Assembly (NCBI GenBank): GCA_951813535.1
Contig: OX638345.1
Coordinates: forward strand, 2,539,158-2,603,157
Source of the DNA: an uncultured Dehalococcoidia bacterium
GTDB taxonomy: Bacteria; Chloroflexota; Dehalococcoidia; Lucifugimonadales; UBA3495
Reading direction: 5' to 3'
DNA: 64,000 nt
A program made the position numbers and the translations under genes. Positions 1 through 64,000 of this stretch are shown here, one piece after another (the first letter of the stretch is position 1; each line of letters starts with the position of its first letter). Under the pieces are notes generated by a model. It saw only the letters and a list, made by a program, of their open reading frames with translations. It did no database searches and had not been told where the DNA came from.

Positions 1-15
1 CACTCGCACGGCAGT

Positions 16-92
16 GGGCGGTTAGCTCAGTTGGTTAGAGTACTTGCTCGACACGCAAGAGGTCAGTGGTTCGAGTCCACTACCGCCCACCA
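16..92 (+). tRNA. tRNA-Val (GAC), CCA encoded
   Basis: A full cloverleaf can be drawn. The acceptor stem is 16-22 with 82-88, the D arm 25-41, the anticodon stem 43-47 with 55-59, the T arm 65-81, the discriminator A is at 89 and the encoded CCA at 90-92. The seven-base anticodon loop (48-54) reads TCGACAC, which places anticodon GAC (Val) at 50-52. Oddly, position 33 is C (base 49) rather than the nearly universal U33. Sliding the stem to restore U33 destroys the pairing, so GAC is the only good reading. Confidence 0.93.
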
Positions 93-99
93 CTGAACG

Positions 100-132
100 A
101 AAAAATGGGCGGTCTCCCAAGGGAGACCGCCC
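100..132 (-). terminator. rho-independent terminator of the amidohydrolase operon
   Basis: A perfect 12-bp inverted repeat (107-118 with 121-132, two-base loop) lies between the tRNA and the convergent amidohydrolase gene. Read on the minus strand the stem is followed by a run of T (complement of the A run at 100-105), a canonical terminator for the minus-strand operon. It may also stop tRNA transcription from the other side. Confidence 0.85.
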
Positions 133-152
133 GTGCGTTTAATTTCAGGGCA

Positions 153-1007
153 CTAATTTTCCACTTTGGGCGCCCATTTGTAGATGTTGGCCAACGCGCC
201 GCCCATCAATACGGCGCGGTCAGCGTCGGACAGTGTTTCGGTAAGGCGGAAGGCTTCGACTCCCTGCTCGTAGTTCAGCAGGTTTACGGCTCGAGTCCAG
301 TCAGTGCCCCAGATGCAGCGCTCCAGCCCAAAGGCATCGAAAATCCGGTGCAAGGGTTCCCAGATATCGGGATAGGGAAAGGGCTCGTGGGCCAACGTGC
401 CGGCTCCGGAGATCTTGATGGCGACGTTGTCGCACTCGGCGAGGGCCAGGACGTTGGGCAGGTCGGCCCACGGTTCCGGCGGCGCGGGAGGCTCAAATGG
501 CTGGGCCAGTCCGAGGTGATCGACGATTAGCTGCGTATCTGGATTGCGTCGGGCCAGTTCCAGCATCAACGGAAGCTTGCCGGAGCACATGAGGTTAACC
601 GGAACCCCGGCGCGGCCGCCGGCGGCGATGATCTGGTTCACGCCGGGATGGTCGGCCTCGTAGTCCACGTCCCGCAGCATGATGCGCGCGCCGACCACGC
701 CGGGCCGACCGGTCCACTCCGCCATCTCCTCGTCGATCGACGGTGATTCGGGATCGAAGGGTCGGACCAAACCGAATTTGTTGGGATGCTGATCGTAGAC
801 CTCCAGGGCGTAGCTGGCGTCATAACGATACATCGCGAACGGCGAGATCAGGATCGCGCCGTCAACGCCGACGGCATCCATGGCGGCGACCATATCGTCG
901 CCGGTTGCCTGATCCGGGCCCTGCAGGTAGCCGGCCCAGGGGCGTGCGGGGGTATTGAGTTCGTAGCAGTGGACCTGGCAGTCGATCGTTAGAGTTCTGT
1001 CGGCCAT
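153..1007 (-). CDS. amidohydrolase family 2 protein
   Basis: A 284-residue metal-dependent hydrolase of the amidohydrolase-2 (PF04909-like) TIM-barrel type. These enzymes hydrolyse lactones or decarboxylate aromatic acids; the substrate here cannot be told. Visible signatures are an N-terminal DCQVHCY in place of the usual DxHxH, a central VDHLG that carries the barrel His, and a C-terminal WGTDW where the family has GSDW, with the metal-ligand Asp. I place the start at 1007, not at an upstream ATG, because a strong AAGGAGGAT ribosome-binding site sits just before it. It is the last gene of a minus-strand trio with a VOC protein and a hydroxyisobutyrate dehydrogenase homologue, which suggests a small catabolic operon. 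Family is confident, substrate unknown. Confidence 0.88.
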   Translation of the reverse strand: MADRTLTIDCQVHCYELNTPARPWAGYLQGPDQATGDDMVAAMDAVGVDGAILISPFAMYRYDASYALEVYDQHPNKFGLVRPFDPESPSIDEEMAEWTGRPGVVGARIMLRDVDYEADHPGVNQIIAAGGRAGVPVNLMCSGKLPLMLELARRNPDTQLIVDHLGLAQPFEPPAPPEPWADLPNVLALAECDNVAIKISGAGTLAHEPFPYPDIWEPLHRIFDAFGLERCIWGTDWTRAVNLLNYEQGVEAFRLTETLSDADRAVLMGGALANIYKWAPKVEN

Positions 1008-1075
1008 CGTATCCTCCTTACGGAATGAGGGAATTGGATGCGGCACGGATGGTTGCCGGATCAGTGGGCATGGGT

Positions 1076-1486
1076 TCAGTTGCTCAACATCCAGTTGACG
1101 CCGAATTTGTCGGTGCACATGCCGAAGTAGGCGCCCCAGAACATTTCCTGTGGCTCCATGGCCACGTTGCCGCCTTCGGCCAGGGAGGCAAACAGCCGGT
1201 CGGTTTCGTCTCGGCTGTCCGTGGAGATGCTGATGGAGAAATTGTTGCCGGCGATGGGCGGCGGCCCGAAGGCGGAGCAGGTGTCGCTGCCCATCAGCAC
1301 GCCGCCAGCGACGGGCAGGGACACGTGCATAACACGGCTCAACTCATGCTCCGGCAGGGGTGGCATATCCGACGGGCCGTCGGCGAAGGTCGAGAGGGTG
1401 GCGAACTCGCCACCAAAAACCGAGCGGTAAAACTCAAAGGCTTCGCGGCAATTGTCTTCGAAATGCAAATATGCGTTGAGGTCCAT
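1076..1486 (-). CDS. VOC/PhnB-like (glyoxalase superfamily) protein
   Basis: A 136-residue protein of the PhnB/3-demethylubiquinone-methyltransferase-like branch of the vicinal oxygen chelate superfamily. It opens with a LHFEDNCREAFEFYRSVFGG segment typical of these proteins and ends with FGVNWMLS. Members bind small molecules or catalyse isomerisation or lyase steps; most, including this one, have no assigned substrate. The start at 1486 follows a CGGAG ribosome-binding site; the open frame upstream has no such site. It lies 58 bases after the dehydrogenase gene and 68 bases before the amidohydrolase gene on the same strand, so co-transcription is likely. Confidence 0.85.
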   Translation of the reverse strand: MDLNAYLHFEDNCREAFEFYRSVFGGEFATLSTFADGPSDMPPLPEHELSRVMHVSLPVAGGVLMGSDTCSAFGPPPIAGNNFSISISTDSRDETDRLFASLAEGGNVAMEPQEMFWGAYFGMCTDKFGVNWMLSN

Positions 1487-1544
1487 CAATTGCTCCGGAT
1501 AGTGGGTAAAGGGTGGCGCCAGTCGTGCCAGCCGATGGCACCGT

Positions 1545-2498
1545 TTATTCGTCGTCGGGGTGGGTGGTGATGAAGCGGCCGGCGCGAGCCGGGTCAACAT
1601 GGGGCGCGCGCACCTCGACGCCGGCCTGCTCTTCCTGCAACCGGACGGTGATACTGCTGTCTAACTCGGCCCAACCGCGATTCATCGCCTGCATTGCGAT
1701 CTGCTCGGCCAATGTGGACATCGGCATGGGCACGTCGTACTCCCGCGCCAACTCCGTCGCCAGCGAGATGTCCTTGTAGGCCAGGTTCAGCGCGAAACTC
1801 GCCGGTTCAAACTCTCCACGAAACATCGTTCGTACCAACCCCTCGTGGAGTACCCGCATGCGCCCGAGCGAACCGCGGCGGATGCACTCCCAGAGGGCCT
1901 CGGGCTCGACTCCGGCCTTTACGCCCAAGGTCATGCCCTCCGCGATGGCCTGCCTCACGCTGTGCCCAATCATGTTGTGCACCAACTTCGCCACGCTCCC
2001 GGCCCCAATCTCCCCAGCGTAGAACACCTTGTCCCCAAACGCATCCAATATCGGCTTCACACGCTCGAACACCTCACGGTCTCCTCCCACCATCACCGCC
2101 AGGTTCCCCGACGCCGCTCCCGTCTTCCCTCCGCTCACCGGCGCGTCCAGCACGTGACATCCCTTCGCCCGAAACTTCGGCTCAATCTCCCGGATCAGCG
2201 TCGGCCGGCTCGACGACAGGTCAATGTACACGCTCCCCGGTTTGATCCCCTCCAGCACTCCCTCCGCTCCCGTCGACACCGCCTCCACCTCGTATGGACC
2301 CGGCAGCGACGTGAAGGTCACGTCGCTGGCCTCCGCCACCTCAGCCGGCGTGTTCGCCAGGCGAGCGCCACCTTCCAGCAATGGCAGCGCCGCCTCCTCG
2401 CGCAAATCGTAGACGATCATCGGGTAGCCGGCCCTTTGAATGTTGGCCGACATCCCCCCGCCCATGTTGCCCAAACCAATGAATCCTACAGTTTCCAT
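1545..2498 (-). CDS. NAD(P)-dependent 3-hydroxyisobutyrate dehydrogenase family oxidoreductase
   Basis: A 317-residue beta-hydroxyacid dehydrogenase. The N-terminal Rossmann motif GFIGLGNMG is at residues 5-13. The substrate-binding segment APVSGGKTGAASG and the catalytic-lysine helix (GAGSVAKLVHNM) follow in the family order. Members oxidise 3-hydroxyisobutyrate, tartronate semialdehyde or related short hydroxy acids; the exact substrate is not visible. An ATG six codons upstream (2516) is also in frame, but GGAG is placed to serve the 2498 start. It is the first gene of the minus-strand trio and is divergent from cca. Confidence 0.88.
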   Translation of the reverse strand: METVGFIGLGNMGGGMSANIQRAGYPMIVYDLREEAALPLLEGGARLANTPAEVAEASDVTFTSLPGPYEVEAVSTGAEGVLEGIKPGSVYIDLSSSRPTLIREIEPKFRAKGCHVLDAPVSGGKTGAASGNLAVMVGGDREVFERVKPILDAFGDKVFYAGEIGAGSVAKLVHNMIGHSVRQAIAEGMTLGVKAGVEPEALWECIRRGSLGRMRVLHEGLVRTMFRGEFEPASFALNLAYKDISLATELAREYDVPMPMSTLAEQIAMQAMNRGWAELDSSITVRLQEEQAGVEVRAPHVDPARAGRFITTHPDDE

Positions 2499-2606
2499 GG
2501 CGATTTTTCGCTCCATCGATCAAGATAACGCCGGAAGTATAGCGCACCTCGCGGGTACTCTCGGGTGTCGGCCAGATTGGGCGTAAATGATGCAAAAGTA
2601 TCTGTG

Positions 2607-2635
2607 TTGCCGGGCCGGGATGCTTGCGATACACT
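2607..2635 (+). promoter_or_regulatory. probable sigma70 promoter of cca
   Basis: TTGCCG at 2607-2612 and TACACT at 2630-2635 are separated by 17 bases, and initiation is expected near 2642. This supports an ATG start at 2669 for cca, because the longer TTG start at 2624 would lie upstream of the transcript. Confidence 0.45.
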
Positions 2636-2668
2636 CTATCCGGTCATGGTGAGCGAACCAAATACAAA

Positions 2669-3931
2669 ATGCTGACATCTACAGGCGTGACAACAACCGG
2701 TGGCGATGACAACGGCGAGGCCGTTGATTGCCACCGGTTCATTTTGGACCGCGTTGCTCGTATAGCAGACGACTCTGGGTTCAAGGCTTACCTCGTGGGC
2801 GGACCGGTGCGAGACCGTCTGCTGGGTGTGCCGACCACCGACCTCGACATCACCGTGGTCGGCGACGCCACGGCGGTGGCAACGAGGCTCGCGGCGGACG
2901 TCACGGGGCACTTGACGTTGCACCAGAGATTCGGGACTGCCACCGTAACCACGGGTTCATCCACGATCGACCTGGTCACGGCGCGGCGGGAAACTTACCC
3001 GTCTCCGGGAGTCCTCCCTGACGTGCAGCCGGGTGACATTCAAGACGACCTGGCGCGGCGGGACTTCACCATCAACGCGATGGCAATGGCTCTGCCCGCC
3101 CTTGGCGAGGAATTGGTGGATCCGCACGGAGGTCGTACCGACCTTGACTCGGGGGTCATCCGCGTTCTTCACCCCGACAGTTTCCGCGACGACCCGACGA
3201 GGATGCTGCGGGCGATGCGATACGCCGCCCGGTTTGGATTCACGGTTGAGCCGGATACGGCCCGGATGTTGTCTGAAGGGCTGAACGCGCGGGCATTGGC
3301 GACACTGAGCGCAGACCGGTTGCGGCACGAGTTGGAGCGCATGCTGCAGGAGCCGAACCCGGCGGCGTCATTGCGGCTGGCCGACGCCTCCGGTGTCCTG
3401 CCGGCCATCCATCCGGCATTGACGGCAAGTCATCTGCCGGAGCTCGTCGGCGACCGGGCCACACCATTGACGTGGCTGGCGGTGTTGGCCTGGCCCCTGA
3501 GCGCGGACGAGGGCGCGGCCCTGGGCGCACGGCTCAACACGCCATCCGATTGGACGCGGGTGATCACGGATACGGCGCGGACCCGCGCGGTGGCGCCGGC
3601 GCTCGGAACCAACGGTGGCGATGCGTTGGAGCCCTCCGACGTATGCACGCTTCTGGACGGCCTGGCTCCGGATGCCTTGAGAGGAGCAATCATGATGGCC
3701 GGCGCCGCCGCTGCGGACCGTATCAGCCGCTACCTGAACGAATGGTGGTCGGTGGCGCCACGGCTCAGGGGCAACGACCTGTTGGCGTTGGGGGTTCCGG
3801 CCGGCCCCGTGGTGGGAGAAGCGCTGCGTGAGTTACGCAAGGCGCGCCTGGACGGAGTGACGCATTCCGTTCAGGATGAGGAAAATCTGGCCCGAAGGTG
3901 GGCGCAAGATTCAGATAAAATCTCGTGTTAA
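2669..3931 (+). CDS. cca: CCA tRNA nucleotidyltransferase / poly(A) polymerase family
   Basis: A 420-residue class II nucleotidyltransferase that adds or repairs the tRNA 3' CCA end (or a poly(A)-polymerase paralogue). The nucleotidyltransferase signature GGPVRD is at residues 44-49 and the metal-binding DLD at 58-60. RRDFTINAMA and RLRHELERM follow, as in the head and neck domains. The C-terminal body is poorly conserved and no HD domain is visible. The neighbouring tRNA-Val encodes its CCA, so repair may be the main role for that tRNA. The start was chosen from the promoter position; an in-frame TTG at 2624 is the alternative. Confidence 0.88.
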   Translation: MLTSTGVTTTGGDDNGEAVDCHRFILDRVARIADDSGFKAYLVGGPVRDRLLGVPTTDLDITVVGDATAVATRLAADVTGHLTLHQRFGTATVTTGSSTIDLVTARRETYPSPGVLPDVQPGDIQDDLARRDFTINAMAMALPALGEELVDPHGGRTDLDSGVIRVLHPDSFRDDPTRMLRAMRYAARFGFTVEPDTARMLSEGLNARALATLSADRLRHELERMLQEPNPAASLRLADASGVLPAIHPALTASHLPELVGDRATPLTWLAVLAWPLSADEGAALGARLNTPSDWTRVITDTARTRAVAPALGTNGGDALEPSDVCTLLDGLAPDALRGAIMMAGAAAADRISRYLNEWWSVAPRLRGNDLLALGVPAGPVVGEALRELRKARLDGVTHSVQDEENLARRWAQDSDKISC

Positions 3932-3966
3932 CGTCCGCATATCGCGGATTGCAGGGAGGTAGTGCA

Positions 3967-4197
3967 GTGGCAACCATATTCCAGGTGTCAGGTCCGGTTT
4001 ACTGTGTAGTGTGCAACGACGAACTCGACGGGCCACACCGGTCAACCTGCCAGATGTGCGGCGGGCCGTTCCACCAGCCGTGGTCTCCGGACAGTGATGC
4101 GCCACGGTGCGGCAAGGCCGCGAGCCATGACGAAACACTGGCCGTCGTGTTCCTGTGCCAGGACTGCTACAAAAACCGACGGCCTCCGTCACAGTGA
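3967..4197 (+). CDS. small zinc-ribbon protein
   Basis: A 76-residue protein with three CxxC knuckles (CVVC, CQMC, CQDC) plus a further Cys and His between the last two, a likely two-zinc ribbon or treble-clef fold. The start is GTG at 3967, preceded at ideal distance by AGGGAGGT; the open frame extends further upstream without a ribosome-binding site. The stop lies only 25 bases before the next gene, so the two are probably co-transcribed. No enzymatic motif is visible; such proteins often bind nucleic acid or a protein partner. I do not recognise a named family. Confidence 0.75.
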   Translation: MATIFQVSGPVYCVVCNDELDGPHRSTCQMCGGPFHQPWSPDSDAPRCGKAASHDETLAVVFLCQDCYKNRRPPSQ

Positions 4198-4222
4198 CGG
4201 AACCAAGGAGGGCAAACCAGCA

Positions 4223-5260
4223 ATGAAAGCCGTTTACATCGAAGCGCACGGAGACGTCGGGGTGCTTCAATACGGGGATCGCCCAGATCCGACGCCGGGG
4301 CCATCGGACGTAGTGGTCAGGGTCGGCGCCAGCGCGCTCAACCGGCTGGACATTTTCACCAGGGAAGGGCAGAGGGGACTGGAACGGGAATTTCCACCGC
4401 CGCTGATCCTGGGCGGCGACACGGCCGGCGAAGTCGTGGCGGTCGGCGCGGGTGTCAATACCCTGAATGTTGGCGACCGGGTTGTGGTGAACCCGAGGCT
4501 GTCCTGTGGCGTCTGCCAATGGTGCGGCTCCGGTCGGGATGACCTGTGCCGGCGCAGCCGGTTCCTCGGAACGGCGATGGACGGCAGCTACGCCGAACTT
4601 GTCGTGGTTCCGGAGGTAAACGCGTACAAACTGGACGGCAGCGTGTCCCTCGCGGACGCCGCCGCAGTTCCCACCACGTACCTTCCAGTTTGGAACATGG
4701 CGGTGCGCCGGGCGGCGCTGCAACCGTGGGAAACCGCGCTGGTATTTTCGGCTTCGGCCGGCGTGGGCGCGGCGGCGATCCAGGTGTTCAAAAACGTGGT
4801 CGGCTCAACCGTGATCGCCACCACCAGCACCCCGGAGAAGGCGGAACTGGCCCGAAGCCTGGGCGCGGACCACGTGATCAATTACAACGAAGAGGACATC
4901 ACGCAACGAGTCCGCGAAATCACCGGCGGAGCCGGTGTGGATCTGCTGGTCGACCATGTTGGTGCGGATGTATGGTCGCACGGTTTCCGTGCGTTGCGTC
5001 CGGGCGGGCGGTACTGCATTTGCGGGGCAACCAGCGGACTGCGGGCCGAGTTGCACCTGGGCCTGTTGTTCAGCCGTCAGATCGAAATCTACGGCGGCTA
5101 CATGGGTTCCCGCGAGGACATGCGCCAGATCGTGACCAGCCTGAATCGCGGGGTCATCAAGCCGGCCATCCACCGCACCTACCCGCTCGCCAACGCCGCC
5201 GACGCGCACAATGACATGGAGGCGACGAACTTCTTTGGCAAGTTGATACTCGAGCCGTAA
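4223..5260 (+). CDS. zinc-type alcohol dehydrogenase / quinone oxidoreductase family (MDR)
   Basis: A 345-residue medium-chain dehydrogenase/reductase. Near residues 90-115 a Cys-rich lobe (CGVCQWCGSGRDDLCRRS) carries the structural-zinc cysteines. The nucleotide-binding stretch SASAGVGAAAIQVFK follows near residue 175. The usual catalytic-zinc Cys is replaced by Asn in SALNRLDIF, as in quinone-reductase-like MDR proteins, so the enzyme probably reduces enones or quinones with NADPH rather than oxidising alcohols. A strong AAGGAGG precedes the start. It follows the zinc-ribbon gene and ends before a strong hairpin. Confidence 0.87.
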   Translation: MKAVYIEAHGDVGVLQYGDRPDPTPGPSDVVVRVGASALNRLDIFTREGQRGLEREFPPPLILGGDTAGEVVAVGAGVNTLNVGDRVVVNPRLSCGVCQWCGSGRDDLCRRSRFLGTAMDGSYAELVVVPEVNAYKLDGSVSLADAAAVPTTYLPVWNMAVRRAALQPWETALVFSASAGVGAAAIQVFKNVVGSTVIATTSTPEKAELARSLGADHVINYNEEDITQRVREITGGAGVDLLVDHVGADVWSHGFRALRPGGRYCICGATSGLRAELHLGLLFSRQIEIYGGYMGSREDMRQIVTSLNRGVIKPAIHRTYPLANAADAHNDMEATNFFGKLILEP

Positions 5261-5282
5261 TCAGGCAATGGCAGGAAGCATC

Positions 5283-5304
5283 GGGGCGGCTCGTCGGCCG
5301 CCCC
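5283..5304. terminator. hairpin between convergent genes
   Basis: A perfect 8-bp GC-rich inverted repeat (5283-5290 with 5297-5304, six-base loop) lies midway between the convergent ADH and proS genes. The T tract is weak on both sides (TCTTCGTGT on plus), so it may be an inefficient or factor-assisted terminator. Confidence 0.55.
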
Positions 5305-5339
5305 TCTTCGTGTCAACCTGTCCCTGACTGAGCCAGCGA

Positions 5340-7043
5340 TCAGTCCGGTTGAATCAATCCGTTAACGGCGCTGACGACGTCGTCCAGCGCGACCATATCG
5401 GCATCCTCAGCAGTGCGCCCGCGCACCTCCACCGCAGACTGGCGCAGGTTGCGCGGGCTCACCACCAGACGAACGGGCAGACCGATGAGATCGGCGTCGT
5501 TGAACTTGACGCCGGCGGCCGCGTCGGCGCGGTCATCGAACAGGACCTCGATACCGGCGGCCCACAGGCGATCGTACAGGTCGGTGGCGGCCGCCGCGAC
5601 GGCTTCGTCGGACATGTTCAGCGCCACCAGGTGGACATCGTAAGGGGCAATGGGCGCGGGAAATACAATGCCACGCTCGTCGTGGTTCTGCTCGATGGCG
5701 GCGGCGAGGATCCTGCTGACGCCGATGCCGTAGCAACCCATGGTGATGGGCTGCTGCCCGCCGTCCGAGTCCAGGTAGTATGCGCCCAGCGCCTCGCTGA
5801 AGAACGTGCCCAGCTTGAAGATGTGGCCGACCTCAACGCCTCGCGTGAACTCCAGGTCCGCACCGCAGTCGGCGCACCGGTGACCAGGTTCGGTGAGGGC
5901 AATGTCGGTGACCAGATCGGCGTCGAAGTCGCGCGGGTAGTTGGCGTTGCGGTAGTGGGTGTCGTTTTTGTTGGCGCCGACTACGAAGTTGCCGCCGTTG
6001 GAAATCGAGCTGTCAGCAATCCGGCGCACTTTGGTGATCCCGATGGCAGAGGCTGAACCGGCGACGATGCCGGCGGCGGCGACCTCCTCGTCTTCGGCCA
6101 GGCGCAACTCGTTGCAGTGGAGGGCATTCTTCAGCTTGACCTCGTTGACCTCCAGATCGCCGCGAATGGTGACGAACACGACCTCGCCATCGGCGGAGTA
6201 GAACACTGCCTTCAGGGTTTGCGCCTCGTCGACGCCCAGGAACTCGCACAGGGAGGCGATGGTCTTCATGCCCGGAGTGCTGACTTCCTCCAGAGGTAGT
6301 GGATCAGGAACCGGCTGATCGGGATATACGCCAGCGGCCTTTTCGGCGTTGGCCGCGTATCCGCAGGACGGGCAGGTGATCACCGTGTCCTCGCCCGTGT
6401 CGGTGGGCAGCAGGAACTCGTGGGAGTCCTTGCCGCCGATGGCGCCGCTGTCGGCCTCAGCCATCACCACCGGGATGCTGCAACGCCGGAACACGTTCCG
6501 ATAGGCCTGTGCCATCGCCTGATAGGACACGTCCAGGCCCTCGTCGCCAGCGTCGAACGAGTAGGCGTCCTTCATGGTGAACTCACGGACGCGCACCAGG
6601 CCGGCGCGGGGTCGCGGTTCATCCCGGAACTTGGTCTGCATCTGGTAGAGGATCACGGGCAGGTCGCGATAGCTCTGCACGTTGCCCTTGACGATGTTGG
6701 TGACCACTTCCTCGTGGGTGGGCGCCAGGGCCAGGGGCCGGCCCCGCCGGTCTTCCAGCGAGAACATGTTGTCGCCGAAAGCGGCAGCCCGTCCGCTCTG
6801 CTCCCAGAGTTCCATAGGCTGCAGCGCGGGCATACGAAGTTCCTGGCTGCCGGCGGCGTCCATTTCTTCCCGGACGATCTGCTCGATCTTCCGGAGGGAG
6901 CGCCAGGCCAGGGGCAGATAGGCGTAAATGCCGGCGGCGACCTGCTGGATGAGACCGGCCCGCAGCATCAGGCGATGGCTGGCGGTTTCAGCTTCGGGCG
7001 GGTCGTCGCGGAGGGTACGGGTGACGAGACGGGAGATACGCAT
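5340..7043 (-). CDS. proS: prolyl-tRNA synthetase, bacterial type with editing domain
   Basis: A 567-residue class II aminoacyl-tRNA synthetase that charges tRNA-Pro. Motif 2 (FRDEPRPRAGLVRVREFTMK) is near residues 138-157. A YbaK-like editing insertion spans roughly residues 225-385, and motif 3 (GCYGIGVSR) and an anticodon-binding domain complete the C-terminus. The length matches the long bacterial ProS type. The start is at an ATG with MRISRLVTRTLRDDP, as in homologues. It is on the minus strand downstream of the monooxygenase gene (48-base gap). Confidence 0.97.
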   Translation of the reverse strand: MRISRLVTRTLRDDPPEAETASHRLMLRAGLIQQVAAGIYAYLPLAWRSLRKIEQIVREEMDAAGSQELRMPALQPMELWEQSGRAAAFGDNMFSLEDRRGRPLALAPTHEEVVTNIVKGNVQSYRDLPVILYQMQTKFRDEPRPRAGLVRVREFTMKDAYSFDAGDEGLDVSYQAMAQAYRNVFRRCSIPVVMAEADSGAIGGKDSHEFLLPTDTGEDTVITCPSCGYAANAEKAAGVYPDQPVPDPLPLEEVSTPGMKTIASLCEFLGVDEAQTLKAVFYSADGEVVFVTIRGDLEVNEVKLKNALHCNELRLAEDEEVAAAGIVAGSASAIGITKVRRIADSSISNGGNFVVGANKNDTHYRNANYPRDFDADLVTDIALTEPGHRCADCGADLEFTRGVEVGHIFKLGTFFSEALGAYYLDSDGGQQPITMGCYGIGVSRILAAAIEQNHDERGIVFPAPIAPYDVHLVALNMSDEAVAAAATDLYDRLWAAGIEVLFDDRADAAAGVKFNDADLIGLPVRLVVSPRNLRQSAVEVRGRTAEDADMVALDDVVSAVNGLIQPD

Positions 7044-7091
7044 GGATCACACCACCGGGCGGGTTGGAGTTAGAAAAAATCCACCGGACGA

Positions 7092-8336
7092 TCAACCCAT
7101 CGGGTTGACGTCAGGCAGACCGAGGCGGAACTGGCCGAGGTTGTCGTAGGCGCTGGTGTTGACCATGAAGTGCTGGGCCGCCGCGTTGATGTCGCGCATG
7201 CAACGCTGCAGGACCCGATCATTGTAGATGGCGTTGCCGCCGCCGTACCGAAAGGCGGCGGTGGTCACCTGGCAGGCGATATCGGTGGCGTAGACGCAGG
7301 CGCCACGCAGACGCAGTTGCCGCTCAAGGTCAGGGCGCTCGTGGCGCAGACAGAACTCCCAGGCGTCCTCTATCGCCTCGCGGCAAAGGGCGCGGGCGGC
7401 GCGAAGCTGCTGGTCGCATTTGCCCAGGTCGTGATGCAAAGCGCCGCGCTGGGCAATGGTCGAGGTCAGGTAGCCGCGCTGGTAGGATCCCGCCTGCTGC
7501 GAAATCTCGTCCAGAGCGCGGCGGGCCACGCCCAGGGCGAATGCCGCGTGATCCGGCGTGACGAAACCGGGTCGGCCCAGCCAGAACAGCGGGCCGCCCT
7601 TGCGGGGATCCGTGGACATCAGGTCGAAGGCCATCTCTTCGGGAACGAAATAATCGTCGAAGACGAAGTCGCGGCTGCCGGTCCCCTTCAGACCCATGAC
7701 CTGCCAGTTGTCCAGGAACTGCACGTCGGCAATGGGCGCGGCGAAGATCATGTGCTCGCGGCCCGGCCCATCATCTCTCACTATGCGGAACCCAGCCAGC
7801 AGCCAGGAAGAATGGGCCGAGCCGCTGGCGAAAGGCCAACGCCCACTCACTCTCCACCCGCCGTCAACCGGGGTTGCCGATCCGCGCGGGATGATGGCGC
7901 CGGATGCGATGGGCATTCCCCCGTCGCCGAAGATGCGCTCGACGCCAGCGTCGGGAAGGAACGCCCCCAGCCATGACGCGCTGGTGCTGTTGATGAAGGC
8001 GCACCAGCCGGCCGAGGGGTTGATGTAGCAGAGTTCGTCGCAGAGCTCGAGGTAGAGCTGGGGATCGACTTCAGGGCCGCCCAGTTCGCGGGGGACCTTC
8101 AACGAAAGCAGACCCTCGCGGTACAGCGCCACCACCGACGGCCACGATAGCGTCTCGTTGGCGTCGTTGTCCTCGGCGTCGGCCTCCAGGATGGGACGGA
8201 TGCGGGCGATGGCGTCCAGCAGATGGCGGCGCAGTGGCTCCCGCTCCGTGGGAAGCGCCGGGATGCCGTGGGCTTCCAGCGAGGTAACGTCGCTCGGAAT
8301 GATCCCTCCGGCGATTGCGGCGGCGGTGGTGGTCAT
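7092..8336 (-). CDS. acyl-CoA dehydrogenase-fold flavin-dependent oxidoreductase or monooxygenase
   Basis: A 414-residue protein with the acyl-CoA dehydrogenase fold: an N-terminal helical domain, the central beta domain (GRWPFASGSAHSSWLLAG), and a C-terminal helical domain with an RYGGGNAIYN segment. The spacing and sequence resemble the HsaA/DszC-like group, which uses reduced flavin to hydroxylate substrates, more than classical acyl-CoA dehydrogenases. No flavin reductase is adjacent. It lies on the minus strand between ispG and proS and may share their transcript. Substrate unknown. Confidence 0.8.
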   Translation of the reverse strand: MTTTAAAIAGGIIPSDVTSLEAHGIPALPTEREPLRRHLLDAIARIRPILEADAEDNDANETLSWPSVVALYREGLLSLKVPRELGGPEVDPQLYLELCDELCYINPSAGWCAFINSTSASWLGAFLPDAGVERIFGDGGMPIASGAIIPRGSATPVDGGWRVSGRWPFASGSAHSSWLLAGFRIVRDDGPGREHMIFAAPIADVQFLDNWQVMGLKGTGSRDFVFDDYFVPEEMAFDLMSTDPRKGGPLFWLGRPGFVTPDHAAFALGVARRALDEISQQAGSYQRGYLTSTIAQRGALHHDLGKCDQQLRAARALCREAIEDAWEFCLRHERPDLERQLRLRGACVYATDIACQVTTAAFRYGGGNAIYNDRVLQRCMRDINAAAQHFMVNTSAYDNLGQFRLGLPDVNPMG

Positions 8337-8363
8337 GGGGACAAGATGCGGTCGGGGCGAGGA

Positions 8364-9503
8364 TCAGGCGTGCGCCGGGGTCTTTTCAATCTCTTCCATC
8401 AGGGCGGTCAGCATCTCGGCCTCCGGCACGACGCGCACCTTTTCGCCTTTGCGGAAGATGATGGCGCGCCCGGCGCCGGCGGCGATGCCCACGTCAGCGT
8501 CCTTGGCCTCCCCTGGGCCATTGACCTCGCAGCCCATGACCGCGACCTTGATGTTCTTGTCCGACTTCTTGAGCAGGTCGTCGACATCGTTGGCCAGCTT
8601 GCGTATGTCCACGTCGGCGCGCCCGCAGCTGGGACAGGCGACCATGGTCGTCCCCTTGTCCCGCAGGTTCAACGATTTCAGGATTTCAAACCCCGCGATC
8701 ACTTCCTCCACGCTGTCGTCGCTGAGCGACACGCGGATGGTGTCGCCGATGCCTTCGTACAGGAGCACGCCCAGGCCCACAGCAGTGCGGATGGAACCCG
8801 ACTTCGCCGTGCCGGCCTCCGTGATGCCCAGGTGCAGCGGGTAGGGAACCATTTCGCCGAGACGACGATAGGCCTCTACGGTGGTGGGCACGTCGAAGGC
8901 TTTCATGGAGATCTTGATCTGGTCGAAGTCCTGTTCCTCCAGGAGGCTGACCTCCCAGAGGGCGGTGGCGACCATGTGGTCGACGATGCTGTAGTCGCCC
9001 GTTTGGGCTTCTCCGGCCTTGGGCAGGCGGTTCACCAGATCCATGTGACGGGAGAAGCCACGGGTCCGGCCGATGCCACCCACGGGAGGCAGGCTGCCAA
9101 AATTGACGCCAATGCGTATGGGGATGTTCCGCTCCTTGGCTGCCGCGACCACCTCACGCACCTGGTCCTCGCTGCGCAGGTTTCCCGGATTGAGGCGCAG
9201 GCAGTCAATGCCGCCGGCGGCGCACTCCAGCGCCAATTGGTAGTGGAAATGGATGTCTGCAATCAGCGGTATCCTGATCTGCTTCTTGATCTCCGCCATC
9301 GCCTTGGCGGCTTCCATGTCGGGCACCGCTGAGCGGATGATCTCGCACCCCGCCTCTTCAAGCTCATGGATCTGTCGAACGGTGGCCTTGACGTCACGGG
9401 TGTCGGTCTTGGTCATCGACTGCACCGTGATGTCGGCGTCCCCGCCAACTTTGACCCCGCCGACGTAAACCGGTTTGGTAACCCTTCGCTGGTTAACAGT
9501 CAT
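8364..9503 (-). CDS. ispG: 4-hydroxy-3-methylbut-2-enyl diphosphate synthase
   Basis: A 379-residue [4Fe-4S] enzyme of the MEP isoprenoid pathway, converting methylerythritol cyclodiphosphate to HMBPP. Visible are the N-terminal TVQSMTKTDTRD barrel signature, the cluster ligands CPSC near residue 289 and the C-terminal GCEVNGPGEA with the third Cys and conserved Glu. The start is taken at the ATG at 9503; a GTG three codons earlier is also possible. It shows that isoprenoids are made through the MEP route. It is the first gene of a minus-strand run (ispG, monooxygenase, proS). Confidence 0.97.
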   Translation of the reverse strand: MTVNQRRVTKPVYVGGVKVGGDADITVQSMTKTDTRDVKATVRQIHELEEAGCEIIRSAVPDMEAAKAMAEIKKQIRIPLIADIHFHYQLALECAAGGIDCLRLNPGNLRSEDQVREVVAAAKERNIPIRIGVNFGSLPPVGGIGRTRGFSRHMDLVNRLPKAGEAQTGDYSIVDHMVATALWEVSLLEEQDFDQIKISMKAFDVPTTVEAYRRLGEMVPYPLHLGITEAGTAKSGSIRTAVGLGVLLYEGIGDTIRVSLSDDSVEEVIAGFEILKSLNLRDKGTTMVACPSCGRADVDIRKLANDVDDLLKKSDKNIKVAVMGCEVNGPGEAKDADVGIAAGAGRAIIFRKGEKVRVVPEAEMLTALMEEIEKTPAHA

Positions 9504-9689
9504 CTTCGTCACCGCCGCGTGATAATGGGGATGTGGCGAACTTGAAAACCCGAACTTATGGCTGATAATCATACACGATTGCCAATCGCAGGTGCCACCG
9601 CGCGCCTGTTGTCCAATCGTCCAGTGCTGCCGGTTCCGAGGTGAATCCCGGATGCGGCTACTCGAACCGGAAACGGGGTTGCTGTATTG

Positions 9690-9695
9690 TATAAT
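9690..9695 (+). promoter_or_regulatory. -10 element upstream of xdhC-mocA
   Basis: A perfect TATAAT lies about 90 bases before the xdhC start. The -35 region at 17-base spacing (CCGGAA) is poor, so only the -10 is convincing. The stretch 9504-9786 otherwise holds no gene that I can support. Confidence 0.4.
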
Positions 9696-9786
9696 GTGGC
9701 AATCAAGGTGATGCCGGCGCAACGGTGGGTTCCGGCGTCAAGCGGCGTACAAGCCCGACAGAATCGGGCGTCAGGCAGGTGAAAGC

Positions 9787-10923
9787 GTGCGGGACGTTAT
9801 TCAGGAAGCGGTAAATCAGTTGGAATCGGGCAATCCTTGCGTGCTGGCGACGGTGGTGCGGACCAAGGGCTCCACGCCGCAAAAGTCGGGAGCGATGCTG
9901 CTGGTCAGGGAAGACGGTACGGCCGTCGGCACTCTGGGCGGCGGTTGCGTCGAAGGCGACATCTGGTTCGCGGCCCGGGAGATCCTTCGGAACCAGGGTG
10001 GTCCTGAATTCAAGGACTATTACCTGAACGAGGACATCGCGGCCCGGGACGGCCTGGTGTGCGGCGGCACCATGTATTTCTACCTGGAGCCGTTTTGGGA
10101 CAACGATGACTTCTCGGACATCGGATCCGAACTGCTCGGCGCCTACGACGGCGCGGAGCCGGCGGCGTTGGCTACCGTAGTGCGGTCGGAAGGGAACACG
10201 GCTCGCCTCGGCGCAAAGCTGCTCCTGCGGTCCGACGGATCCATAGCCGGTGGCATCGGCACCGCCGAGCTGGATGAAGTCGCGCTGGAGGCCGCCGGTC
10301 GCGTGGCGGCGGTGGGCGCAAACGAATCGGTGACCATCGACGACCAGACGGAATTGTTCATCGAAGGATTCACCACTCCGCCGACGCTGGTCATGGTGGG
10401 TGGAGGACACGTGGGCAAGGCGACCGCTGACCTCGCGCACCGACTGGGCTATCGCGTTTACATCGTGGACGACCGGGAAGACTTCTCCAACGCGGAGCGG
10501 TTCCCCTATGCGGAAGAAACCATCGTTACGCCGTACACCGACTGGGCCAAGCACCTGGACATCAACGTCAACAGTTTTATTGTGGTGGCGTCGCGCGGAC
10601 ACTGGTTCGACGATGTGGCGCTGGAATCGGCGCTGTCCACCAAGGCGCGATACATCGGCCTGTTGGGCAGCCGGCGCAAGACGCTGATGATCTACCAGCG
10701 TTTGCTACAGGAAGGGGTTCCTCGGGAGCGGCTGGCAGAGGTGCGCGCGCCTATCGGCCTGGACATCGGAGCCCTGGAGCCGGAAGAATTGGCGGTCAGC
10801 ATCATGTCTGAGATCATCATGGCGCGTCGCGGCGGCAAGGGCAGTCCGATGACCATGGACGACTGGTACCTGGACCGCGCGGAGCAACGGGCCAACCGGG
10901 CGATGGGGGCCACGGCGGACTGA
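9787..10923 (+). CDS. xdhC: XdhC/CoxI family molybdenum-hydroxylase maturation protein
   Basis: A 378-residue protein that in this family binds molybdenum cofactor and inserts its sulfurated form into xanthine-dehydrogenase/CO-dehydrogenase-type enzymes. Two tandem XdhC-CoxI domains are visible. The first carries TKGSTPQKSGAMLLV and GTLGGGCVEGD, and the second has a diverged copy (EGNTARLGAKLLL). A Rossmann domain with MVGGGHVGKATADLA starts near residue 200. The start is GTG, preceded by a weak AGGTGA. Followed by mocA, it fits a maturation pair for the coxSLM enzyme at 31-35 kb. Confidence 0.92.
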   Translation: MRDVIQEAVNQLESGNPCVLATVVRTKGSTPQKSGAMLLVREDGTAVGTLGGGCVEGDIWFAAREILRNQGGPEFKDYYLNEDIAARDGLVCGGTMYFYLEPFWDNDDFSDIGSELLGAYDGAEPAALATVVRSEGNTARLGAKLLLRSDGSIAGGIGTAELDEVALEAAGRVAAVGANESVTIDDQTELFIEGFTTPPTLVMVGGGHVGKATADLAHRLGYRVYIVDDREDFSNAERFPYAEETIVTPYTDWAKHLDINVNSFIVVASRGHWFDDVALESALSTKARYIGLLGSRRKTLMIYQRLLQEGVPRERLAEVRAPIGLDIGALEPEELAVSIMSEIIMARRGGKGSPMTMDDWYLDRAEQRANRAMGATAD

Positions 10924-11015
10924 TCAGTTCCTGCTGGCACGCAACGTTAGGTCGAGCGAACGGAGCCGACGCTGGGCTTGGGGTAAACGATGCTGCGCCA
11001 ACCGCCACTGAGCGG

Positions 11016-11681
11016 ATGGCGACGCGGACACTTTCCATGGCGATCCAACCGAGTTTCACGTCCGCGATTCTGCTGGCCGCCGGCGTCTCGCGGCGCATGG
11101 GCCAGTTGAAAGCCCTGCTTGATTGGCATGGGCGACCGTTGATCATCCACCAGATAGTTGCGCTGCGAGAGGCGGGTGCGGATGAGGTCGTGGTTGTGCT
11201 GGGCCATCGGGCGGATGAACTACAGGCGCGGGTCGGGGCCAACCGGGACGTTTACTCCTTGGGCAAGGTGCGATGCGTGGTCAACGATGACTACGCCCTG
11301 GGCAAGACCACGTCGATTCAGACGGGCCTGTGGGCGATTGGCCCGTCCAGCGACCCCGATGCCTCGATCATGATGCTGAATGTGGACCAACCGCGTTCAA
11401 CCGGCGTCATTGCGCAGGTGCTGAACGCTCACCAAACCGGGGACGGCAAGCTGATCACGGTGCCGACCTGCGGGGGAAAGGGAGGTCACCCCATCATCGT
11501 GAGCCGCCGGCTTTACCCCGAGCTAATTGCCATCGACGAGAAGACACAGGGGATGCGAGCAGTCACCGAGCGGCATCGCGAGGCCACACAGCGAGTGGAA
11601 ATGGGCGCGCCGGAACTGCTGTGGGACGTAAACACTCCGGAGCAGTACCAGGCAGCGTTGCGAGCATCCGGTGCGGGCTGA
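11016..11681 (+). CDS. mocA: MocA-like molybdenum cofactor cytidylyltransferase (NTP transferase)
   Basis: A 221-residue nucleotidyltransferase with the GT-A signature LLAAGVSRRMGQLKALL near residues 19-35 and an LNVDQPR metal-site segment. MocA homologues make molybdopterin cytosine dinucleotide, the cofactor form used by CO-dehydrogenase-type hydroxylases. It follows xdhC on the same strand with a 92-base gap. A second ATG at 11037 is an alternative start. A bidirectional terminator follows. Confidence 0.85.
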   Translation: MATRTLSMAIQPSFTSAILLAAGVSRRMGQLKALLDWHGRPLIIHQIVALREAGADEVVVVLGHRADELQARVGANRDVYSLGKVRCVVNDDYALGKTTSIQTGLWAIGPSSDPDASIMMLNVDQPRSTGVIAQVLNAHQTGDGKLITVPTCGGKGGHPIIVSRRLYPELIAIDEKTQGMRAVTERHREATQRVEMGAPELLWDVNTPEQYQAALRASGAG

Positions 11682-11727
11682 ACAGCGGCCGCGACGGGGG
11701 CGGCCCGATTGCGCGGCGACAAAACTA

Positions 11728-11769
11728 AACCGGGGCCCGATGAACAGTCGGCGCCCCGGTTGCTTTTGT
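11728..11769. terminator. bidirectional rho-independent terminator
   Basis: A perfect 9-bp stem (11728-11736 with 11753-11761) is followed on plus by GCTTTTGTT and on minus by TAGTTTTGTC. It ends the plus-strand xdhC-mocA transcript and the minus-strand small-RNA unit. Confidence 0.85.
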
Positions 11770-11840
11770 TCCGCTCATCCCGTCGCCAAGGATGCGTCGG
11801 GCTAACGGGTTTTCACCCTGTCAGCGTCCACCGAGCATCG

Positions 11841-11918
11841 TCATGCCACCGCGGTCTCGCCGACAGGGCTCTTACAGGGGAAATGCCAGCTATGGTTCAG
11901 CTCAATCAGCGTAACCAC
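11841..11918 (-). CDS. possible 25-residue peptide within the small-RNA unit
   Basis: A short frame begins with GTG at 11918, preceded six bases upstream by an AGGAGG ribosome-binding site (11930-11925), and ends with TGA at 11841-11843. The peptide would be VVTLIELNHSWHFPCKSPVGETAVA without its final two-residue context being conserved in anything I know; it has one Cys, one Trp and two His. There is no signal peptide, membrane segment or neighbouring maturation enzyme. It could be a real micropeptide, a leader peptide that controls RNA folding, or chance in a structured RNA. The strong ribosome-binding site is the only positive evidence. Confidence 0.35.
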   Translation of the reverse strand: MVTLIELNHSWHFPCKSPVGETAVA

Positions 11919-12001
11919 TTCTAACCTCCTGTTGTGACGACGGCTTGGCCATCGGGTTCTGGGTGGGTGGGAGTTCCCTGTACCCCCAGCACCTTGAATA
12001 C

Positions 12002-12030
12002 ATAGTATACCCAACGCAGATGCCTGTCAA
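12002..12030 (-). promoter_or_regulatory. consensus sigma70 promoter of the small-RNA unit
   Basis: On the minus strand TTGACA (12030-12025) and TACTAT (12007-12002) are separated by exactly 17 bases, the best promoter in the window. Predicted initiation is near 11995. No annotated protein gene starts downstream on that strand before the terminator at 11728. Confidence 0.8.
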
Positions 12031-12134
12031 CCCCAAATGGAATAATTAATATTTGCGTTTTGCGGGGTCAACGCAATCACGGGGAAATAGTTTAGACTAC
12101 GCACACACCACGAGTGCAACGGAGAGATTTCAGG

Positions 12135-13334
12135 ATGAGCGCCACCTCCGGCAACGGAAGTCAACCGCAACCGACCGTTCCCAGCGTTTACGGCGACGAC
12201 GGCGTGACGATCATCGGAATGATCGGCGTGGTCCGCGAATCGCAGGCCAACCGGGGAGCCACATTGAGCCTTTTCGGCGGCGGGATCAACCCGGGCGCCG
12301 AGGTTCCATCGGGGGTGGACCCGGATTACATCCTGGACTTCGCCCGCACCCACGAAGAAGCTGGTTTCGATATGGTGCTGACCGGATACTCCTCGTCCAC
12401 GCCGGACGGGTTCGAGGTAGCGGGTTATGCGGCGGCGCATACCGAACGTCTGGGATACCTGATCGCGCACCGGCCCGGCTTCGTCGCCCCCACGCTGGCG
12501 GCCAGAAAGGCGGCGACCCTGGACCAGCTGACCGACGGGCGTATCGCGCTGCACATCATCACCGGGGGCAACGATATCGAGCAGCGCCAGGACGGAGACT
12601 GGCTGGACCACGACTCGCGCTATCGCCGGACGGATGAGTACCTGGACGTGATGCGGCGCATCTGGACCGAGACGGAACCCTTCGACCACGACGGCGAATT
12701 CTACAACCTGCAAGCCGCATACAGCCAGGCGCGCTGTCGGCAGCATCCGCACGTTCCCCTGTTTTTCGGCGGGGCATCAGAGGCGGCGCTGGATACCGCC
12801 AGTCGGCGCGCGGACCTGTTCGCGCTGTGGGGCGAGCCGCGAGCATCCATCGCCGAACGCATCGCGGACGTGCGCCGGCGGGCGGCCGCAGCGGGCCGGG
12901 ACCCGGCTACGATGCGGTTCAGCCTGTCGGCGCGGCCCATTGTCGCCGAGACCGAAGAGAAGGCCTGGCGCCGGGCGGACGAGATCCTGACGCGCGTGCA
13001 GCAGGCGACGGCCGGACGCATTACTCCGGGCGTCCCGACGCGCCCGCAATCGGAAGGGGCGTGGCGCCTTCTGCGCTTCGCGGCGGAAGGGAACGTGCAC
13101 GACGAGCGGCTCTGGATGCCCATCGCGGCCGCCAGCGGAGCATCAGGAAGTACCACGTGCCTGGTGGGCACGCCTGAGCAGGTGGCTGACGCCCTCCTGG
13201 CGTACTACGATTTGGGGTGTAGCGCGTTCATAATTCGCGGGTTTGACCCGCTCGCTGATGCGGCCGATTACGGAAGAGAACTCATACCGCTGGTGAGGGA
13301 AGGAGTCGCGCAGCGGCGCAAAACTGCCGCATGA
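12135..13334 (+). CDS. LLM-class flavin-dependent monooxygenase (SsuD-like)
   Basis: A 399-residue luciferase-like TIM-barrel monooxygenase related to alkanesulfonate/nitrilotriacetate monooxygenases. Visible are the opening GMIGVVRES strand, the HRPGFVAPTLAARKAAT segment with LTDGRIALHIITGG, and the YRRTDEYLDVMRRIW signature of the SsuD group. These enzymes use reduced FMN and oxygen to cleave C-S or C-N bonds or hydroxylate. No reductase partner is adjacent. The ATG at 12135 is chosen because GGAG precedes it; an in-frame GTG lies seven codons upstream. Substrate unknown. Confidence 0.9.
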   Translation: MSATSGNGSQPQPTVPSVYGDDGVTIIGMIGVVRESQANRGATLSLFGGGINPGAEVPSGVDPDYILDFARTHEEAGFDMVLTGYSSSTPDGFEVAGYAAAHTERLGYLIAHRPGFVAPTLAARKAATLDQLTDGRIALHIITGGNDIEQRQDGDWLDHDSRYRRTDEYLDVMRRIWTETEPFDHDGEFYNLQAAYSQARCRQHPHVPLFFGGASEAALDTASRRADLFALWGEPRASIAERIADVRRRAAAAGRDPATMRFSLSARPIVAETEEKAWRRADEILTRVQQATAGRITPGVPTRPQSEGAWRLLRFAAEGNVHDERLWMPIAAASGASGSTTCLVGTPEQVADALLAYYDLGCSAFIIRGFDPLADAADYGRELIPLVREGVAQRRKTAA

Positions 13335-13379
13335 GACCGCGATTGCCCGGGACGGTGATCTGAAACCGGGTTAATGAAG

Positions 13380-13405
13380 GGCGCGTATCTGATACCATAC
13401 GCGCC
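13380..13405 (+). other. stem-loop upstream of the aminotransferase gene
   Basis: A perfect 9-bp inverted repeat (13380-13388 with 13397-13405, eight-base loop) lies between the monooxygenase and aminotransferase genes, about 24 bases before the latter's start. There is no T tract, so a terminator is doubtful. It may be an operator or an RNA-level hairpin. Confidence 0.4.
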
Positions 13406-13428
13406 ACCGCAGCATCGGGAGGCCACAT

Positions 13429-14640
13429 ATGGTCGATTACGCATCCCTGTTCTCCAGCAATTTGCCCAGGTCAGTGGCGACGCCACCCGGCGCGGACGCG
13501 TCGGTGAAATACATTTTCTCGATCACGAACGCGGTTCCGGAAGTGGTCGACGGGGACGAATACCTCGCGGCCATACGGACCGGACTGGAAGCAAACGGAG
13601 CCGCGTCTTTGGCCGGCTACCCGCCGCCGGGCGGCCATGTCGGTCTGCGGGAGATGATCGCGGAACGGCTCGCCGGCAATCGCGGTTTCGACGCCTCGCC
13701 GAACGACGTGTTCATCTCGGACGGGGCCGGCGGAGCGATCGCGATCATCCTGGAATCCTTCATCAACCCCGGCGACGCCGTGCTGGTGGAGGAATTCACA
13801 TACATGGGCAGCCTGCGCATGATGATGGAGAAGGGCGCGGAACCGATCCATGTTCCTGGCGACGAAGATGGGATGCTTCCCGACGCGTTGGAAGATGCCC
13901 TGGCTTCGCTGGACCGGTCGGGGCGGCGCGCCAAGTTCGTCTGGACGATACCGGTTTATCAGAACCCGCTGGGGTTCACGGTGCCGGACGGGCGGCGGCG
14001 GGCGCTGTTGGAAATTGCGCAGAAGTACGGCGTGCCGGTCATGGAGAACGAGTCCTACGCCGATTTTCGCATCGACGGAGAGCCGCTGCCGCAGGCGATG
14101 TCTGGAATCAGCGACCAGGGTGACGTGTTCTATGTTTCGTCGTTCACCAAGCTGCTGGGCTGCGGGCTGCGCGTGGGCTTCGGTGTCCTGCCGCCCGGCG
14201 TGCAACAGGCGCTGCCGCAGGTCAACGCGGGAAACCTGCCGCGCCGAAGCGTCAGCCACCTGGCCACAACCATGGTGTACGAATACATGCGGGCCCACGG
14301 CTCGGAGCATATCGAAGCCGTCCGGCAGGCGCTATTGGCGAGGCGCGATGCGATGCTCGGCGCCCTGGAGAGCAACTTCCCGTCCTTCTGCGAGTGGACC
14401 CACCCGCAAGGCGGGATGATGATGTTCGTAAAGTTGCCCGAAAGCGCGGACACGTGGTCGACGCTGGCCAAAGCAACAGCGCGGGACGTCAAATACAATC
14501 CGGGAGGAATGTTCCGGTCGGACCGGGGGCGCAACAACCACCTCCGCCTCACCTACAGCCACAACTCGCCGGACGAAATACGCGAAGGCGTGGCGCGGCT
14601 GGCGGAACTCTTCCAACAAGAAGGTTATTTCGAGGGCTGA
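13429..14640 (+). CDS. PLP-dependent aminotransferase (class I/II, LysN/MocR-like fold)
   Basis: A 403-residue fold-type I aminotransferase. The cofactor lysine is in SSFTKLLGCGLRVG near residue 244. YQNPLGFTVPDGRRRALLEIA and ENESYADFRI match the 2-aminoadipate/multi-substrate aminotransferase group that also forms the C-terminal domain of MocR regulators; no helix-turn-helix is present here. A clear GGGAGG precedes the ATG. The amino-acid substrate is not determinable. It lies between a flavin monooxygenase and formate dehydrogenase. Confidence 0.88.
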   Translation: MVDYASLFSSNLPRSVATPPGADASVKYIFSITNAVPEVVDGDEYLAAIRTGLEANGAASLAGYPPPGGHVGLREMIAERLAGNRGFDASPNDVFISDGAGGAIAIILESFINPGDAVLVEEFTYMGSLRMMMEKGAEPIHVPGDEDGMLPDALEDALASLDRSGRRAKFVWTIPVYQNPLGFTVPDGRRRALLEIAQKYGVPVMENESYADFRIDGEPLPQAMSGISDQGDVFYVSSFTKLLGCGLRVGFGVLPPGVQQALPQVNAGNLPRRSVSHLATTMVYEYMRAHGSEHIEAVRQALLARRDAMLGALESNFPSFCEWTHPQGGMMMFVKLPESADTWSTLAKATARDVKYNPGGMFRSDRGRNNHLRLTYSHNSPDEIREGVARLAELFQQEGYFEG

Positions 14641-14709
14641 CCGCAATCGGGATGACGCTGCCCGAAGACAAGAAACGACGAGACCGAGGCAAGGGTGGGG
14701 GTAGCAACG

Positions 14710-17508
14710 ATGGTCGTCGCCAGTCCAACGATCAGCGTGACGGTTGATGGCATTCCGGTAAGCGTGCCGGCCGGGGCGAGCGCGCTGGATGCCGTCAACG
14801 CCGCCGGTGTTCCGCTTTCCCAATTGTGCAAGGACGCTGACATGCCCGCCATTGGGGCGTGTCGGACCTGTCTGGTGCAGATCGACGGCATCCGCGGTTT
14901 CCCCGCGTCGTGCTCGACTCCGGCCGGCGACGGAATGGCGATCCGCACTGATACCGCGGACGCCAAACGTATCCGCACCGGCGTGATCCAGCTCACCCTG
15001 GGCATGGTCGGCAACGCTGACGGGGCTGAAGAATCCATCGAACCGTACGGATTGCTTTCGAGTGCGGCCGAGTTGCACGCGATATCCGGCAAGCGTTGGG
15101 ATTCCCGGGACAGGCCGGCGACCGACGAGTCCAACCCGGTGTTCAACCTCGCGATGGATGCGTGCATCCTGTGCGCCCGGTGCGTCAACGCCTGCCAGTC
15201 CGGTCACCAGTTCATCGGTGCAATCGACGTGCTTGGCGCCGGCGCGTCGGCGCGCATCGCCACCGCGGGCGACAGACCGCTGGCGGAGAGCATCTGCACC
15301 ACGTGCGGGCAATGCCTCAGCGTCTGCCCCACCGGGGCGATCAGCGTAAAAGCGCCCCCGGACACCCTCGCGCCGACGCACGAGGTCAAAACCACCTGTC
15401 CTTACTGCGGCGTGGGCTGCGGCATCAAACTCGAGGTCAGCGGCGCCATGGAAGGACCGGAGGCCGGCCACATCGTCGCCTCCCATGATGATCCGGAAAA
15501 CCTCTCCAGCGTGGGGATGCTGTGCGTGAAAGGTCGTTTCGGCTACACCTTCGTGCAGCACGGGGACCGGATCAGGACGCCGCTGATACGGGAAGGCGAA
15601 CGGTTCACCGGTGATTTTCGCGAAGCGACGTGGGACGAGGCGCTGGACCTGGTCGCCGCGCGCCTGTCCGATTATCGCGGGGATTCGTTCGGCACGCTGT
15701 GCTCCGCGAAGGCGACGAATGAGGACGGCTACGTCCAGCAGAAGTTTGCCCGGCTGGTGATGGGCAGCAACAACATCGACCACTGCACGCGCCTCTGTCA
15801 TGCGCCGTCGGTGGCCGCCATGCTCACCTCTCTGGGAAGCGGGGCGACCAGCAACTCGTACACCGATTACGAAAACGCCGGTTGTCTGGTGGTCATGGGT
15901 TGCGATCCCACGTCAAACCATCCGGTAGCGGCGTCGCGGATGCGTCGCGCGGTGGTGGAACGGGGCGCAAAGTTGATCGTGATTAACCCGCGCCGGATCG
16001 ATATGTGCGATTACGCCGACCTGTGGCTGCGGCCCTATCCGGGAACGGACGTCGCGCTGCTCAACGCCATGGCCCACGTTGTGGTGGCGGAGGGATTGGC
16101 GGACGAGGGTTTCGTCGATCGGCGTACAGAAGGCTACGACGAATGGCGCGTCATGATCGATACGTACACTCCGGAGCGGGCAGCCGCGATTACGGGAGTG
16201 TCGGCAAACGATATTCGCGCTGGTGCGCGCATGGTGGCGCGTCCGCCGATTCCGCGGTACGGCGATGCCAAGGCCAGTCGCGGCGGAACCTGCCTGATTT
16301 GGGGAATGGGTCTGACTCAGCACACCAACGGAACCGCCAACGTGCATTCCGTGCTCAACCTGGCGCTGGTGACCGGCCAAATGGGCTTCCCGGGTTCGGG
16401 CATCTCACCGCTGCGGGGCCAGAACAACGTGCAGGGCTGCGGTGATGCCGGATGCGTGCCCGACTCGTTGCCGGGGTACCAGGGTCTGCGCGCGGAATCG
16501 ATGGAGAAGTTCGGCCGCGCTTGGCAGGCCCACGGGTCGCTGCCGGAACAGCCTGGTCGGGTCGTTACTGACATGGTCGATTCCATAGGGGAACCGGGCG
16601 GCGTGCGGGCCATGTACATCACCGGGGAGAATCCGCTGCTCAGCGAGCCCGATCTGAACCGGGCCGACGAACTGTTCCATAAGCTGGACTTCCTGGTCGT
16701 GCAGGACATATTCATGCACGAAACTGCGCGGCTGGCGGACGTAATTTTGCCGGCTACCAGCTTCGCCGAGAAGGACGGCACCTTCACCAACAGCGAACGC
16801 CGGGTGCAGCGGGTCCGGCAGGCCGTGGAACCGGTGGGCGAAAGCAGGCCGGACTGGGAGATCATCGATGATCTGGCGACACGGATGTGCGATCTACTGG
16901 GCCTCCCGTGGCGAGACCAATTTGCCTATCAGCATCCATCGGAGATATTCGCGGAAATGGCCGGGCTGACGCCGCTGCTGGCGGGGATCTCGTATGATCG
17001 ACTGGACGCCGAGGGCGGGATCCAATGGCCGTGCCCGACACCGGACCATCCCGGGACCACCTATCTGTACGGAGAAAGCTTCCCTCGGGGCGACCGGGCC
17101 AAGTTCGTGGCCTACGAGCAGGGACCGGTGGCGGCGGAGACGCCCTCCGATAGGTTCCCCCTGGTGCTGAACACCGGGAGGGTGCTGTACCATTGGCATG
17201 GCGGCACGATCACGCGGCGCGTGGGCAGCCTGCTGGCGCGGGTGTCAGATCTCGAAGTTTCGATCAACCCCGCGGATGGGGAGCGGTTCGGTTTGCGCGA
17301 CGGCGGGCGCGTGCAGGTCCGCTCCCGCCGTGGGGAGCTTAGCGGGGTAGCGCGATTCACCTACCGCATGCGCACCGGCGAAATCTTCATCCCATTCGTA
17401 CGGCTGAACAATTCGGCCGCGAACTTCCTCACCAACGCCGTGTACGATCCGGACTCGAAGATACCGGAGTACAAGGTGTGCGCGGTGAGGGTGGAACCTG
17501 CAGGGTGA
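14710..17508 (+). CDS. fdhA: formate dehydrogenase catalytic subunit (Mo/W-bisMGD, Cys type)
   Basis: A 932-residue molybdopterin oxidoreductase that oxidises formate to CO2. In order it has an N-terminal [2Fe-2S] domain (CKDADMPAIGACRTC near residues 40-54), two [4Fe-4S] motifs (CILCARCVNAC and CTTCGQCLSVCP), the CPYCGVGC cluster site, and the catalytic segment DHCTRLCHAPS, with the active-site Cys near residue 363 where other enzymes have selenocysteine. A C-terminal dinucleotide-binding domain completes it. The start at 14710 follows a GGGTGGGGG stretch; a GTG five codons upstream is possible. No FdhB, FdhC or FdhD gene is adjacent, so the electron acceptor is unclear. Confidence 0.93.
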   Translation: MVVASPTISVTVDGIPVSVPAGASALDAVNAAGVPLSQLCKDADMPAIGACRTCLVQIDGIRGFPASCSTPAGDGMAIRTDTADAKRIRTGVIQLTLGMVGNADGAEESIEPYGLLSSAAELHAISGKRWDSRDRPATDESNPVFNLAMDACILCARCVNACQSGHQFIGAIDVLGAGASARIATAGDRPLAESICTTCGQCLSVCPTGAISVKAPPDTLAPTHEVKTTCPYCGVGCGIKLEVSGAMEGPEAGHIVASHDDPENLSSVGMLCVKGRFGYTFVQHGDRIRTPLIREGERFTGDFREATWDEALDLVAARLSDYRGDSFGTLCSAKATNEDGYVQQKFARLVMGSNNIDHCTRLCHAPSVAAMLTSLGSGATSNSYTDYENAGCLVVMGCDPTSNHPVAASRMRRAVVERGAKLIVINPRRIDMCDYADLWLRPYPGTDVALLNAMAHVVVAEGLADEGFVDRRTEGYDEWRVMIDTYTPERAAAITGVSANDIRAGARMVARPPIPRYGDAKASRGGTCLIWGMGLTQHTNGTANVHSVLNLALVTGQMGFPGSGISPLRGQNNVQGCGDAGCVPDSLPGYQGLRAESMEKFGRAWQAHGSLPEQPGRVVTDMVDSIGEPGGVRAMYITGENPLLSEPDLNRADELFHKLDFLVVQDIFMHETARLADVILPATSFAEKDGTFTNSERRVQRVRQAVEPVGESRPDWEIIDDLATRMCDLLGLPWRDQFAYQHPSEIFAEMAGLTPLLAGISYDRLDAEGGIQWPCPTPDHPGTTYLYGESFPRGDRAKFVAYEQGPVAAETPSDRFPLVLNTGRVLYHWHGGTITRRVGSLLARVSDLEVSINPADGERFGLRDGGRVQVRSRRGELSGVARFTYRMRTGEIFIPFVRLNNSAANFLTNAVYDPDSKIPEYKVCAVRVEPAG

Positions 17509-17529
17509 CGGCTCGTCGAACCGTCACCC
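17503..17529. terminator. inverted repeat between convergent fdhA and the peroxiredoxin gene
   Basis: A perfect 9-bp repeat (17503-17511 with 17521-17529, nine-base loop) overlaps the fdhA stop codon and lies just past the end of the minus-strand peroxiredoxin gene. It has no T tract but is placed as a shared terminator. Confidence 0.5.
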
Positions 17530-17535
17530 CATAGC

Positions 17536-18027
17536 CTACTGGCTGCGCAACCGGGCGCGCTCGCGTCCCTCTATGAAATGGACCGCCTCGTCCGGGCTGA
17601 CACGGCCGACCGGACCGCTGGCGTACATCGATCCCAGCACGGTGCCGCCGCGACCGAGTAGCAACTCGGTGGGTTGAATGTACCCGCCACGGTCGTCGGA
17701 CCACCAGGAACCGAGCACATCCGCCTGCTCACGGGTGACCCCGTAGGCCATAGGGTAAGTGACACCCGATTTCGTGGCCATTTCCTGCACGGTTTCCCTG
17801 GGCTCCACGCTGGCGCCGACGATGGATAGACCCTTCTCGGCGAGAGCGTCTTGTTGGGACTGCCACGCGGCCAACTGCCGCGAGCAGTATGGTCACCACA
17901 CACCGCGATAAAACAGCACCGCGAGGTAGCGGGACGACATATCGCCGGGCAGGGTCAATGTCCCGCCGTCGATGAGATCCAGAGCCAGTTCGGGCAGGCG
18001 GTCGCCCTGTTGAAGTTTTTCAGTCAT
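17536..18027 (-). CDS. peroxiredoxin-like selenoprotein (AhpC/TSA family, UxxC)
   Basis: Read from the ATG at 18027, a 163-residue thioredoxin-fold protein is continuous except for one UGA at codon 45. The surrounding sequence is FYRGVW-UGA-PYCSRQLAAW, the AhpC/Prx-like signature FYRGxWCPYC with the first catalytic Cys replaced by UGA; the second Cys is residue 48. Family homology continues unbroken on both sides in the same frame, so this is a selenocysteine codon, not a pseudogene. Expected role: thiol peroxidase in the cytoplasm. A hairpin fitting a bacterial SECIS lies just after the UGA. Its start overlaps the end of the PaREP1-like gene by 8 bases, suggesting translational coupling. Automated annotation would split or truncate it. 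Confidence 0.85.
17860..17895 (-). promoter_or_regulatory. candidate bacterial SECIS element after UGA codon 45
   Basis: Reading minus from the UGA (17895-17893): five unpaired bases, CTGC (17887-17884) with GCAG (17863-17860), then CGCGGC (17882-17877) with GCCGCG (17871-17866). The five-base apical loop is AGTTG. The loop starts 17 bases after the UGA with G in its second position, within the published bacterial SECIS spacing and loop rules. Confidence 0.65.
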
Positions 18028-18535
18028 CAGTAGACCTCATTGTCGGGAGCGTCTCATCCTGCGGACGGTCGGGCCAAAAGAGTTCGTACAGGCGGTCGGA
18101 GAGTTCCTCGCATAAAGCGAGACCGGCGGAGACGTCTCCGGCGTCAGCTTCGTCTTCGTAAAAATTGGAATGCAACATCCTGGCAACGCCGAACGAGTTC
18201 CTGAGCCAGATTGCCATGTCGGCGTCCCCTGATTCCCCGACCAAGTCGGCCAGTTCACGATGCACTAACCAGATGGAACGATGAGCGTGAATTACGCCGG
18301 CGTGCTGGGCGGAGACGGCTTTAATCGTTTCGGCAACGGTAGCCCACGCCTTGTTGGATGCTTGGGGCAGGTCGCCGTCTTCCCGGAGGTGTTTCCATGC
18401 GCTGGCACGAAAATCATGGCTGAGTCCAGCGTACTTTTCCGGCATCCGGCCAGCATCCTCCGGCTGCGCCTGGTCGCTGGCAGCGACCAAGCCCCGGGCT
18501 ACCGCAGCAGCAATGTCATCATGGGTAAAGGCCAT
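18020..18535 (-). CDS. PaREP1/HEPN-like family protein
   Basis: A 171-residue, mostly alpha-helical protein. The segment QASNKAWATVAETIKAVSAQ resembles the PaREP1 family, whose helical HEPN-like fold is common in archaea and scattered in bacteria. No catalytic HEPN motif (RxxxxH) is evident in a conserved position, so activity is unknown. It starts 14 bases after the flavin monooxygenase gene and its last codons overlap the selenoprotein start by 8 bases, so the three form a tight minus-strand operon. Family assignment is by eye and moderately sure. Confidence 0.7.
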   Translation of the reverse strand: MAFTHDDIAAAVARGLVAASDQAQPEDAGRMPEKYAGLSHDFRASAWKHLREDGDLPQASNKAWATVAETIKAVSAQHAGVIHAHRSIWLVHRELADLVGESGDADMAIWLRNSFGVARMLHSNFYEDEADAGDVSAGLALCEELSDRLYELFWPDRPQDETLPTMRSTDD

Positions 18536-18549
18536 GGCCCATGCTCCGT

Positions 18550-19773
18550 TTAGTCACCGACAGCCTCGGCGGCGGTGGACTTGAGACGCTCGGGCCACCA
18601 CGGGTCCTCGTATTCGTTGAACAGACCCTTGATGTGCGGCATGACTTCGTTGGCGAACAGGTCGGTGTTCTTCCGAACCAACTCGGGGGGCATGCTACCG
18701 ATCTGGAGCAAGACCATGAGGTGTCCGACCCGGAGCAATTCGCAGGCTTCGCTCAATTTGCGCCGCACCGTCTCTGGGCTGCCGCCGATGACGTGGCCCT
18801 GTTCGATGTAGTCCTTCCAGCTGTTCTCCTGCGCGGTACGCTGAGCCTCTTCGCCCATTTGCGGGCGCAGGGACTTGCGGATCGATTCGAGGGACCGGTA
18901 ACCGGGAGATTCGGCAAAAGGCGGGTACACGCGGAGCATCTTCTCGTAGAAATACTTCACGTGCTGCTCGTAGTCCTTCTCCGCCTGCTCGTCGGTTTCG
19001 GAGACGCATACCAGCTGCAGGAAACCCAACCGGTGCGGATTGTCGTCAATCCCCCGTTCGGCGACGCGTTCCCAGTAGCCCTTGACGATGTTGTGGCCCC
19101 GCAAATAGCCGTAGTAGGACAGGTAGCAGTAGACGTAGTCCCGGTCCAGGACCCAGTCCCACGTTTCAAGGCTGCCCGAGCCGGGGATCCACACCGGCGG
19201 ATGAGGCTCCTGCATGGGTCGCGGCCAGATGCTGATGTACCGCAATTTGTTGTACTTACCGTTGAAAATCGTGGGCTGGTGCTGCGTCCAGGCCTGCATG
19301 ATCACGTCGTGGGCTTCCGTATGACGATCACGCAGGGTGATGGGCACCTGTCCGTAGGAGAAGGTGGTGTCCATGGCGGTGCCAACCGGGAACCCCGCAA
19401 CGAGGCGTCCATTGGAAATGACATCAAGCATGGCCATTTCTTCGGCGACGCGCACCGGCGGATTGTACAGGGCCAGGCTGTTGCCGAGGACGATAACGGC
19501 GCCGTTGCTGGTGGAGTTCGCCAGCACGGAGCCGATCAGGTTCGGCGACGGCATGATCCCGTACGCGTTGTTGTGATGCTCGTTGACGCAGATGCCGTCA
19601 AAGCCGACCTCGTCCGCGTAACGGAGCTGTTCGATGTACTGGGCATAGTACTCGTTGCCCTTGGCGGGGTCGAAGTTCTCGTTGGGCAGGTCGACCCAGG
19701 CCGAGTGGTGTTGCTCGGCGAAATCATCAGGCAGGTCCTGGTAGGGCATCAGGTGGAAGAAAGAGACTTTCAT
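18550..19773 (-). CDS. LLM-class flavin-dependent oxidoreductase
   Basis: A 407-residue luciferase-like TIM-barrel enzyme. The opening MKVSFFHLMPY and the GICVNEHHNNAYGIMPSPNL segment, with its EHH motif, are typical of bacterial-luciferase-type monooxygenases. LDVISNGRLVAGFPVGTAMD follows. It probably oxidises an organic substrate with reduced flavin and oxygen; the substrate is unknown and no reductase is nearby. It is the first gene of an operon with the PaREP1-like protein and the selenoprotein peroxiredoxin, which might protect against peroxide leaking from the flavin reaction (inference). Confidence 0.9.
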   Translation of the reverse strand: MKVSFFHLMPYQDLPDDFAEQHHSAWVDLPNENFDPAKGNEYYAQYIEQLRYADEVGFDGICVNEHHNNAYGIMPSPNLIGSVLANSTSNGAVIVLGNSLALYNPPVRVAEEMAMLDVISNGRLVAGFPVGTAMDTTFSYGQVPITLRDRHTEAHDVIMQAWTQHQPTIFNGKYNKLRYISIWPRPMQEPHPPVWIPGSGSLETWDWVLDRDYVYCYLSYYGYLRGHNIVKGYWERVAERGIDDNPHRLGFLQLVCVSETDEQAEKDYEQHVKYFYEKMLRVYPPFAESPGYRSLESIRKSLRPQMGEEAQRTAQENSWKDYIEQGHVIGGSPETVRRKLSEACELLRVGHLMVLLQIGSMPPELVRKNTDLFANEVMPHIKGLFNEYEDPWWPERLKSTAAEAVGD

Positions 19774-19893
19774 GACACGTTACCTCGGCGGCACGCCGGC
19801 CGTCGTGATGGATTTGGCGGATAGTAGCATGGGCCCACCCGGGACCCGTCACGCACGCGCAGCGGATCCGCGGAGCGGCGTCCATACGTTCGG

Positions 19894-20736
19894 CTAATCG
19901 GCCAGCCAAGCCTTGACCGCGGCGATGAAGTCGGCAGGGTTGTCCTCGAACACCATGTGGCCGGCGCGCTCAACGTTCACCATGCTGCCTTGGGCAAGAG
20001 TGTCCACCATGCGGTCGGCGGTTTCCTGGGTGAGCAGGTCGGTTTCGGTTCCGCGCACGACCAGGGTCAGGCAGGTGATGTTTTCCAGGGCGGGCCACAG
20101 GTCGGTAGCAGGCGCCGCCGTGCCATTGATGCGCTGCTCGCGGATTTCAGGGTCGAATTTCCACCCAATCTTGCCGTCAGGCAGTTGCCGGGTTTGTCCG
20201 GTGAGCCGTCGGCGCATGACCGGCTCGGACGCGAACCGGTTTGCCGCCTGAACGTGGGCCAGCGCGTCCTCGAAATTGTCGAATCCCGGCGGCAGCCCCC
20301 GCAGTTCCTCGGTGATGCGGTTGCCGCCCGCCGCCTCGACGCGAGGCCCGATGTCCACAACGCACAGGCGCTCCAGCCTTTCGGGATGCGCTCCGGCGAA
20401 GGCCATGCTGTTGCGGCCGCCCATGGAATGGCCGAAAAGGGTGAACTTGTCCAGGCCGATGGCGTCGACGAAACCGAGTAGGTCGGCGACGAAAGCCTCG
20501 GTGGAATAGTCACCACCCGGAGCATGGTCAGTGTCGCCGCGGCCACGCTGGTCGACCGAATAGACGTGGTAGTCGCCGCACAGCGCCTCGGCGACGTCGG
20601 CCCAGACGTTGGCGTGACCCCGAAGGCCGTGCAACATCACCAGGGGAGGCTGACCCTCGGCGCCCCAGTCAAGGTAATGCAGGTTGATGCCATTGGCGGT
20701 GACGGTCCGGCTCTTGGGTTGCACTTGCGTGGTCAT
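19894..20736 (-). CDS. alpha/beta hydrolase
   Basis: A 280-residue alpha/beta-hydrolase. The oxyanion-hole segment MLHGLRGH is near residues 34-41, the nucleophile elbow FGHSMGG places Ser at residue 104, the acid is probably Asp in RGTETDLLT, and the His lies in ERAGHMVF near the C-terminus. It probably hydrolyses an ester or a ring-cleavage product. It is upstream of the flavin oxidoreductase and downstream of enoyl-CoA hydratase on the minus strand. Substrate unknown. Confidence 0.88.
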   Translation of the reverse strand: MTTQVQPKSRTVTANGINLHYLDWGAEGQPPLVMLHGLRGHANVWADVAEALCGDYHVYSVDQRGRGDTDHAPGGDYSTEAFVADLLGFVDAIGLDKFTLFGHSMGGRNSMAFAGAHPERLERLCVVDIGPRVEAAGGNRITEELRGLPPGFDNFEDALAHVQAANRFASEPVMRRRLTGQTRQLPDGKIGWKFDPEIREQRINGTAAPATDLWPALENITCLTLVVRGTETDLLTQETADRMVDTLAQGSMVNVERAGHMVFEDNPADFIAAVKAWLAD

Positions 20737-20793
20737 GTCGTTCCTCCTGAGGTCCGGCTGGAGTGTTGGTGGTACGGGGAGGGCGGGATACGG

Positions 20794-21582
20794 CTATTTG
20801 AGCTGCCAATTCGGGCGGCGCTTCTCGGCGAAGGCTCGCGGGCCTTCCTTGCTGTCTTGCGTCGTGAGGATGTAGTCGTAGGCTACGTAGGTCTTGGCGC
20901 TGATTTCAGCGATGGACATGTCCAGGCTGCTGTAGGCCAGGTCCTTGATGGTCCGAACCGCCAGCGGGGCATTCTGCGCGATGCTCTCGGCCATCCTGAC
21001 GGCTTCGGGTACGAGCTCGTCAGCCGGCACCACCTTGTTCAGGAACCCCATTTCCTTGACCCTCTCGGCGGGAAGGAGGTCGGCAGTCATGACCAGCTCC
21101 AGGACGTTGGAGATGCCGATCATCTTGGTGAGCTCCACCGCGAAGGGTGGCATGAGGCTCCACTTGGTCTCGGTGATGCCGAGGCGGGCGTTGTCCGCGG
21201 CCAGGCGAACGTCGCACATCTGGGCGATGGACCAACCGCCGGCGGCGGCGGCTCCATTGACCGCTGCTACCAGGGGTTTCACCGGCCGCTCCCACATGTG
21301 CGGCTTGTTCGGGGACATGCTGTTTTCAGCGCGAGCCTGTACCCCTTCAGCGTTATCGGAGGCGCGCTCCTTCAGGTCACGGCCGGCGCAGAAGTTACGG
21401 CCGGCGCCAGTGATCACGGCCACCCAGGCTTCGTCGTCCTCGTTGTCAAAGTGGTCGATAACTTCCCGCAGGTCTCGCCGGAGCTGGCGGTTGATGGCAT
21501 TGGACGACTCGGGCCGGTTGAGCGTTATGACCGCCACGTGGTTGTCGGTCCCGGTCTTTTCGTAGAGCACGGTTTCAGGCAT
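20794..21582 (-). CDS. enoyl-CoA hydratase/isomerase family protein
   Basis: A 262-residue crotonase-fold protein. The CoA-binding oxyanion segment FCAGRDLKE is near residue 66 and NGAAAAGGWSIAQMCDVRLA near residue 105. The acid in LGITETKWSL is in the position of the second catalytic Glu, while the first Glu is not obvious, so isomerase or other crotonase chemistry is possible. The start at 21582 follows AAGGAGA; an upstream in-frame ATG lacks a ribosome-binding site and would overlap the HIT gene. Likely role is beta-oxidation or degradation of a CoA-activated acid. Confidence 0.88.
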   Translation of the reverse strand: MPETVLYEKTGTDNHVAVITLNRPESSNAINRQLRRDLREVIDHFDNEDDEAWVAVITGAGRNFCAGRDLKERASDNAEGVQARAENSMSPNKPHMWERPVKPLVAAVNGAAAAGGWSIAQMCDVRLAADNARLGITETKWSLMPPFAVELTKMIGISNVLELVMTADLLPAERVKEMGFLNKVVPADELVPEAVRMAESIAQNAPLAVRTIKDLAYSSLDMSIAEISAKTYVAYDYILTTQDSKEGPRAFAEKRRPNWQLK

Positions 21583-21628
21583 AACGACGAATCTCCTTGG
21601 GTTCAGGGGTTTTGTGGGTATACAGGCG

Positions 21629-21967
21629 TCAGGCGTAGTGGCCCAGGAATTGGCCGCCAATCACATGCACATGGCCGTGAGATTGGCTCTGCAAACCATC
21701 GTAGCCAAAGTTGGACAGGATGCGGAATCCGTTGGGGCAGTACATGCACCCGAGGGTCGCGGCCACGTCGCCCAGGCGCGTCATGATCCCGCTGTTCCAC
21801 ATTTCCAGCTGCGACATGTGGCGGCGCGGCATGACCAGCAGCATGATCGGCACCCACGTGAGCTGGTTGACGATGGCGATCAGGTCGTTGTCGAGGTAGC
21901 GGATCCTCGCCGGCTCACGGCCGGCCACGATTTCGCAAAATACGCAATTGGTGGGTTCAGAACTCAT
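21629..21967 (-). CDS. HIT family nucleotide hydrolase/transferase
   Basis: A 112-residue histidine-triad protein. The zinc-type CVFC pair is at residues 8-11 and the catalytic triad HGHVHVIGG at about residues 97-105. Members hydrolyse nucleotide-phosphoramidate or dinucleotide-polyphosphate bonds. It is shorter and somewhat diverged in the middle compared with typical HINT proteins. It precedes the enoyl-CoA hydratase gene on the minus strand and is divergent from the MogA/MoaB gene. Confidence 0.9.
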   Translation of the reverse strand: MSSEPTNCVFCEIVAGREPARIRYLDNDLIAIVNQLTWVPIMLLVMPRRHMSQLEMWNSGIMTRLGDVAATLGCMYCPNGFRILSNFGYDGLQSQSHGHVHVIGGQFLGHYA

Positions 21968-22147
21968 GTGGGTTTCAAGAATTATCCTGGATGATGAGCC
22001 GTACGGCCGGCGAGGGAGTGTGTCTGGCGCTCAGGCTGCCGCGGCGGCTGTTGAGGTTGCCTGATCACTATACGGACTGCCTCTTTGCAGTGTCAACGAA
22101 CGAGGATGGGGGCTGGTCATCCCGGTGGCTGACGCCTCGGGGGCGTG

Positions 22148-22156
22148 TGGTATCAT
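22148..22156 (+). promoter_or_regulatory. extended -10 promoter of mogA/moaB
   Basis: TG at 22148-22149 followed after one base by TATCAT (22151-22156) forms an extended -10 element about 45 bases before the ATG of the molybdenum cofactor gene. No good -35 is visible. Confidence 0.4.
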
Positions 22157-22200
22157 TGCGCCCGTCACACTCTCTCGCAACGCCTGTGCCGAACCGCGAC

Positions 22201-22692
22201 ATGTACCGTCTGGCAATTCTCACCATCAGCAGCTCGGGAGCCCGAGGCGAGCGTGAAGACACCGGCGGGCAGGCTATCCGTGACAAGTTGCCCCCGCCCG
22301 ACTACGAAGAAGTCCGCTACGAAGTGGTCGCAGACGACGCGGACTCAATCACCGGGAGGCTCATCGAGTGGGCCGATTCTGGCGAGGTGGATCTGATCGT
22401 CAGCACGGGTGGAACGGGGATGGGTCGGCGCGATGTCACGCCTGAAGCCGCCCTACGGGCAATGGACCGTCAAGTCCCGGGGATGGCCGAAACAATGCGG
22501 GCGCAGACCCTCAAATTCACCCCGATGGCGATGCTGAGCCGGTCGGTGGTGGGCATTCGCGGCCGGACGCTGATCATCACGCTGCCGGGCAGTCCGCGTG
22601 GCGTGGGCGAATGCCTGGACGTCATCCTGCCGGTTTTGCCGCACGCTATCGAACTCCTGCAGCGCGAGTCGGTTCAGGATCACCCTCGCTGA
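22201..22692 (+). CDS. mogA: molybdopterin adenylyltransferase (MogA/MoaB family)
   Basis: A 163-residue protein with the family motif STGGTGMGRRDVTPEA near residues 65-80 and LPGSPRGVGECLDVILPVL near the C-terminus. It adenylates molybdopterin before molybdenum insertion. MogA and MoaB cannot be separated by eye. This agrees with the molybdenum enzymes in the window (formate dehydrogenase and cox). ATG chosen at the conserved MYRLAILTIS start; the ribosome-binding site is weak. Confidence 0.88.
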   Translation: MYRLAILTISSSGARGEREDTGGQAIRDKLPPPDYEEVRYEVVADDADSITGRLIEWADSGEVDLIVSTGGTGMGRRDVTPEAALRAMDRQVPGMAETMRAQTLKFTPMAMLSRSVVGIRGRTLIITLPGSPRGVGECLDVILPVLPHAIELLQRESVQDHPR

Positions 22693-22742
22693 TCACCGAA
22701 CACCATCCCGTTACCAGTTCATCAACCGGAGACCGCCACGAA

Positions 22743-23096
22743 ATGAGCACAGACGCCAACACGAACGAAGCCGCCCCCGTCTACTGGCCCAGAGTGAAAG
22801 AGCTGTTGGACGTAATCATGGACCGATGGATCGAGCGACACGGCCGGCAGCCATATCCCGGTATCCACGAATACTGGTGGGAGACGCCGGAGGAGTTGGC
22901 CGCGTCGGTACTCAACGGTTTTCCCTCGATTGAGCCGGGAGTACCCGGGGCCGACACGCACCTGGTGCGTTCGCTTCGTCTGGGCTGTGGAACCTTCGGC
23001 CGGATGCCACTGCGCGGCCCGTTCCTGTCGCGCGCAGAGGCCGCAGAAATCGCCGCGTGGATCGACGCCGGGATGCCGAAAGGGCCAGAGGATTAA
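22743..23096 (+). CDS. uncharacterised protein, 117 residues
   Basis: I do not recognise this family. The protein is soluble, Trp- and Pro-rich in its first half (YWPRVKELLDVIMDRWIERH, EYWWETPEEL) and ends with SRAEAAEIAAWIDAGMPKG. That last piece resembles the terminal helix of c-type cytochrome-like domains, but no CxxCH haem site is present. It starts 50 bases after mogA on the same strand and may be co-transcribed. It ends before a strong hairpin. Confidence 0.65.
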   Translation: MSTDANTNEAAPVYWPRVKELLDVIMDRWIERHGRQPYPGIHEYWWETPEELAASVLNGFPSIEPGVPGADTHLVRSLRLGCGTFGRMPLRGPFLSRAEAAEIAAWIDAGMPKGPED

Positions 23097-23158
23097 GGAC
23101 AAGGGATTGGATCAGCCGCCGTTTTCCCTGGTCCGGGACACGGAGCACCCCAAACAAA

Positions 23159-23188
23159 AGTAGGGGCGAATGTTTATTCGCCCCTACT
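23159..23188. terminator. bidirectional terminator / repeat-type hairpin
   Basis: A perfect 13-bp inverted repeat (23159-23171 with 23176-23188, GTTT loop) lies between convergent genes. On minus it is followed by TTTTGTTT, a good terminator for the NHL gene; on plus by GCTTTGG. The GTAGGGGCGAAT core resembles dispersed palindromes seen in several bacterial genomes, so it may also be a repeat-family copy. Confidence 0.75.
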
Positions 23189-23211
23189 GCTTTGGAAATA
23201 TCAGCCGGCTG

Positions 23212-24216
23212 CTAGAGCAGTACGGGTTCCTTTTCCTTCTGGTACACCTGGATGCGGCCGCGGGTGTGGTCCAGGATGGCGATCTGCCCGGAGGCGGTGA
23301 CGCGCACCGCGCAAGGGTTCGCGAACATCTTTTCGAAAGCGCCGCCATCGTTGGTGATCGCCATGGTCCGCTGGCGGATCATGTCCGGGTTGGAGTTGAG
23401 CTTGCTCTTGCCCCAATCCGAGATCTGGTGGTCGCCCTTGAGCTGGGCGCGGAAGCGTCCGTCGGGCGCCAGGATCTGCACGCGGTCGTTCTCGCGGTCG
23501 CAAACGTAGATGTCGCCATCGTTGTCGACGAACACGGCGTTGGGCCGCTTGAACTGGCCTGGGCCGTCGCCGCTGGTGCCGTAGCCTGCCTGCCATTCGC
23601 CGGCCTGGTTGAACACCTGGATGCGGTCGTTCCGCCAGTCGGCCACGTAGATGAGGCCGTCCTTGTCCAGGCACAGGCCCCATGGCAAGTTGAACTGGCC
23701 GTCGCCCGAACCGGTTGCTCCGAACTGGCTCTTGAAGGAGCCGTCGAGACCGTAGCTCTGGACGCGGTTGTTCTTGCTGTCAACCACCCACATGGTGTCG
23801 CCCACGATGGCGATGCCTGACGGGCCATTGAACTGGCCAGGGCCGTCGCCCGTTTCGCCCCAGTGGGAAACGTAATCGCCATCCTCAGTGTAGATGGTGA
23901 TGCGATTGAGGTACTCGTCGGCCACGTACAGCTTGTTGTCGCCGTCGAGGGCGCAGGAGGTGGGCCAGTACATGTCGCCCGGAGCCTCGCCGAACTGGCT
24001 GAACTCACCCACGTAATCCTCGTTCAAAGTGGCGACGGTTACGTGAACGCCATCAGGCCGGTTCTCGTAGGAACGGTTGAGCACAAAGACCTTGCCTTCG
24101 TCATCGATAGCCATGTCCACGGGGTTTCGGAACCCGGTGCCGTTGAATTCGTTGCGGCCTACGGAATGGCTATACGGGAAGGCAATGTCCACAAGGCCAA
24201 ATAGATGGGTACTCAT
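23212..24216 (-). CDS. NHL-repeat six-bladed beta-propeller protein
   Basis: A 334-residue protein built almost wholly of NHL repeats. Recurrent blocks such as GDGPGQFNGPSGIA, GSGDGQFNLPWGLC and GDGPGQFKRPNAVF recur about every 45 residues, each followed by a short YVAD-like strand. Such propellers act as binding scaffolds or lyases (peptidyl-amidating lyase type). No signal peptide is visible, so it appears cytoplasmic. It is on the minus strand downstream of the DUF1501/DUF1800 pair, separated from DUF1501 by a strong hairpin. Confidence 0.88.
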   Translation of the reverse strand: MSTHLFGLVDIAFPYSHSVGRNEFNGTGFRNPVDMAIDDEGKVFVLNRSYENRPDGVHVTVATLNEDYVGEFSQFGEAPGDMYWPTSCALDGDNKLYVADEYLNRITIYTEDGDYVSHWGETGDGPGQFNGPSGIAIVGDTMWVVDSKNNRVQSYGLDGSFKSQFGATGSGDGQFNLPWGLCLDKDGLIYVADWRNDRIQVFNQAGEWQAGYGTSGDGPGQFKRPNAVFVDNDGDIYVCDRENDRVQILAPDGRFRAQLKGDHQISDWGKSKLNSNPDMIRQRTMAITNDGGAFEKMFANPCAVRVTASGQIAILDHTRGRIQVYQKEKEPVLL

Positions 24217-24254
24217 AGACTTCCCTCTCTTGTCGGTCGTCAGTTTTCGGGACA

Positions 24255-24291
24255 GGGCGGAGGGTTTTCCTCAAGCGAGGACCCTCCGCCC
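24255..24291 (-). terminator. terminator-like hairpin after the DUF1501 gene
   Basis: An 11-bp inverted repeat (24255-24265 with 24281-24291) encloses a second stem CCTC/GAGG (24269-24272 with 24277-24280). It lies between the stop of the DUF1501 gene and the start of the NHL gene. No T run follows, so it may attenuate rather than fully stop transcription. Confidence 0.6.
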
Positions 24292-24313
24292 CGATCATTC
24301 GGGTACCGTTCGC

Positions 24314-25453
24314 CTACAGGAAGGGGACCTTCTCGAAGACGCCGCGGTTGATGGGGTTGGAGTCGAGACTCATCCAGTCTTCCAGGATGGTGGCGTAAAC
24401 CTGGCGGAAGTCCATGTTGGACCTGAGGTTGCCGCCCTCTTCCTGATCGGCCGGAGCCAGGGAAGGATAGACCCCGTAGATGCCGCCCTTGACCTTTTCG
24501 CCTACGGCGAAGGCCACGGAGCCGGCGCCGTGGTCGGTTCCCGAGCCGTTGTCGCCGATCCGGCGGCCGAACTCGGAGAACATGAACGTGATGACGTTGT
24601 CGCTGGCGTCATGGTCCCGGAGGTCGCTGATGAAGGTGTCGACGTTGGCGGACACGTCAGTCCACAGGCCGCTGTGGAGCTGGGCCTGGTTGGCGTGGGT
24701 GTCGAAGCCGTTGTAGGGGCTGGTGGTGAAGAGCACGCGGGTTCCCAGGTCAGCGAGGTGAGTCTGGGCGATGTTCTTCATGTACTGGCCGACGGTGCTG
24801 CTGGAGTACTCCACGTTGGAGGTGTACTTGGGCGGCGCGGTGGCCAGGATATCGGCGCCGATACGGGCGTAGGTGCCCGTGGAGCGCAGGTAGTCGCTGA
24901 CAAAGCCCTGTCCGACGGTGGGGGCGTAGATCTTGCTGAAGAGGTCCAGGGCCTCGGCGCGCTGATCGTCGCCTTCGATACCCGTGAGCAGGCCGTAGGT
25001 TTCGAGGTTGCCGACGGAAGCGACCGGAACGCCTTCCTTGGCGAGGGCGCGAGGCAGGCCGCGGCCGAAGTTCACGCCGGTGATGCCCTGGCCTTCGTTG
25101 TTCGGATCCAGCTCGTGGATGACCTGGCCGAGCCAGCCCTCGGTCCCGATGGTGTCGGGCTCGCAGGTGTGCCAGATGTCCATGCTGCGGAAGTGGCTGT
25201 AGGACGGATTGGCGTAGCCTATCCCGAGGAAGATCGCGAGCTTGCCCTCGTCCCAGTACTTCTTCAGGGGAAGCATGGTGGGGTGCATGCCGATCTCGCC
25301 GTTCAGGTCAATGACCGAATCGGCGGCGACGCCCAGGTTGGGGCGAAAGTCGCGATAGTGGCCGTCGTTGTAGGGGATGACAGTGTTCAGGCCGTCGTTC
25401 CCGCCGGACAGCGAGAGCACCACCAGAACGTTGTCTTTGTTGGTAGAGACCAT
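24314..25453 (-). CDS. DUF1501 domain protein
   Basis: A 379-residue DUF1501 protein, related to the alkaline phosphatase/sulfatase superfamily. SLSGGNDGLNTVIPY at the N-terminus is the family's opening, and FSEFGRRIGDNGSGTDHG near residues 287-304 is its C-terminal signature with likely metal ligands. Biochemical function is unproven. Most homologues carry a Tat signal; this one starts directly at the first strand, so it looks cytoplasmic or the signal has been lost. It forms the usual pair with the DUF1800 gene upstream on the minus strand. Confidence 0.9.
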   Translation of the reverse strand: MVSTNKDNVLVVLSLSGGNDGLNTVIPYNDGHYRDFRPNLGVAADSVIDLNGEIGMHPTMLPLKKYWDEGKLAIFLGIGYANPSYSHFRSMDIWHTCEPDTIGTEGWLGQVIHELDPNNEGQGITGVNFGRGLPRALAKEGVPVASVGNLETYGLLTGIEGDDQRAEALDLFSKIYAPTVGQGFVSDYLRSTGTYARIGADILATAPPKYTSNVEYSSSTVGQYMKNIAQTHLADLGTRVLFTTSPYNGFDTHANQAQLHSGLWTDVSANVDTFISDLRDHDASDNVITFMFSEFGRRIGDNGSGTDHGAGSVAFAVGEKVKGGIYGVYPSLAPADQEEGGNLRSNMDFRQVYATILEDWMSLDSNPINRGVFEKVPFL

Positions 25454-25557
25454 TTGACAGTCCTCCGTTTTGTGTGTCTGGTCGTAGCGATGGTGGATGG
25501 CCGATCCGAACCGGATTGATCATGCTCCGGACCGGCCAGTAGCAGGATGATCGCCGA

Positions 25558-26982
25558 TTACTCGAACTGGAACTCCGAGGTCGAGGCGATGATCTGGAAC
25601 ATCTCGCCGGAGCGGCGGGTGAACTCGGCGCGCTCGGCATCGCTGCCATGGGTGAGGGCGCCACCGCGGCCGGCGTGGTCGATGAGCTGACCACGGGTGT
25701 CATCGGTGAGGTTGAGGCAGCCAACCAGGTCCGCGCAGCTGTCTACGAACTGCTCGGGGCTGAGACTGTCGCCCTGCGCCATGAGCTTGGAAATCATGCT
25801 CTGTACGCCGGGGAGTTCGGTGCGGCCCAGGTAGTCGGCGGCGAAGTTGATGCGCTCGACCAGAGTGCCGGAGTCGATCCATTCGTGGCCGGTGTGCCAA
25901 CCCTCGACGGTGGGCGGATTCATCAGGTCCATGCCCATGTACTTGGGTTCCTGGCTCAGCTCGAACATGCCGGGCTTGATCTCGTCGCGGTGGTCGCCGA
26001 CCATGCGCAGGGTGCCGGCAACCATTTCGGCCGGATTCTTCACCTTGGCGTAGCGGGCGTTCTTGAACGCGTCGGAGGTGAAAAGCGTGCGCAGCATCTC
26101 GGTGACGTTGTAGCCGTTGTCGAAGTACGCCTGCTCCAGCGCCACCAGGAGGCTCTCGTCCTTCGGTGGGGTCTGCCGCCAGCTGGGAACCGGAACCTCG
26201 TCAGCGACGAAGTAGTTGTACAGGTGGCGGGAGATGAACCGGGCAGTAGCCTGCTGGTCCGCAATGATGTCCAGGATGTCATCACCGTTCCAGTTGCCCG
26301 TGCGGCCCAGGAACGTCTTCTCCTCGTCGTCATGGTCGGCGGGGTCGAAACGGAATTCCCAGGGGCTCCGGCCGTAAGGGAACGGAGGGTACCCAGGAGC
26401 GATATTCCAACCGGTGAACGCGCGGGCGGTAGTCTTGACGTCGTCTTCGGAGTAGTTGAACTCCTCGTTCATGCCGACGCCCATGGAGAACAGTTCGAGC
26501 AACTCACGACCGTAGTTTTCGTTGATGGCCGTCTTGTGGCTCTCGCAGTTGTCCAGGTAGTACACCATAGCGGGGCTGGTGGACAGTTCCATCAGCAGTT
26601 CCCGGAAGTTGCCCATGCCCTTTTCCCGGAACATCTCGATCATCCGGCCCATCTCTTCGCCGGAGTCGATCTTGGAGTGGCCAGCGCAGAAGATCATGTG
26701 CCAGAAGAGGGCCATCTTCTCCTTGAGCTGGTATTCGGTGTTGACCATGCGATACACCCAGTTCTGGATGTTGATCTCGATGGCGCCGGCGTGGTTGTAG
26801 GTGGGGTGATAACGCAGCATGAGGTCGTCTTCGACGCCCGAGGCGTTGCCGGGGTTCAGCAACTCCTCCACCACGGTGTCATAACCCTTCGCAGCAGCGG
26901 CTTCGATCTCGTCACGGCTGGCGCTGAAGCCGGCCCGGCGGAGAAGGTGCGCCATCAGTGCGATGTCGTTGCTTCCAGCCAT
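25558..26982 (-). CDS. DUF1800 domain protein
   Basis: A 474-residue protein of the mainly alpha-helical DUF1800 family. HLLRRAGFSASRDEIEAA at the N-terminus and NENYGRELLELFSMGV near residues 154-169 are the family's hallmark blocks. ARAFTGWNI and ATARFISRHLYNYFV follow. Function unknown; it nearly always occurs with DUF1501, as here (104-base gap). As in its partner, no signal peptide is visible. A plausible promoter lies about 60 bases upstream. Confidence 0.9.
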   Translation of the reverse strand: MAGSNDIALMAHLLRRAGFSASRDEIEAAAAKGYDTVVEELLNPGNASGVEDDLMLRYHPTYNHAGAIEINIQNWVYRMVNTEYQLKEKMALFWHMIFCAGHSKIDSGEEMGRMIEMFREKGMGNFRELLMELSTSPAMVYYLDNCESHKTAINENYGRELLELFSMGVGMNEEFNYSEDDVKTTARAFTGWNIAPGYPPFPYGRSPWEFRFDPADHDDEEKTFLGRTGNWNGDDILDIIADQQATARFISRHLYNYFVADEVPVPSWRQTPPKDESLLVALEQAYFDNGYNVTEMLRTLFTSDAFKNARYAKVKNPAEMVAGTLRMVGDHRDEIKPGMFELSQEPKYMGMDLMNPPTVEGWHTGHEWIDSGTLVERINFAADYLGRTELPGVQSMISKLMAQGDSLSPEQFVDSCADLVGCLNLTDDTRGQLIDHAGRGGALTHGSDAERAEFTRRSGEMFQIIASTSEFQFE

Positions 26983-27043
26983 AGTTTCCTCCTTTTTGGT
27001 ACGTTGGGAACAGGGTCCCGATCGGCCGATTCTTGATGGTCCA

Positions 27044-27073
27044 AATATACCGCAATACCCTTCGTTCTCGCAA
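27044..27073 (-). promoter_or_regulatory. probable promoter of the DUF1800-DUF1501 pair
   Basis: On minus, TTGCGA (27073-27068) and TATATT (27049-27044) are 18 bases apart, about 60 bases before the DUF1800 start. The rest of the gap up to 27247 shows no gene. Confidence 0.4.
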
Positions 27074-27247
27074 CGAAAACGCGCCGCGAACGGCCGTCCA
27101 ACTGCGGAACGATTATCAGTTTAGAATCGTATAGCCGGAAGGGTGGGATGTCAACAAGTTTGCGACTCGGCCCAGCACCTGTTCGGACCGATCCCGCGCC
27201 CCAGATTCCGTCCCCCGAAATCGTGCCGCAACGGGCCATGGTTCAAC

Positions 27248-27964
27248 TTAGCCGAGGCGAAAACGCTTGAAAACCTCCGCATACTCCACCCCGATCCTGG
27301 GTCCGTCGCGGCGTCTCCATTCCCGCAGGTGCCGGTCGGCGGCATCGTGATCCACCTGGCTGCGGTGGGCGCGCAGCGCGGCGACGGCGGTTTCGATGTA
27401 ATCGGTAACGTCCACGAAGTGATCGGGGTGGGTCCGGCCCATCACCCACACTTCACGCACCTTGTGCGGTTCCAGACCCTCTTCGTTGAGGAGTTCGGGG
27501 AACGTCAGCGGGTCCCGGGCCGTCGGGTAAACCGCCCCCATGGCGGCGTCCCCCGAGGCGAAATGATCGGGGTGATCGATGTAACCGTCGCCGTCGAGGT
27601 TGCGCACGGGATTCATGCAGACCAGCACGTCGGGACGATGCCGGCGGATCTCCCGGGCGATGGCTTTGCGCAAATCGAGCGTGGACTCCAGGTAGGCATC
27701 GGGATATCCCAGGAAAACGACGTCGGCGAGACCGAGCACACGACCGGCCTCCTCCTGCTCGGAACGGCGGGACTCGATGACTTCGTCGGGGGAAATGGTC
27801 GCATCCGCCGTGCCCTTGCTGCCATCGGTGCAGATCACGTACACGACATGCTTGCCCTCGGCGCACCAGCGGGCCACGGTTCCGGCGCAGCCCCACTCGG
27901 CATCGTCGGCGTGGGCAACCACGACCATGGCGCGGCTGAAGTCTTCGTTGACATTGTCCGTCAA
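27248..27964 (-). CDS. PIG-L family (LmbE-like) deacetylase
   Basis: A 238-residue zinc-dependent N-deacetylase. AHADDAEWGCAGT near residues 18-30 is the AHPDD zinc motif, and DHPDHFAS near residue 128 supplies the further His ligand. The family deacetylates N-acetylglucosaminyl compounds (for example in mycothiol or bacillithiol synthesis) or mycothiol conjugates. No thiol pathway gene is adjacent, so the substrate is open. It lies 58 bases downstream of the MFS transporter gene on the minus strand, so a shared transcript is possible. Confidence 0.9.
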   Translation of the reverse strand: MTDNVNEDFSRAMVVVAHADDAEWGCAGTVARWCAEGKHVVYVICTDGSKGTADATISPDEVIESRRSEQEEAGRVLGLADVVFLGYPDAYLESTLDLRKAIAREIRRHRPDVLVCMNPVRNLDGDGYIDHPDHFASGDAAMGAVYPTARDPLTFPELLNEEGLEPHKVREVWVMGRTHPDHFVDVTDYIETAVAALRAHRSQVDHDAADRHLREWRRRDGPRIGVEYAEVFKRFRLG

Positions 27965-28022
27965 AGCGGTTCACCTCCCCACGGTGAATGGGATTACAGC
28001 GCCAGGTCGTCGCTCGATCCGA

Positions 28023-29306
28023 TCATGCCGGCGAAGCGGCGGAACCGGGCGCTTCCAGAGTACGGTTTCGGGTCATGAAATGGAGCGTGAATCCCAGGCA
28101 AGCTCCAATCAGGGCCATGCCCGACGCCATTGCGAACGACCACCGGAGCGTGCCGGTGGCGTCGGCGATGGGGCCGGATATGGCGGGAGAGATTGTACCT
28201 CCAATCCCCGCGCCCATGCCCATCAATCCGAATGCGGCCGGCGCCATGAAAACCGGCACGAAGTCGCCGGCCGCCGCCGCGCAGATGGTGTAAGTTGAAC
28301 GGAGCGCGAATCCCGCAAGCACCGATGCGATGATGAAGAAAATCAGCTCAGGCGCCAGCCAGAACAGGGTGTGGCAGGCGACCTCAATCAGGAACGTCCC
28401 CCCGAACGCCAGACCCCGGCCGACCCGGTCGGACAACGCGCCCGACCCCACGCCGCTGCCGATGCTGAGCACCCCGATCAGCATGAATAGCGCCCCCACC
28501 ACCGTCACATCCGTCCCGTGTTCGACCTCCAAATACGCGCCGTAGCTGGTCGTGAGGATGCCGTGAACGAACCCGGAGCAAAACGCCATTCCGGTTATCA
28601 GCCAGACAAAGGGATTGGTATAGACCTGCACCGGCCAGCCGGCGGGACCGCTCCGCGTTGGGGTCCGCCCCAGAGCGGCGCCAGCCGTTGGGCCGGCGAC
28701 GGGCGGCGCCTCCCGGATGAAACTCAGGCATACCAGGCCGATCAGGACGCTGGTGGCGGCCAGCACGTACCAGGTGTATCTCCAGGCCTCGTCGCCGAAG
28801 ACACCAGTCAGCGGCGGCACAATGACCCCGGTGAAAATTATCGCCAAGCTGCCGCCGGAAGCGGCGATGCCGGCGGCCACCCCGCGGTCATTGACGCGGA
28901 ACCAGGGCGCCAGCATCCCCATCATGGGCGTCAGCGCGGCTCCCGACGAAACGCCCACTGCTACCATTGCGAGCAGCGCCACCCAATAGGTGGGAGACCA
29001 ACCCAGCAGGGCCATCGCCACCGCCTGAACGAAAATGCTGGAGATGACCATCCATTTCCCGCCATACCGCGACGCCGCGGCTCCTGACAACAATCCGGAT
29101 ACCACGCGGGAAATCGAAAGGGCGACCACGAGAACGAAAACCGTGGTGTAGGACAGATCGAAGGTGCCCTTCATCCCCGGAATGGTGAGTGCCTGCACGT
29201 ACAGCGAAAAGCTGGTGATCAGGTTGACCGCCAGCGACACGGCCAGTATTACGGCCGCATAGGTGCGCACCCATTGGGGAATCAAGGCAGCGGGAAAGGA
29301 TGCCAT
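28023..29306 (-). CDS. MFS transporter (oxalate/formate antiporter-like)
   Basis: A 427-residue polytopic membrane protein with about twelve hydrophobic segments and a central cytoplasmic loop near residues 195-225 (Pro, Ala and Thr rich). SRVVSGLLSGAAASRYGGKW near residue 65 matches the MFS loop 2-3 signature, repeated in form as SGALSDRVGRG in the second half. The layout resembles monocarboxylate/oxalate-formate type carriers. It precedes the deacetylase gene on the minus strand. Substrate unknown. Confidence 0.9.
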   Translation of the reverse strand: MASFPAALIPQWVRTYAAVILAVSLAVNLITSFSLYVQALTIPGMKGTFDLSYTTVFVLVVALSISRVVSGLLSGAAASRYGGKWMVISSIFVQAVAMALLGWSPTYWVALLAMVAVGVSSGAALTPMMGMLAPWFRVNDRGVAAGIAASGGSLAIIFTGVIVPPLTGVFGDEAWRYTWYVLAATSVLIGLVCLSFIREAPPVAGPTAGAALGRTPTRSGPAGWPVQVYTNPFVWLITGMAFCSGFVHGILTTSYGAYLEVEHGTDVTVVGALFMLIGVLSIGSGVGSGALSDRVGRGLAFGGTFLIEVACHTLFWLAPELIFFIIASVLAGFALRSTYTICAAAAGDFVPVFMAPAAFGLMGMGAGIGGTISPAISGPIADATGTLRWSFAMASGMALIGACLGFTLHFMTRNRTLEAPGSAASPA

Positions 29307-29463
29307 GGGCGTGACGCCGGGTTCGGCGGGCAGCTACGGGGTTGGAGGCGGGGTCGCGCAATCATAGCACAGGGATTAACTCATACCGAGGTTCGTAGCC
29401 GCGTCGCCTGATAAAATGGTCGTGGCAAAATACCTCCGTTCAGTCCGCAGAGCGGAGTTGGCC

Positions 29464-29499
29464 GTTCATGCCCTCCAGACGGGCCTACGGAACATGAAC
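29464..29499 (+). other. inverted repeat upstream of the membrane protein gene
   Basis: GTTCATG (29464-29470) and CATGAAC (29493-29499) form a 7-bp stem with an inner CCC/GGG pair (29471-29473 with 29481-29483). It lies 25 bases before the next gene in the 218-base gap following the divergent MFS gene. It could be an operator or leader hairpin. Confidence 0.3.
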
Positions 29500-29524
29500 G
29501 AGCCAGAATTCACCTCTAGTTGAC

Positions 29525-30100
29525 GTGCAACCGGCGCGGGAACTTGCTGTGTCGATAGACCGACGTACAGAAGAAACGGAACATCCCAATACGGCGGACG
29601 AGGCAGCAGGAGCGCGCACCCCCGAGCCCCTGCCGCCTCCGCTTCCGGTGCCGCCTGAGGCGCTGAAGCCCTGGTACTACCAGGGATGGTTCCTGGTCCC
29701 CACCTTCGTGTGGTGGCCCTGCACCGCGATCCTGTTCATACGGTCGCCCTGGCACAACGGCATGGTGAGCGGGGCGTTATCGTGGGCGTGGCTCATCGTG
29801 GGCGGAGGGTTCATCTTTCTGCGGATGCAGTACCACTGGCAAAATGGCGAGCCGGTCGTGGCGGATCCCACGCTGTGGGCGCTGGCAATGCCGGGCATAG
29901 CGCTCACGGTGATTACGCAAACGCTTTGGCTGACGCGCGACCGGCCGCGGATCCGGAGAATTCGGGAAGCCGGCGGGTTTGCGGCGTACGAAGACGTGAA
30001 CGCCGACGCACAAATGCGCCCCGTGGCGCCATCTGCTCCGCCGGAACGACGCCGGCGTTCCAACCGGGGCAGCGCCCGCAGCCGGCGAAGGCGTCGTTAG
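29525..30100 (+). CDS. small integral membrane protein, unknown function
   Basis: A 191-residue protein that I cannot assign. A Pro-rich N-terminus (EPLPPPLPVPPEALKPWYY) is followed by three likely membrane segments near residues 55-75, 82-100 and 115-135. A strongly basic C-terminal tail ends in a run of Arg. The start is uncertain: GTG at 29525, or GTG at 29549 before SIDRRTEE. It is convergent with surE. The basic tail could contact nucleic acid or acidic lipids (inference). Confidence 0.65.
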   Translation: MQPARELAVSIDRRTEETEHPNTADEAAGARTPEPLPPPLPVPPEALKPWYYQGWFLVPTFVWWPCTAILFIRSPWHNGMVSGALSWAWLIVGGGFIFLRMQYHWQNGEPVVADPTLWALAMPGIALTVITQTLWLTRDRPRIRRIREAGGFAAYEDVNADAQMRPVAPSAPPERRRRSNRGSARSRRRRR

Positions 30101-30118
30101 CAGCCGGCGGCCAGAGCG

Positions 30119-30997
30119 TCAGGCGGCCAGGTTTCCCAACTCCAATCCATCGACCAGGCCCTGGACCATCTCGACTCGCTCGTCGGTGGTCGAAAAGGCC
30201 ATGCCCATCGGAGTGATGCCGATATAGTTGGCCTTGCTGGCGTCGATATCGCTGCCCTCGCCTCCAGCAAGTACCGGCCGGTTGCGCGAGATCCAGTAAC
30301 GGCGGTGGCCGAAGGACTCCTCGGAACGAACCGATTCGCCGTAGGCCCTGCCGCCGAGCCGCGTAACCTTCACGCCGGCGATCCGGTCCGCCGGCTCGTT
30401 GGGCACATTGACGTTGAGGAAATAGGCGGGCGAAACTTCCGGGGCATCGGCCAAACGGCGCGCCAGATGCGCCACCACCTGCGCCGCCAATTGGTAGCGC
30501 GGAGCCTGGACGGAGCCTACGGATATGGCGATGGTGGGATAGCCTCGCACCCAGCCCTGTGTTGCGGCTCCAACCGTCCCCGAGACGATCACGTCCCATC
30601 CCAGGTTCGAACCGCGATTGATCCCGCTGACCACCAGGTCCGGCTTGGGGTTGACCAACTGCTCCAGAGCCAATATGCAGGCATCGGCGGGGGTGCCCTG
30701 GACCGCCCAGGCGGTGATGGGGTGGGGCGGCGTAGATCCGGCATCCACGGCAGGGACGCGCACGGCGTCGGCGCTGCGCGGCGGCGTATCGTCGCCGGGG
30801 GCAAACTGGGTGAGGTACTGCTCGGCAGGCACCGAGTGGACGAACAGCGGGGCGTGCAGGGTCATGGACGCGCCCACGCCGGACTGTTCCCGGTCGGGAG
30901 CGACCACCGTCACTTCGCCGACTTCGGCCAAGCTTCGAGCTGCCGCCCAGATCCCTGTGGCGTGAATACCGTCGTCGTTGGTGAGCAAGATTTTCAA
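30119..30997 (-). CDS. surE: 5'/3'-nucleotidase SurE
   Basis: A 292-residue survival protein SurE, a metal-dependent phosphatase that dephosphorylates nucleoside monophosphates. MKILLTNDDGIHATG at the N-terminus holds the metal-binding NDD. APDREQSGVGASMTLHAPL and GINRGSNLGWDVIVSGTVGAA are the remaining family blocks. The start codon is TTG (30997-30995), preceded by AGAGG. It is downstream of the cox operon on the minus strand, separated by 134 bases. Confidence 0.95.
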   Translation of the reverse strand: MKILLTNDDGIHATGIWAAARSLAEVGEVTVVAPDREQSGVGASMTLHAPLFVHSVPAEQYLTQFAPGDDTPPRSADAVRVPAVDAGSTPPHPITAWAVQGTPADACILALEQLVNPKPDLVVSGINRGSNLGWDVIVSGTVGAATQGWVRGYPTIAISVGSVQAPRYQLAAQVVAHLARRLADAPEVSPAYFLNVNVPNEPADRIAGVKVTRLGGRAYGESVRSEESFGHRRYWISRNRPVLAGGEGSDIDASKANYIGITPMGMAFSTTDERVEMVQGLVDGLELGNLAA

Positions 30998-31130
30998 AAG
31001 GTAGCCTCTGAATTCAAGATTGGCCGATCGATTGCCGAGACATAGACGATAATTAGAATACCAGCCACATCAAACTGGCCGCCGTAGCGCTTACGGCGGC
31101 CAGTCCGATTGCCGGGTTTCCTCACGGGAT

Positions 31131-32009
31131 TTAGTGGTGCGCTAAGCCGATGGCGTGCATCAGGGCGTGCTTGACCTCCACCGGCGCAACACCGGCGCGG
31201 AACTCCGCGGAGGCGTAGACGTCGCCGATTATGTCCACTCCCGCCGCGGTGATATCTTCGCCGAGACGCGCGGTGGCGTCGCCGATGCTGTCCGCCGTCA
31301 GAGTAGTCCCGGACAGGGCCTGTTCCACAGACGGGGCTTTGACGGGACGCGGCGTCAATCCTCCAACCGCCACCGAGGCGGCGGTGCAACGATTCCCGTC
31401 CATGGTCACGACGACGGCCCCGCCCACCACGGCGTAGAAGCTCGCGGGATGGGCCATCTTGGCGTATTCGGCGCGCTGATTGGCAGCGAGCACGGGCACG
31501 CTCACCGTGGTGATGAGTTCGTTTTCGGCCAGCACCGTGGCAAAAGCGTCCTCGATCAGGTCGGAGACCGCGATGGTCCGCGCTCCCGAAGGTCCCTGCG
31601 CGGAGACGGTGGCGCCCAGCGCGGTGAGCACCGTCGCCCAGTCGGAAGCCGGGTCGGCATGGGCGAGGTTGCCGCCGATGGTGCCCCGGTTCCGGACCGC
31701 CGGATCGCCGATTCCTCCGGCCGCTTCGGCTAGCAGCCCGTTGGATCGCTGGACGTCAGCGGATGCGGCGATCTCAGCATGAGTGGTGAGAGCGCCAATA
31801 TTGATGGTGTCGCCGCTGACGTTGATGCCGCGCAGGTTCGCGATGCCGCCAATGTCGATCACGACCTCCGGCCTGGCCAGGCGAAAACGCATCAGCGGGA
31901 TGAGGCTATGGCCGCCGGCCAGCAGTTTCGCTCCCGGGTTATCGGAAAGCAGTTGTACCGCTTCTGCGATGGAACCGGCCTTCCGGTATTCAAAATCTGC
32001 TGCAAACAT
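31131..32009 (-). CDS. coxM: CO-dehydrogenase-type FAD-binding medium subunit
   Basis: A 292-residue FAD subunit of a molybdenum hydroxylase. LLAGGHSLIPLMRFRL near residues 34-49 and TIGGNLAHADPASD near residues 110-123 are the two FAD-binding signatures (the AGGHS and TIGGN motifs). It takes electrons from the large subunit through the [2Fe-2S] subunit. It lies 29 bases downstream of the large-subunit gene, making the order S-L-M rather than the common M-S-L. Confidence 0.93.
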   Translation of the reverse strand: MFAADFEYRKAGSIAEAVQLLSDNPGAKLLAGGHSLIPLMRFRLARPEVVIDIGGIANLRGINVSGDTINIGALTTHAEIAASADVQRSNGLLAEAAGGIGDPAVRNRGTIGGNLAHADPASDWATVLTALGATVSAQGPSGARTIAVSDLIEDAFATVLAENELITTVSVPVLAANQRAEYAKMAHPASFYAVVGGAVVVTMDGNRCTAASVAVGGLTPRPVKAPSVEQALSGTTLTADSIGDATARLGEDITAAGVDIIGDVYASAEFRAGVAPVEVKHALMHAIGLAHH

Positions 32010-32038
32010 TGCAATCAGTCCTCCTGTGCCGGCGCCGG

Positions 32039-34444
32039 TTAGTGATTGTGACCGTGTCCGTGGTCGTGCCCATGGTCATGTCCGTGGCCATTGCCGGTGT
32101 ACCCGCTGGCCTGGATGGCGCGCCACACCCTTTCGGGGGTCAGCGGCATGTCCAGACCCGTAATACCCAGCGGCTTGAGGGCATCCATCACCGCGCTGTA
32201 GATGGCAGCAGTTGATGCGATGGTCCCGGTTTCGCCAATACCCTTCACGCCCAACGGATTGTGCGGCGAAGGGGTGATGGTGGAATGGACCTCAATATCC
32301 GGCACCAAGTGAGCACGGGGAATGGCGTAGTCCATCATCGTTCCCGTGAGCAGTTGGCCGTTGTCATCGTAGACCGCGCCTTCCCAAAGCGCCTGGCCGG
32401 CTCCCTGCACCACGCCGCCGTGAACCTGGCCTTCCACAATCATCGGGTTGATCTGGGGCCCGCAGTCGTCGACGGCCACGTAGCGGTCCAGCGTGATGTG
32501 ACCATTGTCCGGGTCCACGCTGACGATGGCCGCGTGGGCGCCGAAGGGGTAGCTGAAGTTGGGCGGGTCGTAGTAGGTGCTGGCTTCCATGCCGGGCTCA
32601 ATGCCCTCGGGAAGGTTCCAGGCCACGTTGGCCTGCAGCGCGACGTCCTGGATGCTCTGCGAGCGATCGCGCGCGCCGCGCACGAAGAACTGGCCGTCCT
32701 CGTACTCAATGTCGGCCTCGTCCGCTTCCAACAGGTGGGCGGCGATGACGCGCGCCTTGTCGCGGAGCTTGCGCATGGTGAGGGCCACCGCCGCGCCGCC
32801 GACCACGGTGGTGCGGCTGCCGTAGGTCCCCCAACCCATGGGCGTGGTGTCGGTGTCGCCGTGGACCACTTCCACGTCGTCGACATCAACGCCGATTTCG
32901 TCCGAGACGATCTGGGCGAAGGTGGTTTCCTCACCCTGACCGTGAGGGGACGTGCCGATGAACACGTTCACCTTGCCGGTGGCGTAGATGCGCACGGTGG
33001 CGCTTTCCCAAAGGCCGCCGCCGAAGCCGACCGCACCCGCCACTTGTGAGGGACCCAGTCCGCAGATCTCGCAGTAGCAGGCGACGCCGACACCCCGCAA
33101 GGTGCCATGCTCGCGCTCGTGCTCCTGGTCGTGGCGGAACTGGTCGTATCCGATGTGACCGAGGAGCTGGTCCAGCGCGGCGGAGTAATTTCCGCTGTCG
33201 TAGGTGATGCCGATGGCAACGTCGCGGTTGTTGTCGAAGGGCTCGATCAGGTTCCGCCGGCGCACCTCAACGGTATCGATGCCCACCGCGTCTCCGACCT
33301 TGTCCATGAGGCGTTCCAGGAGGAATGTCGCCTCCGGGCGGCCGGCGCCGCGGTACGCCTCGACCGGCGTCGAGTTGGTGAACACGCCGTAGACGTCGGC
33401 CTTGATATTGGCGATGTCGTACGGGCCGGAGTACATCAGGCCGTGCAGGATGGTCGGGATCCCGGGCGCGGCGGTGGACAGATAGGCGCCCATGCCGGCA
33501 TAAACCACGCTCCGGACGGCGGTTACCTTGCCGTTGGCATCGGCCGCCATCTCCACGTACTCGACGTGGTCGCGGCCATGGGTGGTGGCGACGTAGTTCT
33601 CGCTGCGGGTCTCGGTCCACTTGACCGGGACGCCCAACTGCATTGAGCAGAAGGCGGTAATCATCTCCCAGGGATAGACCGCGATCTTCGCGCCGAACCC
33701 GCCGCCAACCTCGGGTGCAATCACCCGGATCTTGTGCTCCCCGACGCCGGTCACCAGACAGGTCACGAAGCGGGCGATATGCGGGTTCTGGGTGGTGTTC
33801 CACAGCGTCAACTCGCCCATGGCCGATGACCACGCCGCGATAGCCGAGCGGGTTTCCATGGGAGTGGGGATGAGTTTCTGCTGGTTGATTGTCTCGCTGA
33901 CCGTCACCGCGGCGTCAGCGAAGGCAGCATCGGTGTCGCCGCCGGCGGCAACCCAGTGAAACGCCTGGTTGTTGGGCGCGTCCTCGTGCAGTTGAGGAGC
34001 GCCGTCGGCCAGGGCCGCCTCGGGATTGATGATGGACGGCAGCGGCTGATAGCCAACGTCGATCAATTCCATGGCATCTTCAGCCTGGTAACGGTTCTCG
34101 GCCACCACCACGGCCACCGCGTCGCCAACATAGCGAACCACGTCGGAGGCGATGGCGGGGTAGGCAACGGCTTTCAGGTCGGAGTCGGGTATGGCCCAGG
34201 CGCAGGGGATGGGATTCAGCACGCCTTCGATGTCAGCGCCCGTGTAGACGGCGAGTACGCCGGGCGACGCCTTGGCCGCGTCGGTGTTGATGCTGGTGAT
34301 CCGTGCGTGGGCGTGAGGGCTGCGCAGTATGGCCGCGTGGACCATGCCGGCCAGTTTGATGTCGTCGGTGTAGGCGGCCTGGCCAGTGATCAGGCGAGGG
34401 TCCTCACGACGCCGGATGCCGGAACCGAAAATTCGGGTAGTCAT
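32039..34444 (-). CDS. coxL: molybdenum hydroxylase large subunit (form II CoxL-like) with His-rich tail
   Basis: An 801-residue xanthine-oxidase-family catalytic subunit binding molybdopterin cytosine dinucleotide. The active-site loop reads AYRGAGRPEA near residue 363, which marks the form II group. True aerobic CO dehydrogenases (form I) have AYRCSFR, so CO is probably not the main substrate; an aldehyde, purine or other carbonyl substrate is possible. The last 17 residues are mostly Gly, His and Asp (HGHDHGHDHGHGHNH), an unusual metal-binding-like tail. The start at 34444 follows a ribosome-binding site (AAGGAGG) in the small-subunit stop region. The neighbours are the S subunit (5-base gap) and the M subunit. 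Confidence 0.93.
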   Translation of the reverse strand: MTTRIFGSGIRRREDPRLITGQAAYTDDIKLAGMVHAAILRSPHAHARITSINTDAAKASPGVLAVYTGADIEGVLNPIPCAWAIPDSDLKAVAYPAIASDVVRYVGDAVAVVVAENRYQAEDAMELIDVGYQPLPSIINPEAALADGAPQLHEDAPNNQAFHWVAAGGDTDAAFADAAVTVSETINQQKLIPTPMETRSAIAAWSSAMGELTLWNTTQNPHIARFVTCLVTGVGEHKIRVIAPEVGGGFGAKIAVYPWEMITAFCSMQLGVPVKWTETRSENYVATTHGRDHVEYVEMAADANGKVTAVRSVVYAGMGAYLSTAAPGIPTILHGLMYSGPYDIANIKADVYGVFTNSTPVEAYRGAGRPEATFLLERLMDKVGDAVGIDTVEVRRRNLIEPFDNNRDVAIGITYDSGNYSAALDQLLGHIGYDQFRHDQEHEREHGTLRGVGVACYCEICGLGPSQVAGAVGFGGGLWESATVRIYATGKVNVFIGTSPHGQGEETTFAQIVSDEIGVDVDDVEVVHGDTDTTPMGWGTYGSRTTVVGGAAVALTMRKLRDKARVIAAHLLEADEADIEYEDGQFFVRGARDRSQSIQDVALQANVAWNLPEGIEPGMEASTYYDPPNFSYPFGAHAAIVSVDPDNGHITLDRYVAVDDCGPQINPMIVEGQVHGGVVQGAGQALWEGAVYDDNGQLLTGTMMDYAIPRAHLVPDIEVHSTITPSPHNPLGVKGIGETGTIASTAAIYSAVMDALKPLGITGLDMPLTPERVWRAIQASGYTGNGHGHDHGHDHGHGHNH

Positions 34445-34449
34445 GGCCT

Positions 34450-34929
34450 TTAGCCTCCTTGTCCGGCAGCGGCGGCAGCCAGAGCGGCCCTGACGATGTT
34501 GTTGTAGCCGGTGCAGCGGCACATGTTCCCTTCCAGGCCGGCCCGCACTTCCTCGGCCGACGGGTTGGGATTGCGCTCGATGATTTCGGTGACCGTCATG
34601 ATCATGCCGGCCGTGCAGTAACCGCACTGGAGACCGTGGTTGTTCCAGAAGGCTTCCTGAACGGCGGTGAGGTTGCCATTCTCGGCGAGGCCCTCGATGG
34701 TGGTCACCTCTGCGCCATCAGCCTGTACGGCGAACGCAGTGCAGGATTTGACCGTAACCCCGTTCATCTTGACCACGCAGGCGCCACACTGGCTGGTGTC
34801 GCAGCCGATCTTGGTTCCGGTCAGGTTCAGGGTCTCGCGCAGGAAATGGACCAGCAGGGTGCGCGGCTCCACTTCAGCAGAGTGCGAACGGCCATTCACG
34901 GTAACCGTGATGGGTACTTTATTGGGCAA
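34450..34929 (-). CDS. coxS: molybdenum hydroxylase [2Fe-2S] small subunit
   Basis: A 159-residue subunit with two [2Fe-2S] domains. The plant-ferredoxin-type motif [15 protein letters not shown] is near residues 44-58, and the helical domain has CGYCTAGM near 103 and CRCTGYNNI near 139. It carries electrons from the molybdenum site to FAD. It is the first gene of the S-L-M operon. AGGAGG precedes the ATG. Confidence 0.95.
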
Positions 34930-35093
34930 AATACACCTCCTCTATCAGGAACAACCGCCATGCCGGCGGCGGCAAGGGTGAGGTAGTGAACAGCGACAAA
35001 CCGACAGCGATTAGCGGCGCCGGTTCGTTCGTGCGGCAGTATAGACGGCGGGCCGGCGGACGGTCAATCAAATCGGATTTGGCCCGCCAAGTT

Positions 35094-35372
35094 TCAAGCG
35101 ATGGTGTGAGGATCTTGACAAGGCAGTGACCCTGGAATTTCCTCCGCTCCCGAGGCTTCGTAATCGAAAGCGAAAAGGTCGCTAACCGAAACATCCAACC
35201 CGACGGCCAGGGCGCGAATACTGGTCAGGGAGGGGTTTCGTACTCCTCGTTCAATACCCGAGAGGTACGTGACGTGTAAGCCGGCACGGTAGGCAACCTC
35301 TTCCTGGGTTTCGTCCCGCCCGAGTCGGATCCGCCTCACATGCCGTCCGAAGGCAACTTGGTAACTGATCAC
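35094..35372 (-). CDS. XRE-family transcriptional regulator
   Basis: A 92-residue DNA-binding protein that is essentially one Cro/C1-type helix-turn-helix. The motif spans residues about 19-60 (TQEEVAYRAGLHVTYLSGIE, then RGVRNPSLTSI). The start is GTG at 35372. It faces a divergent set of envelope-protein genes, and three overlapping palindromic sites lie immediately upstream of its start. Autoregulation and control of the divergent genes are therefore likely. Confidence 0.9.
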   Translation of the reverse strand: MISYQVAFGRHVRRIRLGRDETQEEVAYRAGLHVTYLSGIERGVRNPSLTSIRALAVGLDVSVSDLFAFDYEASGAEEIPGSLPCQDPHTIA

Positions 35373-35393
35373 GGTTGAAAACTGAACGCAAAC

Positions 35394-35428
35394 AGACGAT
35401 GCGTCTATAGACTGTCGTCTATGGACAG
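35394..35428. promoter_or_regulatory. tandem operator-like palindromes upstream of the XRE regulator
   Basis: Three overlapping dyads sit in 35 bases: AGACG-ATG-CGTCT (35394-35406), the perfect GTCTATAGAC (35403-35412), and CTGTC-N7-GACAG (35412-35428) containing GTCTATGGAC. CGTCTATRGAC also repeats directly at a 14-base step. They lie 22 bases upstream of the GTG start, as expected for a C1-like autorepressor. Confidence 0.6.
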
Positions 35429-35569
35429 CGATTCGCCCGGTCTGGGTAAGTTAGCGCGTCCCGATTGCAGCGTCGCACACAGGAATCAACTTGTTCGGTA
35501 CCAATGTGCGTGACCGGGGATAGTCTCCATGGACGTGGACAATTCACGCATGGCGGGAGGCGAACCGAC

Positions 35570-35839
35570 ATGGGCGTAGCTGGCATGGTACTGGGGATCC
35601 TGGCAATCGTGTTCTTCTGGGTCCCTGTCTTCAACTGGATACTCATTGCCATCGGATTGCCGCTGTCAATCGCTGGATTGGTAGTGGGCAAACAGCGCGG
35701 CGAACCGGTGGGGATGGCGATAGCCGGCATCGTATTGAATTGCGTCCCTTTGATCATCAGCATCATCATCATAATTTTGATTGGCTCGTTCCTGGGTCTC
35801 TTAGCTGGGCTGATCGGTGGCCTGGCGGGCGGTTTTTAG
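35570..35839 (+). CDS. DUF4190-like small membrane protein
   Basis: An 89-residue protein with two long hydrophobic segments (about 5-40 and 48-80) separated by a short GKQRGEPVG loop, the layout of DUF4190-type proteins. The second half is very rich in Ile, Leu and Gly. GGGAGG precedes the ATG at 35570; the longer frame upstream lacks such a site. It is the first of five same-strand envelope genes. Function unknown. Confidence 0.75.
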   Translation: MGVAGMVLGILAIVFFWVPVFNWILIAIGLPLSIAGLVVGKQRGEPVGMAIAGIVLNCVPLIISIIIIILIGSFLGLLAGLIGGLAGGF

Positions 35840-35872
35840 CGAACATCCACCACAATCAGTGAGGTGACTGTC

Positions 35873-36367
35873 ATGAAAGGTCAGGTACTTGATTACTCTG
35901 TACAAACCAATGCCGGCGCAATTTCCGGCGACGACGGCAACAGGTATTCGTTTACCGGCGAAAGCTGGCAAGAGAATAGCGTGCCCCAACGAGGGATGCG
36001 AGTTGACTTTGATCCTGACGGCAGTACAGCCGTCGGCATCTATGTAGATACTGAAGCTGTCATTCAGTCGGCCGGCAGTCCGGCAACAGCCACCAAGAGC
36101 AAAATTGCCGCCGGCCTTCTAGCGATTTTCCTGGGTGGGCTGGGAGTCCATAAGTTCTATCTCGGATATGCTGGCGCCGGCGCTTTGTACTTGGCATTGT
36201 GGCTGGTGGCTTTCATCACGACATGCACCCTCATCGGGGCAGTCGTGGGACTACCGATAGCATTCGTGCTTTGGATCATTTGCCTCGTAGAAGGGATCAT
36301 TTACCTGACCAAGTCAGACGAGGCGTTCCACGAAACCTACGTGGTCAACAAGCGCATGTTTTTCTGA
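35873..36367 (+). CDS. TM2 domain protein with N-terminal OB-like domain
   Basis: A 164-residue protein. Residues 1-60 (MKGQVLDYSVQTNAGAISGD, RYSFTGESW) look like a small cold-shock/OB-type beta domain. Residues 75-150 form a TM2 domain with the typical GGLGVHKFYLGYAGAGALYL turn between two helices. The protein probably sits in the cytoplasmic membrane with the beta domain in the cytoplasm. GAGG precedes the ATG at 35873. It follows the DUF4190-like gene by 33 bases. Function unknown. Confidence 0.85.
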   Translation: MKGQVLDYSVQTNAGAISGDDGNRYSFTGESWQENSVPQRGMRVDFDPDGSTAVGIYVDTEAVIQSAGSPATATKSKIAAGLLAIFLGGLGVHKFYLGYAGAGALYLALWLVAFITTCTLIGAVVGLPIAFVLWIICLVEGIIYLTKSDEAFHETYVVNKRMFF

Positions 36368-36521
36368 AACGGTTCTATTATGGCCGACCCCGTCAAAATG
36401 GGTCATCGACTGCTTCTCACGTGCTGGATCGGCCTCCGTGCCACCCGACAGGCAGAATGTGCGCCCGGTCGCACTGCCTCACAACCGCTTCATCAATCCC
36501 GAAAACGGAGAAACCAATGCC

Positions 36522-37778
36522 ATGACTACCAACGGCAACGAAACCCCCGAACAGCCAGAACAGCCACACGAAATGGAATCCGTGCCACCCGAACCCCAAT
36601 CCGGAGGTCAACAGTCATCGGGCGGGTTATTTGGCATCCCGACCAAATTGCTCGTGATCGGTGGTGGTGGCGGTGGAATAGTGCTGGTAATTGTCATCGT
36701 GGCGGTCCTGCTGTTTGTGACCGGGGTGATCGGCGGCGGCAACCCGCAGCCCCAGTCCATCCTGGACCTGGCGCCGGACGACGCCGAATCGATCGTCAGG
36801 ATCGATTTGGAACGCGTCCTTGAAAACGATTTACTCGCTGAAAAGTTCGACGCCGAAGAAGACGTGGAGCGTTTCGAAGATCCACTAGGCGTCGACCCGG
36901 AGAATTTGTCCCAGCTCCTCCTCCTTACCAAAGACGGCGTTGAAACCGTCGTGTTGAAAGGAGCCTTCGACCTCGACGACATTCGGGACGAATTGGAAGA
37001 CGCCGAAGTCGAGAAGGATTCTTACCGCGGCTACGAAGTTTGGGACAACAACAGTGGCTTACTGGTGGCGATGTTTGACGAGTATCTCGTCTTCGGCGAC
37101 GAAGACCAGGTCGAAACGGTCCTCAAGAACCTTTACAACGAGGCCCGGACGCTGGAACGGACCGACGAAGACAACGAAATGAAACAGGTCCTGGACAAGG
37201 TTGGCGCTGGGTATTTGGTTTACGCGGCGACTGGCGACGACGCTTGCTCTGCCGTGGACAATTGTGACGGATACGGATGGGCGGTGACCGAGGTAGACGA
37301 GAGCGATGAGGAAGCCGTCGTTGAAATCGCCCTGCTGTTCAGCAGCGAGCGGCGGGCGGAACGCGCGGCCGATGACTACGACCAGGTGGCCGACTTCCTG
37401 GAGCGCGTCGACGATCTGGACATCGATGACACTGAATCCGACGGAGTTTTCGTCATTGGACAAGCCATTCTGGATTTGGAGGAGGAAGAGTCACGGGGCA
37501 CGAATGCACCGCGGGTGCCAGCGGTACAAACCGCCGCCCAGTTACCTGCGGCAGCGCCGACGTCGGTTGCCAGTGTTCCGCGCGGCGATTGGGTCAACGA
37601 CTGTTACGACTACCACCCGCACTTGGAGCGGGACGAGTGCGGATGTGTTTTTGATGAATTGGCGCAGCAAGCCCGCCGCAACGATCTAGGTACGGTGCCA
37701 AGTTGGTTTGAGTTGAACGACAACGAGTATTTTTTGTGGCTTGATCCCTATTACAGCGCAGTCGAATATTGCTCCTGA
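36522..37778 (+). CDS. single-pass membrane protein with large acidic extracellular domain
   Basis: A 418-residue protein of unknown family. The N-terminal 45 residues are Gln, Glu and Pro rich and cytoplasmic. A single membrane helix with a GGGGGG turn lies near residues 46-72. The rest is a strongly acidic exported domain containing repeated DDAE/EEDVE-type segments and a DUF3352-like pattern (LLLTKDGVETVVLKGAFDLD). The C-terminus has several Cys (DDCYDY, DECGCVF, EYCS in outline) that could form disulfides. GGAG precedes the ATG at 36522. It is the middle gene of the envelope cluster. Confidence 0.7.
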   Translation: MTTNGNETPEQPEQPHEMESVPPEPQSGGQQSSGGLFGIPTKLLVIGGGGGGIVLVIVIVAVLLFVTGVIGGGNPQPQSILDLAPDDAESIVRIDLERVLENDLLAEKFDAEEDVERFEDPLGVDPENLSQLLLLTKDGVETVVLKGAFDLDDIRDELEDAEVEKDSYRGYEVWDNNSGLLVAMFDEYLVFGDEDQVETVLKNLYNEARTLERTDEDNEMKQVLDKVGAGYLVYAATGDDACSAVDNCDGYGWAVTEVDESDEEAVVEIALLFSSERRAERAADDYDQVADFLERVDDLDIDDTESDGVFVIGQAILDLEEEESRGTNAPRVPAVQTAAQLPAAAPTSVASVPRGDWVNDCYDYHPHLERDECGCVFDELAQQARRNDLGTVPSWFELNDNEYFLWLDPYYSAVEYCS

Positions 37779-37887
37779 CCATCGGCGGATCAAATAGAGG
37801 TCGCGCGATGTTGGGCCGGCTGCGCGTTGGATCACCTCAAAGGGACATGTCTAACACCCCGCCCTCGCAAAAGGGAGGTTTGAGACA

Positions 37888-38118
37888 GTGACAGCGAGAA
37901 TTCGCGACATCGCCTTCATCGTCATGGCGCTGTCAATAGCGGCTTTGTGCCTGGTCCTGATCGTGGCGATATTTGCCCTGTACCCCAGCGTCAGCGATGT
38001 GCTTTCCAACCTCAGCGATGCCACGGCGACACTGAACCGCGCGCTGAACGACATGGAAGAAGCGGCTGAAGCGTTCGTTGAGCTTGCGAACTTTGCACTG
38101 GAGGAAGCGAACCAATGA
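37888..38118 (+). CDS. small single-pass membrane protein with coiled coil
   Basis: A 76-residue protein: one membrane helix near residues 8-32, then an amphipathic, acidic helix ([20 protein letters not shown]) likely to form a coiled coil outside the membrane. The start is GTG with GGGAGG nine bases upstream. Its last codon overlaps the collagen-like gene by ATGA, so the two are translationally coupled and may interact. Family unknown. Confidence 0.7.
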
Positions 38119-38873
38119 TTAAGGCTCGGTGGCTGATTATAGCTGTGCCCGTCTGCCTGGCGATGTTAATTGGGGCGCTAGCACACGCTAGCGTGTCAGC
38201 ACAATCCCCGCCGTCGCCCCCGACCGTCCTGGGCGGAACCGCCTGGTTGGACGGAGAGTTGGTACCCCCGGGGACTTTGATCGAGGCGATGCAGGGCGAT
38301 GTCCGGTTGAGTAGAATCACGACACGAAACAACGGGCGTTTCGGTCCTCTCCAGGTGCCCAAGCCGCCGGGCGTCGGTCCGGTTTACTTCCTGATAAAGG
38401 GCCAAAGGGCGGACGTTGAGATGACCTGGCGGGCCGGGTTCCTGCAAGCCAATCTGGAACTGCGAGCAGGATTGGGAGCGCAGCCCGCACCGGGTCCCGC
38501 AGCCACCGCGACCCCACGGCCCACTACCCCAGGGACTGGGCAAACCGTGGCGCCAACTCCGGTGATGGTTCCCGGGCCTGCTGGTCCCCGAGGTGAACGT
38601 GGCCCGGCAGGACCCCCGGGACCGCCGGGTCCGCAAGGACCACAAGGCGAACCGGGGCTTATGGGCCCAGCCGGTCAGCAGGGCGAACCGGGACCGGAAG
38701 GGGAGGAAGGCCCACGGGGCCGCAAGGGTGAGACCGATGGATACGGTCTGTACACTCTCGCAGCAGCCGGCTTGGCCGTTCTGCTGGCGTTGGTTGCCCT
38801 GATCCTCGCCATAGTGGCATTGACCCGACGCAATCGCCCAGCGGCGGGTTCGGGCAACCAGGAACCGGGATAG
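38115..38873 (+). CDS. exported collagen-like protein with C-terminal membrane anchor
   Basis: A 252-residue protein. A signal peptide occupies residues 1-30 (ends near ASVSAQ). A beta-rich domain spans about 38-120, with a Pro/Thr linker near 125-152. About 18 uninterrupted Gly-X-Y triplets (155-208, for example [15 protein letters not shown]) follow, rich in Pro at X and in Arg/Glu pairs. A C-terminal membrane helix (215-238) with an Arg-rich end anchors it. It should form a collagen-type triple helix held on the cell surface. It is the last gene of the envelope cluster, overlapping the previous gene by 4 bases. Confidence 0.88.
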
Positions 38874-38962
38874 TCGGCTTCAAGCGTCACACCGACGAGC
38901 CCGACAGAGTATTTTGGCGGGCCGATTTTTGCGCCTTTGGAGCGCGAAACATCCTGACGATG

Positions 38963-38971
38963 TGCTAGATT
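38963..38971 (+). promoter_or_regulatory. extended -10 promoter of lysA
   Basis: TG at 38963-38964, one base, then TAGATT (38966-38971) forms an extended -10 element 38 bases before the lysA start. No -35 is clear. Confidence 0.4.
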
Positions 38972-39008
38972 ATTCTCCGTCATCACACTCATTTGGAGCG
39001 TCTACGCC

Positions 39009-40322
39009 ATGCTGCCCCGCCACCTGACCCATGTTTTTCCCGACACCACGGATACCAACTCCGCGGGACACCTCACCATCGGCGGTTGCGACGCCGTCGA
39101 TTTGGTCGAGCAGTACGGCACGCCGCTGTACGTCTTGGACGAGGCTACCCTGCGCTCCAAGTGTCGCCAGTTCGCGGGAGCGTTCGCGTCGCGTTACCCC
39201 AACGCCCAGGCCGTGTACGCCTCCAAGGCGTACATCAACCCGGCGTTGGCGCGCATCTTCGCCGAGGAGGGCCTGGGGTTGGACGTAGTGTCTGGAGGCG
39301 AGCTGGCCGTGGCCATGGCCGGTGACGTCCCGTTGGACAAGGTGTATTTCCATGGCAACAACAAGACGCCGGTCGAGTTGGAAGAGGCGGTGGCCGCGGG
39401 CATCGGTCGCGTCGTGGTGGATAGCTTCCACGAACTGGACCTGCTGGAGCGCATCTGCGCCGACGCCGGGAAATCGCAGGATATCCTGGTGCGGGTGTCG
39501 CCCGGCATCGACCCGCATACTCATGCCTACACGACCACGGGCATCATCGACTCCAAGTTCGGTTTCTCCATCCAGACCGGCGACGCGGAGCAAGCGATCC
39601 GGCAGGCCATCGCGGCGCCCCACCTCAACCTGCAGGGGCTGCACTTCCATCTGGGATCGCCGATTTTCGAGTTGGAGCCGTACCAGGCGGCGACGGATCT
39701 GGTGCTGCGGTTCGCGGCAGGGCTCCGCGAACAAGGCCTCAACCTCCAGGAGTTCAGCCCGGGCGGAGGGTTCGCGATTGCGTACACCCGCAACGACCAA
39801 CCCCCAGCCCCCGACGAATACGCGGAAGCCATTGTGAGCACGTTGACCGCGACCTGCGACGAACTGGGCATGGAACCTCCAGCCCTGATCATAGAGCCGG
39901 GACGCTCCATCATCGGGCCGGCGGGCGTCGCGCTGTATCGTATCGGAGCGATCAAAGAGATCCCGGGCGTGCGCACGTACGTCAGCGTGGACGGCGGAAT
40001 GGGCGACAACATCCGGCCGGCCCTGTATCAGGCATCTTACGAAGTATTGTCCGCCAACCGCCCTGGGGCCGAACCGGACGCCACCGTGACCATCGCCGGC
40101 AAGTATTGCGAATCCGGGGACGTGCTGGCATCAGATATCCTGCTGCCCGAACCGGCCGCCGGTGATGTGATCGCCATACCCGCAGCCGGGGCGTACTGCC
40201 CGTCCATGGCCAGCAACTACAATCTCAATCCGCGCCCGCCCATCGTGCTGGTCAACGACGGTGAGAGCCGGCTGATCCGTCGGCGCGAGTCCTACGCCGA
40301 CATGATGTTGTGTGATCTCTAG
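39009..40322 (+). CDS. lysA: diaminopimelate decarboxylase
   Basis: A 437-residue fold-type III PLP enzyme catalysing the last step of lysine synthesis. The cofactor lysine is residue 73 in YASKAYINPALA. The HHD-like glycine-rich segment SPGGGFAIAY and EPGRSIIG bind the phosphate. The active-site CESGDVLASD contributes the Cys from the partner subunit. GGAG precedes the ATG. It is followed by holB on the same strand after 48 bases. Confidence 0.96.
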   Translation: MLPRHLTHVFPDTTDTNSAGHLTIGGCDAVDLVEQYGTPLYVLDEATLRSKCRQFAGAFASRYPNAQAVYASKAYINPALARIFAEEGLGLDVVSGGELAVAMAGDVPLDKVYFHGNNKTPVELEEAVAAGIGRVVVDSFHELDLLERICADAGKSQDILVRVSPGIDPHTHAYTTTGIIDSKFGFSIQTGDAEQAIRQAIAAPHLNLQGLHFHLGSPIFELEPYQAATDLVLRFAAGLREQGLNLQEFSPGGGFAIAYTRNDQPPAPDEYAEAIVSTLTATCDELGMEPPALIIEPGRSIIGPAGVALYRIGAIKEIPGVRTYVSVDGGMGDNIRPALYQASYEVLSANRPGAEPDATVTIAGKYCESGDVLASDILLPEPAAGDVIAIPAAGAYCPSMASNYNLNPRPPIVLVNDGESRLIRRRESYADMMLCDL

Positions 40323-40370
40323 GCCACGCAACGGATCACCCCTCGACCAATCGGCGGCAGGCACAGCGGC

Positions 40371-41420
40371 GTGTGGTCGACCATCGGGCAGGACCGCCTG
40401 CTGAAGCAAATCGACGCCGGCCTGGGCGCTGGAAGGCTGGCTCACGCCTACCTGCTGTCGGGGCCGCCCCACGTGGGCAAGATGACTTTGGCCCTGGATC
40501 TGGCCGCGGCGGTCAACTGTGCAGTCGTGAGTGGGAAACAAGCCGGATCCATGTTCGCAGATCTGGACGAAGCCGACGGTCCGTGCGGCAACTGCGATCC
40601 CTGCATGCGGATCCGACGCGGCGTGTTTGCCGACCTGAAGATCGTAGAGGTGGGCGGCGACGCGAGAGTCGCGACGCGAATCAGTATTGAGCAGGTGCGT
40701 GAAGTTGAGAGCTTCCTCTCCGTAACGCCCGTCGAGGGCTCATGGAAAGTGGTGATTTTCGACGGCGCGGAAACTTTGGCCGCCGGGCAGAGCGAACCGG
40801 CCAACGCTCTCCTGAAGACGTTGGAGGAACCGCCGCCGCAGGTGCTGATCCTGCTGCTGACCACCAATGAGGACGCGATCCTGCCCACCATTCGGTCGCG
40901 CTGCCGGACGCTGCCCTTGCGCCCGATGCCCGGGGATTCGTTGGCCGAGTACCTGGCATCCAAACGGGGGACCGACCCCGGAATGGCCCGTCGCCTGGCG
41001 CGTTTGGCCCGCGGATGCCCAGGGTGGGCCATCAATGCCCTAGACGACCCGGCGCTACTGGACGCCCACCGCGAACAGCTGGCGCAAATCTCGGCAATCG
41101 CGTCCTCGCCATTGGACGCGCGGTTCAACTACGCAAACAGCCTGGCCGGGAGCTTTTCCGGCGACCGGGAGTCGGTTCGGCAAGCGCTATATCTCTGGGA
41201 ACGCTGGTGGCGCGACGTCCTGCTCATCAAAGAGGGTCTGGTCGAGCATATCCACAACGACGAATGGCGCGAGGAGTTGACCGCACACGCTGGTGCGACG
41301 ACCACTGCCGACGTCGTGATCTTCCTGGAAAGCGTCCGAGAAACCCTGGCAGCCCTGGACGCCAACGTCAACCCGAGGTTGGCGTTGGAGTGCATGATGC
41401 TGGCGGTGCCAGCAATTTGA
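40371..41420 (+). CDS. holB: DNA polymerase III delta' subunit
   Basis: A 349-residue clamp-loader subunit. The degenerate P-loop GPPHVGKMTLA is near residues 31-41 (Met replaces the usual Thr/Ser, consistent with delta' not hydrolysing ATP). A zinc module CGNCDPCM lies near residues 73-80, and LLKTLEEPP and TIRSRCR follow. The start is GTG at 40371. It is between lysA and a repeat-rich lipoprotein gene. Confidence 0.93.
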   Translation: MWSTIGQDRLLKQIDAGLGAGRLAHAYLLSGPPHVGKMTLALDLAAAVNCAVVSGKQAGSMFADLDEADGPCGNCDPCMRIRRGVFADLKIVEVGGDARVATRISIEQVREVESFLSVTPVEGSWKVVIFDGAETLAAGQSEPANALLKTLEEPPPQVLILLLTTNEDAILPTIRSRCRTLPLRPMPGDSLAEYLASKRGTDPGMARRLARLARGCPGWAINALDDPALLDAHREQLAQISAIASSPLDARFNYANSLAGSFSGDRESVRQALYLWERWWRDVLLIKEGLVEHIHNDEWREELTAHAGATTTADVVIFLESVRETLAALDANVNPRLALECMMLAVPAI

Positions 41421-41434
41421 AAGGGTGAAGGAGA

Positions 41435-41980
41435 ATGCGACGCGGACTCTCCAACGTGCTAAATTCCTGCACGAAGACTTTTTCGACATTCGGGGGCTTT
41501 CGCAGAGCTCTCCTGACGGCTGCTGTGATGATTTCATTGGCCCTTGCGACAGTCGCTTGCATCGGGCCACTTGCACCGGACCCTACGCCCTATCCCACAT
41601 ATACGCCGGCTCCAACTTACACCCCCTATCCGACGCACACCCTGGCTCCAACTTACACGCCTTATCCGACCTATACCCCTACACCGTATCCCACGTACAC
41701 GCCTTACCCGACCTATACCCCGCTACCAATACCCGGGAAGGCGGATGGGGTTTCAAACCGCGAATTGGTATCTGACCCCATACATTGCCTTGAGCAGACG
41801 CCTTGGCTATGGCAAGCATTGAAAGCGGCAATGGCCGACGAATTCGCTGAGATGGGCCTGTCAGAAATCGAGCTGGAGGAAACTACGCCGGAAGACCTGC
41901 GGCCGTTGTTTGCTTTAGCCCTGGCGTCCGACGAAACAGTCCGAGGAGATTTAATCGACATCTCGTCCGCATGCCAGTGA
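41435..41980 (+). CDS. lipoprotein with Tyr-Pro-Thr repeat linker
   Basis: A 181-residue protein. A signal sequence runs to LATVAC, a lipobox with Cys at residue 47. A linker of about nine repeats of the type YPTYTP/APTYTP spans roughly residues 55-98, and a small acidic alpha-helical domain (105-181) with two Cys follows. The linker should be extended and rigid, holding the domain away from the membrane. AAGGAG precedes the ATG. It starts 14 bases after holB. I do not recognise the C-terminal domain. Confidence 0.8.
   Translation: MRRGLSNVLNSCTKTFSTFGGFRRALLTAAVMISLALATVACIGPLAPDPTPYPTYTPAPTYTPYPTHTLAPTYTPYPTYTPTPYPTYTPYPTYTPLPIPGKADGVSNRELVSDPIHCLEQTPWLWQALKAAMADEFAEMGLSEIELEETTPEDLRPLFALALASDETVRGDLIDISSACQ
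41581..41727 (+). repeat. in-gene tandem repeat coding for the YPTYTP linker
   Basis: Imperfect 18-base units resembling TATCCGACCTATACCCCT recur through this stretch, with point and synonymous variation and occasional GCTCCAACTTACACC units. It is a coding repeat prone to slippage, not a CRISPR array. Confidence 0.75.
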
Positions 41981-42024
41981 CTGGCCATGCCGGGTATGTA
42001 CTGATCGTGAAAAAACCTGAGATG

Positions 42025-42480
42025 CTATACCGCTTCGTAAGCCTTGTTCTTGCCCCGGGTCACCGCACGGAGGCGGCCCTGCCTCTCCAGGCCCCGGATG
42101 GCCTGGATCACTCGCGGATCGCCGTGGCGGCGGAACTTGCCGGCGATCTTGCTCTGGGTGCGGGCAGTCTCGCAGTACTCCAGTACCTGTTCGGCCAGCA
42201 GATCACTGACCGCAGGCAATGGCTGGATAGGCATGACTACGGTGTGACCCGGATTGCCGTCCGCCTCCTCGCCAGGGCTGAACTCAAGGCGGTCGCTGTG
42301 GGCGGAGAGGAAAGACCGCACGCGTCGTCGCAGTGACCCGCCCGTGCCCGAAGAGCCGTAACCGTGAACGACCTCTAGGATTTCGGACGACGTACCGGTG
42401 GCCAGCACCCGGTTGTAGGTCGAAATCAGTTCATCCAGCGATTCGGACCAGGTCCTGCCGTGAAGGTCGATGCTGGCCAT
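42025..42480 (-). CDS. Smr-domain protein
   Basis: A 151-residue protein with the Smr (MutS2 C-terminal) fold. It has the N-terminal LDLHG-type motif IDLHGRTWSESLDELI and EVVHGYGSSGTGG, the TGxG-like loop, near residues 37-49. Smr domains are nucleases acting on DNA or RNA. A C-terminal extension (about 95-151), with SKIAGKFRRHGDPRVIQAIR, looks like a winged helix. It is 6 bases downstream of the HNH gene on the minus strand. Confidence 0.85.
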   Translation of the reverse strand: MASIDLHGRTWSESLDELISTYNRVLATGTSSEILEVVHGYGSSGTGGSLRRRVRSFLSAHSDRLEFSPGEEADGNPGHTVVMPIQPLPAVSDLLAEQVLEYCETARTQSKIAGKFRRHGDPRVIQAIRGLERQGRLRAVTRGKNKAYEAV

Positions 42481-42486
42481 GGACTT

Positions 42487-43218
42487 TCAGTCCGCTACGG
42501 CCAGCAACGCCGCGTCACTGTCGCTGCCGTTCCGTGACTTGGCGGCGGATTGCCAGGGGATGTACTGCTTCCACTCGTCCAGAATGGTGCGGTTTTCCAG
42601 GATGCGATACGGATTGGGCTGCGGAGCGGTCGGTAGTCGGCGCAGCTTCATGTTCGCCTCTTCCGGAGTGCGCCCGGCCTTGTCGAGATTGCAGCGTCCG
42701 CACGCGGCGACGACGTTGTCCCAGGTGTGCGGGCCACGCTGCCGCCGGGGAACCACGTGGTCCAGGGTGAGTTGCTGAGACCGTTTGCCGCAGTATTGGC
42801 AGGTGTAGTGATCCCGCAGGAACACTTCCTTTTTGGACAGGCGGCGCGGCGCGAAAGGACGCTTCACCAGGTACACCAGTCGGATTATGGAAGGCGCGTC
42901 CAGCGCGGCGTTGTAGGTCCGGATCCGGGACGTCTCAGCGCGCTGCTCCAGAAGTTCGGCCTTGCCCTTGGCGACCAGCACAATGGCCCGCCGCACGGTA
43001 CAAACGTTGACCGGAACGTAATTGAGGTTCAGGACCAAAACCGGCGCGGTAAGGCGACCCGGGACCGGGGCTTTTCCGCTGCGTTGATCTTCCTCCGATG
43101 TCGTAGAGACATCCTGCTTGCCGGGCCTTCCGCCCGAACTCTTGGCGCTGGGTTGTCGGCCATTGTTCCGGTTCCTGGCCGCGCCCTTTTTTCGACCCGT
43201 TCGTCCCCGGCTTGCCAT
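42487..43218 (-). CDS. HNH endonuclease
   Basis: A 243-residue protein. A basic, low-complexity N-terminus (Lys, Arg, Gly and Ser rich, residues 1-50) precedes LVLNLNYVPVNV, the conserved lead-in of this family. The HNH nuclease domain spans about 135-195, with zinc ligands CQYC and CGRC and the catalytic LTLDHVVPR. Such stand-alone HNH genes are widespread and their role is unclear (possibly repair). It probably shares a transcript with the Smr gene, another nuclease-type protein. Confidence 0.9.
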   Translation of the reverse strand: MASRGRTGRKKGAARNRNNGRQPSAKSSGGRPGKQDVSTTSEEDQRSGKAPVPGRLTAPVLVLNLNYVPVNVCTVRRAIVLVAKGKAELLEQRAETSRIRTYNAALDAPSIIRLVYLVKRPFAPRRLSKKEVFLRDHYTCQYCGKRSQQLTLDHVVPRRQRGPHTWDNVVAACGRCNLDKAGRTPEEANMKLRRLPTAPQPNPYRILENRTILDEWKQYIPWQSAAKSRNGSDSDAALLAVAD

Positions 43219-43547
43219 CTGCCATCCTCATTGCAGGTAGCGCATTCGCTGCCGCGTCGTGCCGAAACGATAATTCGCTGCTGATATTGCTCTGCTCATT
43301 ATAACGCCGATTGCCATAATCCGACACGGCGGTAATTTTTCAGCCCGTTCCACCATTCTCAAGACGTGTAACGCGTTCTGGAATGGTACGCAATTTTTTC
43401 GCGGCGGTGCGGAGAGCGGACCGCATTCCGGCCCTCGCCGTCGCAGCTGTTGGGCTACCCGGCTTGGGAAACCCCGTGTGATAAACTAGCCGCCGATTCC
43501 AGGCAGAGCGTACGGCCCGGCGCGTACCGCTCCAGGACGAGACGACA
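43219..43547. other. divergent intergenic region
   Basis: These 329 bases separate the minus-strand HNH gene from the plus-strand Fe-S oxidoreductase gene. I see a consensus -10 for the minus direction and no convincing gene, RNA or terminator. A TGATAAACT near 43480 could be a plus-strand -10 without a clear -35. Confidence 0.5.
43298..43303 (-). promoter_or_regulatory. -10 element of the HNH-Smr operon
   Basis: On minus the hexamer is a perfect TATAAT about 80 bases before the HNH start. The -35 at 17 bases (TGTCGG) is weak. Confidence 0.45.
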
Positions 43548-45605
43548 ATGGTTCCCCCAGATACGCTTTTTGGCGTCATTCCCGTTTGGGTCGGCGTCTA
43601 CGTGGTGACACTTCTTACGCTTGGCGTGGCGGGATATGTCGTGTATCGCCGCGTGTTCCGGCTGGTTTTGCAGGGCCTGCCCGTGGCCCGATTCGACCAG
43701 CCTGTCACCCGCCTGGTGGGGGCCGCGGTGATCGTTCTCGGGCAGCGGAAAGTCCTGCAGCGGGTAGGTCGACTCGACCCTCGCTCGCGCAGCATAGACC
43801 TGGCCGGCCTCGGCCACGCAGCGATCTTCTGGGGTTTTCTGTCTTTCAGCCTCTCATATCTGATCTTCATATTTGGCGGATCCATCTGGCCTCCCCTGGG
43901 CGAGACCATTCTCACCACGACCGGAGTCCTGGTCTACAGCATCTACCTTGACATCTTCGCAGCAGTCATCCTGGTCGCGCTGATCTGGGCCCTCGTCCGC
44001 CGCTGGATCGCGCAGCCACACCGTCTGAGTTTCGACCTGACCCGCAAAGGGGAGTCGATAGTCATCGTTGCGTTGACCGCCGGGCTGATGATCGCGACGC
44101 TGCTGGTCCATTCGTTCTACGTGGCTGCCGGGGGCGCGGGCCCCGAGGCCAGCGTGTTCATCGGCGGCGCGGTCGGCAACTGGCTGAACGGCGTGGGTAT
44201 GGCCGAAGCCACCGCCGGCGCTTTGCAGGCGATCTTCTGGTGGGTGCATCTGCTTATCGTGCTCGGGTTCGGGCTTTACATTCCGTTCTCGAAGCACATT
44301 CACATGGTTGCGGCTCCTCTGAACGCCTTCTTCCGCAACCTGGAGCCGCGCGGGACCCTGGCGACGATGGACTTGGAAAACGTCGAACGCTTCGGGGCTT
44401 CTCGGGTGCAGGACTTCACCTGGAAGGAACTTCTGGACGGATACGCGTGCGCGGTGTGCGGCCGGTGCACGGACGCCTGTCCGGCGCACACGACGGGCAA
44501 GGTTCTTTCGCCGATGCACATCGTGGAAAACCTGAAGGAGCACATGATCGCCATCGGGCACCAGGGGGCTCGCGACGCCGAGCACGTGGAGCCGATGCCG
44601 TTGATTGATGGCGCTATTCCGGAGCAGGCGGTGTGGGACTGCGTCTCTTGCGGTGCCTGCATGGAGGAATGTCCGGTGGTGGTAGAACACGTGCCGACCA
44701 TCATCGACATGCGGCGGGCCCTGGTACTCGAGGAGTCTCGGATACCGGAGACCGGCATGAACGCCCTGCTGAGCATGGAGCAACGCGGACACCCCTGGCG
44801 AGGCACAACCTACGCGCGCACCGATTGGGCGGAAGGACTCGACGTTCCGACGATGGCGGAAAAGCCGGACGCCGAGGTTCTTTTCTGGGTGGGCTGCACC
44901 GGGGCCCTGGAACAGCGCAGCCAGGGCATCGCCCGTTCGATGGCCAAGGTGCTGAAATCGGCGGGCGTCGACTTCGCGATCCTGGGCGACGAGGAGAGTT
45001 GCACCGGCGACCCGGCACGGCGCATGGGCAACGAGTACCTGTTCCAGATCCTGGCACAGCAAAACGTCGAGGTGCTGAACAGCTACAACGTGAAAACCGT
45101 GGTGACCATCTGCCCGCACTGCTTCAACACCATGAAGAACGAGTACCCGCAGTTCGGCGGCGAATACGAGGTGCTGCACTACAGTCAGTTCGTCGACGGC
45201 CTGATCCGGGACGGCAGAATCAAGCCCGTGAAGATGATGGATGTGTCGGTGGCATACCACGACTCCTGCTACCTCGGGCGCCACAACGGAGTCTACGATG
45301 AGCCGCGCAACGTGGCCAAAGCCATCCCCGGGCTCAAGTTGGTGGAGATGGAGCCACGGTGCCGAGAGCGGGGCTTTTGTTGCGGCGCGGGCGGCGGTCA
45401 CATGTGGATCGAGGAGAGCCAGGGCGAGCGGATCAACCACGCTCGAACCGACCACTTCCTGGAGACCAATGCCGACGCGGTAGGCGTGTCGTGTCCATTC
45501 TGCCTGCAGATGATGACCGAAGGGATCCAATCCAAGGGGCAGGCTGACACGAAAGAGGCCAGGGACGTGTTGGAGATCCTGGCCGACAGTCTGGCCGACG
45601 ATTAG
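43548..45605 (+). CDS. membrane Fe-S oxidoreductase (HdrD/GlpC-like, ETF:menaquinone reductase type)
   Basis: A 685-residue fusion protein. Residues 1-270 hold about six membrane helices of the NarI/haem-b type with several membrane His. Residues 300-375 carry two [4Fe-4S] motifs (CAVCGRCTDACP and CVSCGACMEECP). The rest holds two CCG domains (SCTGDPARRMGN; CCGAGGGHMW near residue 610). The architecture matches the DUF224-type proteins proposed to pass electrons from ETF to menaquinone (EMO, mycobacterial EtfD). That would couple acyl-CoA dehydrogenases to respiration. No etfAB is adjacent. Confidence 0.88.
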   Translation: MVPPDTLFGVIPVWVGVYVVTLLTLGVAGYVVYRRVFRLVLQGLPVARFDQPVTRLVGAAVIVLGQRKVLQRVGRLDPRSRSIDLAGLGHAAIFWGFLSFSLSYLIFIFGGSIWPPLGETILTTTGVLVYSIYLDIFAAVILVALIWALVRRWIAQPHRLSFDLTRKGESIVIVALTAGLMIATLLVHSFYVAAGGAGPEASVFIGGAVGNWLNGVGMAEATAGALQAIFWWVHLLIVLGFGLYIPFSKHIHMVAAPLNAFFRNLEPRGTLATMDLENVERFGASRVQDFTWKELLDGYACAVCGRCTDACPAHTTGKVLSPMHIVENLKEHMIAIGHQGARDAEHVEPMPLIDGAIPEQAVWDCVSCGACMEECPVVVEHVPTIIDMRRALVLEESRIPETGMNALLSMEQRGHPWRGTTYARTDWAEGLDVPTMAEKPDAEVLFWVGCTGALEQRSQGIARSMAKVLKSAGVDFAILGDEESCTGDPARRMGNEYLFQILAQQNVEVLNSYNVKTVVTICPHCFNTMKNEYPQFGGEYEVLHYSQFVDGLIRDGRIKPVKMMDVSVAYHDSCYLGRHNGVYDEPRNVAKAIPGLKLVEMEPRCRERGFCCGAGGGHMWIEESQGERINHARTDHFLETNADAVGVSCPFCLQMMTEGIQSKGQADTKEARDVLEILADSLADD

Positions 45606-45783
45606 GCACGTCGCAAATCCATTCGGCTAGTTTGAGCGTTTCCAGGTTAGTTGCCTCGCGACACAGTGCAGCATCGGCGCGTCTATCGAGTTCGGTTACG
45701 CTACGGCGGTGCCGCGGCCAATCGCTTGACGCGCGGTTGACGGCTCCGGCCAGTTCAAATCTCGCATTGAGGGATGTTGAACC

Positions 45784-46569
45784 ATGTTGATGGAGATGCT
45801 GGAACGGCGATTGCTCTTCCAACCCCGGCCGGTTTGCGAAGCGCTGCCGACTGACCTCGGCATGGAGTTTGAAGAAACCTGGTGCAAGTCGGAACGCGGC
45901 CACAAGCTGCAGTGCTGGTTTATTCCTGGTGATCGCCGAACCGACTTGACCTGGATGTGGTTCGGGGGAGCGGGCGGCAATCTGAGCCTCAGGGTCGGCG
46001 AGTTTGCGGCGGTCAGGAGGCACACCGGCGCGAATATCTTCGGGTTCGATTACGGCGGGTTCGGGAATAGCCGTGGCAAGGCGACGGTGCGGAACACCGC
46101 CGCCGATGCTCGGGCCGCGTTGGCCCACCTGCAACGGACCTACGGAGCCGACCGCGACCACACTCTGTTCATGGGTGTATCGATGGGCGCGGCCGTGGCA
46201 ATACGGCTGGCCGCCGAATCCGGGTCTCCACTCGGGATCGCACTGGTGGCTCCCTTCGCTTCCCTGCGGGACATGGGCAAGCTGTTCTATCCGGCGCTGA
46301 CCTGGTCGGGACGGCTGGTCGGTAACCGCTACGATTCGGTGTCCTTGATCGACCGGGTAGACTGTCCACTGCTGATACTGCACGGCATCGACGACGAACT
46401 GGTGCCTATTTGGCAGGGGCGCAAGTTATTCGACGCGGCGCGGGAACCGAAGCGGTTGATTACCGTAGATACCGCCGGTCACATGGACGTCGGTGACTAT
46501 CCCGAGTTTTGGTGCGGCCTCTGTGATTGGATGGACCAAGAGATCCCACCTGCGAAAACCCTGCGGTAA
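45784..46569 (+). CDS. alpha/beta hydrolase (serine aminopeptidase-like)
   Basis: A 261-residue alpha/beta-hydrolase of the FrsA/BAAT-like group. FDYGGFGNSRG near residues 80-90 and the nucleophile elbow MGVSMGAA near residue 130 place the Ser. HGIDDELVPIWQGR near residues 200-213 carries the Asp, and TAGHMDVGDYP the His. It is probably a cytoplasmic esterase. It stands between the Fe-S oxidoreductase and the SelW-like gene on the plus strand. Substrate unknown. Confidence 0.87.
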   Translation: MLMEMLERRLLFQPRPVCEALPTDLGMEFEETWCKSERGHKLQCWFIPGDRRTDLTWMWFGGAGGNLSLRVGEFAAVRRHTGANIFGFDYGGFGNSRGKATVRNTAADARAALAHLQRTYGADRDHTLFMGVSMGAAVAIRLAAESGSPLGIALVAPFASLRDMGKLFYPALTWSGRLVGNRYDSVSLIDRVDCPLLILHGIDDELVPIWQGRKLFDAAREPKRLITVDTAGHMDVGDYPEFWCGLCDWMDQEIPPAKTLR

Positions 46570-46685
46570 CGAGCAACGATTGGCGGTTCGCCCTGCTCCG
46601 GGGGTGGCGTTGCGCGGCCGGCACGATTGCCCTATCATCCGGCTCAACGGCAACAGCCACGACGTCAACGCAAGGGAGGGAACCC

Positions 46686-46955
46686 ATGGCTCAGAGGCCC
46701 GACGTAAACCGGATGGAAATTGAAATTATTTATTGCTGGGATTGAGGGCACGCTGGACGCGCGGCCTGGATGGCCAGCGAAGCACTGACCCGCACCGGCG
46801 ACAACATATCGACGTTCAAACTCACGCCCGGCGAACACGGCAAGTTTGACATTCTGATCGACGGTGAGTTGGTTGGCGAGCATAAACATACTCCCGACGC
46901 CCACCTGTTCCCGGACCTGCAGGACCTGATGGCCGCAATCAACAACCGAATCTAG
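46686..46955 (+). CDS. SelW-like (Rdx family) selenoprotein
   Basis: From the ATG at 46686, preceded at five bases by AGGGAGGG, the frame runs 89 codons with a single internal UGA at codon 20 (46743-46745). The context is EIIYCWD-UGA-GHAGRAAW, the Rdx/SelW CxxU motif with Cys at 17 and UGA at 20. The rest matches the thioredoxin-like Rdx fold: KLTPGEHGKFDILIDGELVG, then LFPDLQDLMAAI. A conventional reading would yield a 19-residue stub or start at an internal ATG and lose the redox site. A hairpin fitting a SECIS follows the UGA. Expected role: cytoplasmic thiol/selenol redox protein. Confidence 0.85.
46743..46779 (+). promoter_or_regulatory. candidate bacterial SECIS element after UGA codon 20
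   Basis: After the UGA, CGCT (46751-46754) pairs with AGCG (46776-46779) and GGCC (46763-46766) with GGCC (46772-46775) around loop TGGAT, with an eight-base bulge on the left. An alternative is a continuous CGCTGG/CCAGCG stem (46751-46756 with 46774-46779). The inner loop starts 22 bases after the UGA with G in its second position. Confidence 0.55.
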
Positions 46956-46971
46956 CTCCATTGACAGTCCC

Positions 46972-47011
46972 CGCCCGGGTTTCAGGTTGCCGCCCGAACC
47001 CCGGGCGTTTT
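46972..47011 (+). terminator. rho-independent terminator of the SelW-like gene
   Basis: CGCCCGGG (46972-46979) and CCCGGGCG (47000-47007) form a perfect 8-bp stem followed by TTTTGG, 17 bases after the stop codon of the SelW-like gene and ahead of the convergent DUF503 gene. Confidence 0.75.
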
Positions 47012-47020
47012 GGTCTCACG

Positions 47021-47320
47021 CTAGAAACCGCCCATGACCTCGATTTGGACTTCGAGGATTTCCAGGTCCGGCCGGACCTCGGTCACGAACGCGGCCACGT
47101 CGTCGACCAGGGCCCTGGTCTGATCCGCGTTGGCGCCCACGCATGAGAGCATCAGGGTAAGACTCTGCCAGGCGTTGCCGTCAGCGCCGGCGTCCTGGGC
47201 AACCGAAACGTTGAAGCGGCCGCGGATCCGTTGGGTCAGGCTGCGCGCGGCCTGCCGGCGGGTCTTGAGGCTGCGGCTCTCGGGCACGCGGAGGCTGATG
47301 TGGGCTACGGCGACGTGCAT
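47021..47320 (-). CDS. DUF503 family protein
   Basis: A 99-residue protein of the DUF503 family. ISLRVPESRSLKTRRQAARS and RFNVSVAQ near residues 9-45 are the family signature (SLKxKR...FNVSVAE). The family has a ferredoxin-like fold and no established function, though it is often near ribosome-related genes such as rbfA. The start at 47320 (MHVAVAHI) fits homologues; the longer upstream frame does not. It is divergent from rex. Confidence 0.85.
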   Translation of the reverse strand: MHVAVAHISLRVPESRSLKTRRQAARSLTQRIRGRFNVSVAQDAGADGNAWQSLTLMLSCVGANADQTRALVDDVAAFVTEVRPDLEILEVQIEVMGGF

Positions 47321-47610
47321 AGGCGTGATGCCACACGGTTTGGTGAGTAAAGCGGACCGATCGTTGAGTTTAGCCGATATCGCCCGCATAAACGCAGTGT
47401 CGGTTCGCCGAAACATGATGTGGCCGCCAGGGTCGCGGTCGGTGCGGGAAGGTTCCGCGCCCGTTCGTTCCGGTATTGACGCTGGATAAGCGGCGGGATA
47501 GATTGTGTTCGGGCTCCGAATGGTACAGGAGCCGCATTTGGATAGTTTCCGTTATACGCAACATTGATGACCACATATAACGCATCCGAGATTAGGCACG
47601 ATACAAGCCC

Positions 47611-48315
47611 ATGGCATCCAGTTCAAGCCGCCCAGGTATTCGCCCCATGACGGTCATAACCCCTGGTGAGGTCCCCGAGGTGGTCATCTCCCGATTGCCT
47701 CAATATGTCCGCATCCTGTCGCAATTGCTGGACGCGGGAGAAGAGGTGACCAACTCGCAGCAGCTGGGAGAACAGCTGCAGGTTACCCCGGCGCAGATCC
47801 GTAAGGACCTGTCCTACTTCGGCAGGTTCGGCAAGCAGGGCCGTGGGTACGTTGTCCGCGATCTGCTGAGAGAATTGAAACAGATCCTGGGCCTGAATTC
47901 CGAATGGAACGTCGCCGTGGTGGGTGTGGGTCGGTTGGGGAATGCCATCCTGAACTACCCCGGTTTCAACCCCGACGGGTTCCACCTCGTGGCGGCGTTC
48001 GACAACAACCTGGCCAACGTGGGACGCGAGGTTGGCGGCGTTTCAGTGCAGCCGATGGGCGAGATGGCGGAAACGGTCGCCGAGCGCGATATCAGCATCG
48101 CCATCGTCGCGGTGCCCAGCGCTCACACGCAAACCGTAATCGACCAGTTGGTGGGATGCGGGGTACGGGCGATTTTGAACTACGCGCCCATCAACGCACA
48201 GGTGCCTGACGGGGTCCGGGTGCGCAGCATCGACCCGGTGCTGGCCCTGCAGTCGATGACCTACTACCTGACTGACGGTGGCCCGTCGATCAACGGCTCG
48301 GTTCCCGGGCGCTGA
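47611..48315 (+). CDS. rex: redox-sensing transcriptional repressor Rex
   Basis: A 234-residue NADH/NAD-sensing repressor. The winged helix spans about residues 22-88 (TPAQIRKDLSYFGRFGKQGRGY). The NAD-binding Rossmann domain starts at VVGVGRLGNAILNY near residue 99, followed by AAFDNN and AIVAVPSAH. Rex releases DNA when NADH rises and usually controls respiratory and fermentative genes. Its stop lies 2 bases from the stop of the convergent ATP synthase operon. An internal ATG at 47647 is an alternative start. No TTGTGAA-type Rex box is visible upstream. Confidence 0.95.
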   Translation: MASSSSRPGIRPMTVITPGEVPEVVISRLPQYVRILSQLLDAGEEVTNSQQLGEQLQVTPAQIRKDLSYFGRFGKQGRGYVVRDLLRELKQILGLNSEWNVAVVGVGRLGNAILNYPGFNPDGFHLVAAFDNNLANVGREVGGVSVQPMGEMAETVAERDISIAIVAVPSAHTQTVIDQLVGCGVRAILNYAPINAQVPDGVRVRSIDPVLALQSMTYYLTDGGPSINGSVPGR

Positions 48316-48317
48316 GG

Positions 48318-48758
48318 CTACTGCTGGGTTGGCCGCGCCAGTGAACGGTGCGGTGCGGCGCGACGGCGTCTGGCCACGGTTACGCGCACTTGGGCGCGGC
48401 GCAAAGACGCCACCGCCTGCTCTAGCTCGATGTCCGACTCGCGGCTGGTGATGCGTTCCTGCGCGCGCGCCAGGGCTTCCTGCGCCCGTGCCTCGTCGAT
48501 CTCGTCCACATCCTCGGCGGCATCGGCGAGGACAATGACCTGGTTGCCCAGCACTTCCAGATAGCCGCCGGACAATGCAAGGTAGCTGTCATCGCCGCCC
48601 GAGCGCACCAGCAACTCCCCCGGTTCCAGAACAGTCATCAGCGGGGCATGGTTGGGTAGAATTCCCAGTTGCCCGGCGACGCCCGGCGCGACCAGCGCGT
48701 CCACCTCGCCGGAGAACACCTCGCGTTCAGCGGTGATGATTTGCAACTGCATCGGCAT
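48318..48758 (-). CDS. atpC: ATP synthase epsilon subunit
   Basis: A 146-residue F1 central-stalk subunit. The N-terminal beta-barrel holds QIITAEREVFSGEVDALVAP and GILPNHAPLMTVLEPGELLV; a C-terminal helical hairpin (about 85-135) can inhibit the enzyme. The start at 48758 follows AGGAG. The last 15 residues are a basic extension (RRRRAAPHRSLARP). It is the last gene of the operon. Confidence 0.93.
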   Translation of the reverse strand: MPMQLQIITAEREVFSGEVDALVAPGVAGQLGILPNHAPLMTVLEPGELLVRSGGDDSYLALSGGYLEVLGNQVIVLADAAEDVDEIDEARAQEALARAQERITSRESDIELEQAVASLRRAQVRVTVARRRRAAPHRSLARPTQQ

Positions 48759-48795
48759 CGGGGTGAGCTCCTGTTGAACCGTCGCCTCGGGATTG

Positions 48796-50211
<1,416 letters not shown>

Positions 50212-50277
50212 CTAACTGAAAACGGGCGGATCTGGGGGTCTCGCGATTCATCGGTTTCGCGAACGAGGCCGCAAAGA

Positions 50278-51138
50278 TCAGCCCTCCATAGCAACCTGGC
50301 CGCCAACGAGGTCCAGCAATTCGTTGGTGATGCTGTCCTGGCGGAGCTTGTTCATGACCAGTGTCAGGTCGGAAGCCAGTTGATTGGCGTTGTCGGTGGC
50401 GTTGCGCATGGCGACCATGCGAGCTGACTGTTCGCTGGCAATGCTTTCCAGGATGGCGTGATAGACCTGCATCTCTACGAACTGAGGGAGCAGTGCGCTC
50501 AAAACTGTGGCCGGGTCCGGCTCGTAGATGTAACCGACGCGTTGAGCGGATTCCAGGGCAGCCGGCTCCACGGGCAATATGCGCTCGATGACGGGTTCCT
50601 GTTGAACCGTGGACACGAAGCGCATGTAGGCCACGTGTACCTCGTCGAATTCGCCTTCGGTGTACCCGTCGATGACCAGGCGCGAAATTGCGGTGGTGTC
50701 CGCCAGGGAAACCCGGTCGCTCAGGTCGGTGAACACGGCTTGCACCGTATCGGTATAGCGCACGAGGAAGTCGCGGCCCTTGCGACCGACTACGATACTC
50801 CGCACCGTGGCGCCGCTTCCCAGGATGAACCGGGCCACCTGCCGGTTGATGTTGGCGTGCATCCCGCCGGCCAGGCCGCGATCCGGCGTAATCACCACCA
50901 TGCCCACGGTGTTGACCGGCCGGGTCTCCAGCAGCGGATGTACCGTTTCGTCGTCAGTGGGTTGGGCGGCCAGGGTCGCGATGACCTCGTGGATCTTCTC
51001 GGCGTAGGGGCGTCCGTCCGTGACGGCCAGCTGTGCCCGGCGCATCTTGGACGCCGCGATGAGAGACATCGCGTTGGTGACCTTGCCCGTGTTTTCGACG
51101 CTGCGGATGCGCCGGCGAATGTCTCTGACGCTAGGCAT
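50278..51138 (-). CDS. atpG: ATP synthase gamma subunit
   Basis: A 286-residue rotor shaft protein. The N-terminal helix MPSVRDIRRRIRSVENTGKV and the C-terminal ATDNANQLASDLTLVMNKLR form the coiled coil through the alpha/beta ring. The ITPDRGLAGGMHANI segment is the conserved mid-domain signature. It lies 49 bases after atpA. Confidence 0.97.
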   Translation of the reverse strand: MPSVRDIRRRIRSVENTGKVTNAMSLIAASKMRRAQLAVTDGRPYAEKIHEVIATLAAQPTDDETVHPLLETRPVNTVGMVVITPDRGLAGGMHANINRQVARFILGSGATVRSIVVGRKGRDFLVRYTDTVQAVFTDLSDRVSLADTTAISRLVIDGYTEGEFDEVHVAYMRFVSTVQQEPVIERILPVEPAALESAQRVGYIYEPDPATVLSALLPQFVEMQVYHAILESIASEQSARMVAMRNATDNANQLASDLTLVMNKLRQDSITNELLDLVGGQVAMEG

Positions 51139-51187
51139 GCATTAACCCTGGTTGCCCTCGGATCGGAGATCGTGGGGGCTGCGTTCT

Positions 51188-52696
51188 CTACTGGAAGGTC
51201 GGCTTGAAATCATTGATCGCAGCCGTGAGTTGTTCGCTCAGCTCTTCAGGCAAGTTCCCGGTGTCGCGAATCGCCTGGCTGAATTCCGGGTGCGTCGCGT
51301 TGACATGGCGAAGCATCTGTTCTTCGAAGGCGCCGACGCGTTCCAGCGGGATCTCTTCCATCAAACCCGAGTTTACCGCGTAGAGGACGATCACTTCGTC
51401 GCCCAGGTTCAAAGGCTGATACTGGCCTTGCTTCAACGCCTCTGTGGCAAGCTGACCGCGCGCGAGTTGGGCGCGGGTGGCCGCATCCAGGTCGGCCGTT
51501 CCGAACTGGGCGAAGGTGGCCAATTCGCGATATTGGGCCAGGTCCAAGCGCAGGCGGCCCGCCACCTGGCGCACGGCCCGCGTCTGGGCGGCGCCGCCCA
51601 CTCGGGACACGGACAGACCCACGTTGACCGCAGGGCGGATACCGACGTTGAACAACTCAGGCTCGAGGTAAATCTGTCCGTCGGTAATCGAGATGACGTT
51701 GGTGGGAATGTAGGCCGAAACGTCGCCGGCCTGGGTTTCGATGATGGGCAGGGCGGTCAAAGATCCACCGCCATGTTCGTCATCCAGGCGCGCGGCGCGC
51801 TCCAGCAAGCGACTGTGCAGGTAGAACACATCGCCGGGATAGGCTTCGCGACCGGCGGGACGCCGCAGGAGCAGTGACATCTGGCGGTAGGCCCAGGCGT
51901 GCTTGGTCAGATCGTCGTAAACGATCAGCACGTCCTTGCCTTCTTCCATGAACGCCTCGCCGATGGCGCAGCCCGCATAAGGAGCGATGAACTGCAGCGG
52001 CGCGGAATCGGCGGAACCGGCGTTGACGACGATGGTGTGGTCCATCGCGCCGTATTCTTCCAGGATACCGACCACCTGGGACACCTTGCCCTGCTTTTGG
52101 CCGATGGCCACGTAGATGCAGATGAGGTCCGTATCCTTCTGGTTGATGATGGTGTCGATCGCGATGGCCGACTTGCCCGTGGAACGGTCGCCGATGATCA
52201 ACTCACGCTGCCCGCGTCCGATGGGTATCATGGCGTCGATAGCCTTGATGCCGGTCTGAACCGGGGTGTCCACCGACTTCCTGACCACCACGTTGGGCGC
52301 TGTTCGCTCGACCGGCATGGTACGGTCGGTGGCGACCGGGCCTTTGCCATCCAGCGGGCGGCCCACCGGGTCCACGACGCGACCGATCAGAGCGTCCCCG
52401 ACCGGCACCTCGATGATCTGTCCAGTTGCCCGGACCCGATCACCCTCCTTGACCGCGTTGGGGTCTCCCAGGATCGCCGCGCCCACGACATCCGATTCCA
52501 GGTTCAGCGCGAGACCCAGCACCTCATTGCCGAAATCCAGCAACTCGTTTGAGCGGACGCTCTGCAAACCCTGGATACTGGCAATACCGTCGCCAACTTG
52601 CAGGACGGTGCCAACGTCCACGAGGGAGAGGTCTCCGCCAAACTCCTCGATCTGACGTCTGATGAGAGAAACTATCTCTTGTCCCCTGACTGCCAT
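51188..52696 (-). CDS. atpA: ATP synthase alpha subunit
   Basis: A 502-residue non-catalytic nucleotide-binding F1 subunit. The Walker A site reads [13 protein letters not shown] near residue 169, a variant of the usual GDRQTGKT with Ser in both places. The [20 protein letters not shown] block and the [17 protein letters not shown] segment, with the arginine finger region, are intact. ATG at 52696 is preceded by a GGAG-type site. Confidence 0.98.
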
Positions 52697-52723
52697 CGGC
52701 GAGTCTCCTAAAGGTTGCGTTGG

Positions 52724-53263
52724 TTAGGCCGCTTGTGCGCGGACCGTTTGCCGGAGCCGTTCCAGGGCGGAGCTTGCGCTGCCATCCAGGAGTTGGTCAC
52801 CGATCTGGATGATCAGTCCGCCGAGGATGGACTCGTCCACCTGGGCGGTGACCACCACTTCCTTGCCCACCATACGGCCGACGAGTTCGGTGATACGATC
52901 CAGTTCGGGTTGCTCCAGCGGGACGGCGGCGGTGACTTCGACGCGTTGGCGTCCCAGCCTTTCGTCCAGCAGGTGAGTGTACGCTTCCTGGACGTCACGC
53001 ATGGCGTCCACGCCGCCACGGCTGACCAGGAGCGCCACCAGGTTGCGAACCATCTGATGAGTCTCGGAGAGCACTGCGTCAATGGCCGCGGTCTTGCGTT
53101 CCAAAGGCACCTCGGCATGCCGCAAGAACAGGCCGAACTCTTCGTCGCCGAGCACGTCGGCAGCCAATCGTAGTTCCTGGTCCCACGGTTCGAGCTGCTC
53201 TTCCTGCTCGGCCAGCTCAAAGATGGCCTGGGCGTAGCGCTGACCGGACAAGCGTTTTGCCAC
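52724..53263 (-). CDS. atpH: ATP synthase delta subunit
   Basis: A 179-residue stator subunit linking F1 to the b-subunit stalk. It is alpha-helical at the N-terminus (RYAQAIFELAEQEEQLEPWD) with the C-terminal family pattern VGKEVVVTAQVDESILGGLI. It is between atpF and atpA. Confidence 0.94.
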   Translation of the reverse strand: MAKRLSGQRYAQAIFELAEQEEQLEPWDQELRLAADVLGDEEFGLFLRHAEVPLERKTAAIDAVLSETHQMVRNLVALLVSRGGVDAMRDVQEAYTHLLDERLGRQRVEVTAAVPLEQPELDRITELVGRMVGKEVVVTAQVDESILGGLIIQIGDQLLDGSASSALERLRQTVRAQAA

Positions 53264-53359
53264 TGGTTACTGTCTCCCTAGCTCTTGCGATTGCGTAGTC
53301 GCCGCGACGCCGCACGGCCACGCATTATTGATTTCCTGACGCGCCGGCAAAGTGAGCAA

Positions 53360-53863
53360 TCAGTTGCGCCGAAGCGCCTGCTCGCCTTCGGCCAGGACTT
53401 GATCGATCAATTCCTGGTGCGCCTGGCGGTCCACGCTACGTCGAATGATGCGCTCGGCGGCGGATATCGCCAGGTCGCCGAAGGCAGCCCTGACTTCGTT
53501 CACGGCGGCGTCGCGCTCGCGAGCGATATCCGCACGGGCGCGCTCGGAAAATTCCTCAGCCGACTGGCGGGCTCGCTCCATTTCATCTTCGCGGAAACGC
53601 TCGGCGGCTTCGCGGGCCTGTTCCACCAGGCGCTGTCCTTCCCGGCGAGCCTCGTTGAGCTCCTCCTCGATGGCGGAGCGGGACGTGGCCGCTTCTTCAC
53701 GAGCGCGGTCGGCGGCCGCCAGGCTCTCCCGGATGCTGTCGACTCGACTGTCGAGAGCATTGAGCAGAGGCCGGTAGGCCAATGCTCCCAGCAGGATCAG
53801 GAGGACGACGTAGTTGATCAGGTAGCTGATCAGCGCCGGAACGTTCAGTCCCAGTTCTGTCAT
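53360..53863 (-). CDS. atpF: ATP synthase b subunit
   Basis: A 167-residue stator subunit. One membrane helix is near residues 8-27 (ISYLINYVVLLILLGALAY), followed by a long, highly charged coiled coil rich in Arg, Glu and Ala to the C-terminus. Only one b-type gene is present in the operon. It is 4 bases downstream of atpE. Confidence 0.95.
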   Translation of the reverse strand: MTELGLNVPALISYLINYVVLLILLGALAYRPLLNALDSRVDSIRESLAAADRAREEAATSRSAIEEELNEARREGQRLVEQAREAAERFREDEMERARQSAEEFSERARADIARERDAAVNEVRAAFGDLAISAAERIIRRSVDRQAHQELIDQVLAEGEQALRRN

Positions 53864-53867
53864 GTTG

Positions 53868-54209
<342 letters not shown>

Positions 54210-54252
54210 CTAACCACGGGGCCACGGTACCATGATTAGGACGTTCCGGCGA

Positions 54253-55275
54253 TCAGTGCTCCTCGTGACTGACGGCCACCGACAGGAACACCAGCGTGAG
54301 CCCTGCGAAGATGACCGACTGGATCAGTCCCACCAGCAGTTCCAGCCCAAAGACGAACTGGGTGGCGATGAACGGAACCAGGAAAGTGATCATGACCACG
54401 AGGATCTCGCCGGCGGTCATGTTGCCGAACAGACGGAAGGTGAACGAGACGATGCGGACCAGTTCCGACACCAGCTCGAGTATTCCCACAAATATGTTGA
54501 TCAAGCCCGACGGGCGGCCGCGGAGCAGGTCGCCGAAGGCGAAGAATTTCTTGAGATATCCGAACCCGTGGGCGCGGAAGCCCCAGTACTCGACGAATAC
54601 GAACGACACCAGCGCCAGCGCCAGCGGGAAGTTCAAGTCCGTGCCGGCCGGCCGCACCAGGTGTGTGGCGAGTTTGAACTCTCCTCCTACGTTGGCCCCG
54701 TAGCCGACTGCCTGGTAGATGGGTATGAGGAAGATCGCCAGCCAGGCGTTGAACAAGACGAAGAAGAATATGGTGGCCACCACCGGGAATGCCCGGCGCC
54801 CCATTTCCGGCCCGAGGATGCTGGATGCGAAGTTGAGGACAAGCTCGAACAGCATCTCCACCAGCGCCTGCAGCCGGTTGGGAATCACCTTGGGATTACG
54901 GGCTCCGCCTATGAAGAACACCAGCATGATGATGCTGGTCAGCCATGCCGAAAGCATCGTGTTAGTGACGGCGAACTGCATCAGCCCAAGGCCGTGATGC
55001 TCTTCCTTGGCGTCATCCTTGCCATCGGCAGTACCGTCGTCAGACTTCGCTTCGCCCTGATCCTCCGTCTTCTTCTCAGCCACACGGTAACCCACCACGC
55101 TTTCACGAATGGCAGCGGGGAACACCGGGTCAGGAGGAAGATGGATTCCCGGCTGGGACACGAACGGGCGTTCCAGCCCGAACATCCTGGAACCGACTGC
55201 GCCGACGACGAAACCTACGATCAGGAGAACTGCCGACACGACACCGATCAGCAGGAGTACTCGTTTGGTGGTCAC
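54253..55275 (-). CDS. atpB: ATP synthase a subunit
   Basis: A 340-residue membrane stator subunit forming the proton half-channels. The essential Arg is in SFTFRLFGNMTAGE near residue 288. Compared with typical 230-280-residue proteins it has an N-terminal extension: a membrane helix (5-27), then a hydrophilic stretch of about 28 residues (68-95) rich in Lys, Glu and Asp before the conserved core. It overlaps the atpI-like gene by 4 bases. Confidence 0.95.
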   Translation of the reverse strand: MTTKRVLLLIGVVSAVLLIVGFVVGAVGSRMFGLERPFVSQPGIHLPPDPVFPAAIRESVVGYRVAEKKTEDQGEAKSDDGTADGKDDAKEEHHGLGLMQFAVTNTMLSAWLTSIIMLVFFIGGARNPKVIPNRLQALVEMLFELVLNFASSILGPEMGRRAFPVVATIFFFVLFNAWLAIFLIPIYQAVGYGANVGGEFKLATHLVRPAGTDLNFPLALALVSFVFVEYWGFRAHGFGYLKKFFAFGDLLRGRPSGLINIFVGILELVSELVRIVSFTFRLFGNMTAGEILVVMITFLVPFIATQFVFGLELLVGLIQSVIFAGLTLVFLSVAVSHEEH

Positions 55276-55550
55276 GACGGTTCGTTGCCTCCGCGGTCAG
55301 TACACGGTTTTTTGGAACGGTTGCCGGGGCGGTTGGGATTGTTGCTTCCGTAGACCGCGGGGATGATCATCCGGTAAACCCCGTAGAACGCCACCACGCT
55401 GCCCGCTATCGTCCCCACCAAAACCAGGAGCGCCACCTGGCCGGTCAGTTTGCCCAGCCAAAGCCCGCCGAGAATACCCAGGACGATACATACAGCGATA
55501 AACCAACCCAAACCGGTCAGCCGTAGCGTGGTGACTACCCACTGCGGCAT
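55272..55550 (-). CDS. atpI: AtpI/AtpZ-like ATP synthase assembly protein
   Basis: A 92-residue protein with two membrane segments (about 10-32 and 38-60) and a basic C-terminal tail. It sits first in the ATP synthase operon, where AtpI or AtpZ proteins that help assemble the c-ring usually lie. GFG-like and GLWLGKLTG patterns fit the AtpZ type. The start is ATG at 55550; a TTG four codons earlier is possible. The stop overlaps the atpB start by ATGA. Confidence 0.8.
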   Translation of the reverse strand: MPQWVVTTLRLTGLGWFIAVCIVLGILGGLWLGKLTGQVALLVLVGTIAGSVVAFYGVYRMIIPAVYGSNNPNRPGNRSKKPCTDRGGNEPS

Positions 55551-55703
55551 GTCCGTTTCCAAACGGCAGGCATCGTAGCATCCGGTCTCCTGACTGTCAA
55601 TCGGAGATTTTTGCAGAAACCGTCAACGATTTTACGAAAATGCCCCACCCCCAAGGGCAGGGCAGCACACTTCGTCATCGCGCCACGGGACCGCATTTGG
55701 AGT

Positions 55704-56246
55704 CTACTTGCGCTCGAAATCTTCCATGTCCAATTCGTTGATCAGGTCCGTGAACGCGGACAGCCCCTGGAGTTCCTCTTCCGTAACCTCAGCGGGCGCA
55801 GATTCCCCGCCAGATTCAGGAGCAACTGCGGGTTGGCCGGTTTCCTGGTCCATCGAGATCGCAGCCTTGTCCATGACCTGATCCGCGACGTAAATCGGAA
55901 CCTCAGCGCGCACGGCGACCGCCATTGCGTCGCTCGGCCTGGAATCTATTTCGTGGGTGCGGTCGTCAATCGTCACGACGATCTTCGCATAGAAGGTTTC
56001 GTTCTGAAGGTCGTTGACCAGTATGTGCTCGAATGTTCCGCCCATCGACTTCACCAGATCAACGAACAGGTCGTGCGTGAGCGGACGCGGGACTGACATG
56101 CCCTGCATTTTCACTGCGATGGCTTCGGCCTCGGTGGGGCCGATCCAGATCAACAGGAATAACTCGGTGGCCAACTCTTTCAGGACCACCACCCGTTGAT
56201 AGTTCATCTGGCTGATCCGGATGCTGTCGATTACCAGTTCACGCAT
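55704..56246 (-). CDS. bifunctional nuclease family (BFN/DUF151) protein
   Basis: A 180-residue protein with the BFN domain in residues 1-135. LLIWIGPTEAEAIAVKMQG, RPLTHDLFVDLVKSMGG and DSRPSDAMAVAVRAEVPIYV are its signature blocks. Plant homologues have DNase and RNase activity; bacterial function is unproven. An acidic tail (EEELQGLSAFTDLINELDMEDFE) matches the usual C-terminal extension. It is on the minus strand upstream of the ATP synthase operon and downstream of the DivIVA-like gene. Confidence 0.9.
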   Translation of the reverse strand: MRELVIDSIRISQMNYQRVVVLKELATELFLLIWIGPTEAEAIAVKMQGMSVPRPLTHDLFVDLVKSMGGTFEHILVNDLQNETFYAKIVVTIDDRTHEIDSRPSDAMAVAVRAEVPIYVADQVMDKAAISMDQETGQPAVAPESGGESAPAEVTEEELQGLSAFTDLINELDMEDFERK

Positions 56247-56468
56247 CTCGCTCCGTCACTCCAACCAACGCTTCCGGTATGGTCTGGTCGGATCGCCCTC
56301 AAGCGTAATCCCAACCAGCGGGCACGCCGGATTGTACACCCGCGAGAGTCGCCGATGTCAAGCGTGGATCGCGTCCTCCGGCAGGCTGGCGCGAGTGGCG
56401 CCGGCCGCACCGGACAACGAAGGGGCGGGTGTGCCCGCCCCGGTGCTAAGTTGCCTTGGGCGGCCGGG

Positions 56469-57026
56469 TTAGCGGAAGCGCCCGTAATCGGCAGTTTCCC
56501 GCTCGTCGCTCGGCGCGAAGTCATTCGGCGACGGGATACTCGGGCTCGGGCTGGCTGCCAGGGTTGCGCCAGCAAGCGCGTCTATGCCCTTGCGCACGGA
56601 GCCTGTGGCGGAAGTCAGTTCGCGCTCCAGGTCCCGAAGCGTGCGCAGCGCGTAGGCATCGGCCTGGTTGCGCCGGTTTTCCGCCTCACGCTCCGCCTGG
56701 TCGATCATGCGGCGGGCAGTCGCTTCCGCTTCGCGCAAGATTTCCTCGGCTTTGCGTCCCAGTTCATGCTCGTTGAGACGGGTCCGGAAATCCTGTTCCA
56801 ATTGCTGGCGGGCCTGGTGCGCCTCGGACACGGCAGAGGACATTATGTCATCTTTACGGGACAACATTTCCTCCGCCCGCCTGACCTCCTGGGGGACGGC
56901 CATGCGCAGCTGGGCTACGAGCTCGCCAATCTTGCTCTTGTCGACCATCAGGTTGTTGCTGAGCGGAACGGACTTGCTCGAGTCTACCAACAATTCGATG
57001 CGGTCGATAATACTGTTGATATCTAT
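56469..57026 (-). CDS. DivIVA-like coiled-coil protein, possible AUA start
   Basis: A 185-residue, highly charged coiled-coil protein common beside coaD in Chloroflexota. From the first usable TTG (56993) it would lack the conserved opening. In-frame codons upstream read IDINSIIDRIELLVDSSKSV, matching the MDI..IDRLE start of homologues, with AUA (57026-57024) at the Met position. AAGGGGGG lies exactly five bases before it. I therefore annotate an AUA start, with TTG at 56993 as the fallback. A coiled coil spans about residues 45-140, with a Pro/Ser tail. Its role in division or envelope is inferred only. Confidence 0.7.
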   Translation of the reverse strand: MDINSIIDRIELLVDSSKSVPLSNNLMVDKSKIGELVAQLRMAVPQEVRRAEEMLSRKDDIMSSAVSEAHQARQQLEQDFRTRLNEHELGRKAEEILREAEATARRMIDQAEREAENRRNQADAYALRTLRDLERELTSATGSVRKGIDALAGATLAASPSPSIPSPNDFAPSDERETADYGRFR

Positions 57027-57069
57027 GATGACCCCCCTTGAGCCGGCGGTTCAGATTGCGCGTAAACGG

Positions 57070-57558
57070 CTACCGCTGCGGCAGTTGGTATTTTTCCGCC
57101 AGGGCCCGAGCCACGTGGTCAGGGACCATACCGGAGATATCGCCGCCCAATTGGGCGACCTCTTTGAGTAGGCTGGAACTGATGAACATGTGCTCCTGAT
57201 CGCTCATCAACGACACCATGTCCACTTCGGGCTCGAGGTGCCGGTTCATGAAGAACATCTGCGACTCGTACTCGAAGTCCGGGCCGCTGCGGAGACCCCG
57301 AACAATCGCGGCGGCCCCGGCGTCCCGCGCCGTGTTGACAACCAGACCATGAAACGGGCGGACCGTCACGTTGGGCAGATCGGCCACCGCGTCGCGCATC
57401 AAGCCGACGCGCTCTTCCGTGTTGAACAGAAGGCTCTTGGAAGGGGTGTCGTACACGGCAACGATCAGGTTGTCGAACAGCCGGGCCGCCCGCTGCGCCA
57501 CGTTCAGGTGTCCCGAGGTCACTGGGTCGAAGGTGCCGGGATAGAGAGCGGTTACCAT
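57070..57558 (-). CDS. coaD: phosphopantetheine adenylyltransferase
   Basis: A 162-residue enzyme of coenzyme A synthesis, making dephospho-CoA from phosphopantetheine and ATP. ALYPGTFDPVTSGHLNVAQR at the N-terminus carries the HxGH-type motif; GLRSGPDFEYESQM and ISSSLLKEVAQLGGD follow. The start at 57558 follows GGAG at nine bases; an upstream in-frame start overlaps rsmD. Its position 32 bases after rsmD is a common gene order. Confidence 0.96.
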   Translation of the reverse strand: MVTALYPGTFDPVTSGHLNVAQRAARLFDNLIVAVYDTPSKSLLFNTEERVGLMRDAVADLPNVTVRPFHGLVVNTARDAGAAAIVRGLRSGPDFEYESQMFFMNRHLEPEVDMVSLMSDQEHMFISSSLLKEVAQLGGDISGMVPDHVARALAEKYQLPQR

Positions 57559-57590
57559 GCGCGGATACTCCAATTTTTGATCAGCGTCAG

Positions 57591-58163
57591 TCAATTCGTC
57601 GTGGCGCGGGCGGCGTAAAATGCTACCGCATTATCTCCGTAGCTGCGTCGATCAATTTCATGCAAATCAACGATTTCGGCGGGCAGAGTAACACGGTTGC
57701 TGTAGCCCACAACTACGGTGGAGGCCGGTCCCAGAAGGCCGGACCGAGCCAAAAGTTCGAGGGTCGGCGTAGGCTCTCCCATGCGGTATGGCGGATCGAG
57801 AACCACAAGATCATATGGTTCTGTGTCATCGGATTGGGGTGGTCGCTTCAGCCAGTCCAACACATCAGCGCAACAAACGCGACCGGCATCGCTGTAACCC
57901 GTGAATTCCAAGTTTTCTTGTATCACCCGACACTGGCGTCGATTGCGCTCGACAAAGTCGACCCACATGGCTCCCCGGCTGAGCGCTTCAATACCCAAAC
58001 TGCCGGTTCCGGCGTAAAGGTCAAGAGCGCGCCCTCCGACCACCTTGTCGGGATGCAGTATATTGAAAATCGCGGATCGAACCCTCTCGGTGGTTGGTCG
58101 TACTCCGGTCGCCGCCGCCCCTTTCAGGGGAAGCCCCCTGGACTCGCCGCCGGATATTCTCAT
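57591..58163 (-). CDS. rsmD: 16S rRNA (guanine966-N2)-methyltransferase RsmD
   Basis: A 190-residue SAM-dependent methyltransferase. MRISGGESRGLPL at the start and RPTTERVRSAIFNIL are typical. The SAM motif LDLYAGTGSLGIEALSRGA is near residues 46-64, and the catalytic DPPY near residue 123. It modifies 16S rRNA during 30S assembly. It is the first gene of the rsmD-coaD run on the minus strand; the start at 58163 fits homologues. Confidence 0.95.
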   Translation of the reverse strand: MRISGGESRGLPLKGAAATGVRPTTERVRSAIFNILHPDKVVGGRALDLYAGTGSLGIEALSRGAMWVDFVERNRRQCRVIQENLEFTGYSDAGRVCCADVLDWLKRPPQSDDTEPYDLVVLDPPYRMGEPTPTLELLARSGLLGPASTVVVGYSNRVTLPAEIVDLHEIDRRSYGDNAVAFYAARATTN

Positions 58164-58442
58164 GGAGTGTGATCTTCGTGGGGGCATTGTAAAACTGGCG
58201 GCGACGCGGTTGACGCACGCAGCGGCGACGCATTTCAGGGCTTTTGCTCAACCATTCACCAATGACAGCTAGTATATCCCCGCCGCGCGGCTGCGAGTCT
58301 GCTTGCCCGGCCCGGGGCCCTGTGCTACCATCAATCGCGCCAAATTGCGCCGCAATGAGTTCGAGGCGAGAGCCCCATCCGGGCACTCGGCAAGGTGCGG
58401 CCAAGCCCCGAATCTTCTAACTCGACCGGCCGCTCAGACGCC

Positions 58443-59429
58443 ATGCTCTCCTCGGACAATGCAACTTCCGGAACTCCGGGCCGAGGGGCCTTCCATCAAG
58501 CGTTGGCGGATGCCGCGCCCCAATCCGGCCGGGGCACGGTCGTCACCATCGGCGTGTTCGACGGCGTGCACCGGGGACATCGCCACCTGCTGCACCGAAT
58601 GCTGGAGCTGGCAGAACCCCCTTTGATCTCCACCGTAATCACTTTCAGCAACCATCCCGCGGAAGTGGTCAACCCGGAACGCACCGTTACCAAGATCATC
58701 ACCCCGGATGAAAAGATACGGTTGCTGCACGATGCGGGCGTCGAAAGTGTGATCTGCGTCGAGTTCACCAACGACATTGCCAACCTGGACGCCAACGAGT
58801 TCACGCACATGCTGGTTGATTGCCTGCACATGCGGGGCATCGTCACCGGCCCCGACTTCGCGTTGGGACGCAACCGGAGCGGCAACCTGGAATATTTGCG
58901 ACGCCGGGGATCGGCTCTCGGTTTTTGGGTGGAAACCGTGCCGCCCCTGGAACTGGAAGGCAGCACGGTGCGCAGCCGCAGAGTCCGGAACGCTCTCGCT
59001 GACGGCAACGTGGACGGCGCGGAATATCTGCTCGGAAGACCCTACGCTACGGACGGTATCGTCGTGCACGGGGCGAAGATGGGCCGCCAGCTCGGCTTCC
59101 CGACCGCCAACATTATCCCGATCGAAAACTTCGTCATCCCGGCCGACGGCGTGTACGCCACCTACGCTACGGTGAACGGCGTGCGCCACATGGCGGCCAC
59201 CAGCATCGGCGTGCGGCCAACCTTTGGCCTGAGCCAGCGTTTGATCGAAGCGCACCTGCTCGACTTCTCCGACGACATCTACGATGAAAACCTGAAGCTC
59301 GAGTTCGTTTCGAGGCTGCGCGGGCAAGAGACCTTCGATGGCATAGACGCCCTGATTTCTCAGATGAACCTCGACGTGGCAAACGCCCGTCTGGTGCTCG
59401 AGCAGCATGACCGGCAGGAAAGCGCCTGA
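58443..59429 (+). CDS. ribF: bifunctional riboflavin kinase / FAD synthetase
   Basis: A 328-residue enzyme converting riboflavin to FMN and FAD. The FAD synthetase domain opens with TIGVFDGVHRGHRHLLHRM and the riboflavin kinase domain with GRPYATDGIVVHGAKMGRQL, followed by GFPTANI. The start is uncertain: ATG at 58443 or GTG at 58395, neither with a strong ribosome-binding site. FMN supply suits an organism with several flavin monooxygenases. It is followed by tyrS after 39 bases. Confidence 0.95.
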   Translation: MLSSDNATSGTPGRGAFHQALADAAPQSGRGTVVTIGVFDGVHRGHRHLLHRMLELAEPPLISTVITFSNHPAEVVNPERTVTKIITPDEKIRLLHDAGVESVICVEFTNDIANLDANEFTHMLVDCLHMRGIVTGPDFALGRNRSGNLEYLRRRGSALGFWVETVPPLELEGSTVRSRRVRNALADGNVDGAEYLLGRPYATDGIVVHGAKMGRQLGFPTANIIPIENFVIPADGVYATYATVNGVRHMAATSIGVRPTFGLSQRLIEAHLLDFSDDIYDENLKLEFVSRLRGQETFDGIDALISQMNLDVANARLVLEQHDRQESA

Positions 59430-59468
59430 TCCGCCGGTCGATATCGACCCACAGAGGCGAGGTGAGCG

Positions 59469-60716
59469 TTGACCAGCCAAGTTCAGATCCCCGAAAACCT
59501 GTCCACCATCACGCGGCGCGGCGTCAGCCGCATAATATCCGAAGCCGACTTCACGGCCATGCTGCAGCGGGGGAAACCGCTGCGCCTGAAGATGGGTTTC
59601 GACCCCAGCCGGCCGGACATCCACCTGGGCCACGTGGTCGGATTGCGCAAGCTCCGCCAGCTCCAGGATCTCGGGCACCAGGTGATCCTGATCGTGGGCG
59701 ACTGGACGGCGCAGATCGGGGACCCGTCGGGCCGCTCGGCGACGCGCACCATGCTGACCCACGCCGAAGTGCTGGAGAACGCCGAATCGTATCTGCGCCA
59801 GTTCTTCAAGGTCGTGGATCGCGACCGCACCCAGGTGGAATGGCAGAGCCAGTGGTTCGGTGAATTTACTCTCGCCAACGTCATCGAGCTCACCAGCCGG
59901 TTCACCATCAATCAGTTCCTCCACCGGGAGGACTTTGCCAACCGCTACTCCCAGAACCAGCCGATCGCCATCACCGAGATGCTTTACCCGCTGATGCAGG
60001 CTTACGACTCCGTCGTCATCGAATCCGACGTGGAATTTGGGGGCACGGACCAGATGTTCAACCTGCTCGTGGGCCGCGAGCTGCAGGGGATGATGGGGCA
60101 AACGCCCCAGCAGTGCTTCATGATGCCCATCCTGGTGGGAACCGACGGCGTGCAGAAGATGAGCAAGAGCCTCGGCAACTACGTGGCCTTGGAAGAGCCC
60201 CCCGAGGAAATGTACGGCAAGCTGATGTCCCTGCCCGATGAGTTGATCACGTCGTATTACGAGTACCTGACCGACGTTCCGGACGCGGATATCGCCGAGA
60301 TGACCCACGCAATGGAATCGGAAACGGCCAATCCGATGGATTTCAAGAAGGGGCTGGCGCATCGGATCACTACTACCTTTCACGACAGCGATGCAGCCGA
60401 TGCTGCTCAATCCCATTTCGAGCAGGTTGTTCAGCGTCGGGATCTCCCGGACGACATACCGGAGGTGAGTGAATCAATTCTGATAAGGGACCACGAAATG
60501 ACCCCAGTATCAGAGCGCAGCCCCGCACGTTTGTTGGTAGCAGCAGGGTTGGCCGGTAGTGTTGCGGAAGGTCGTCGTCTCGTCAGCCAGGGTGCCGTTG
60601 AAGTGGTCCATCCTAACGGAGAGCGCACTACCATCCGGATGAGGGGTGGCATAGAAATCAAACCGGGTGACGTGATCAGAGTGGGACGTCGCCGGTTTGT
60701 GCGGGTGGTCCCATGA
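59469..60716 (+). CDS. tyrS: tyrosyl-tRNA synthetase
   Basis: A 415-residue class I synthetase. The HIGH-type motif is HLGH in PDIHLGHVVGLRKL near residues 51-64. KMSKS is present in VQKMSKSLGNY near residues 234-244. A C-terminal S4 RNA-binding domain (about 345-410, ending KPGDVIRVGRRRFVRVV) binds the tRNA. The start codon is TTG, preceded by GAGGCGAGGTGA. It belongs to the TyrZ-like subgroup by length. Confidence 0.96.
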   Translation: MTSQVQIPENLSTITRRGVSRIISEADFTAMLQRGKPLRLKMGFDPSRPDIHLGHVVGLRKLRQLQDLGHQVILIVGDWTAQIGDPSGRSATRTMLTHAEVLENAESYLRQFFKVVDRDRTQVEWQSQWFGEFTLANVIELTSRFTINQFLHREDFANRYSQNQPIAITEMLYPLMQAYDSVVIESDVEFGGTDQMFNLLVGRELQGMMGQTPQQCFMMPILVGTDGVQKMSKSLGNYVALEEPPEEMYGKLMSLPDELITSYYEYLTDVPDADIAEMTHAMESETANPMDFKKGLAHRITTTFHDSDAADAAQSHFEQVVQRRDLPDDIPEVSESILIRDHEMTPVSERSPARLLVAAGLAGSVAEGRRLVSQGAVEVVHPNGERTTIRMRGGIEIKPGDVIRVGRRRFVRVVP

Positions 60717-60789
60717 CCAAACAGGCCGGTTCGCTATACTGTGGCGAACGGCGCAAGCCATAACCAGGCGCACACTGGAGACACCGGCC

Positions 60790-61344
60790 ATGACCACCGC
60801 CAAGAAGCTGCTCACCGCCGACGACCTGCTGGCGATGTCCGATAACGGGATGCGGCACGAACTGATCCGGGGAGAATTGATTACCATGGCGCCAGCCAGC
60901 GCCCCGCACGGCGGAGTTACCGATCGTATCGGCCGGCGCATCGGAAACTTCGTTGAGGCACACAACCTGGGTGAAACCTATGCGGCGGAAACTGGGATTT
61001 TCATCGAACACGACCCGGATACGGTGCGCGCGCCCGACTACGCTTTCATCTCCCGCCAGCGCATTGCCGGAGCGCCGGCGACTGACGGCTACTCCGAAAT
61101 AATCCCCGACCTGGTGGTGGAAGTGGTCGCTGGCGACTATCGCGCCGCCGCGGTGGACGCCAAAACGCAGATGTGGCTGGACGCCGGCGTAAGGCTGGTT
61201 CTGGTCGCATATGTACGCAGCCTGGAAATCGCCGCCCACCACGATGACGGCACGGTGCGGCGATTTGGCGCCGGGGATACCTTAACCTGTGAGCCGGTCC
61301 TGCCCGGTTTCGCCTGCGCCGTAAACGATATATTCGCCTACTGA
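60790..61344 (+). CDS. Uma2-family putative endonuclease (DUF820)
   Basis: A 184-residue protein with the restriction-enzyme-like PD-(D/E)xK fold. MRHELIRGELITMAPAS near residues 21-37, RAPDYAFISRQR with the catalytic Asp, and DLVVEVVAGD with the Glu are the family blocks. Uma2 proteins are abundant in Chloroflexota and Cyanobacteria, and their role is unknown. GGAG precedes the ATG at 60790. It is convergent with the MaoC-like gene. Confidence 0.87.
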   Translation: MTTAKKLLTADDLLAMSDNGMRHELIRGELITMAPASAPHGGVTDRIGRRIGNFVEAHNLGETYAAETGIFIEHDPDTVRAPDYAFISRQRIAGAPATDGYSEIIPDLVVEVVAGDYRAAAVDAKTQMWLDAGVRLVLVAYVRSLEIAAHHDDGTVRRFGAGDTLTCEPVLPGFACAVNDIFAY

Positions 61345-61351
61345 CGCGCTC

Positions 61352-62584
61352 TCACACCGGCAGTATCGGTGGCGCTTCTTCAGGCAGCGTCACGTCCCGC
61401 AGTGACAGCTGGCTTCCGTCGGTGAACCACGGGTTTCGCGGGTTTCGGGATGGCAGAAGCACGGTGGCCGTGCCGGGCGCGGTGACCTCGCCGCGCTGGT
61501 TCTCAGCCCAGATGTCCACATCCACCAATGCGTTGCCCTGGTGGATGTATTTGCGCGCGACGCGGCCCTTGCAGAACTGCGTATCGCCATAGACGTTGAA
61601 CCGGCGGGTCTCCACGCGCAGGCGCTTGAGGAAAGCGTCGTCGCCCATCCAGTTTGTCATCAGGGTTCCGAGCCACGACACCCGTTGCGGGCCGTAATCG
61701 TACGCGCCGGGCACGCCCACAGCTTCGGCGACTGAGTCGCGCAGGTGGCCGATGCCCGTGTACTCCAGGCCTCCGCCGGACTCCGGGTTCCTGAAGAAAT
61801 GGTTGGGATGGCGCATCGCCTCCCGCAACAGTACTCCGTGGGCACTGGAGCGACCGGTGCCAACCAGGAACGCGCTGACGTCCTGGAGTGAGAGTGGACC
61901 ACGCACGACGGTGGGCAACTCCTCGCCTATTTCGGTGTCCTCCCAGTAGCGAGGCTGTCCCCCTCTCGCCGTTTCGTTGAGAACCTGCTCATCTATTTGC
62001 GCCAGCTCGTCTTCGGTGTATTCGTGGCGCTTCGGCACATCGGCGTATTTGCCCCGCTCGCGGGAGGCGCGCCGCTGGTGTCGCGTGCACCAGCCGACGA
62101 CCCGGGCCACGACCTCGTCCCGCTGGTTGGAGTAAGTGGTTTCCACGTATTGGATAACCAGCCGCCCGGAGTAAGCGCTCTGCTTCTCCTGCACGTCCAG
62201 CACCCGTTCCACGCAGTTCACCGCGTCGCCGGGCCGGAGCATGCGGAAAAACTCCCAGTCGTTCCCGGCGAAGAAACCGTGTACACCCGGCAGACCCCAA
62301 CGGGTGCGGCCCGACCAGTGCCGCATGTACGGGGCGCACGGGTGACCCACCACGCTTCCATACTTGGAATATGCGGCATACTCCTGGTCCCGAAACAGCG
62401 GATTGGCATCGCCGATCCCGTTGGCGAAATTCAGCATGGTGTCCAGCGTGGCCTGTCTCACGTACTGCTCGGTGCGCATCCTCACGCCGATCATGGCGCG
62501 GGCGGCGGCCAGCGCTTCGTCAGAAATGCCGCCCTCCACCTCGGGCAATGTTTCGACAACCTGTTGCTGGGACTGCTGAGTCAT
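61352..62584 (-). CDS. MaoC-like (FAS1-type) double hot-dog dehydratase
   Basis: A 410-residue protein of two hot-dog domains. The N-terminal FAS1-like dehydratase domain (about 30-190) has FANGIGDANPLFRDQEYA and the SVVGHPCAPYM loop. The C-terminal domain (about 215-400) ends with NALVDVDIWAENQRGEV. It probably hydrates or dehydrates an acyl-CoA. GAGGA precedes the ATG at 62584. It lies 32 bases downstream of the CoA-transferase gene, so the pair likely activates and transforms one carboxylic acid. Confidence 0.87.
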   Translation of the reverse strand: MTQQSQQQVVETLPEVEGGISDEALAAARAMIGVRMRTEQYVRQATLDTMLNFANGIGDANPLFRDQEYAAYSKYGSVVGHPCAPYMRHWSGRTRWGLPGVHGFFAGNDWEFFRMLRPGDAVNCVERVLDVQEKQSAYSGRLVIQYVETTYSNQRDEVVARVVGWCTRHQRRASRERGKYADVPKRHEYTEDELAQIDEQVLNETARGGQPRYWEDTEIGEELPTVVRGPLSLQDVSAFLVGTGRSSAHGVLLREAMRHPNHFFRNPESGGGLEYTGIGHLRDSVAEAVGVPGAYDYGPQRVSWLGTLMTNWMGDDAFLKRLRVETRRFNVYGDTQFCKGRVARKYIHQGNALVDVDIWAENQRGEVTAPGTATVLLPSRNPRNPWFTDGSQLSLRDVTLPEEAPPILPV

Positions 62585-62616
62585 GGCGCGATCCTCGTCG
62601 TTGGTTCCGTGTCGAA

Positions 62617-63870
62617 CTAATATACCACCCGCCGCTCTTCCAACTCGGCCAATTCGTCCTCGCCCAATCCGAGATAGCCGCACAGGACCTCGCGATTGTG
62701 TTCCCCCAATAGCGGGGCATGGCGGCGCACCTGCGACGGTGTCTTGCTCAGGTTCCACATCAGGTTGAACACAGGCTCGGCTCCCAAAGCCGGGTGCTCC
62801 GTATCGCTGTACAGACCTCTGGCCATAAAGTGCGGGTGGAAGAGCCGTTCCTCCGCCCCCAGCACCGGAGCCGCGGCCACACCATGAGATTGCAGGAGCT
62901 CCGTTACGACGTCGGCCTCGTGTTCGGCCGTCCACCTGGATATGAGCGCATCCAGTTCCCGGCGATGGCGTTGACGCCGGTATTGGCTGCCGAACCGATC
63001 ATCGGCGGCCCACGCCGGCGAGCCCATGGCCCGCACCATTGACTGCCACTCCCCCTCCGATTTGACGGCAATGGACACCCATGTGTCGTCACCGGCGCAC
63101 GGGTAATTCCCGTAAGGCGCCATCGTGGGGTCGTAGTTGCCGCGCGGCTGGAGCGAACGCCCGGTCAGGGCCTGCTCCATGAGGCCCACACCCTGGGTAA
63201 CTACCGTCGCCCGGAGCATGGAGACGTCGATGTATTGTCCGTGGCCGGTGCGGTTCCGGTGCAAAAGAGCGGCCCCAATGGCGAAAACCGCATGAAGCGC
63301 GCCGCAGATGTCCCCGAAGGCATGCTTCAGACCCAGGGGGCCACCGCCTTCGTATCCCATGGTGCTGTCCAGTCCGGAAAGCGAACCTATCGACGGAGCG
63401 TATGCCCGCAGGTCCCGCAGCGGCCCGTCCTGCCCGGTGGAAGAAATGGACGCCATGACGATGTCGGGCTTGACCTGGCGCAGCGCCTCGTATCCCAGAC
63501 CCAATCGGTCCATAACTCCTGGCGAGAAGTTTTCGATCACCACGTCACAGCGAGCGATCAGACGTTTGGCCAACTCCACGGCGTCGGGTTCCGCGATGTT
63601 CAGCGTGACACTGAGTTTGCCCCGGTTCACGTTGTGAAACATGGGGTTCTGCTCGGGATCGGGCTGATCTCCCACGATGGGGCGGCCCATGCGCATGTAG
63701 TCCAGGCGCTGGCGGGTCTCGACCTTGATCACCTCCGCGCCCATATCGGCCAGCGCCATGCCGGGCAGTGCGCCGGCCAGCACCCAACCGAAGTCGAGGA
63801 CCCGATACCCGTTCAACACGCCCGGGCGTGCTTCCGCGCCGTTGTTGTTGGAATTCGACTGTTCAACCAT
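62617..63870 (-). CDS. CaiB/BaiF family CoA-transferase
   Basis: A 417-residue family III CoA-transferase moving CoA between carboxylic acids. The N-terminal RVLDFGWVLAGALPGMALAD and GAEVIKVE are the family opening. NRGKLSVTLNI and DVVIENFSPGVMDRLGL follow. The likely nucleophile Asp is in HAFGDICGALHA near residue 183. It lies 9 bases downstream of a membrane-protein gene cut by the window end. Substrate unknown. Confidence 0.93.
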   Translation of the reverse strand: MVEQSNSNNNGAEARPGVLNGYRVLDFGWVLAGALPGMALADMGAEVIKVETRQRLDYMRMGRPIVGDQPDPEQNPMFHNVNRGKLSVTLNIAEPDAVELAKRLIARCDVVIENFSPGVMDRLGLGYEALRQVKPDIVMASISSTGQDGPLRDLRAYAPSIGSLSGLDSTMGYEGGGPLGLKHAFGDICGALHAVFAIGAALLHRNRTGHGQYIDVSMLRATVVTQGVGLMEQALTGRSLQPRGNYDPTMAPYGNYPCAGDDTWVSIAVKSEGEWQSMVRAMGSPAWAADDRFGSQYRRQRHRRELDALISRWTAEHEADVVTELLQSHGVAAAPVLGAEERLFHPHFMARGLYSDTEHPALGAEPVFNLMWNLSKTPSQVRRHAPLLGEHNREVLCGYLGLGEDELAELEERRVVY

Positions 63871-63879
63871 GTTGCACTC

Positions 63880-64000
63880 TTACTTTTGTTCGCGAGGCGG
63901 CACGATCCATGCCGCAACAGCCGGCATCACGGACAGGAGTGCCCCCGCAGCGACTTTCGTGTATCCGCCGCCGTAGACCAGGCTCAGTGTCCAGAGCAGT
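63880..64000 (-). CDS. partial membrane protein, possibly a transporter C-terminus
   Basis: Only the last 39 codons are inside the window; the gene continues past 64000. The visible end, with LVYGGGYTKVAAGALLSVMP and AAWIVPPREQK, is one membrane helix followed by a short cytoplasmic tail, as at the C-terminus of an MFS-type carrier. It ends 9 bases before the CoA-transferase start and probably supplies that enzyme's substrate (inference). Too short to identify. Confidence 0.55.
   Translation of the reverse strand, partial: LLWTLSLVYGGGYTKVAAGALLSVMPAVAAWIVPPREQK

Follow-up and report, generated by a model that had tools for sequence, protein, structure and literature searches.

Among the prokaryotic selenoproteins recorded in marine surveys, those of the SelW-like type, which carry a CxxU motif, are the most abundant family (PMC1088965, PMC2398784), with 48 genes in the Sargasso Sea set (PMC1088965) and 427 in the GOS set (PMC2398784). 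A 2026 inventory also predicts SelW-like proteins with high confidence (PMC13188914), and for SelW of Campylobacter jejuni (CJnc60) read-through has been shown by Ribo-seq and proteomics (PMC11955535). The present study describes a gene of this type in a stretch of 64,000 nucleotides (the window) from a SAR202/Dehalococcoidia relative. It is very probable, from sequence comparison, that this gene encodes a SelW-like selenoprotein in which UGA is read as selenocysteine (Sec). The window gene is an additional member of an already known family and its substance is ordinary rather than new, because SelW-like CxxU proteins are abundant at sea and read-through in C. jejuni is proven. The surprise implied in the earlier note on this DNA is not warranted, since such CxxU proteins were already the commonest prokaryotic selenoproteins in marine surveys. 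Compared with the prokaryotic SelW-like family (PF10262/TIGR02174), the window gene has the same Rdx domain, the same CxxU with UGA at the second Cys, a bacterial SECIS (bSECIS) right after the UGA and a marine setting. Nothing fundamental differs; here the family occurs in SAR202-type Chloroflexota, with three UGA paralogues in one genome. The finding does not change the view of how selenocysteine is encoded.

The gene lies on the plus strand at 46686-46955 and comprises 89 codons including one Sec codon, from ATG at 46686 to the stop TAG at 46953-46955. Read through the UGA at 46743-46745, the frame translates as MAQRPDVNRMEIEIIYCWD-U-GHAGRAAWMASEALTRTGDNISTFKLTPGEHGKFDILIDGELVGEHKHTPDAHLFPDLQDLMAAINNRI, with the putative Sec as residue 20 in C17-W-D-U20. 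The ATG is preceded by the ribosome-binding sequence gggagggaaccc (46674-46685), which contains GGGAGGG, and most genus orthologues have a similar purine-rich GGAGG-type sequence 5' of their ATG. Both the strong ribosome-binding site and the CxxU site in an Rdx frame proposed in the earlier note were thus borne out, the latter as C-W-D-U in a read-through product scoring above the Pfam Rdx cut-off. As for the terminator proposed to follow the stop, a hairpin with TTTT, CGCCCGAACCCCGGGCG-TTTT, lies 3' of the TAG at 46991-47007 on the plus strand; this intrinsic-terminator-like element is a pattern match only, with 0.5 sites expected by chance. Gene order is conserved in the relatives' loci compared, running Fe-S/CCG protein, hydrolase, selW, DUF503, rex and atp. 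With rex and an Fe-S protein gene nearby, selW may stand in a redox setting, though this neighbourhood does not by itself imply a link.

The read-through product scored 50.6 bits against Pfam Rdx (PF10262; cut-off 22.6) and 37 bits against TIGR02174 (cut-off 34.2), above threshold in both cases, and 33.8 bits against the Campylobacter equivalog SelTWH_Campy NF041051, below its cut-off of 88. The C. jejuni protein, likewise a small SelW read through UGA, is therefore distant in sequence by this profile. Alignment with members of the SelW family had been proposed as a check, and it places C17 and U20 on the CxxC of Cys-type Rdx proteins: U20 aligns with the invariant second Cys in Cys-type relatives as well as in solved structures, and C17 and position 20 are invariant in all 23 aligned sequences. 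An AlphaFold2 model built with 23 homologues as input has a mean pLDDT of 90.6 and consists around the motif of a strand (residues 10-17) followed by a helix (23-40). When the model was used in a fold search of the PDB, the top matches were the SelW-related structures 2FA8, 2OKA, 2OBK, 2OJL, 2P0G and 3DEX, followed by thioredoxins and mouse SelW. The Cys-type Rdx structures 2FA8, 2OKA, 2OBK, 2P0G and 3DEX share the same fold (TM 0.72-0.78 by query length), with C17/U20 on their CxxC; they have Cys where the window protein would have Sec. Mouse selenoprotein W (2NPB) shares the thioredoxin-like fold and CxxU, at 16% identity and a TM of 0.63. Mammalian selenoprotein W has a eukaryotic SECIS in the 3' UTR, whereas in the window gene the predicted SECIS is located inside the coding sequence. 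By HMM, sequence and modelled fold, the product is a predicted member of the Rdx/SelW family.

The UGA is kept in all 20 subfamily homologues examined, and the UGA-bearing gene was found at 14 and 16 loci in two sets of relatives whose genomes are partly shared. The earlier note had regarded an ordinary stop in close relatives, with no conservation downstream, as a refutation. Instead, the frame runs on past the UGA at 58-97% identity both in members of the genus and in about 10 homologues further away, and among 10 genus orthologues dN/dS is 0.017 upstream of the UGA and 0.044 downstream, which indicates strong purifying selection on both sides. No Cys orthologue within the exact subfamily was found among 60 relatives and 301 phylum genomes searched with the protein, matches below about 45% identity belonging to other Rdx subfamilies. 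An orthologue was not found in 4 of 13 other genus members, so that the gene seems to be dispensable in some members of the lineage. In one SAR202-type homologue (L060, JADFKI010000011.1) the frame is lost some 13 codons past the UGA by an apparent frameshift, possibly an assembly error.

The absence of Sec machinery had likewise been named as grounds for refutation. The host genome, a single contig of 4.38 Mb, contains all of its parts: SelA (542 bits), SelB (354.8 bits), SelD (370 bits, carrying its own in-frame UGA) and a tRNA-Sec (66.4 bits, over the Rfam cut-off) to which ARAGORN assigns the anticodon tca (UCA). In a control set of 14 genomes, E. coli was the only one in which SelA exceeded the cut-off. 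We infer that Sec is actually inserted in the host organism. At the UGA, the ribosome would receive Sec-tRNA(Sec) from SelB bound to a hairpin at 46760-46779; SelA would produce this Sec-tRNA(Sec) out of seryl-tRNA, using selenophosphate supplied by SelD, and translation would proceed past the UGA to the TAG. In the protein, the selenol(ate) of U20 would act as the reactive nucleophile attacking an oxidised substrate, with C17 as the resolving thiol for the selenenylsulfide in CxxU. A thiol-disulfide or peroxide redox cycle might follow, with low-molecular-weight thiols or thioredoxin as reductant; by analogy with the family, we consider the chances of this particular cycle to be roughly even.

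The putative bacterial SECIS hairpin (46760-46779, plus strand) is made up of 4 bp (GGCC/GGCC), a one-base bulge and 3 bp. Its apical loop UGGAU (46767-46771) has G at loop positions 2 and 3, and 21 nt separate it from the UGA. The hairpin and the G in second loop position were therefore correctly recognised in the earlier note, but the placement was slightly off, at 22 nt. Published bSECIS constraints are a loop of 3-9 nt, a stem of 4-16 bp, G in the first two loop positions, a distance of 16-37 nt from the UGA and an MFE of -7.5 or lower (PMC13188914). The window hairpin agrees with them, having a 5-nt loop, 7 bp plus one bulge, G at the second position, 21 nt and, for the isolated hairpin, an MFE of -10.8 kcal/mol. 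When the 58 nt beginning at the UGA were folded, their energy was no better than that of shuffled sequences (z 0.10), for which reason single-sequence folding was dropped as proof of a SECIS. On the alignments, what raises the hairpin signal above chance is comparative evidence, not single-sequence stability.

This comparative evidence also bears on the alternative that the selenoprotein is real and the hairpin only reflects conservation of the peptide RAAWMA. The Ala codons by themselves do account for two of the four inner pairs, and the loop UGGAU consists of the W and M codons. Against this, synonymous codon differences within the genus fall to 18% of comparable pairs in the 15 codons after the UGA, compared with 43% before it and 45% in the 15 codons that come next. 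Apart from one change, all 10 genus sequences share identical codons from +4 to +12 (nine codons), whereas neighbouring codons on both sides differ freely. A point on the other side is L067, a genus copy whose stem contains a U-C mismatch. Among 25 distinct orthologue and paralogue sequences, the covariation score of the stem was 0.349 as compared to at most 0.094 in slid controls, and standard pairs occupied 86% of cells as compared to 27-47%. Two Ala codons that stand four codons apart pair through their third positions, and this pair occurs in four types (C-G 11, U-A 5, G-C 4, A-U 3, unpaired 2). The second-best pair links an Ala third position to that of a Met (G) or Ile (A) codon and shifts from C-G to U-A. 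The protein sequence does not dictate such covarying third-position pairs. The hairpin is also lost more often in Cys copies: in either of two registers it can form in 38 of 41 Sec copies versus 4 of 10 Cys copies, where Fisher p 0.0008 is a guide only, given the relatedness of the sequences and the fact that the second register was introduced once the data had been seen. If only the first register is counted, the figures are 28 of 41 and 1 of 10. A by-product of the peptide is accordingly considered very improbable. The shifted register is seen in two SelW paralogues of the host genome (G000) with CVPU (L097, G000:C1:38800-40000; L098, G000:C1:3063300-3064700), whose hairpins read GCCA-CGUGGC/CGUGGA-UGGC with the loop CGUGGC or CGUGGA.

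The remaining explanations dispute the selenoprotein reading itself. An in-frame ATG at 46770 could give rise to a pair of products, one a short peptide that stops at the UGA and the other a restarted form of 61 residues. Such a restart form would lose strand 1 of the predicted fold together with its CxxU site; the two parts are conserved as a single domain and the Cys-type homologues are single proteins, which makes the arrangement very unlikely. A reassigned code, with UGA as a sense codon that specifies some other residue such as Trp or Gly, would leave an identical open frame at the selW gene taken by itself. It can hardly be reconciled with the rest of the window, where UGA is an ordinary stop ending atpD, atpG, rex and HNH genes in the normal way, so that the code is not reassigned; in addition, the UGA stands at a redox Cys position and not at a Trp or Gly, and SelA and SelB of the host are without UGA. 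Equally negligible is the loss of what was once a Cys-type Rdx gene through a genuine stop mutation, which the single base between UGA and UGC or UGU would permit and which is opposed by the identical UGA in 20/20 homologues, the dN/dS of about 0.04 past the UGA and the conserved gene order.

A SelW-like selenoprotein thus remains the preferred reading, and its distribution was followed among relatives. An Rdx match was found in 101 of 118 genomes of the order, and nearly all of the matches listed carry one TGA. Ten genomes had neither SelA, at the threshold applied, nor a SelB match above the cut-off, and six of them are at least 89% complete (G065, G077, G080, G091, G102 and G106). None of these six has a UGA copy: G065, G080 and G091 have no Rdx, and G077, G102 and G106 have Cys copies only. 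A protein tree, weakly resolved with 88 columns, calls for three changes between Sec and Cys, and well-supported branches force two of these; in the wider clade around the window gene Sec is present in all 20 tree rows. Exchange between Cys and Sec can be regarded as demonstrated for other Rdx subfamilies only, because no Cys orthologue was found in the exact subfamily. Cys forms within Rdx subfamilies that otherwise have UGA were observed at four loci (L018, L020, L022, L028); the genomes of L018 and L022 are without SelA and SelB, and that of L020 has both. The orthologues, the three paralogues and the Cys forms from relatives that lack Sec machinery together make a clean natural series for the study of Sec/Cys exchange and of bSECIS evolution. 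In routine annotation, genes of this kind are either truncated at their UGA or left out altogether, so that a conserved redox protein near the rex and ATP synthase genes would be missed in SAR202 genomes.

The named relatives that the protein retrieved are Dehalococcoidia/Chloroflexota MAGs, some of them labelled SAR202 cluster, and one of these relatives is bin87 from the study of the sponge Aplysina aerophoba. That the window organism itself is sponge-dwelling is at most a guess based on these relatives. Work on sponge symbionts had already noted SelA and SelB together in the majority of symbiont bins (PMC5649159). No paper joining SAR202 and selenoproteins was found in a literature search that covered few of the subscription journals. 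Published selenoproteome maxima are 57 and 63 (PMC13188914). The bacteria richest in selenoproteins are described as being for the most part anaerobes. In our judgement it is an evenly balanced proposition that the SAR202-type Chloroflexota form a marine lineage rich in selenoproteins and mostly not recognised as such, with at least 12 per genome here and with SelW expanded into paralogues on two different hairpin registers behind the UGA.

The suggestion of the earlier note that two UGA-at-redox-site genes within 64 kb point to a larger selenoproteome was supported. The second gene encodes an AhpC-TSA/peroxiredoxin-like selenoprotein candidate on the minus strand (17536-18027) with W-U-P-Y-C and the UGA at 17893-17895, and 16 nt past the UGA it has a bSECIS-like hairpin, CGCGGC-AGTTG-GCCGCG. 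A naive scan of the window for all UGA read-through frames near Cys returned dozens of chance frames, and homology is therefore required; by eye only the SelW and AhpC-TSA frames were gene-like, and both were confirmed by Pfam. In the host genome, UGA genes comprise 3 of 3 Rdx, 7 of 12 AhpC-TSA matches, 1 of 23 CMD matches and SelD, with one UGA each; the seven AhpC-TSA genes are peroxiredoxin/TlpA-like. The AhpC-TSA and CMD genes have it at UxxC, TSGU or CxxU, and it falls at the redox position in each redox-family member examined. Judged by homology, selenoprotein candidates in the host genome number at least 12 and belong to four families, and the window carries two of the candidates; the count is a lower bound as named families only were searched and a conserved SECIS was tested on the window selW alone. 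Thioredoxin (PF00085) has no UGA copies in the host genome, and GRDB/PrdB gave a partial match only, without UGA.

Several of these candidates deserve individual mention. Six more UGA-bearing genes of the AhpC-TSA fold occur in the host genome (L099-L103, G000), with FTSGU, WUPHC (twice), YCUVNC, WUPEC and WUPVC, the last two being neighbours. A CMD/AhpD-like gene (L104, G000:C1:2884600-2885900) has C-R-Y-U and, 17 nt past the UGA, a 7-bp hairpin with a GTT loop. The selenium donor enzyme SelD is itself a selenoprotein candidate, and its gene (L107, G000:C1:1104500-1108500) has the in-frame UGA in HCAGUAAK, followed by an 8-bp hairpin.
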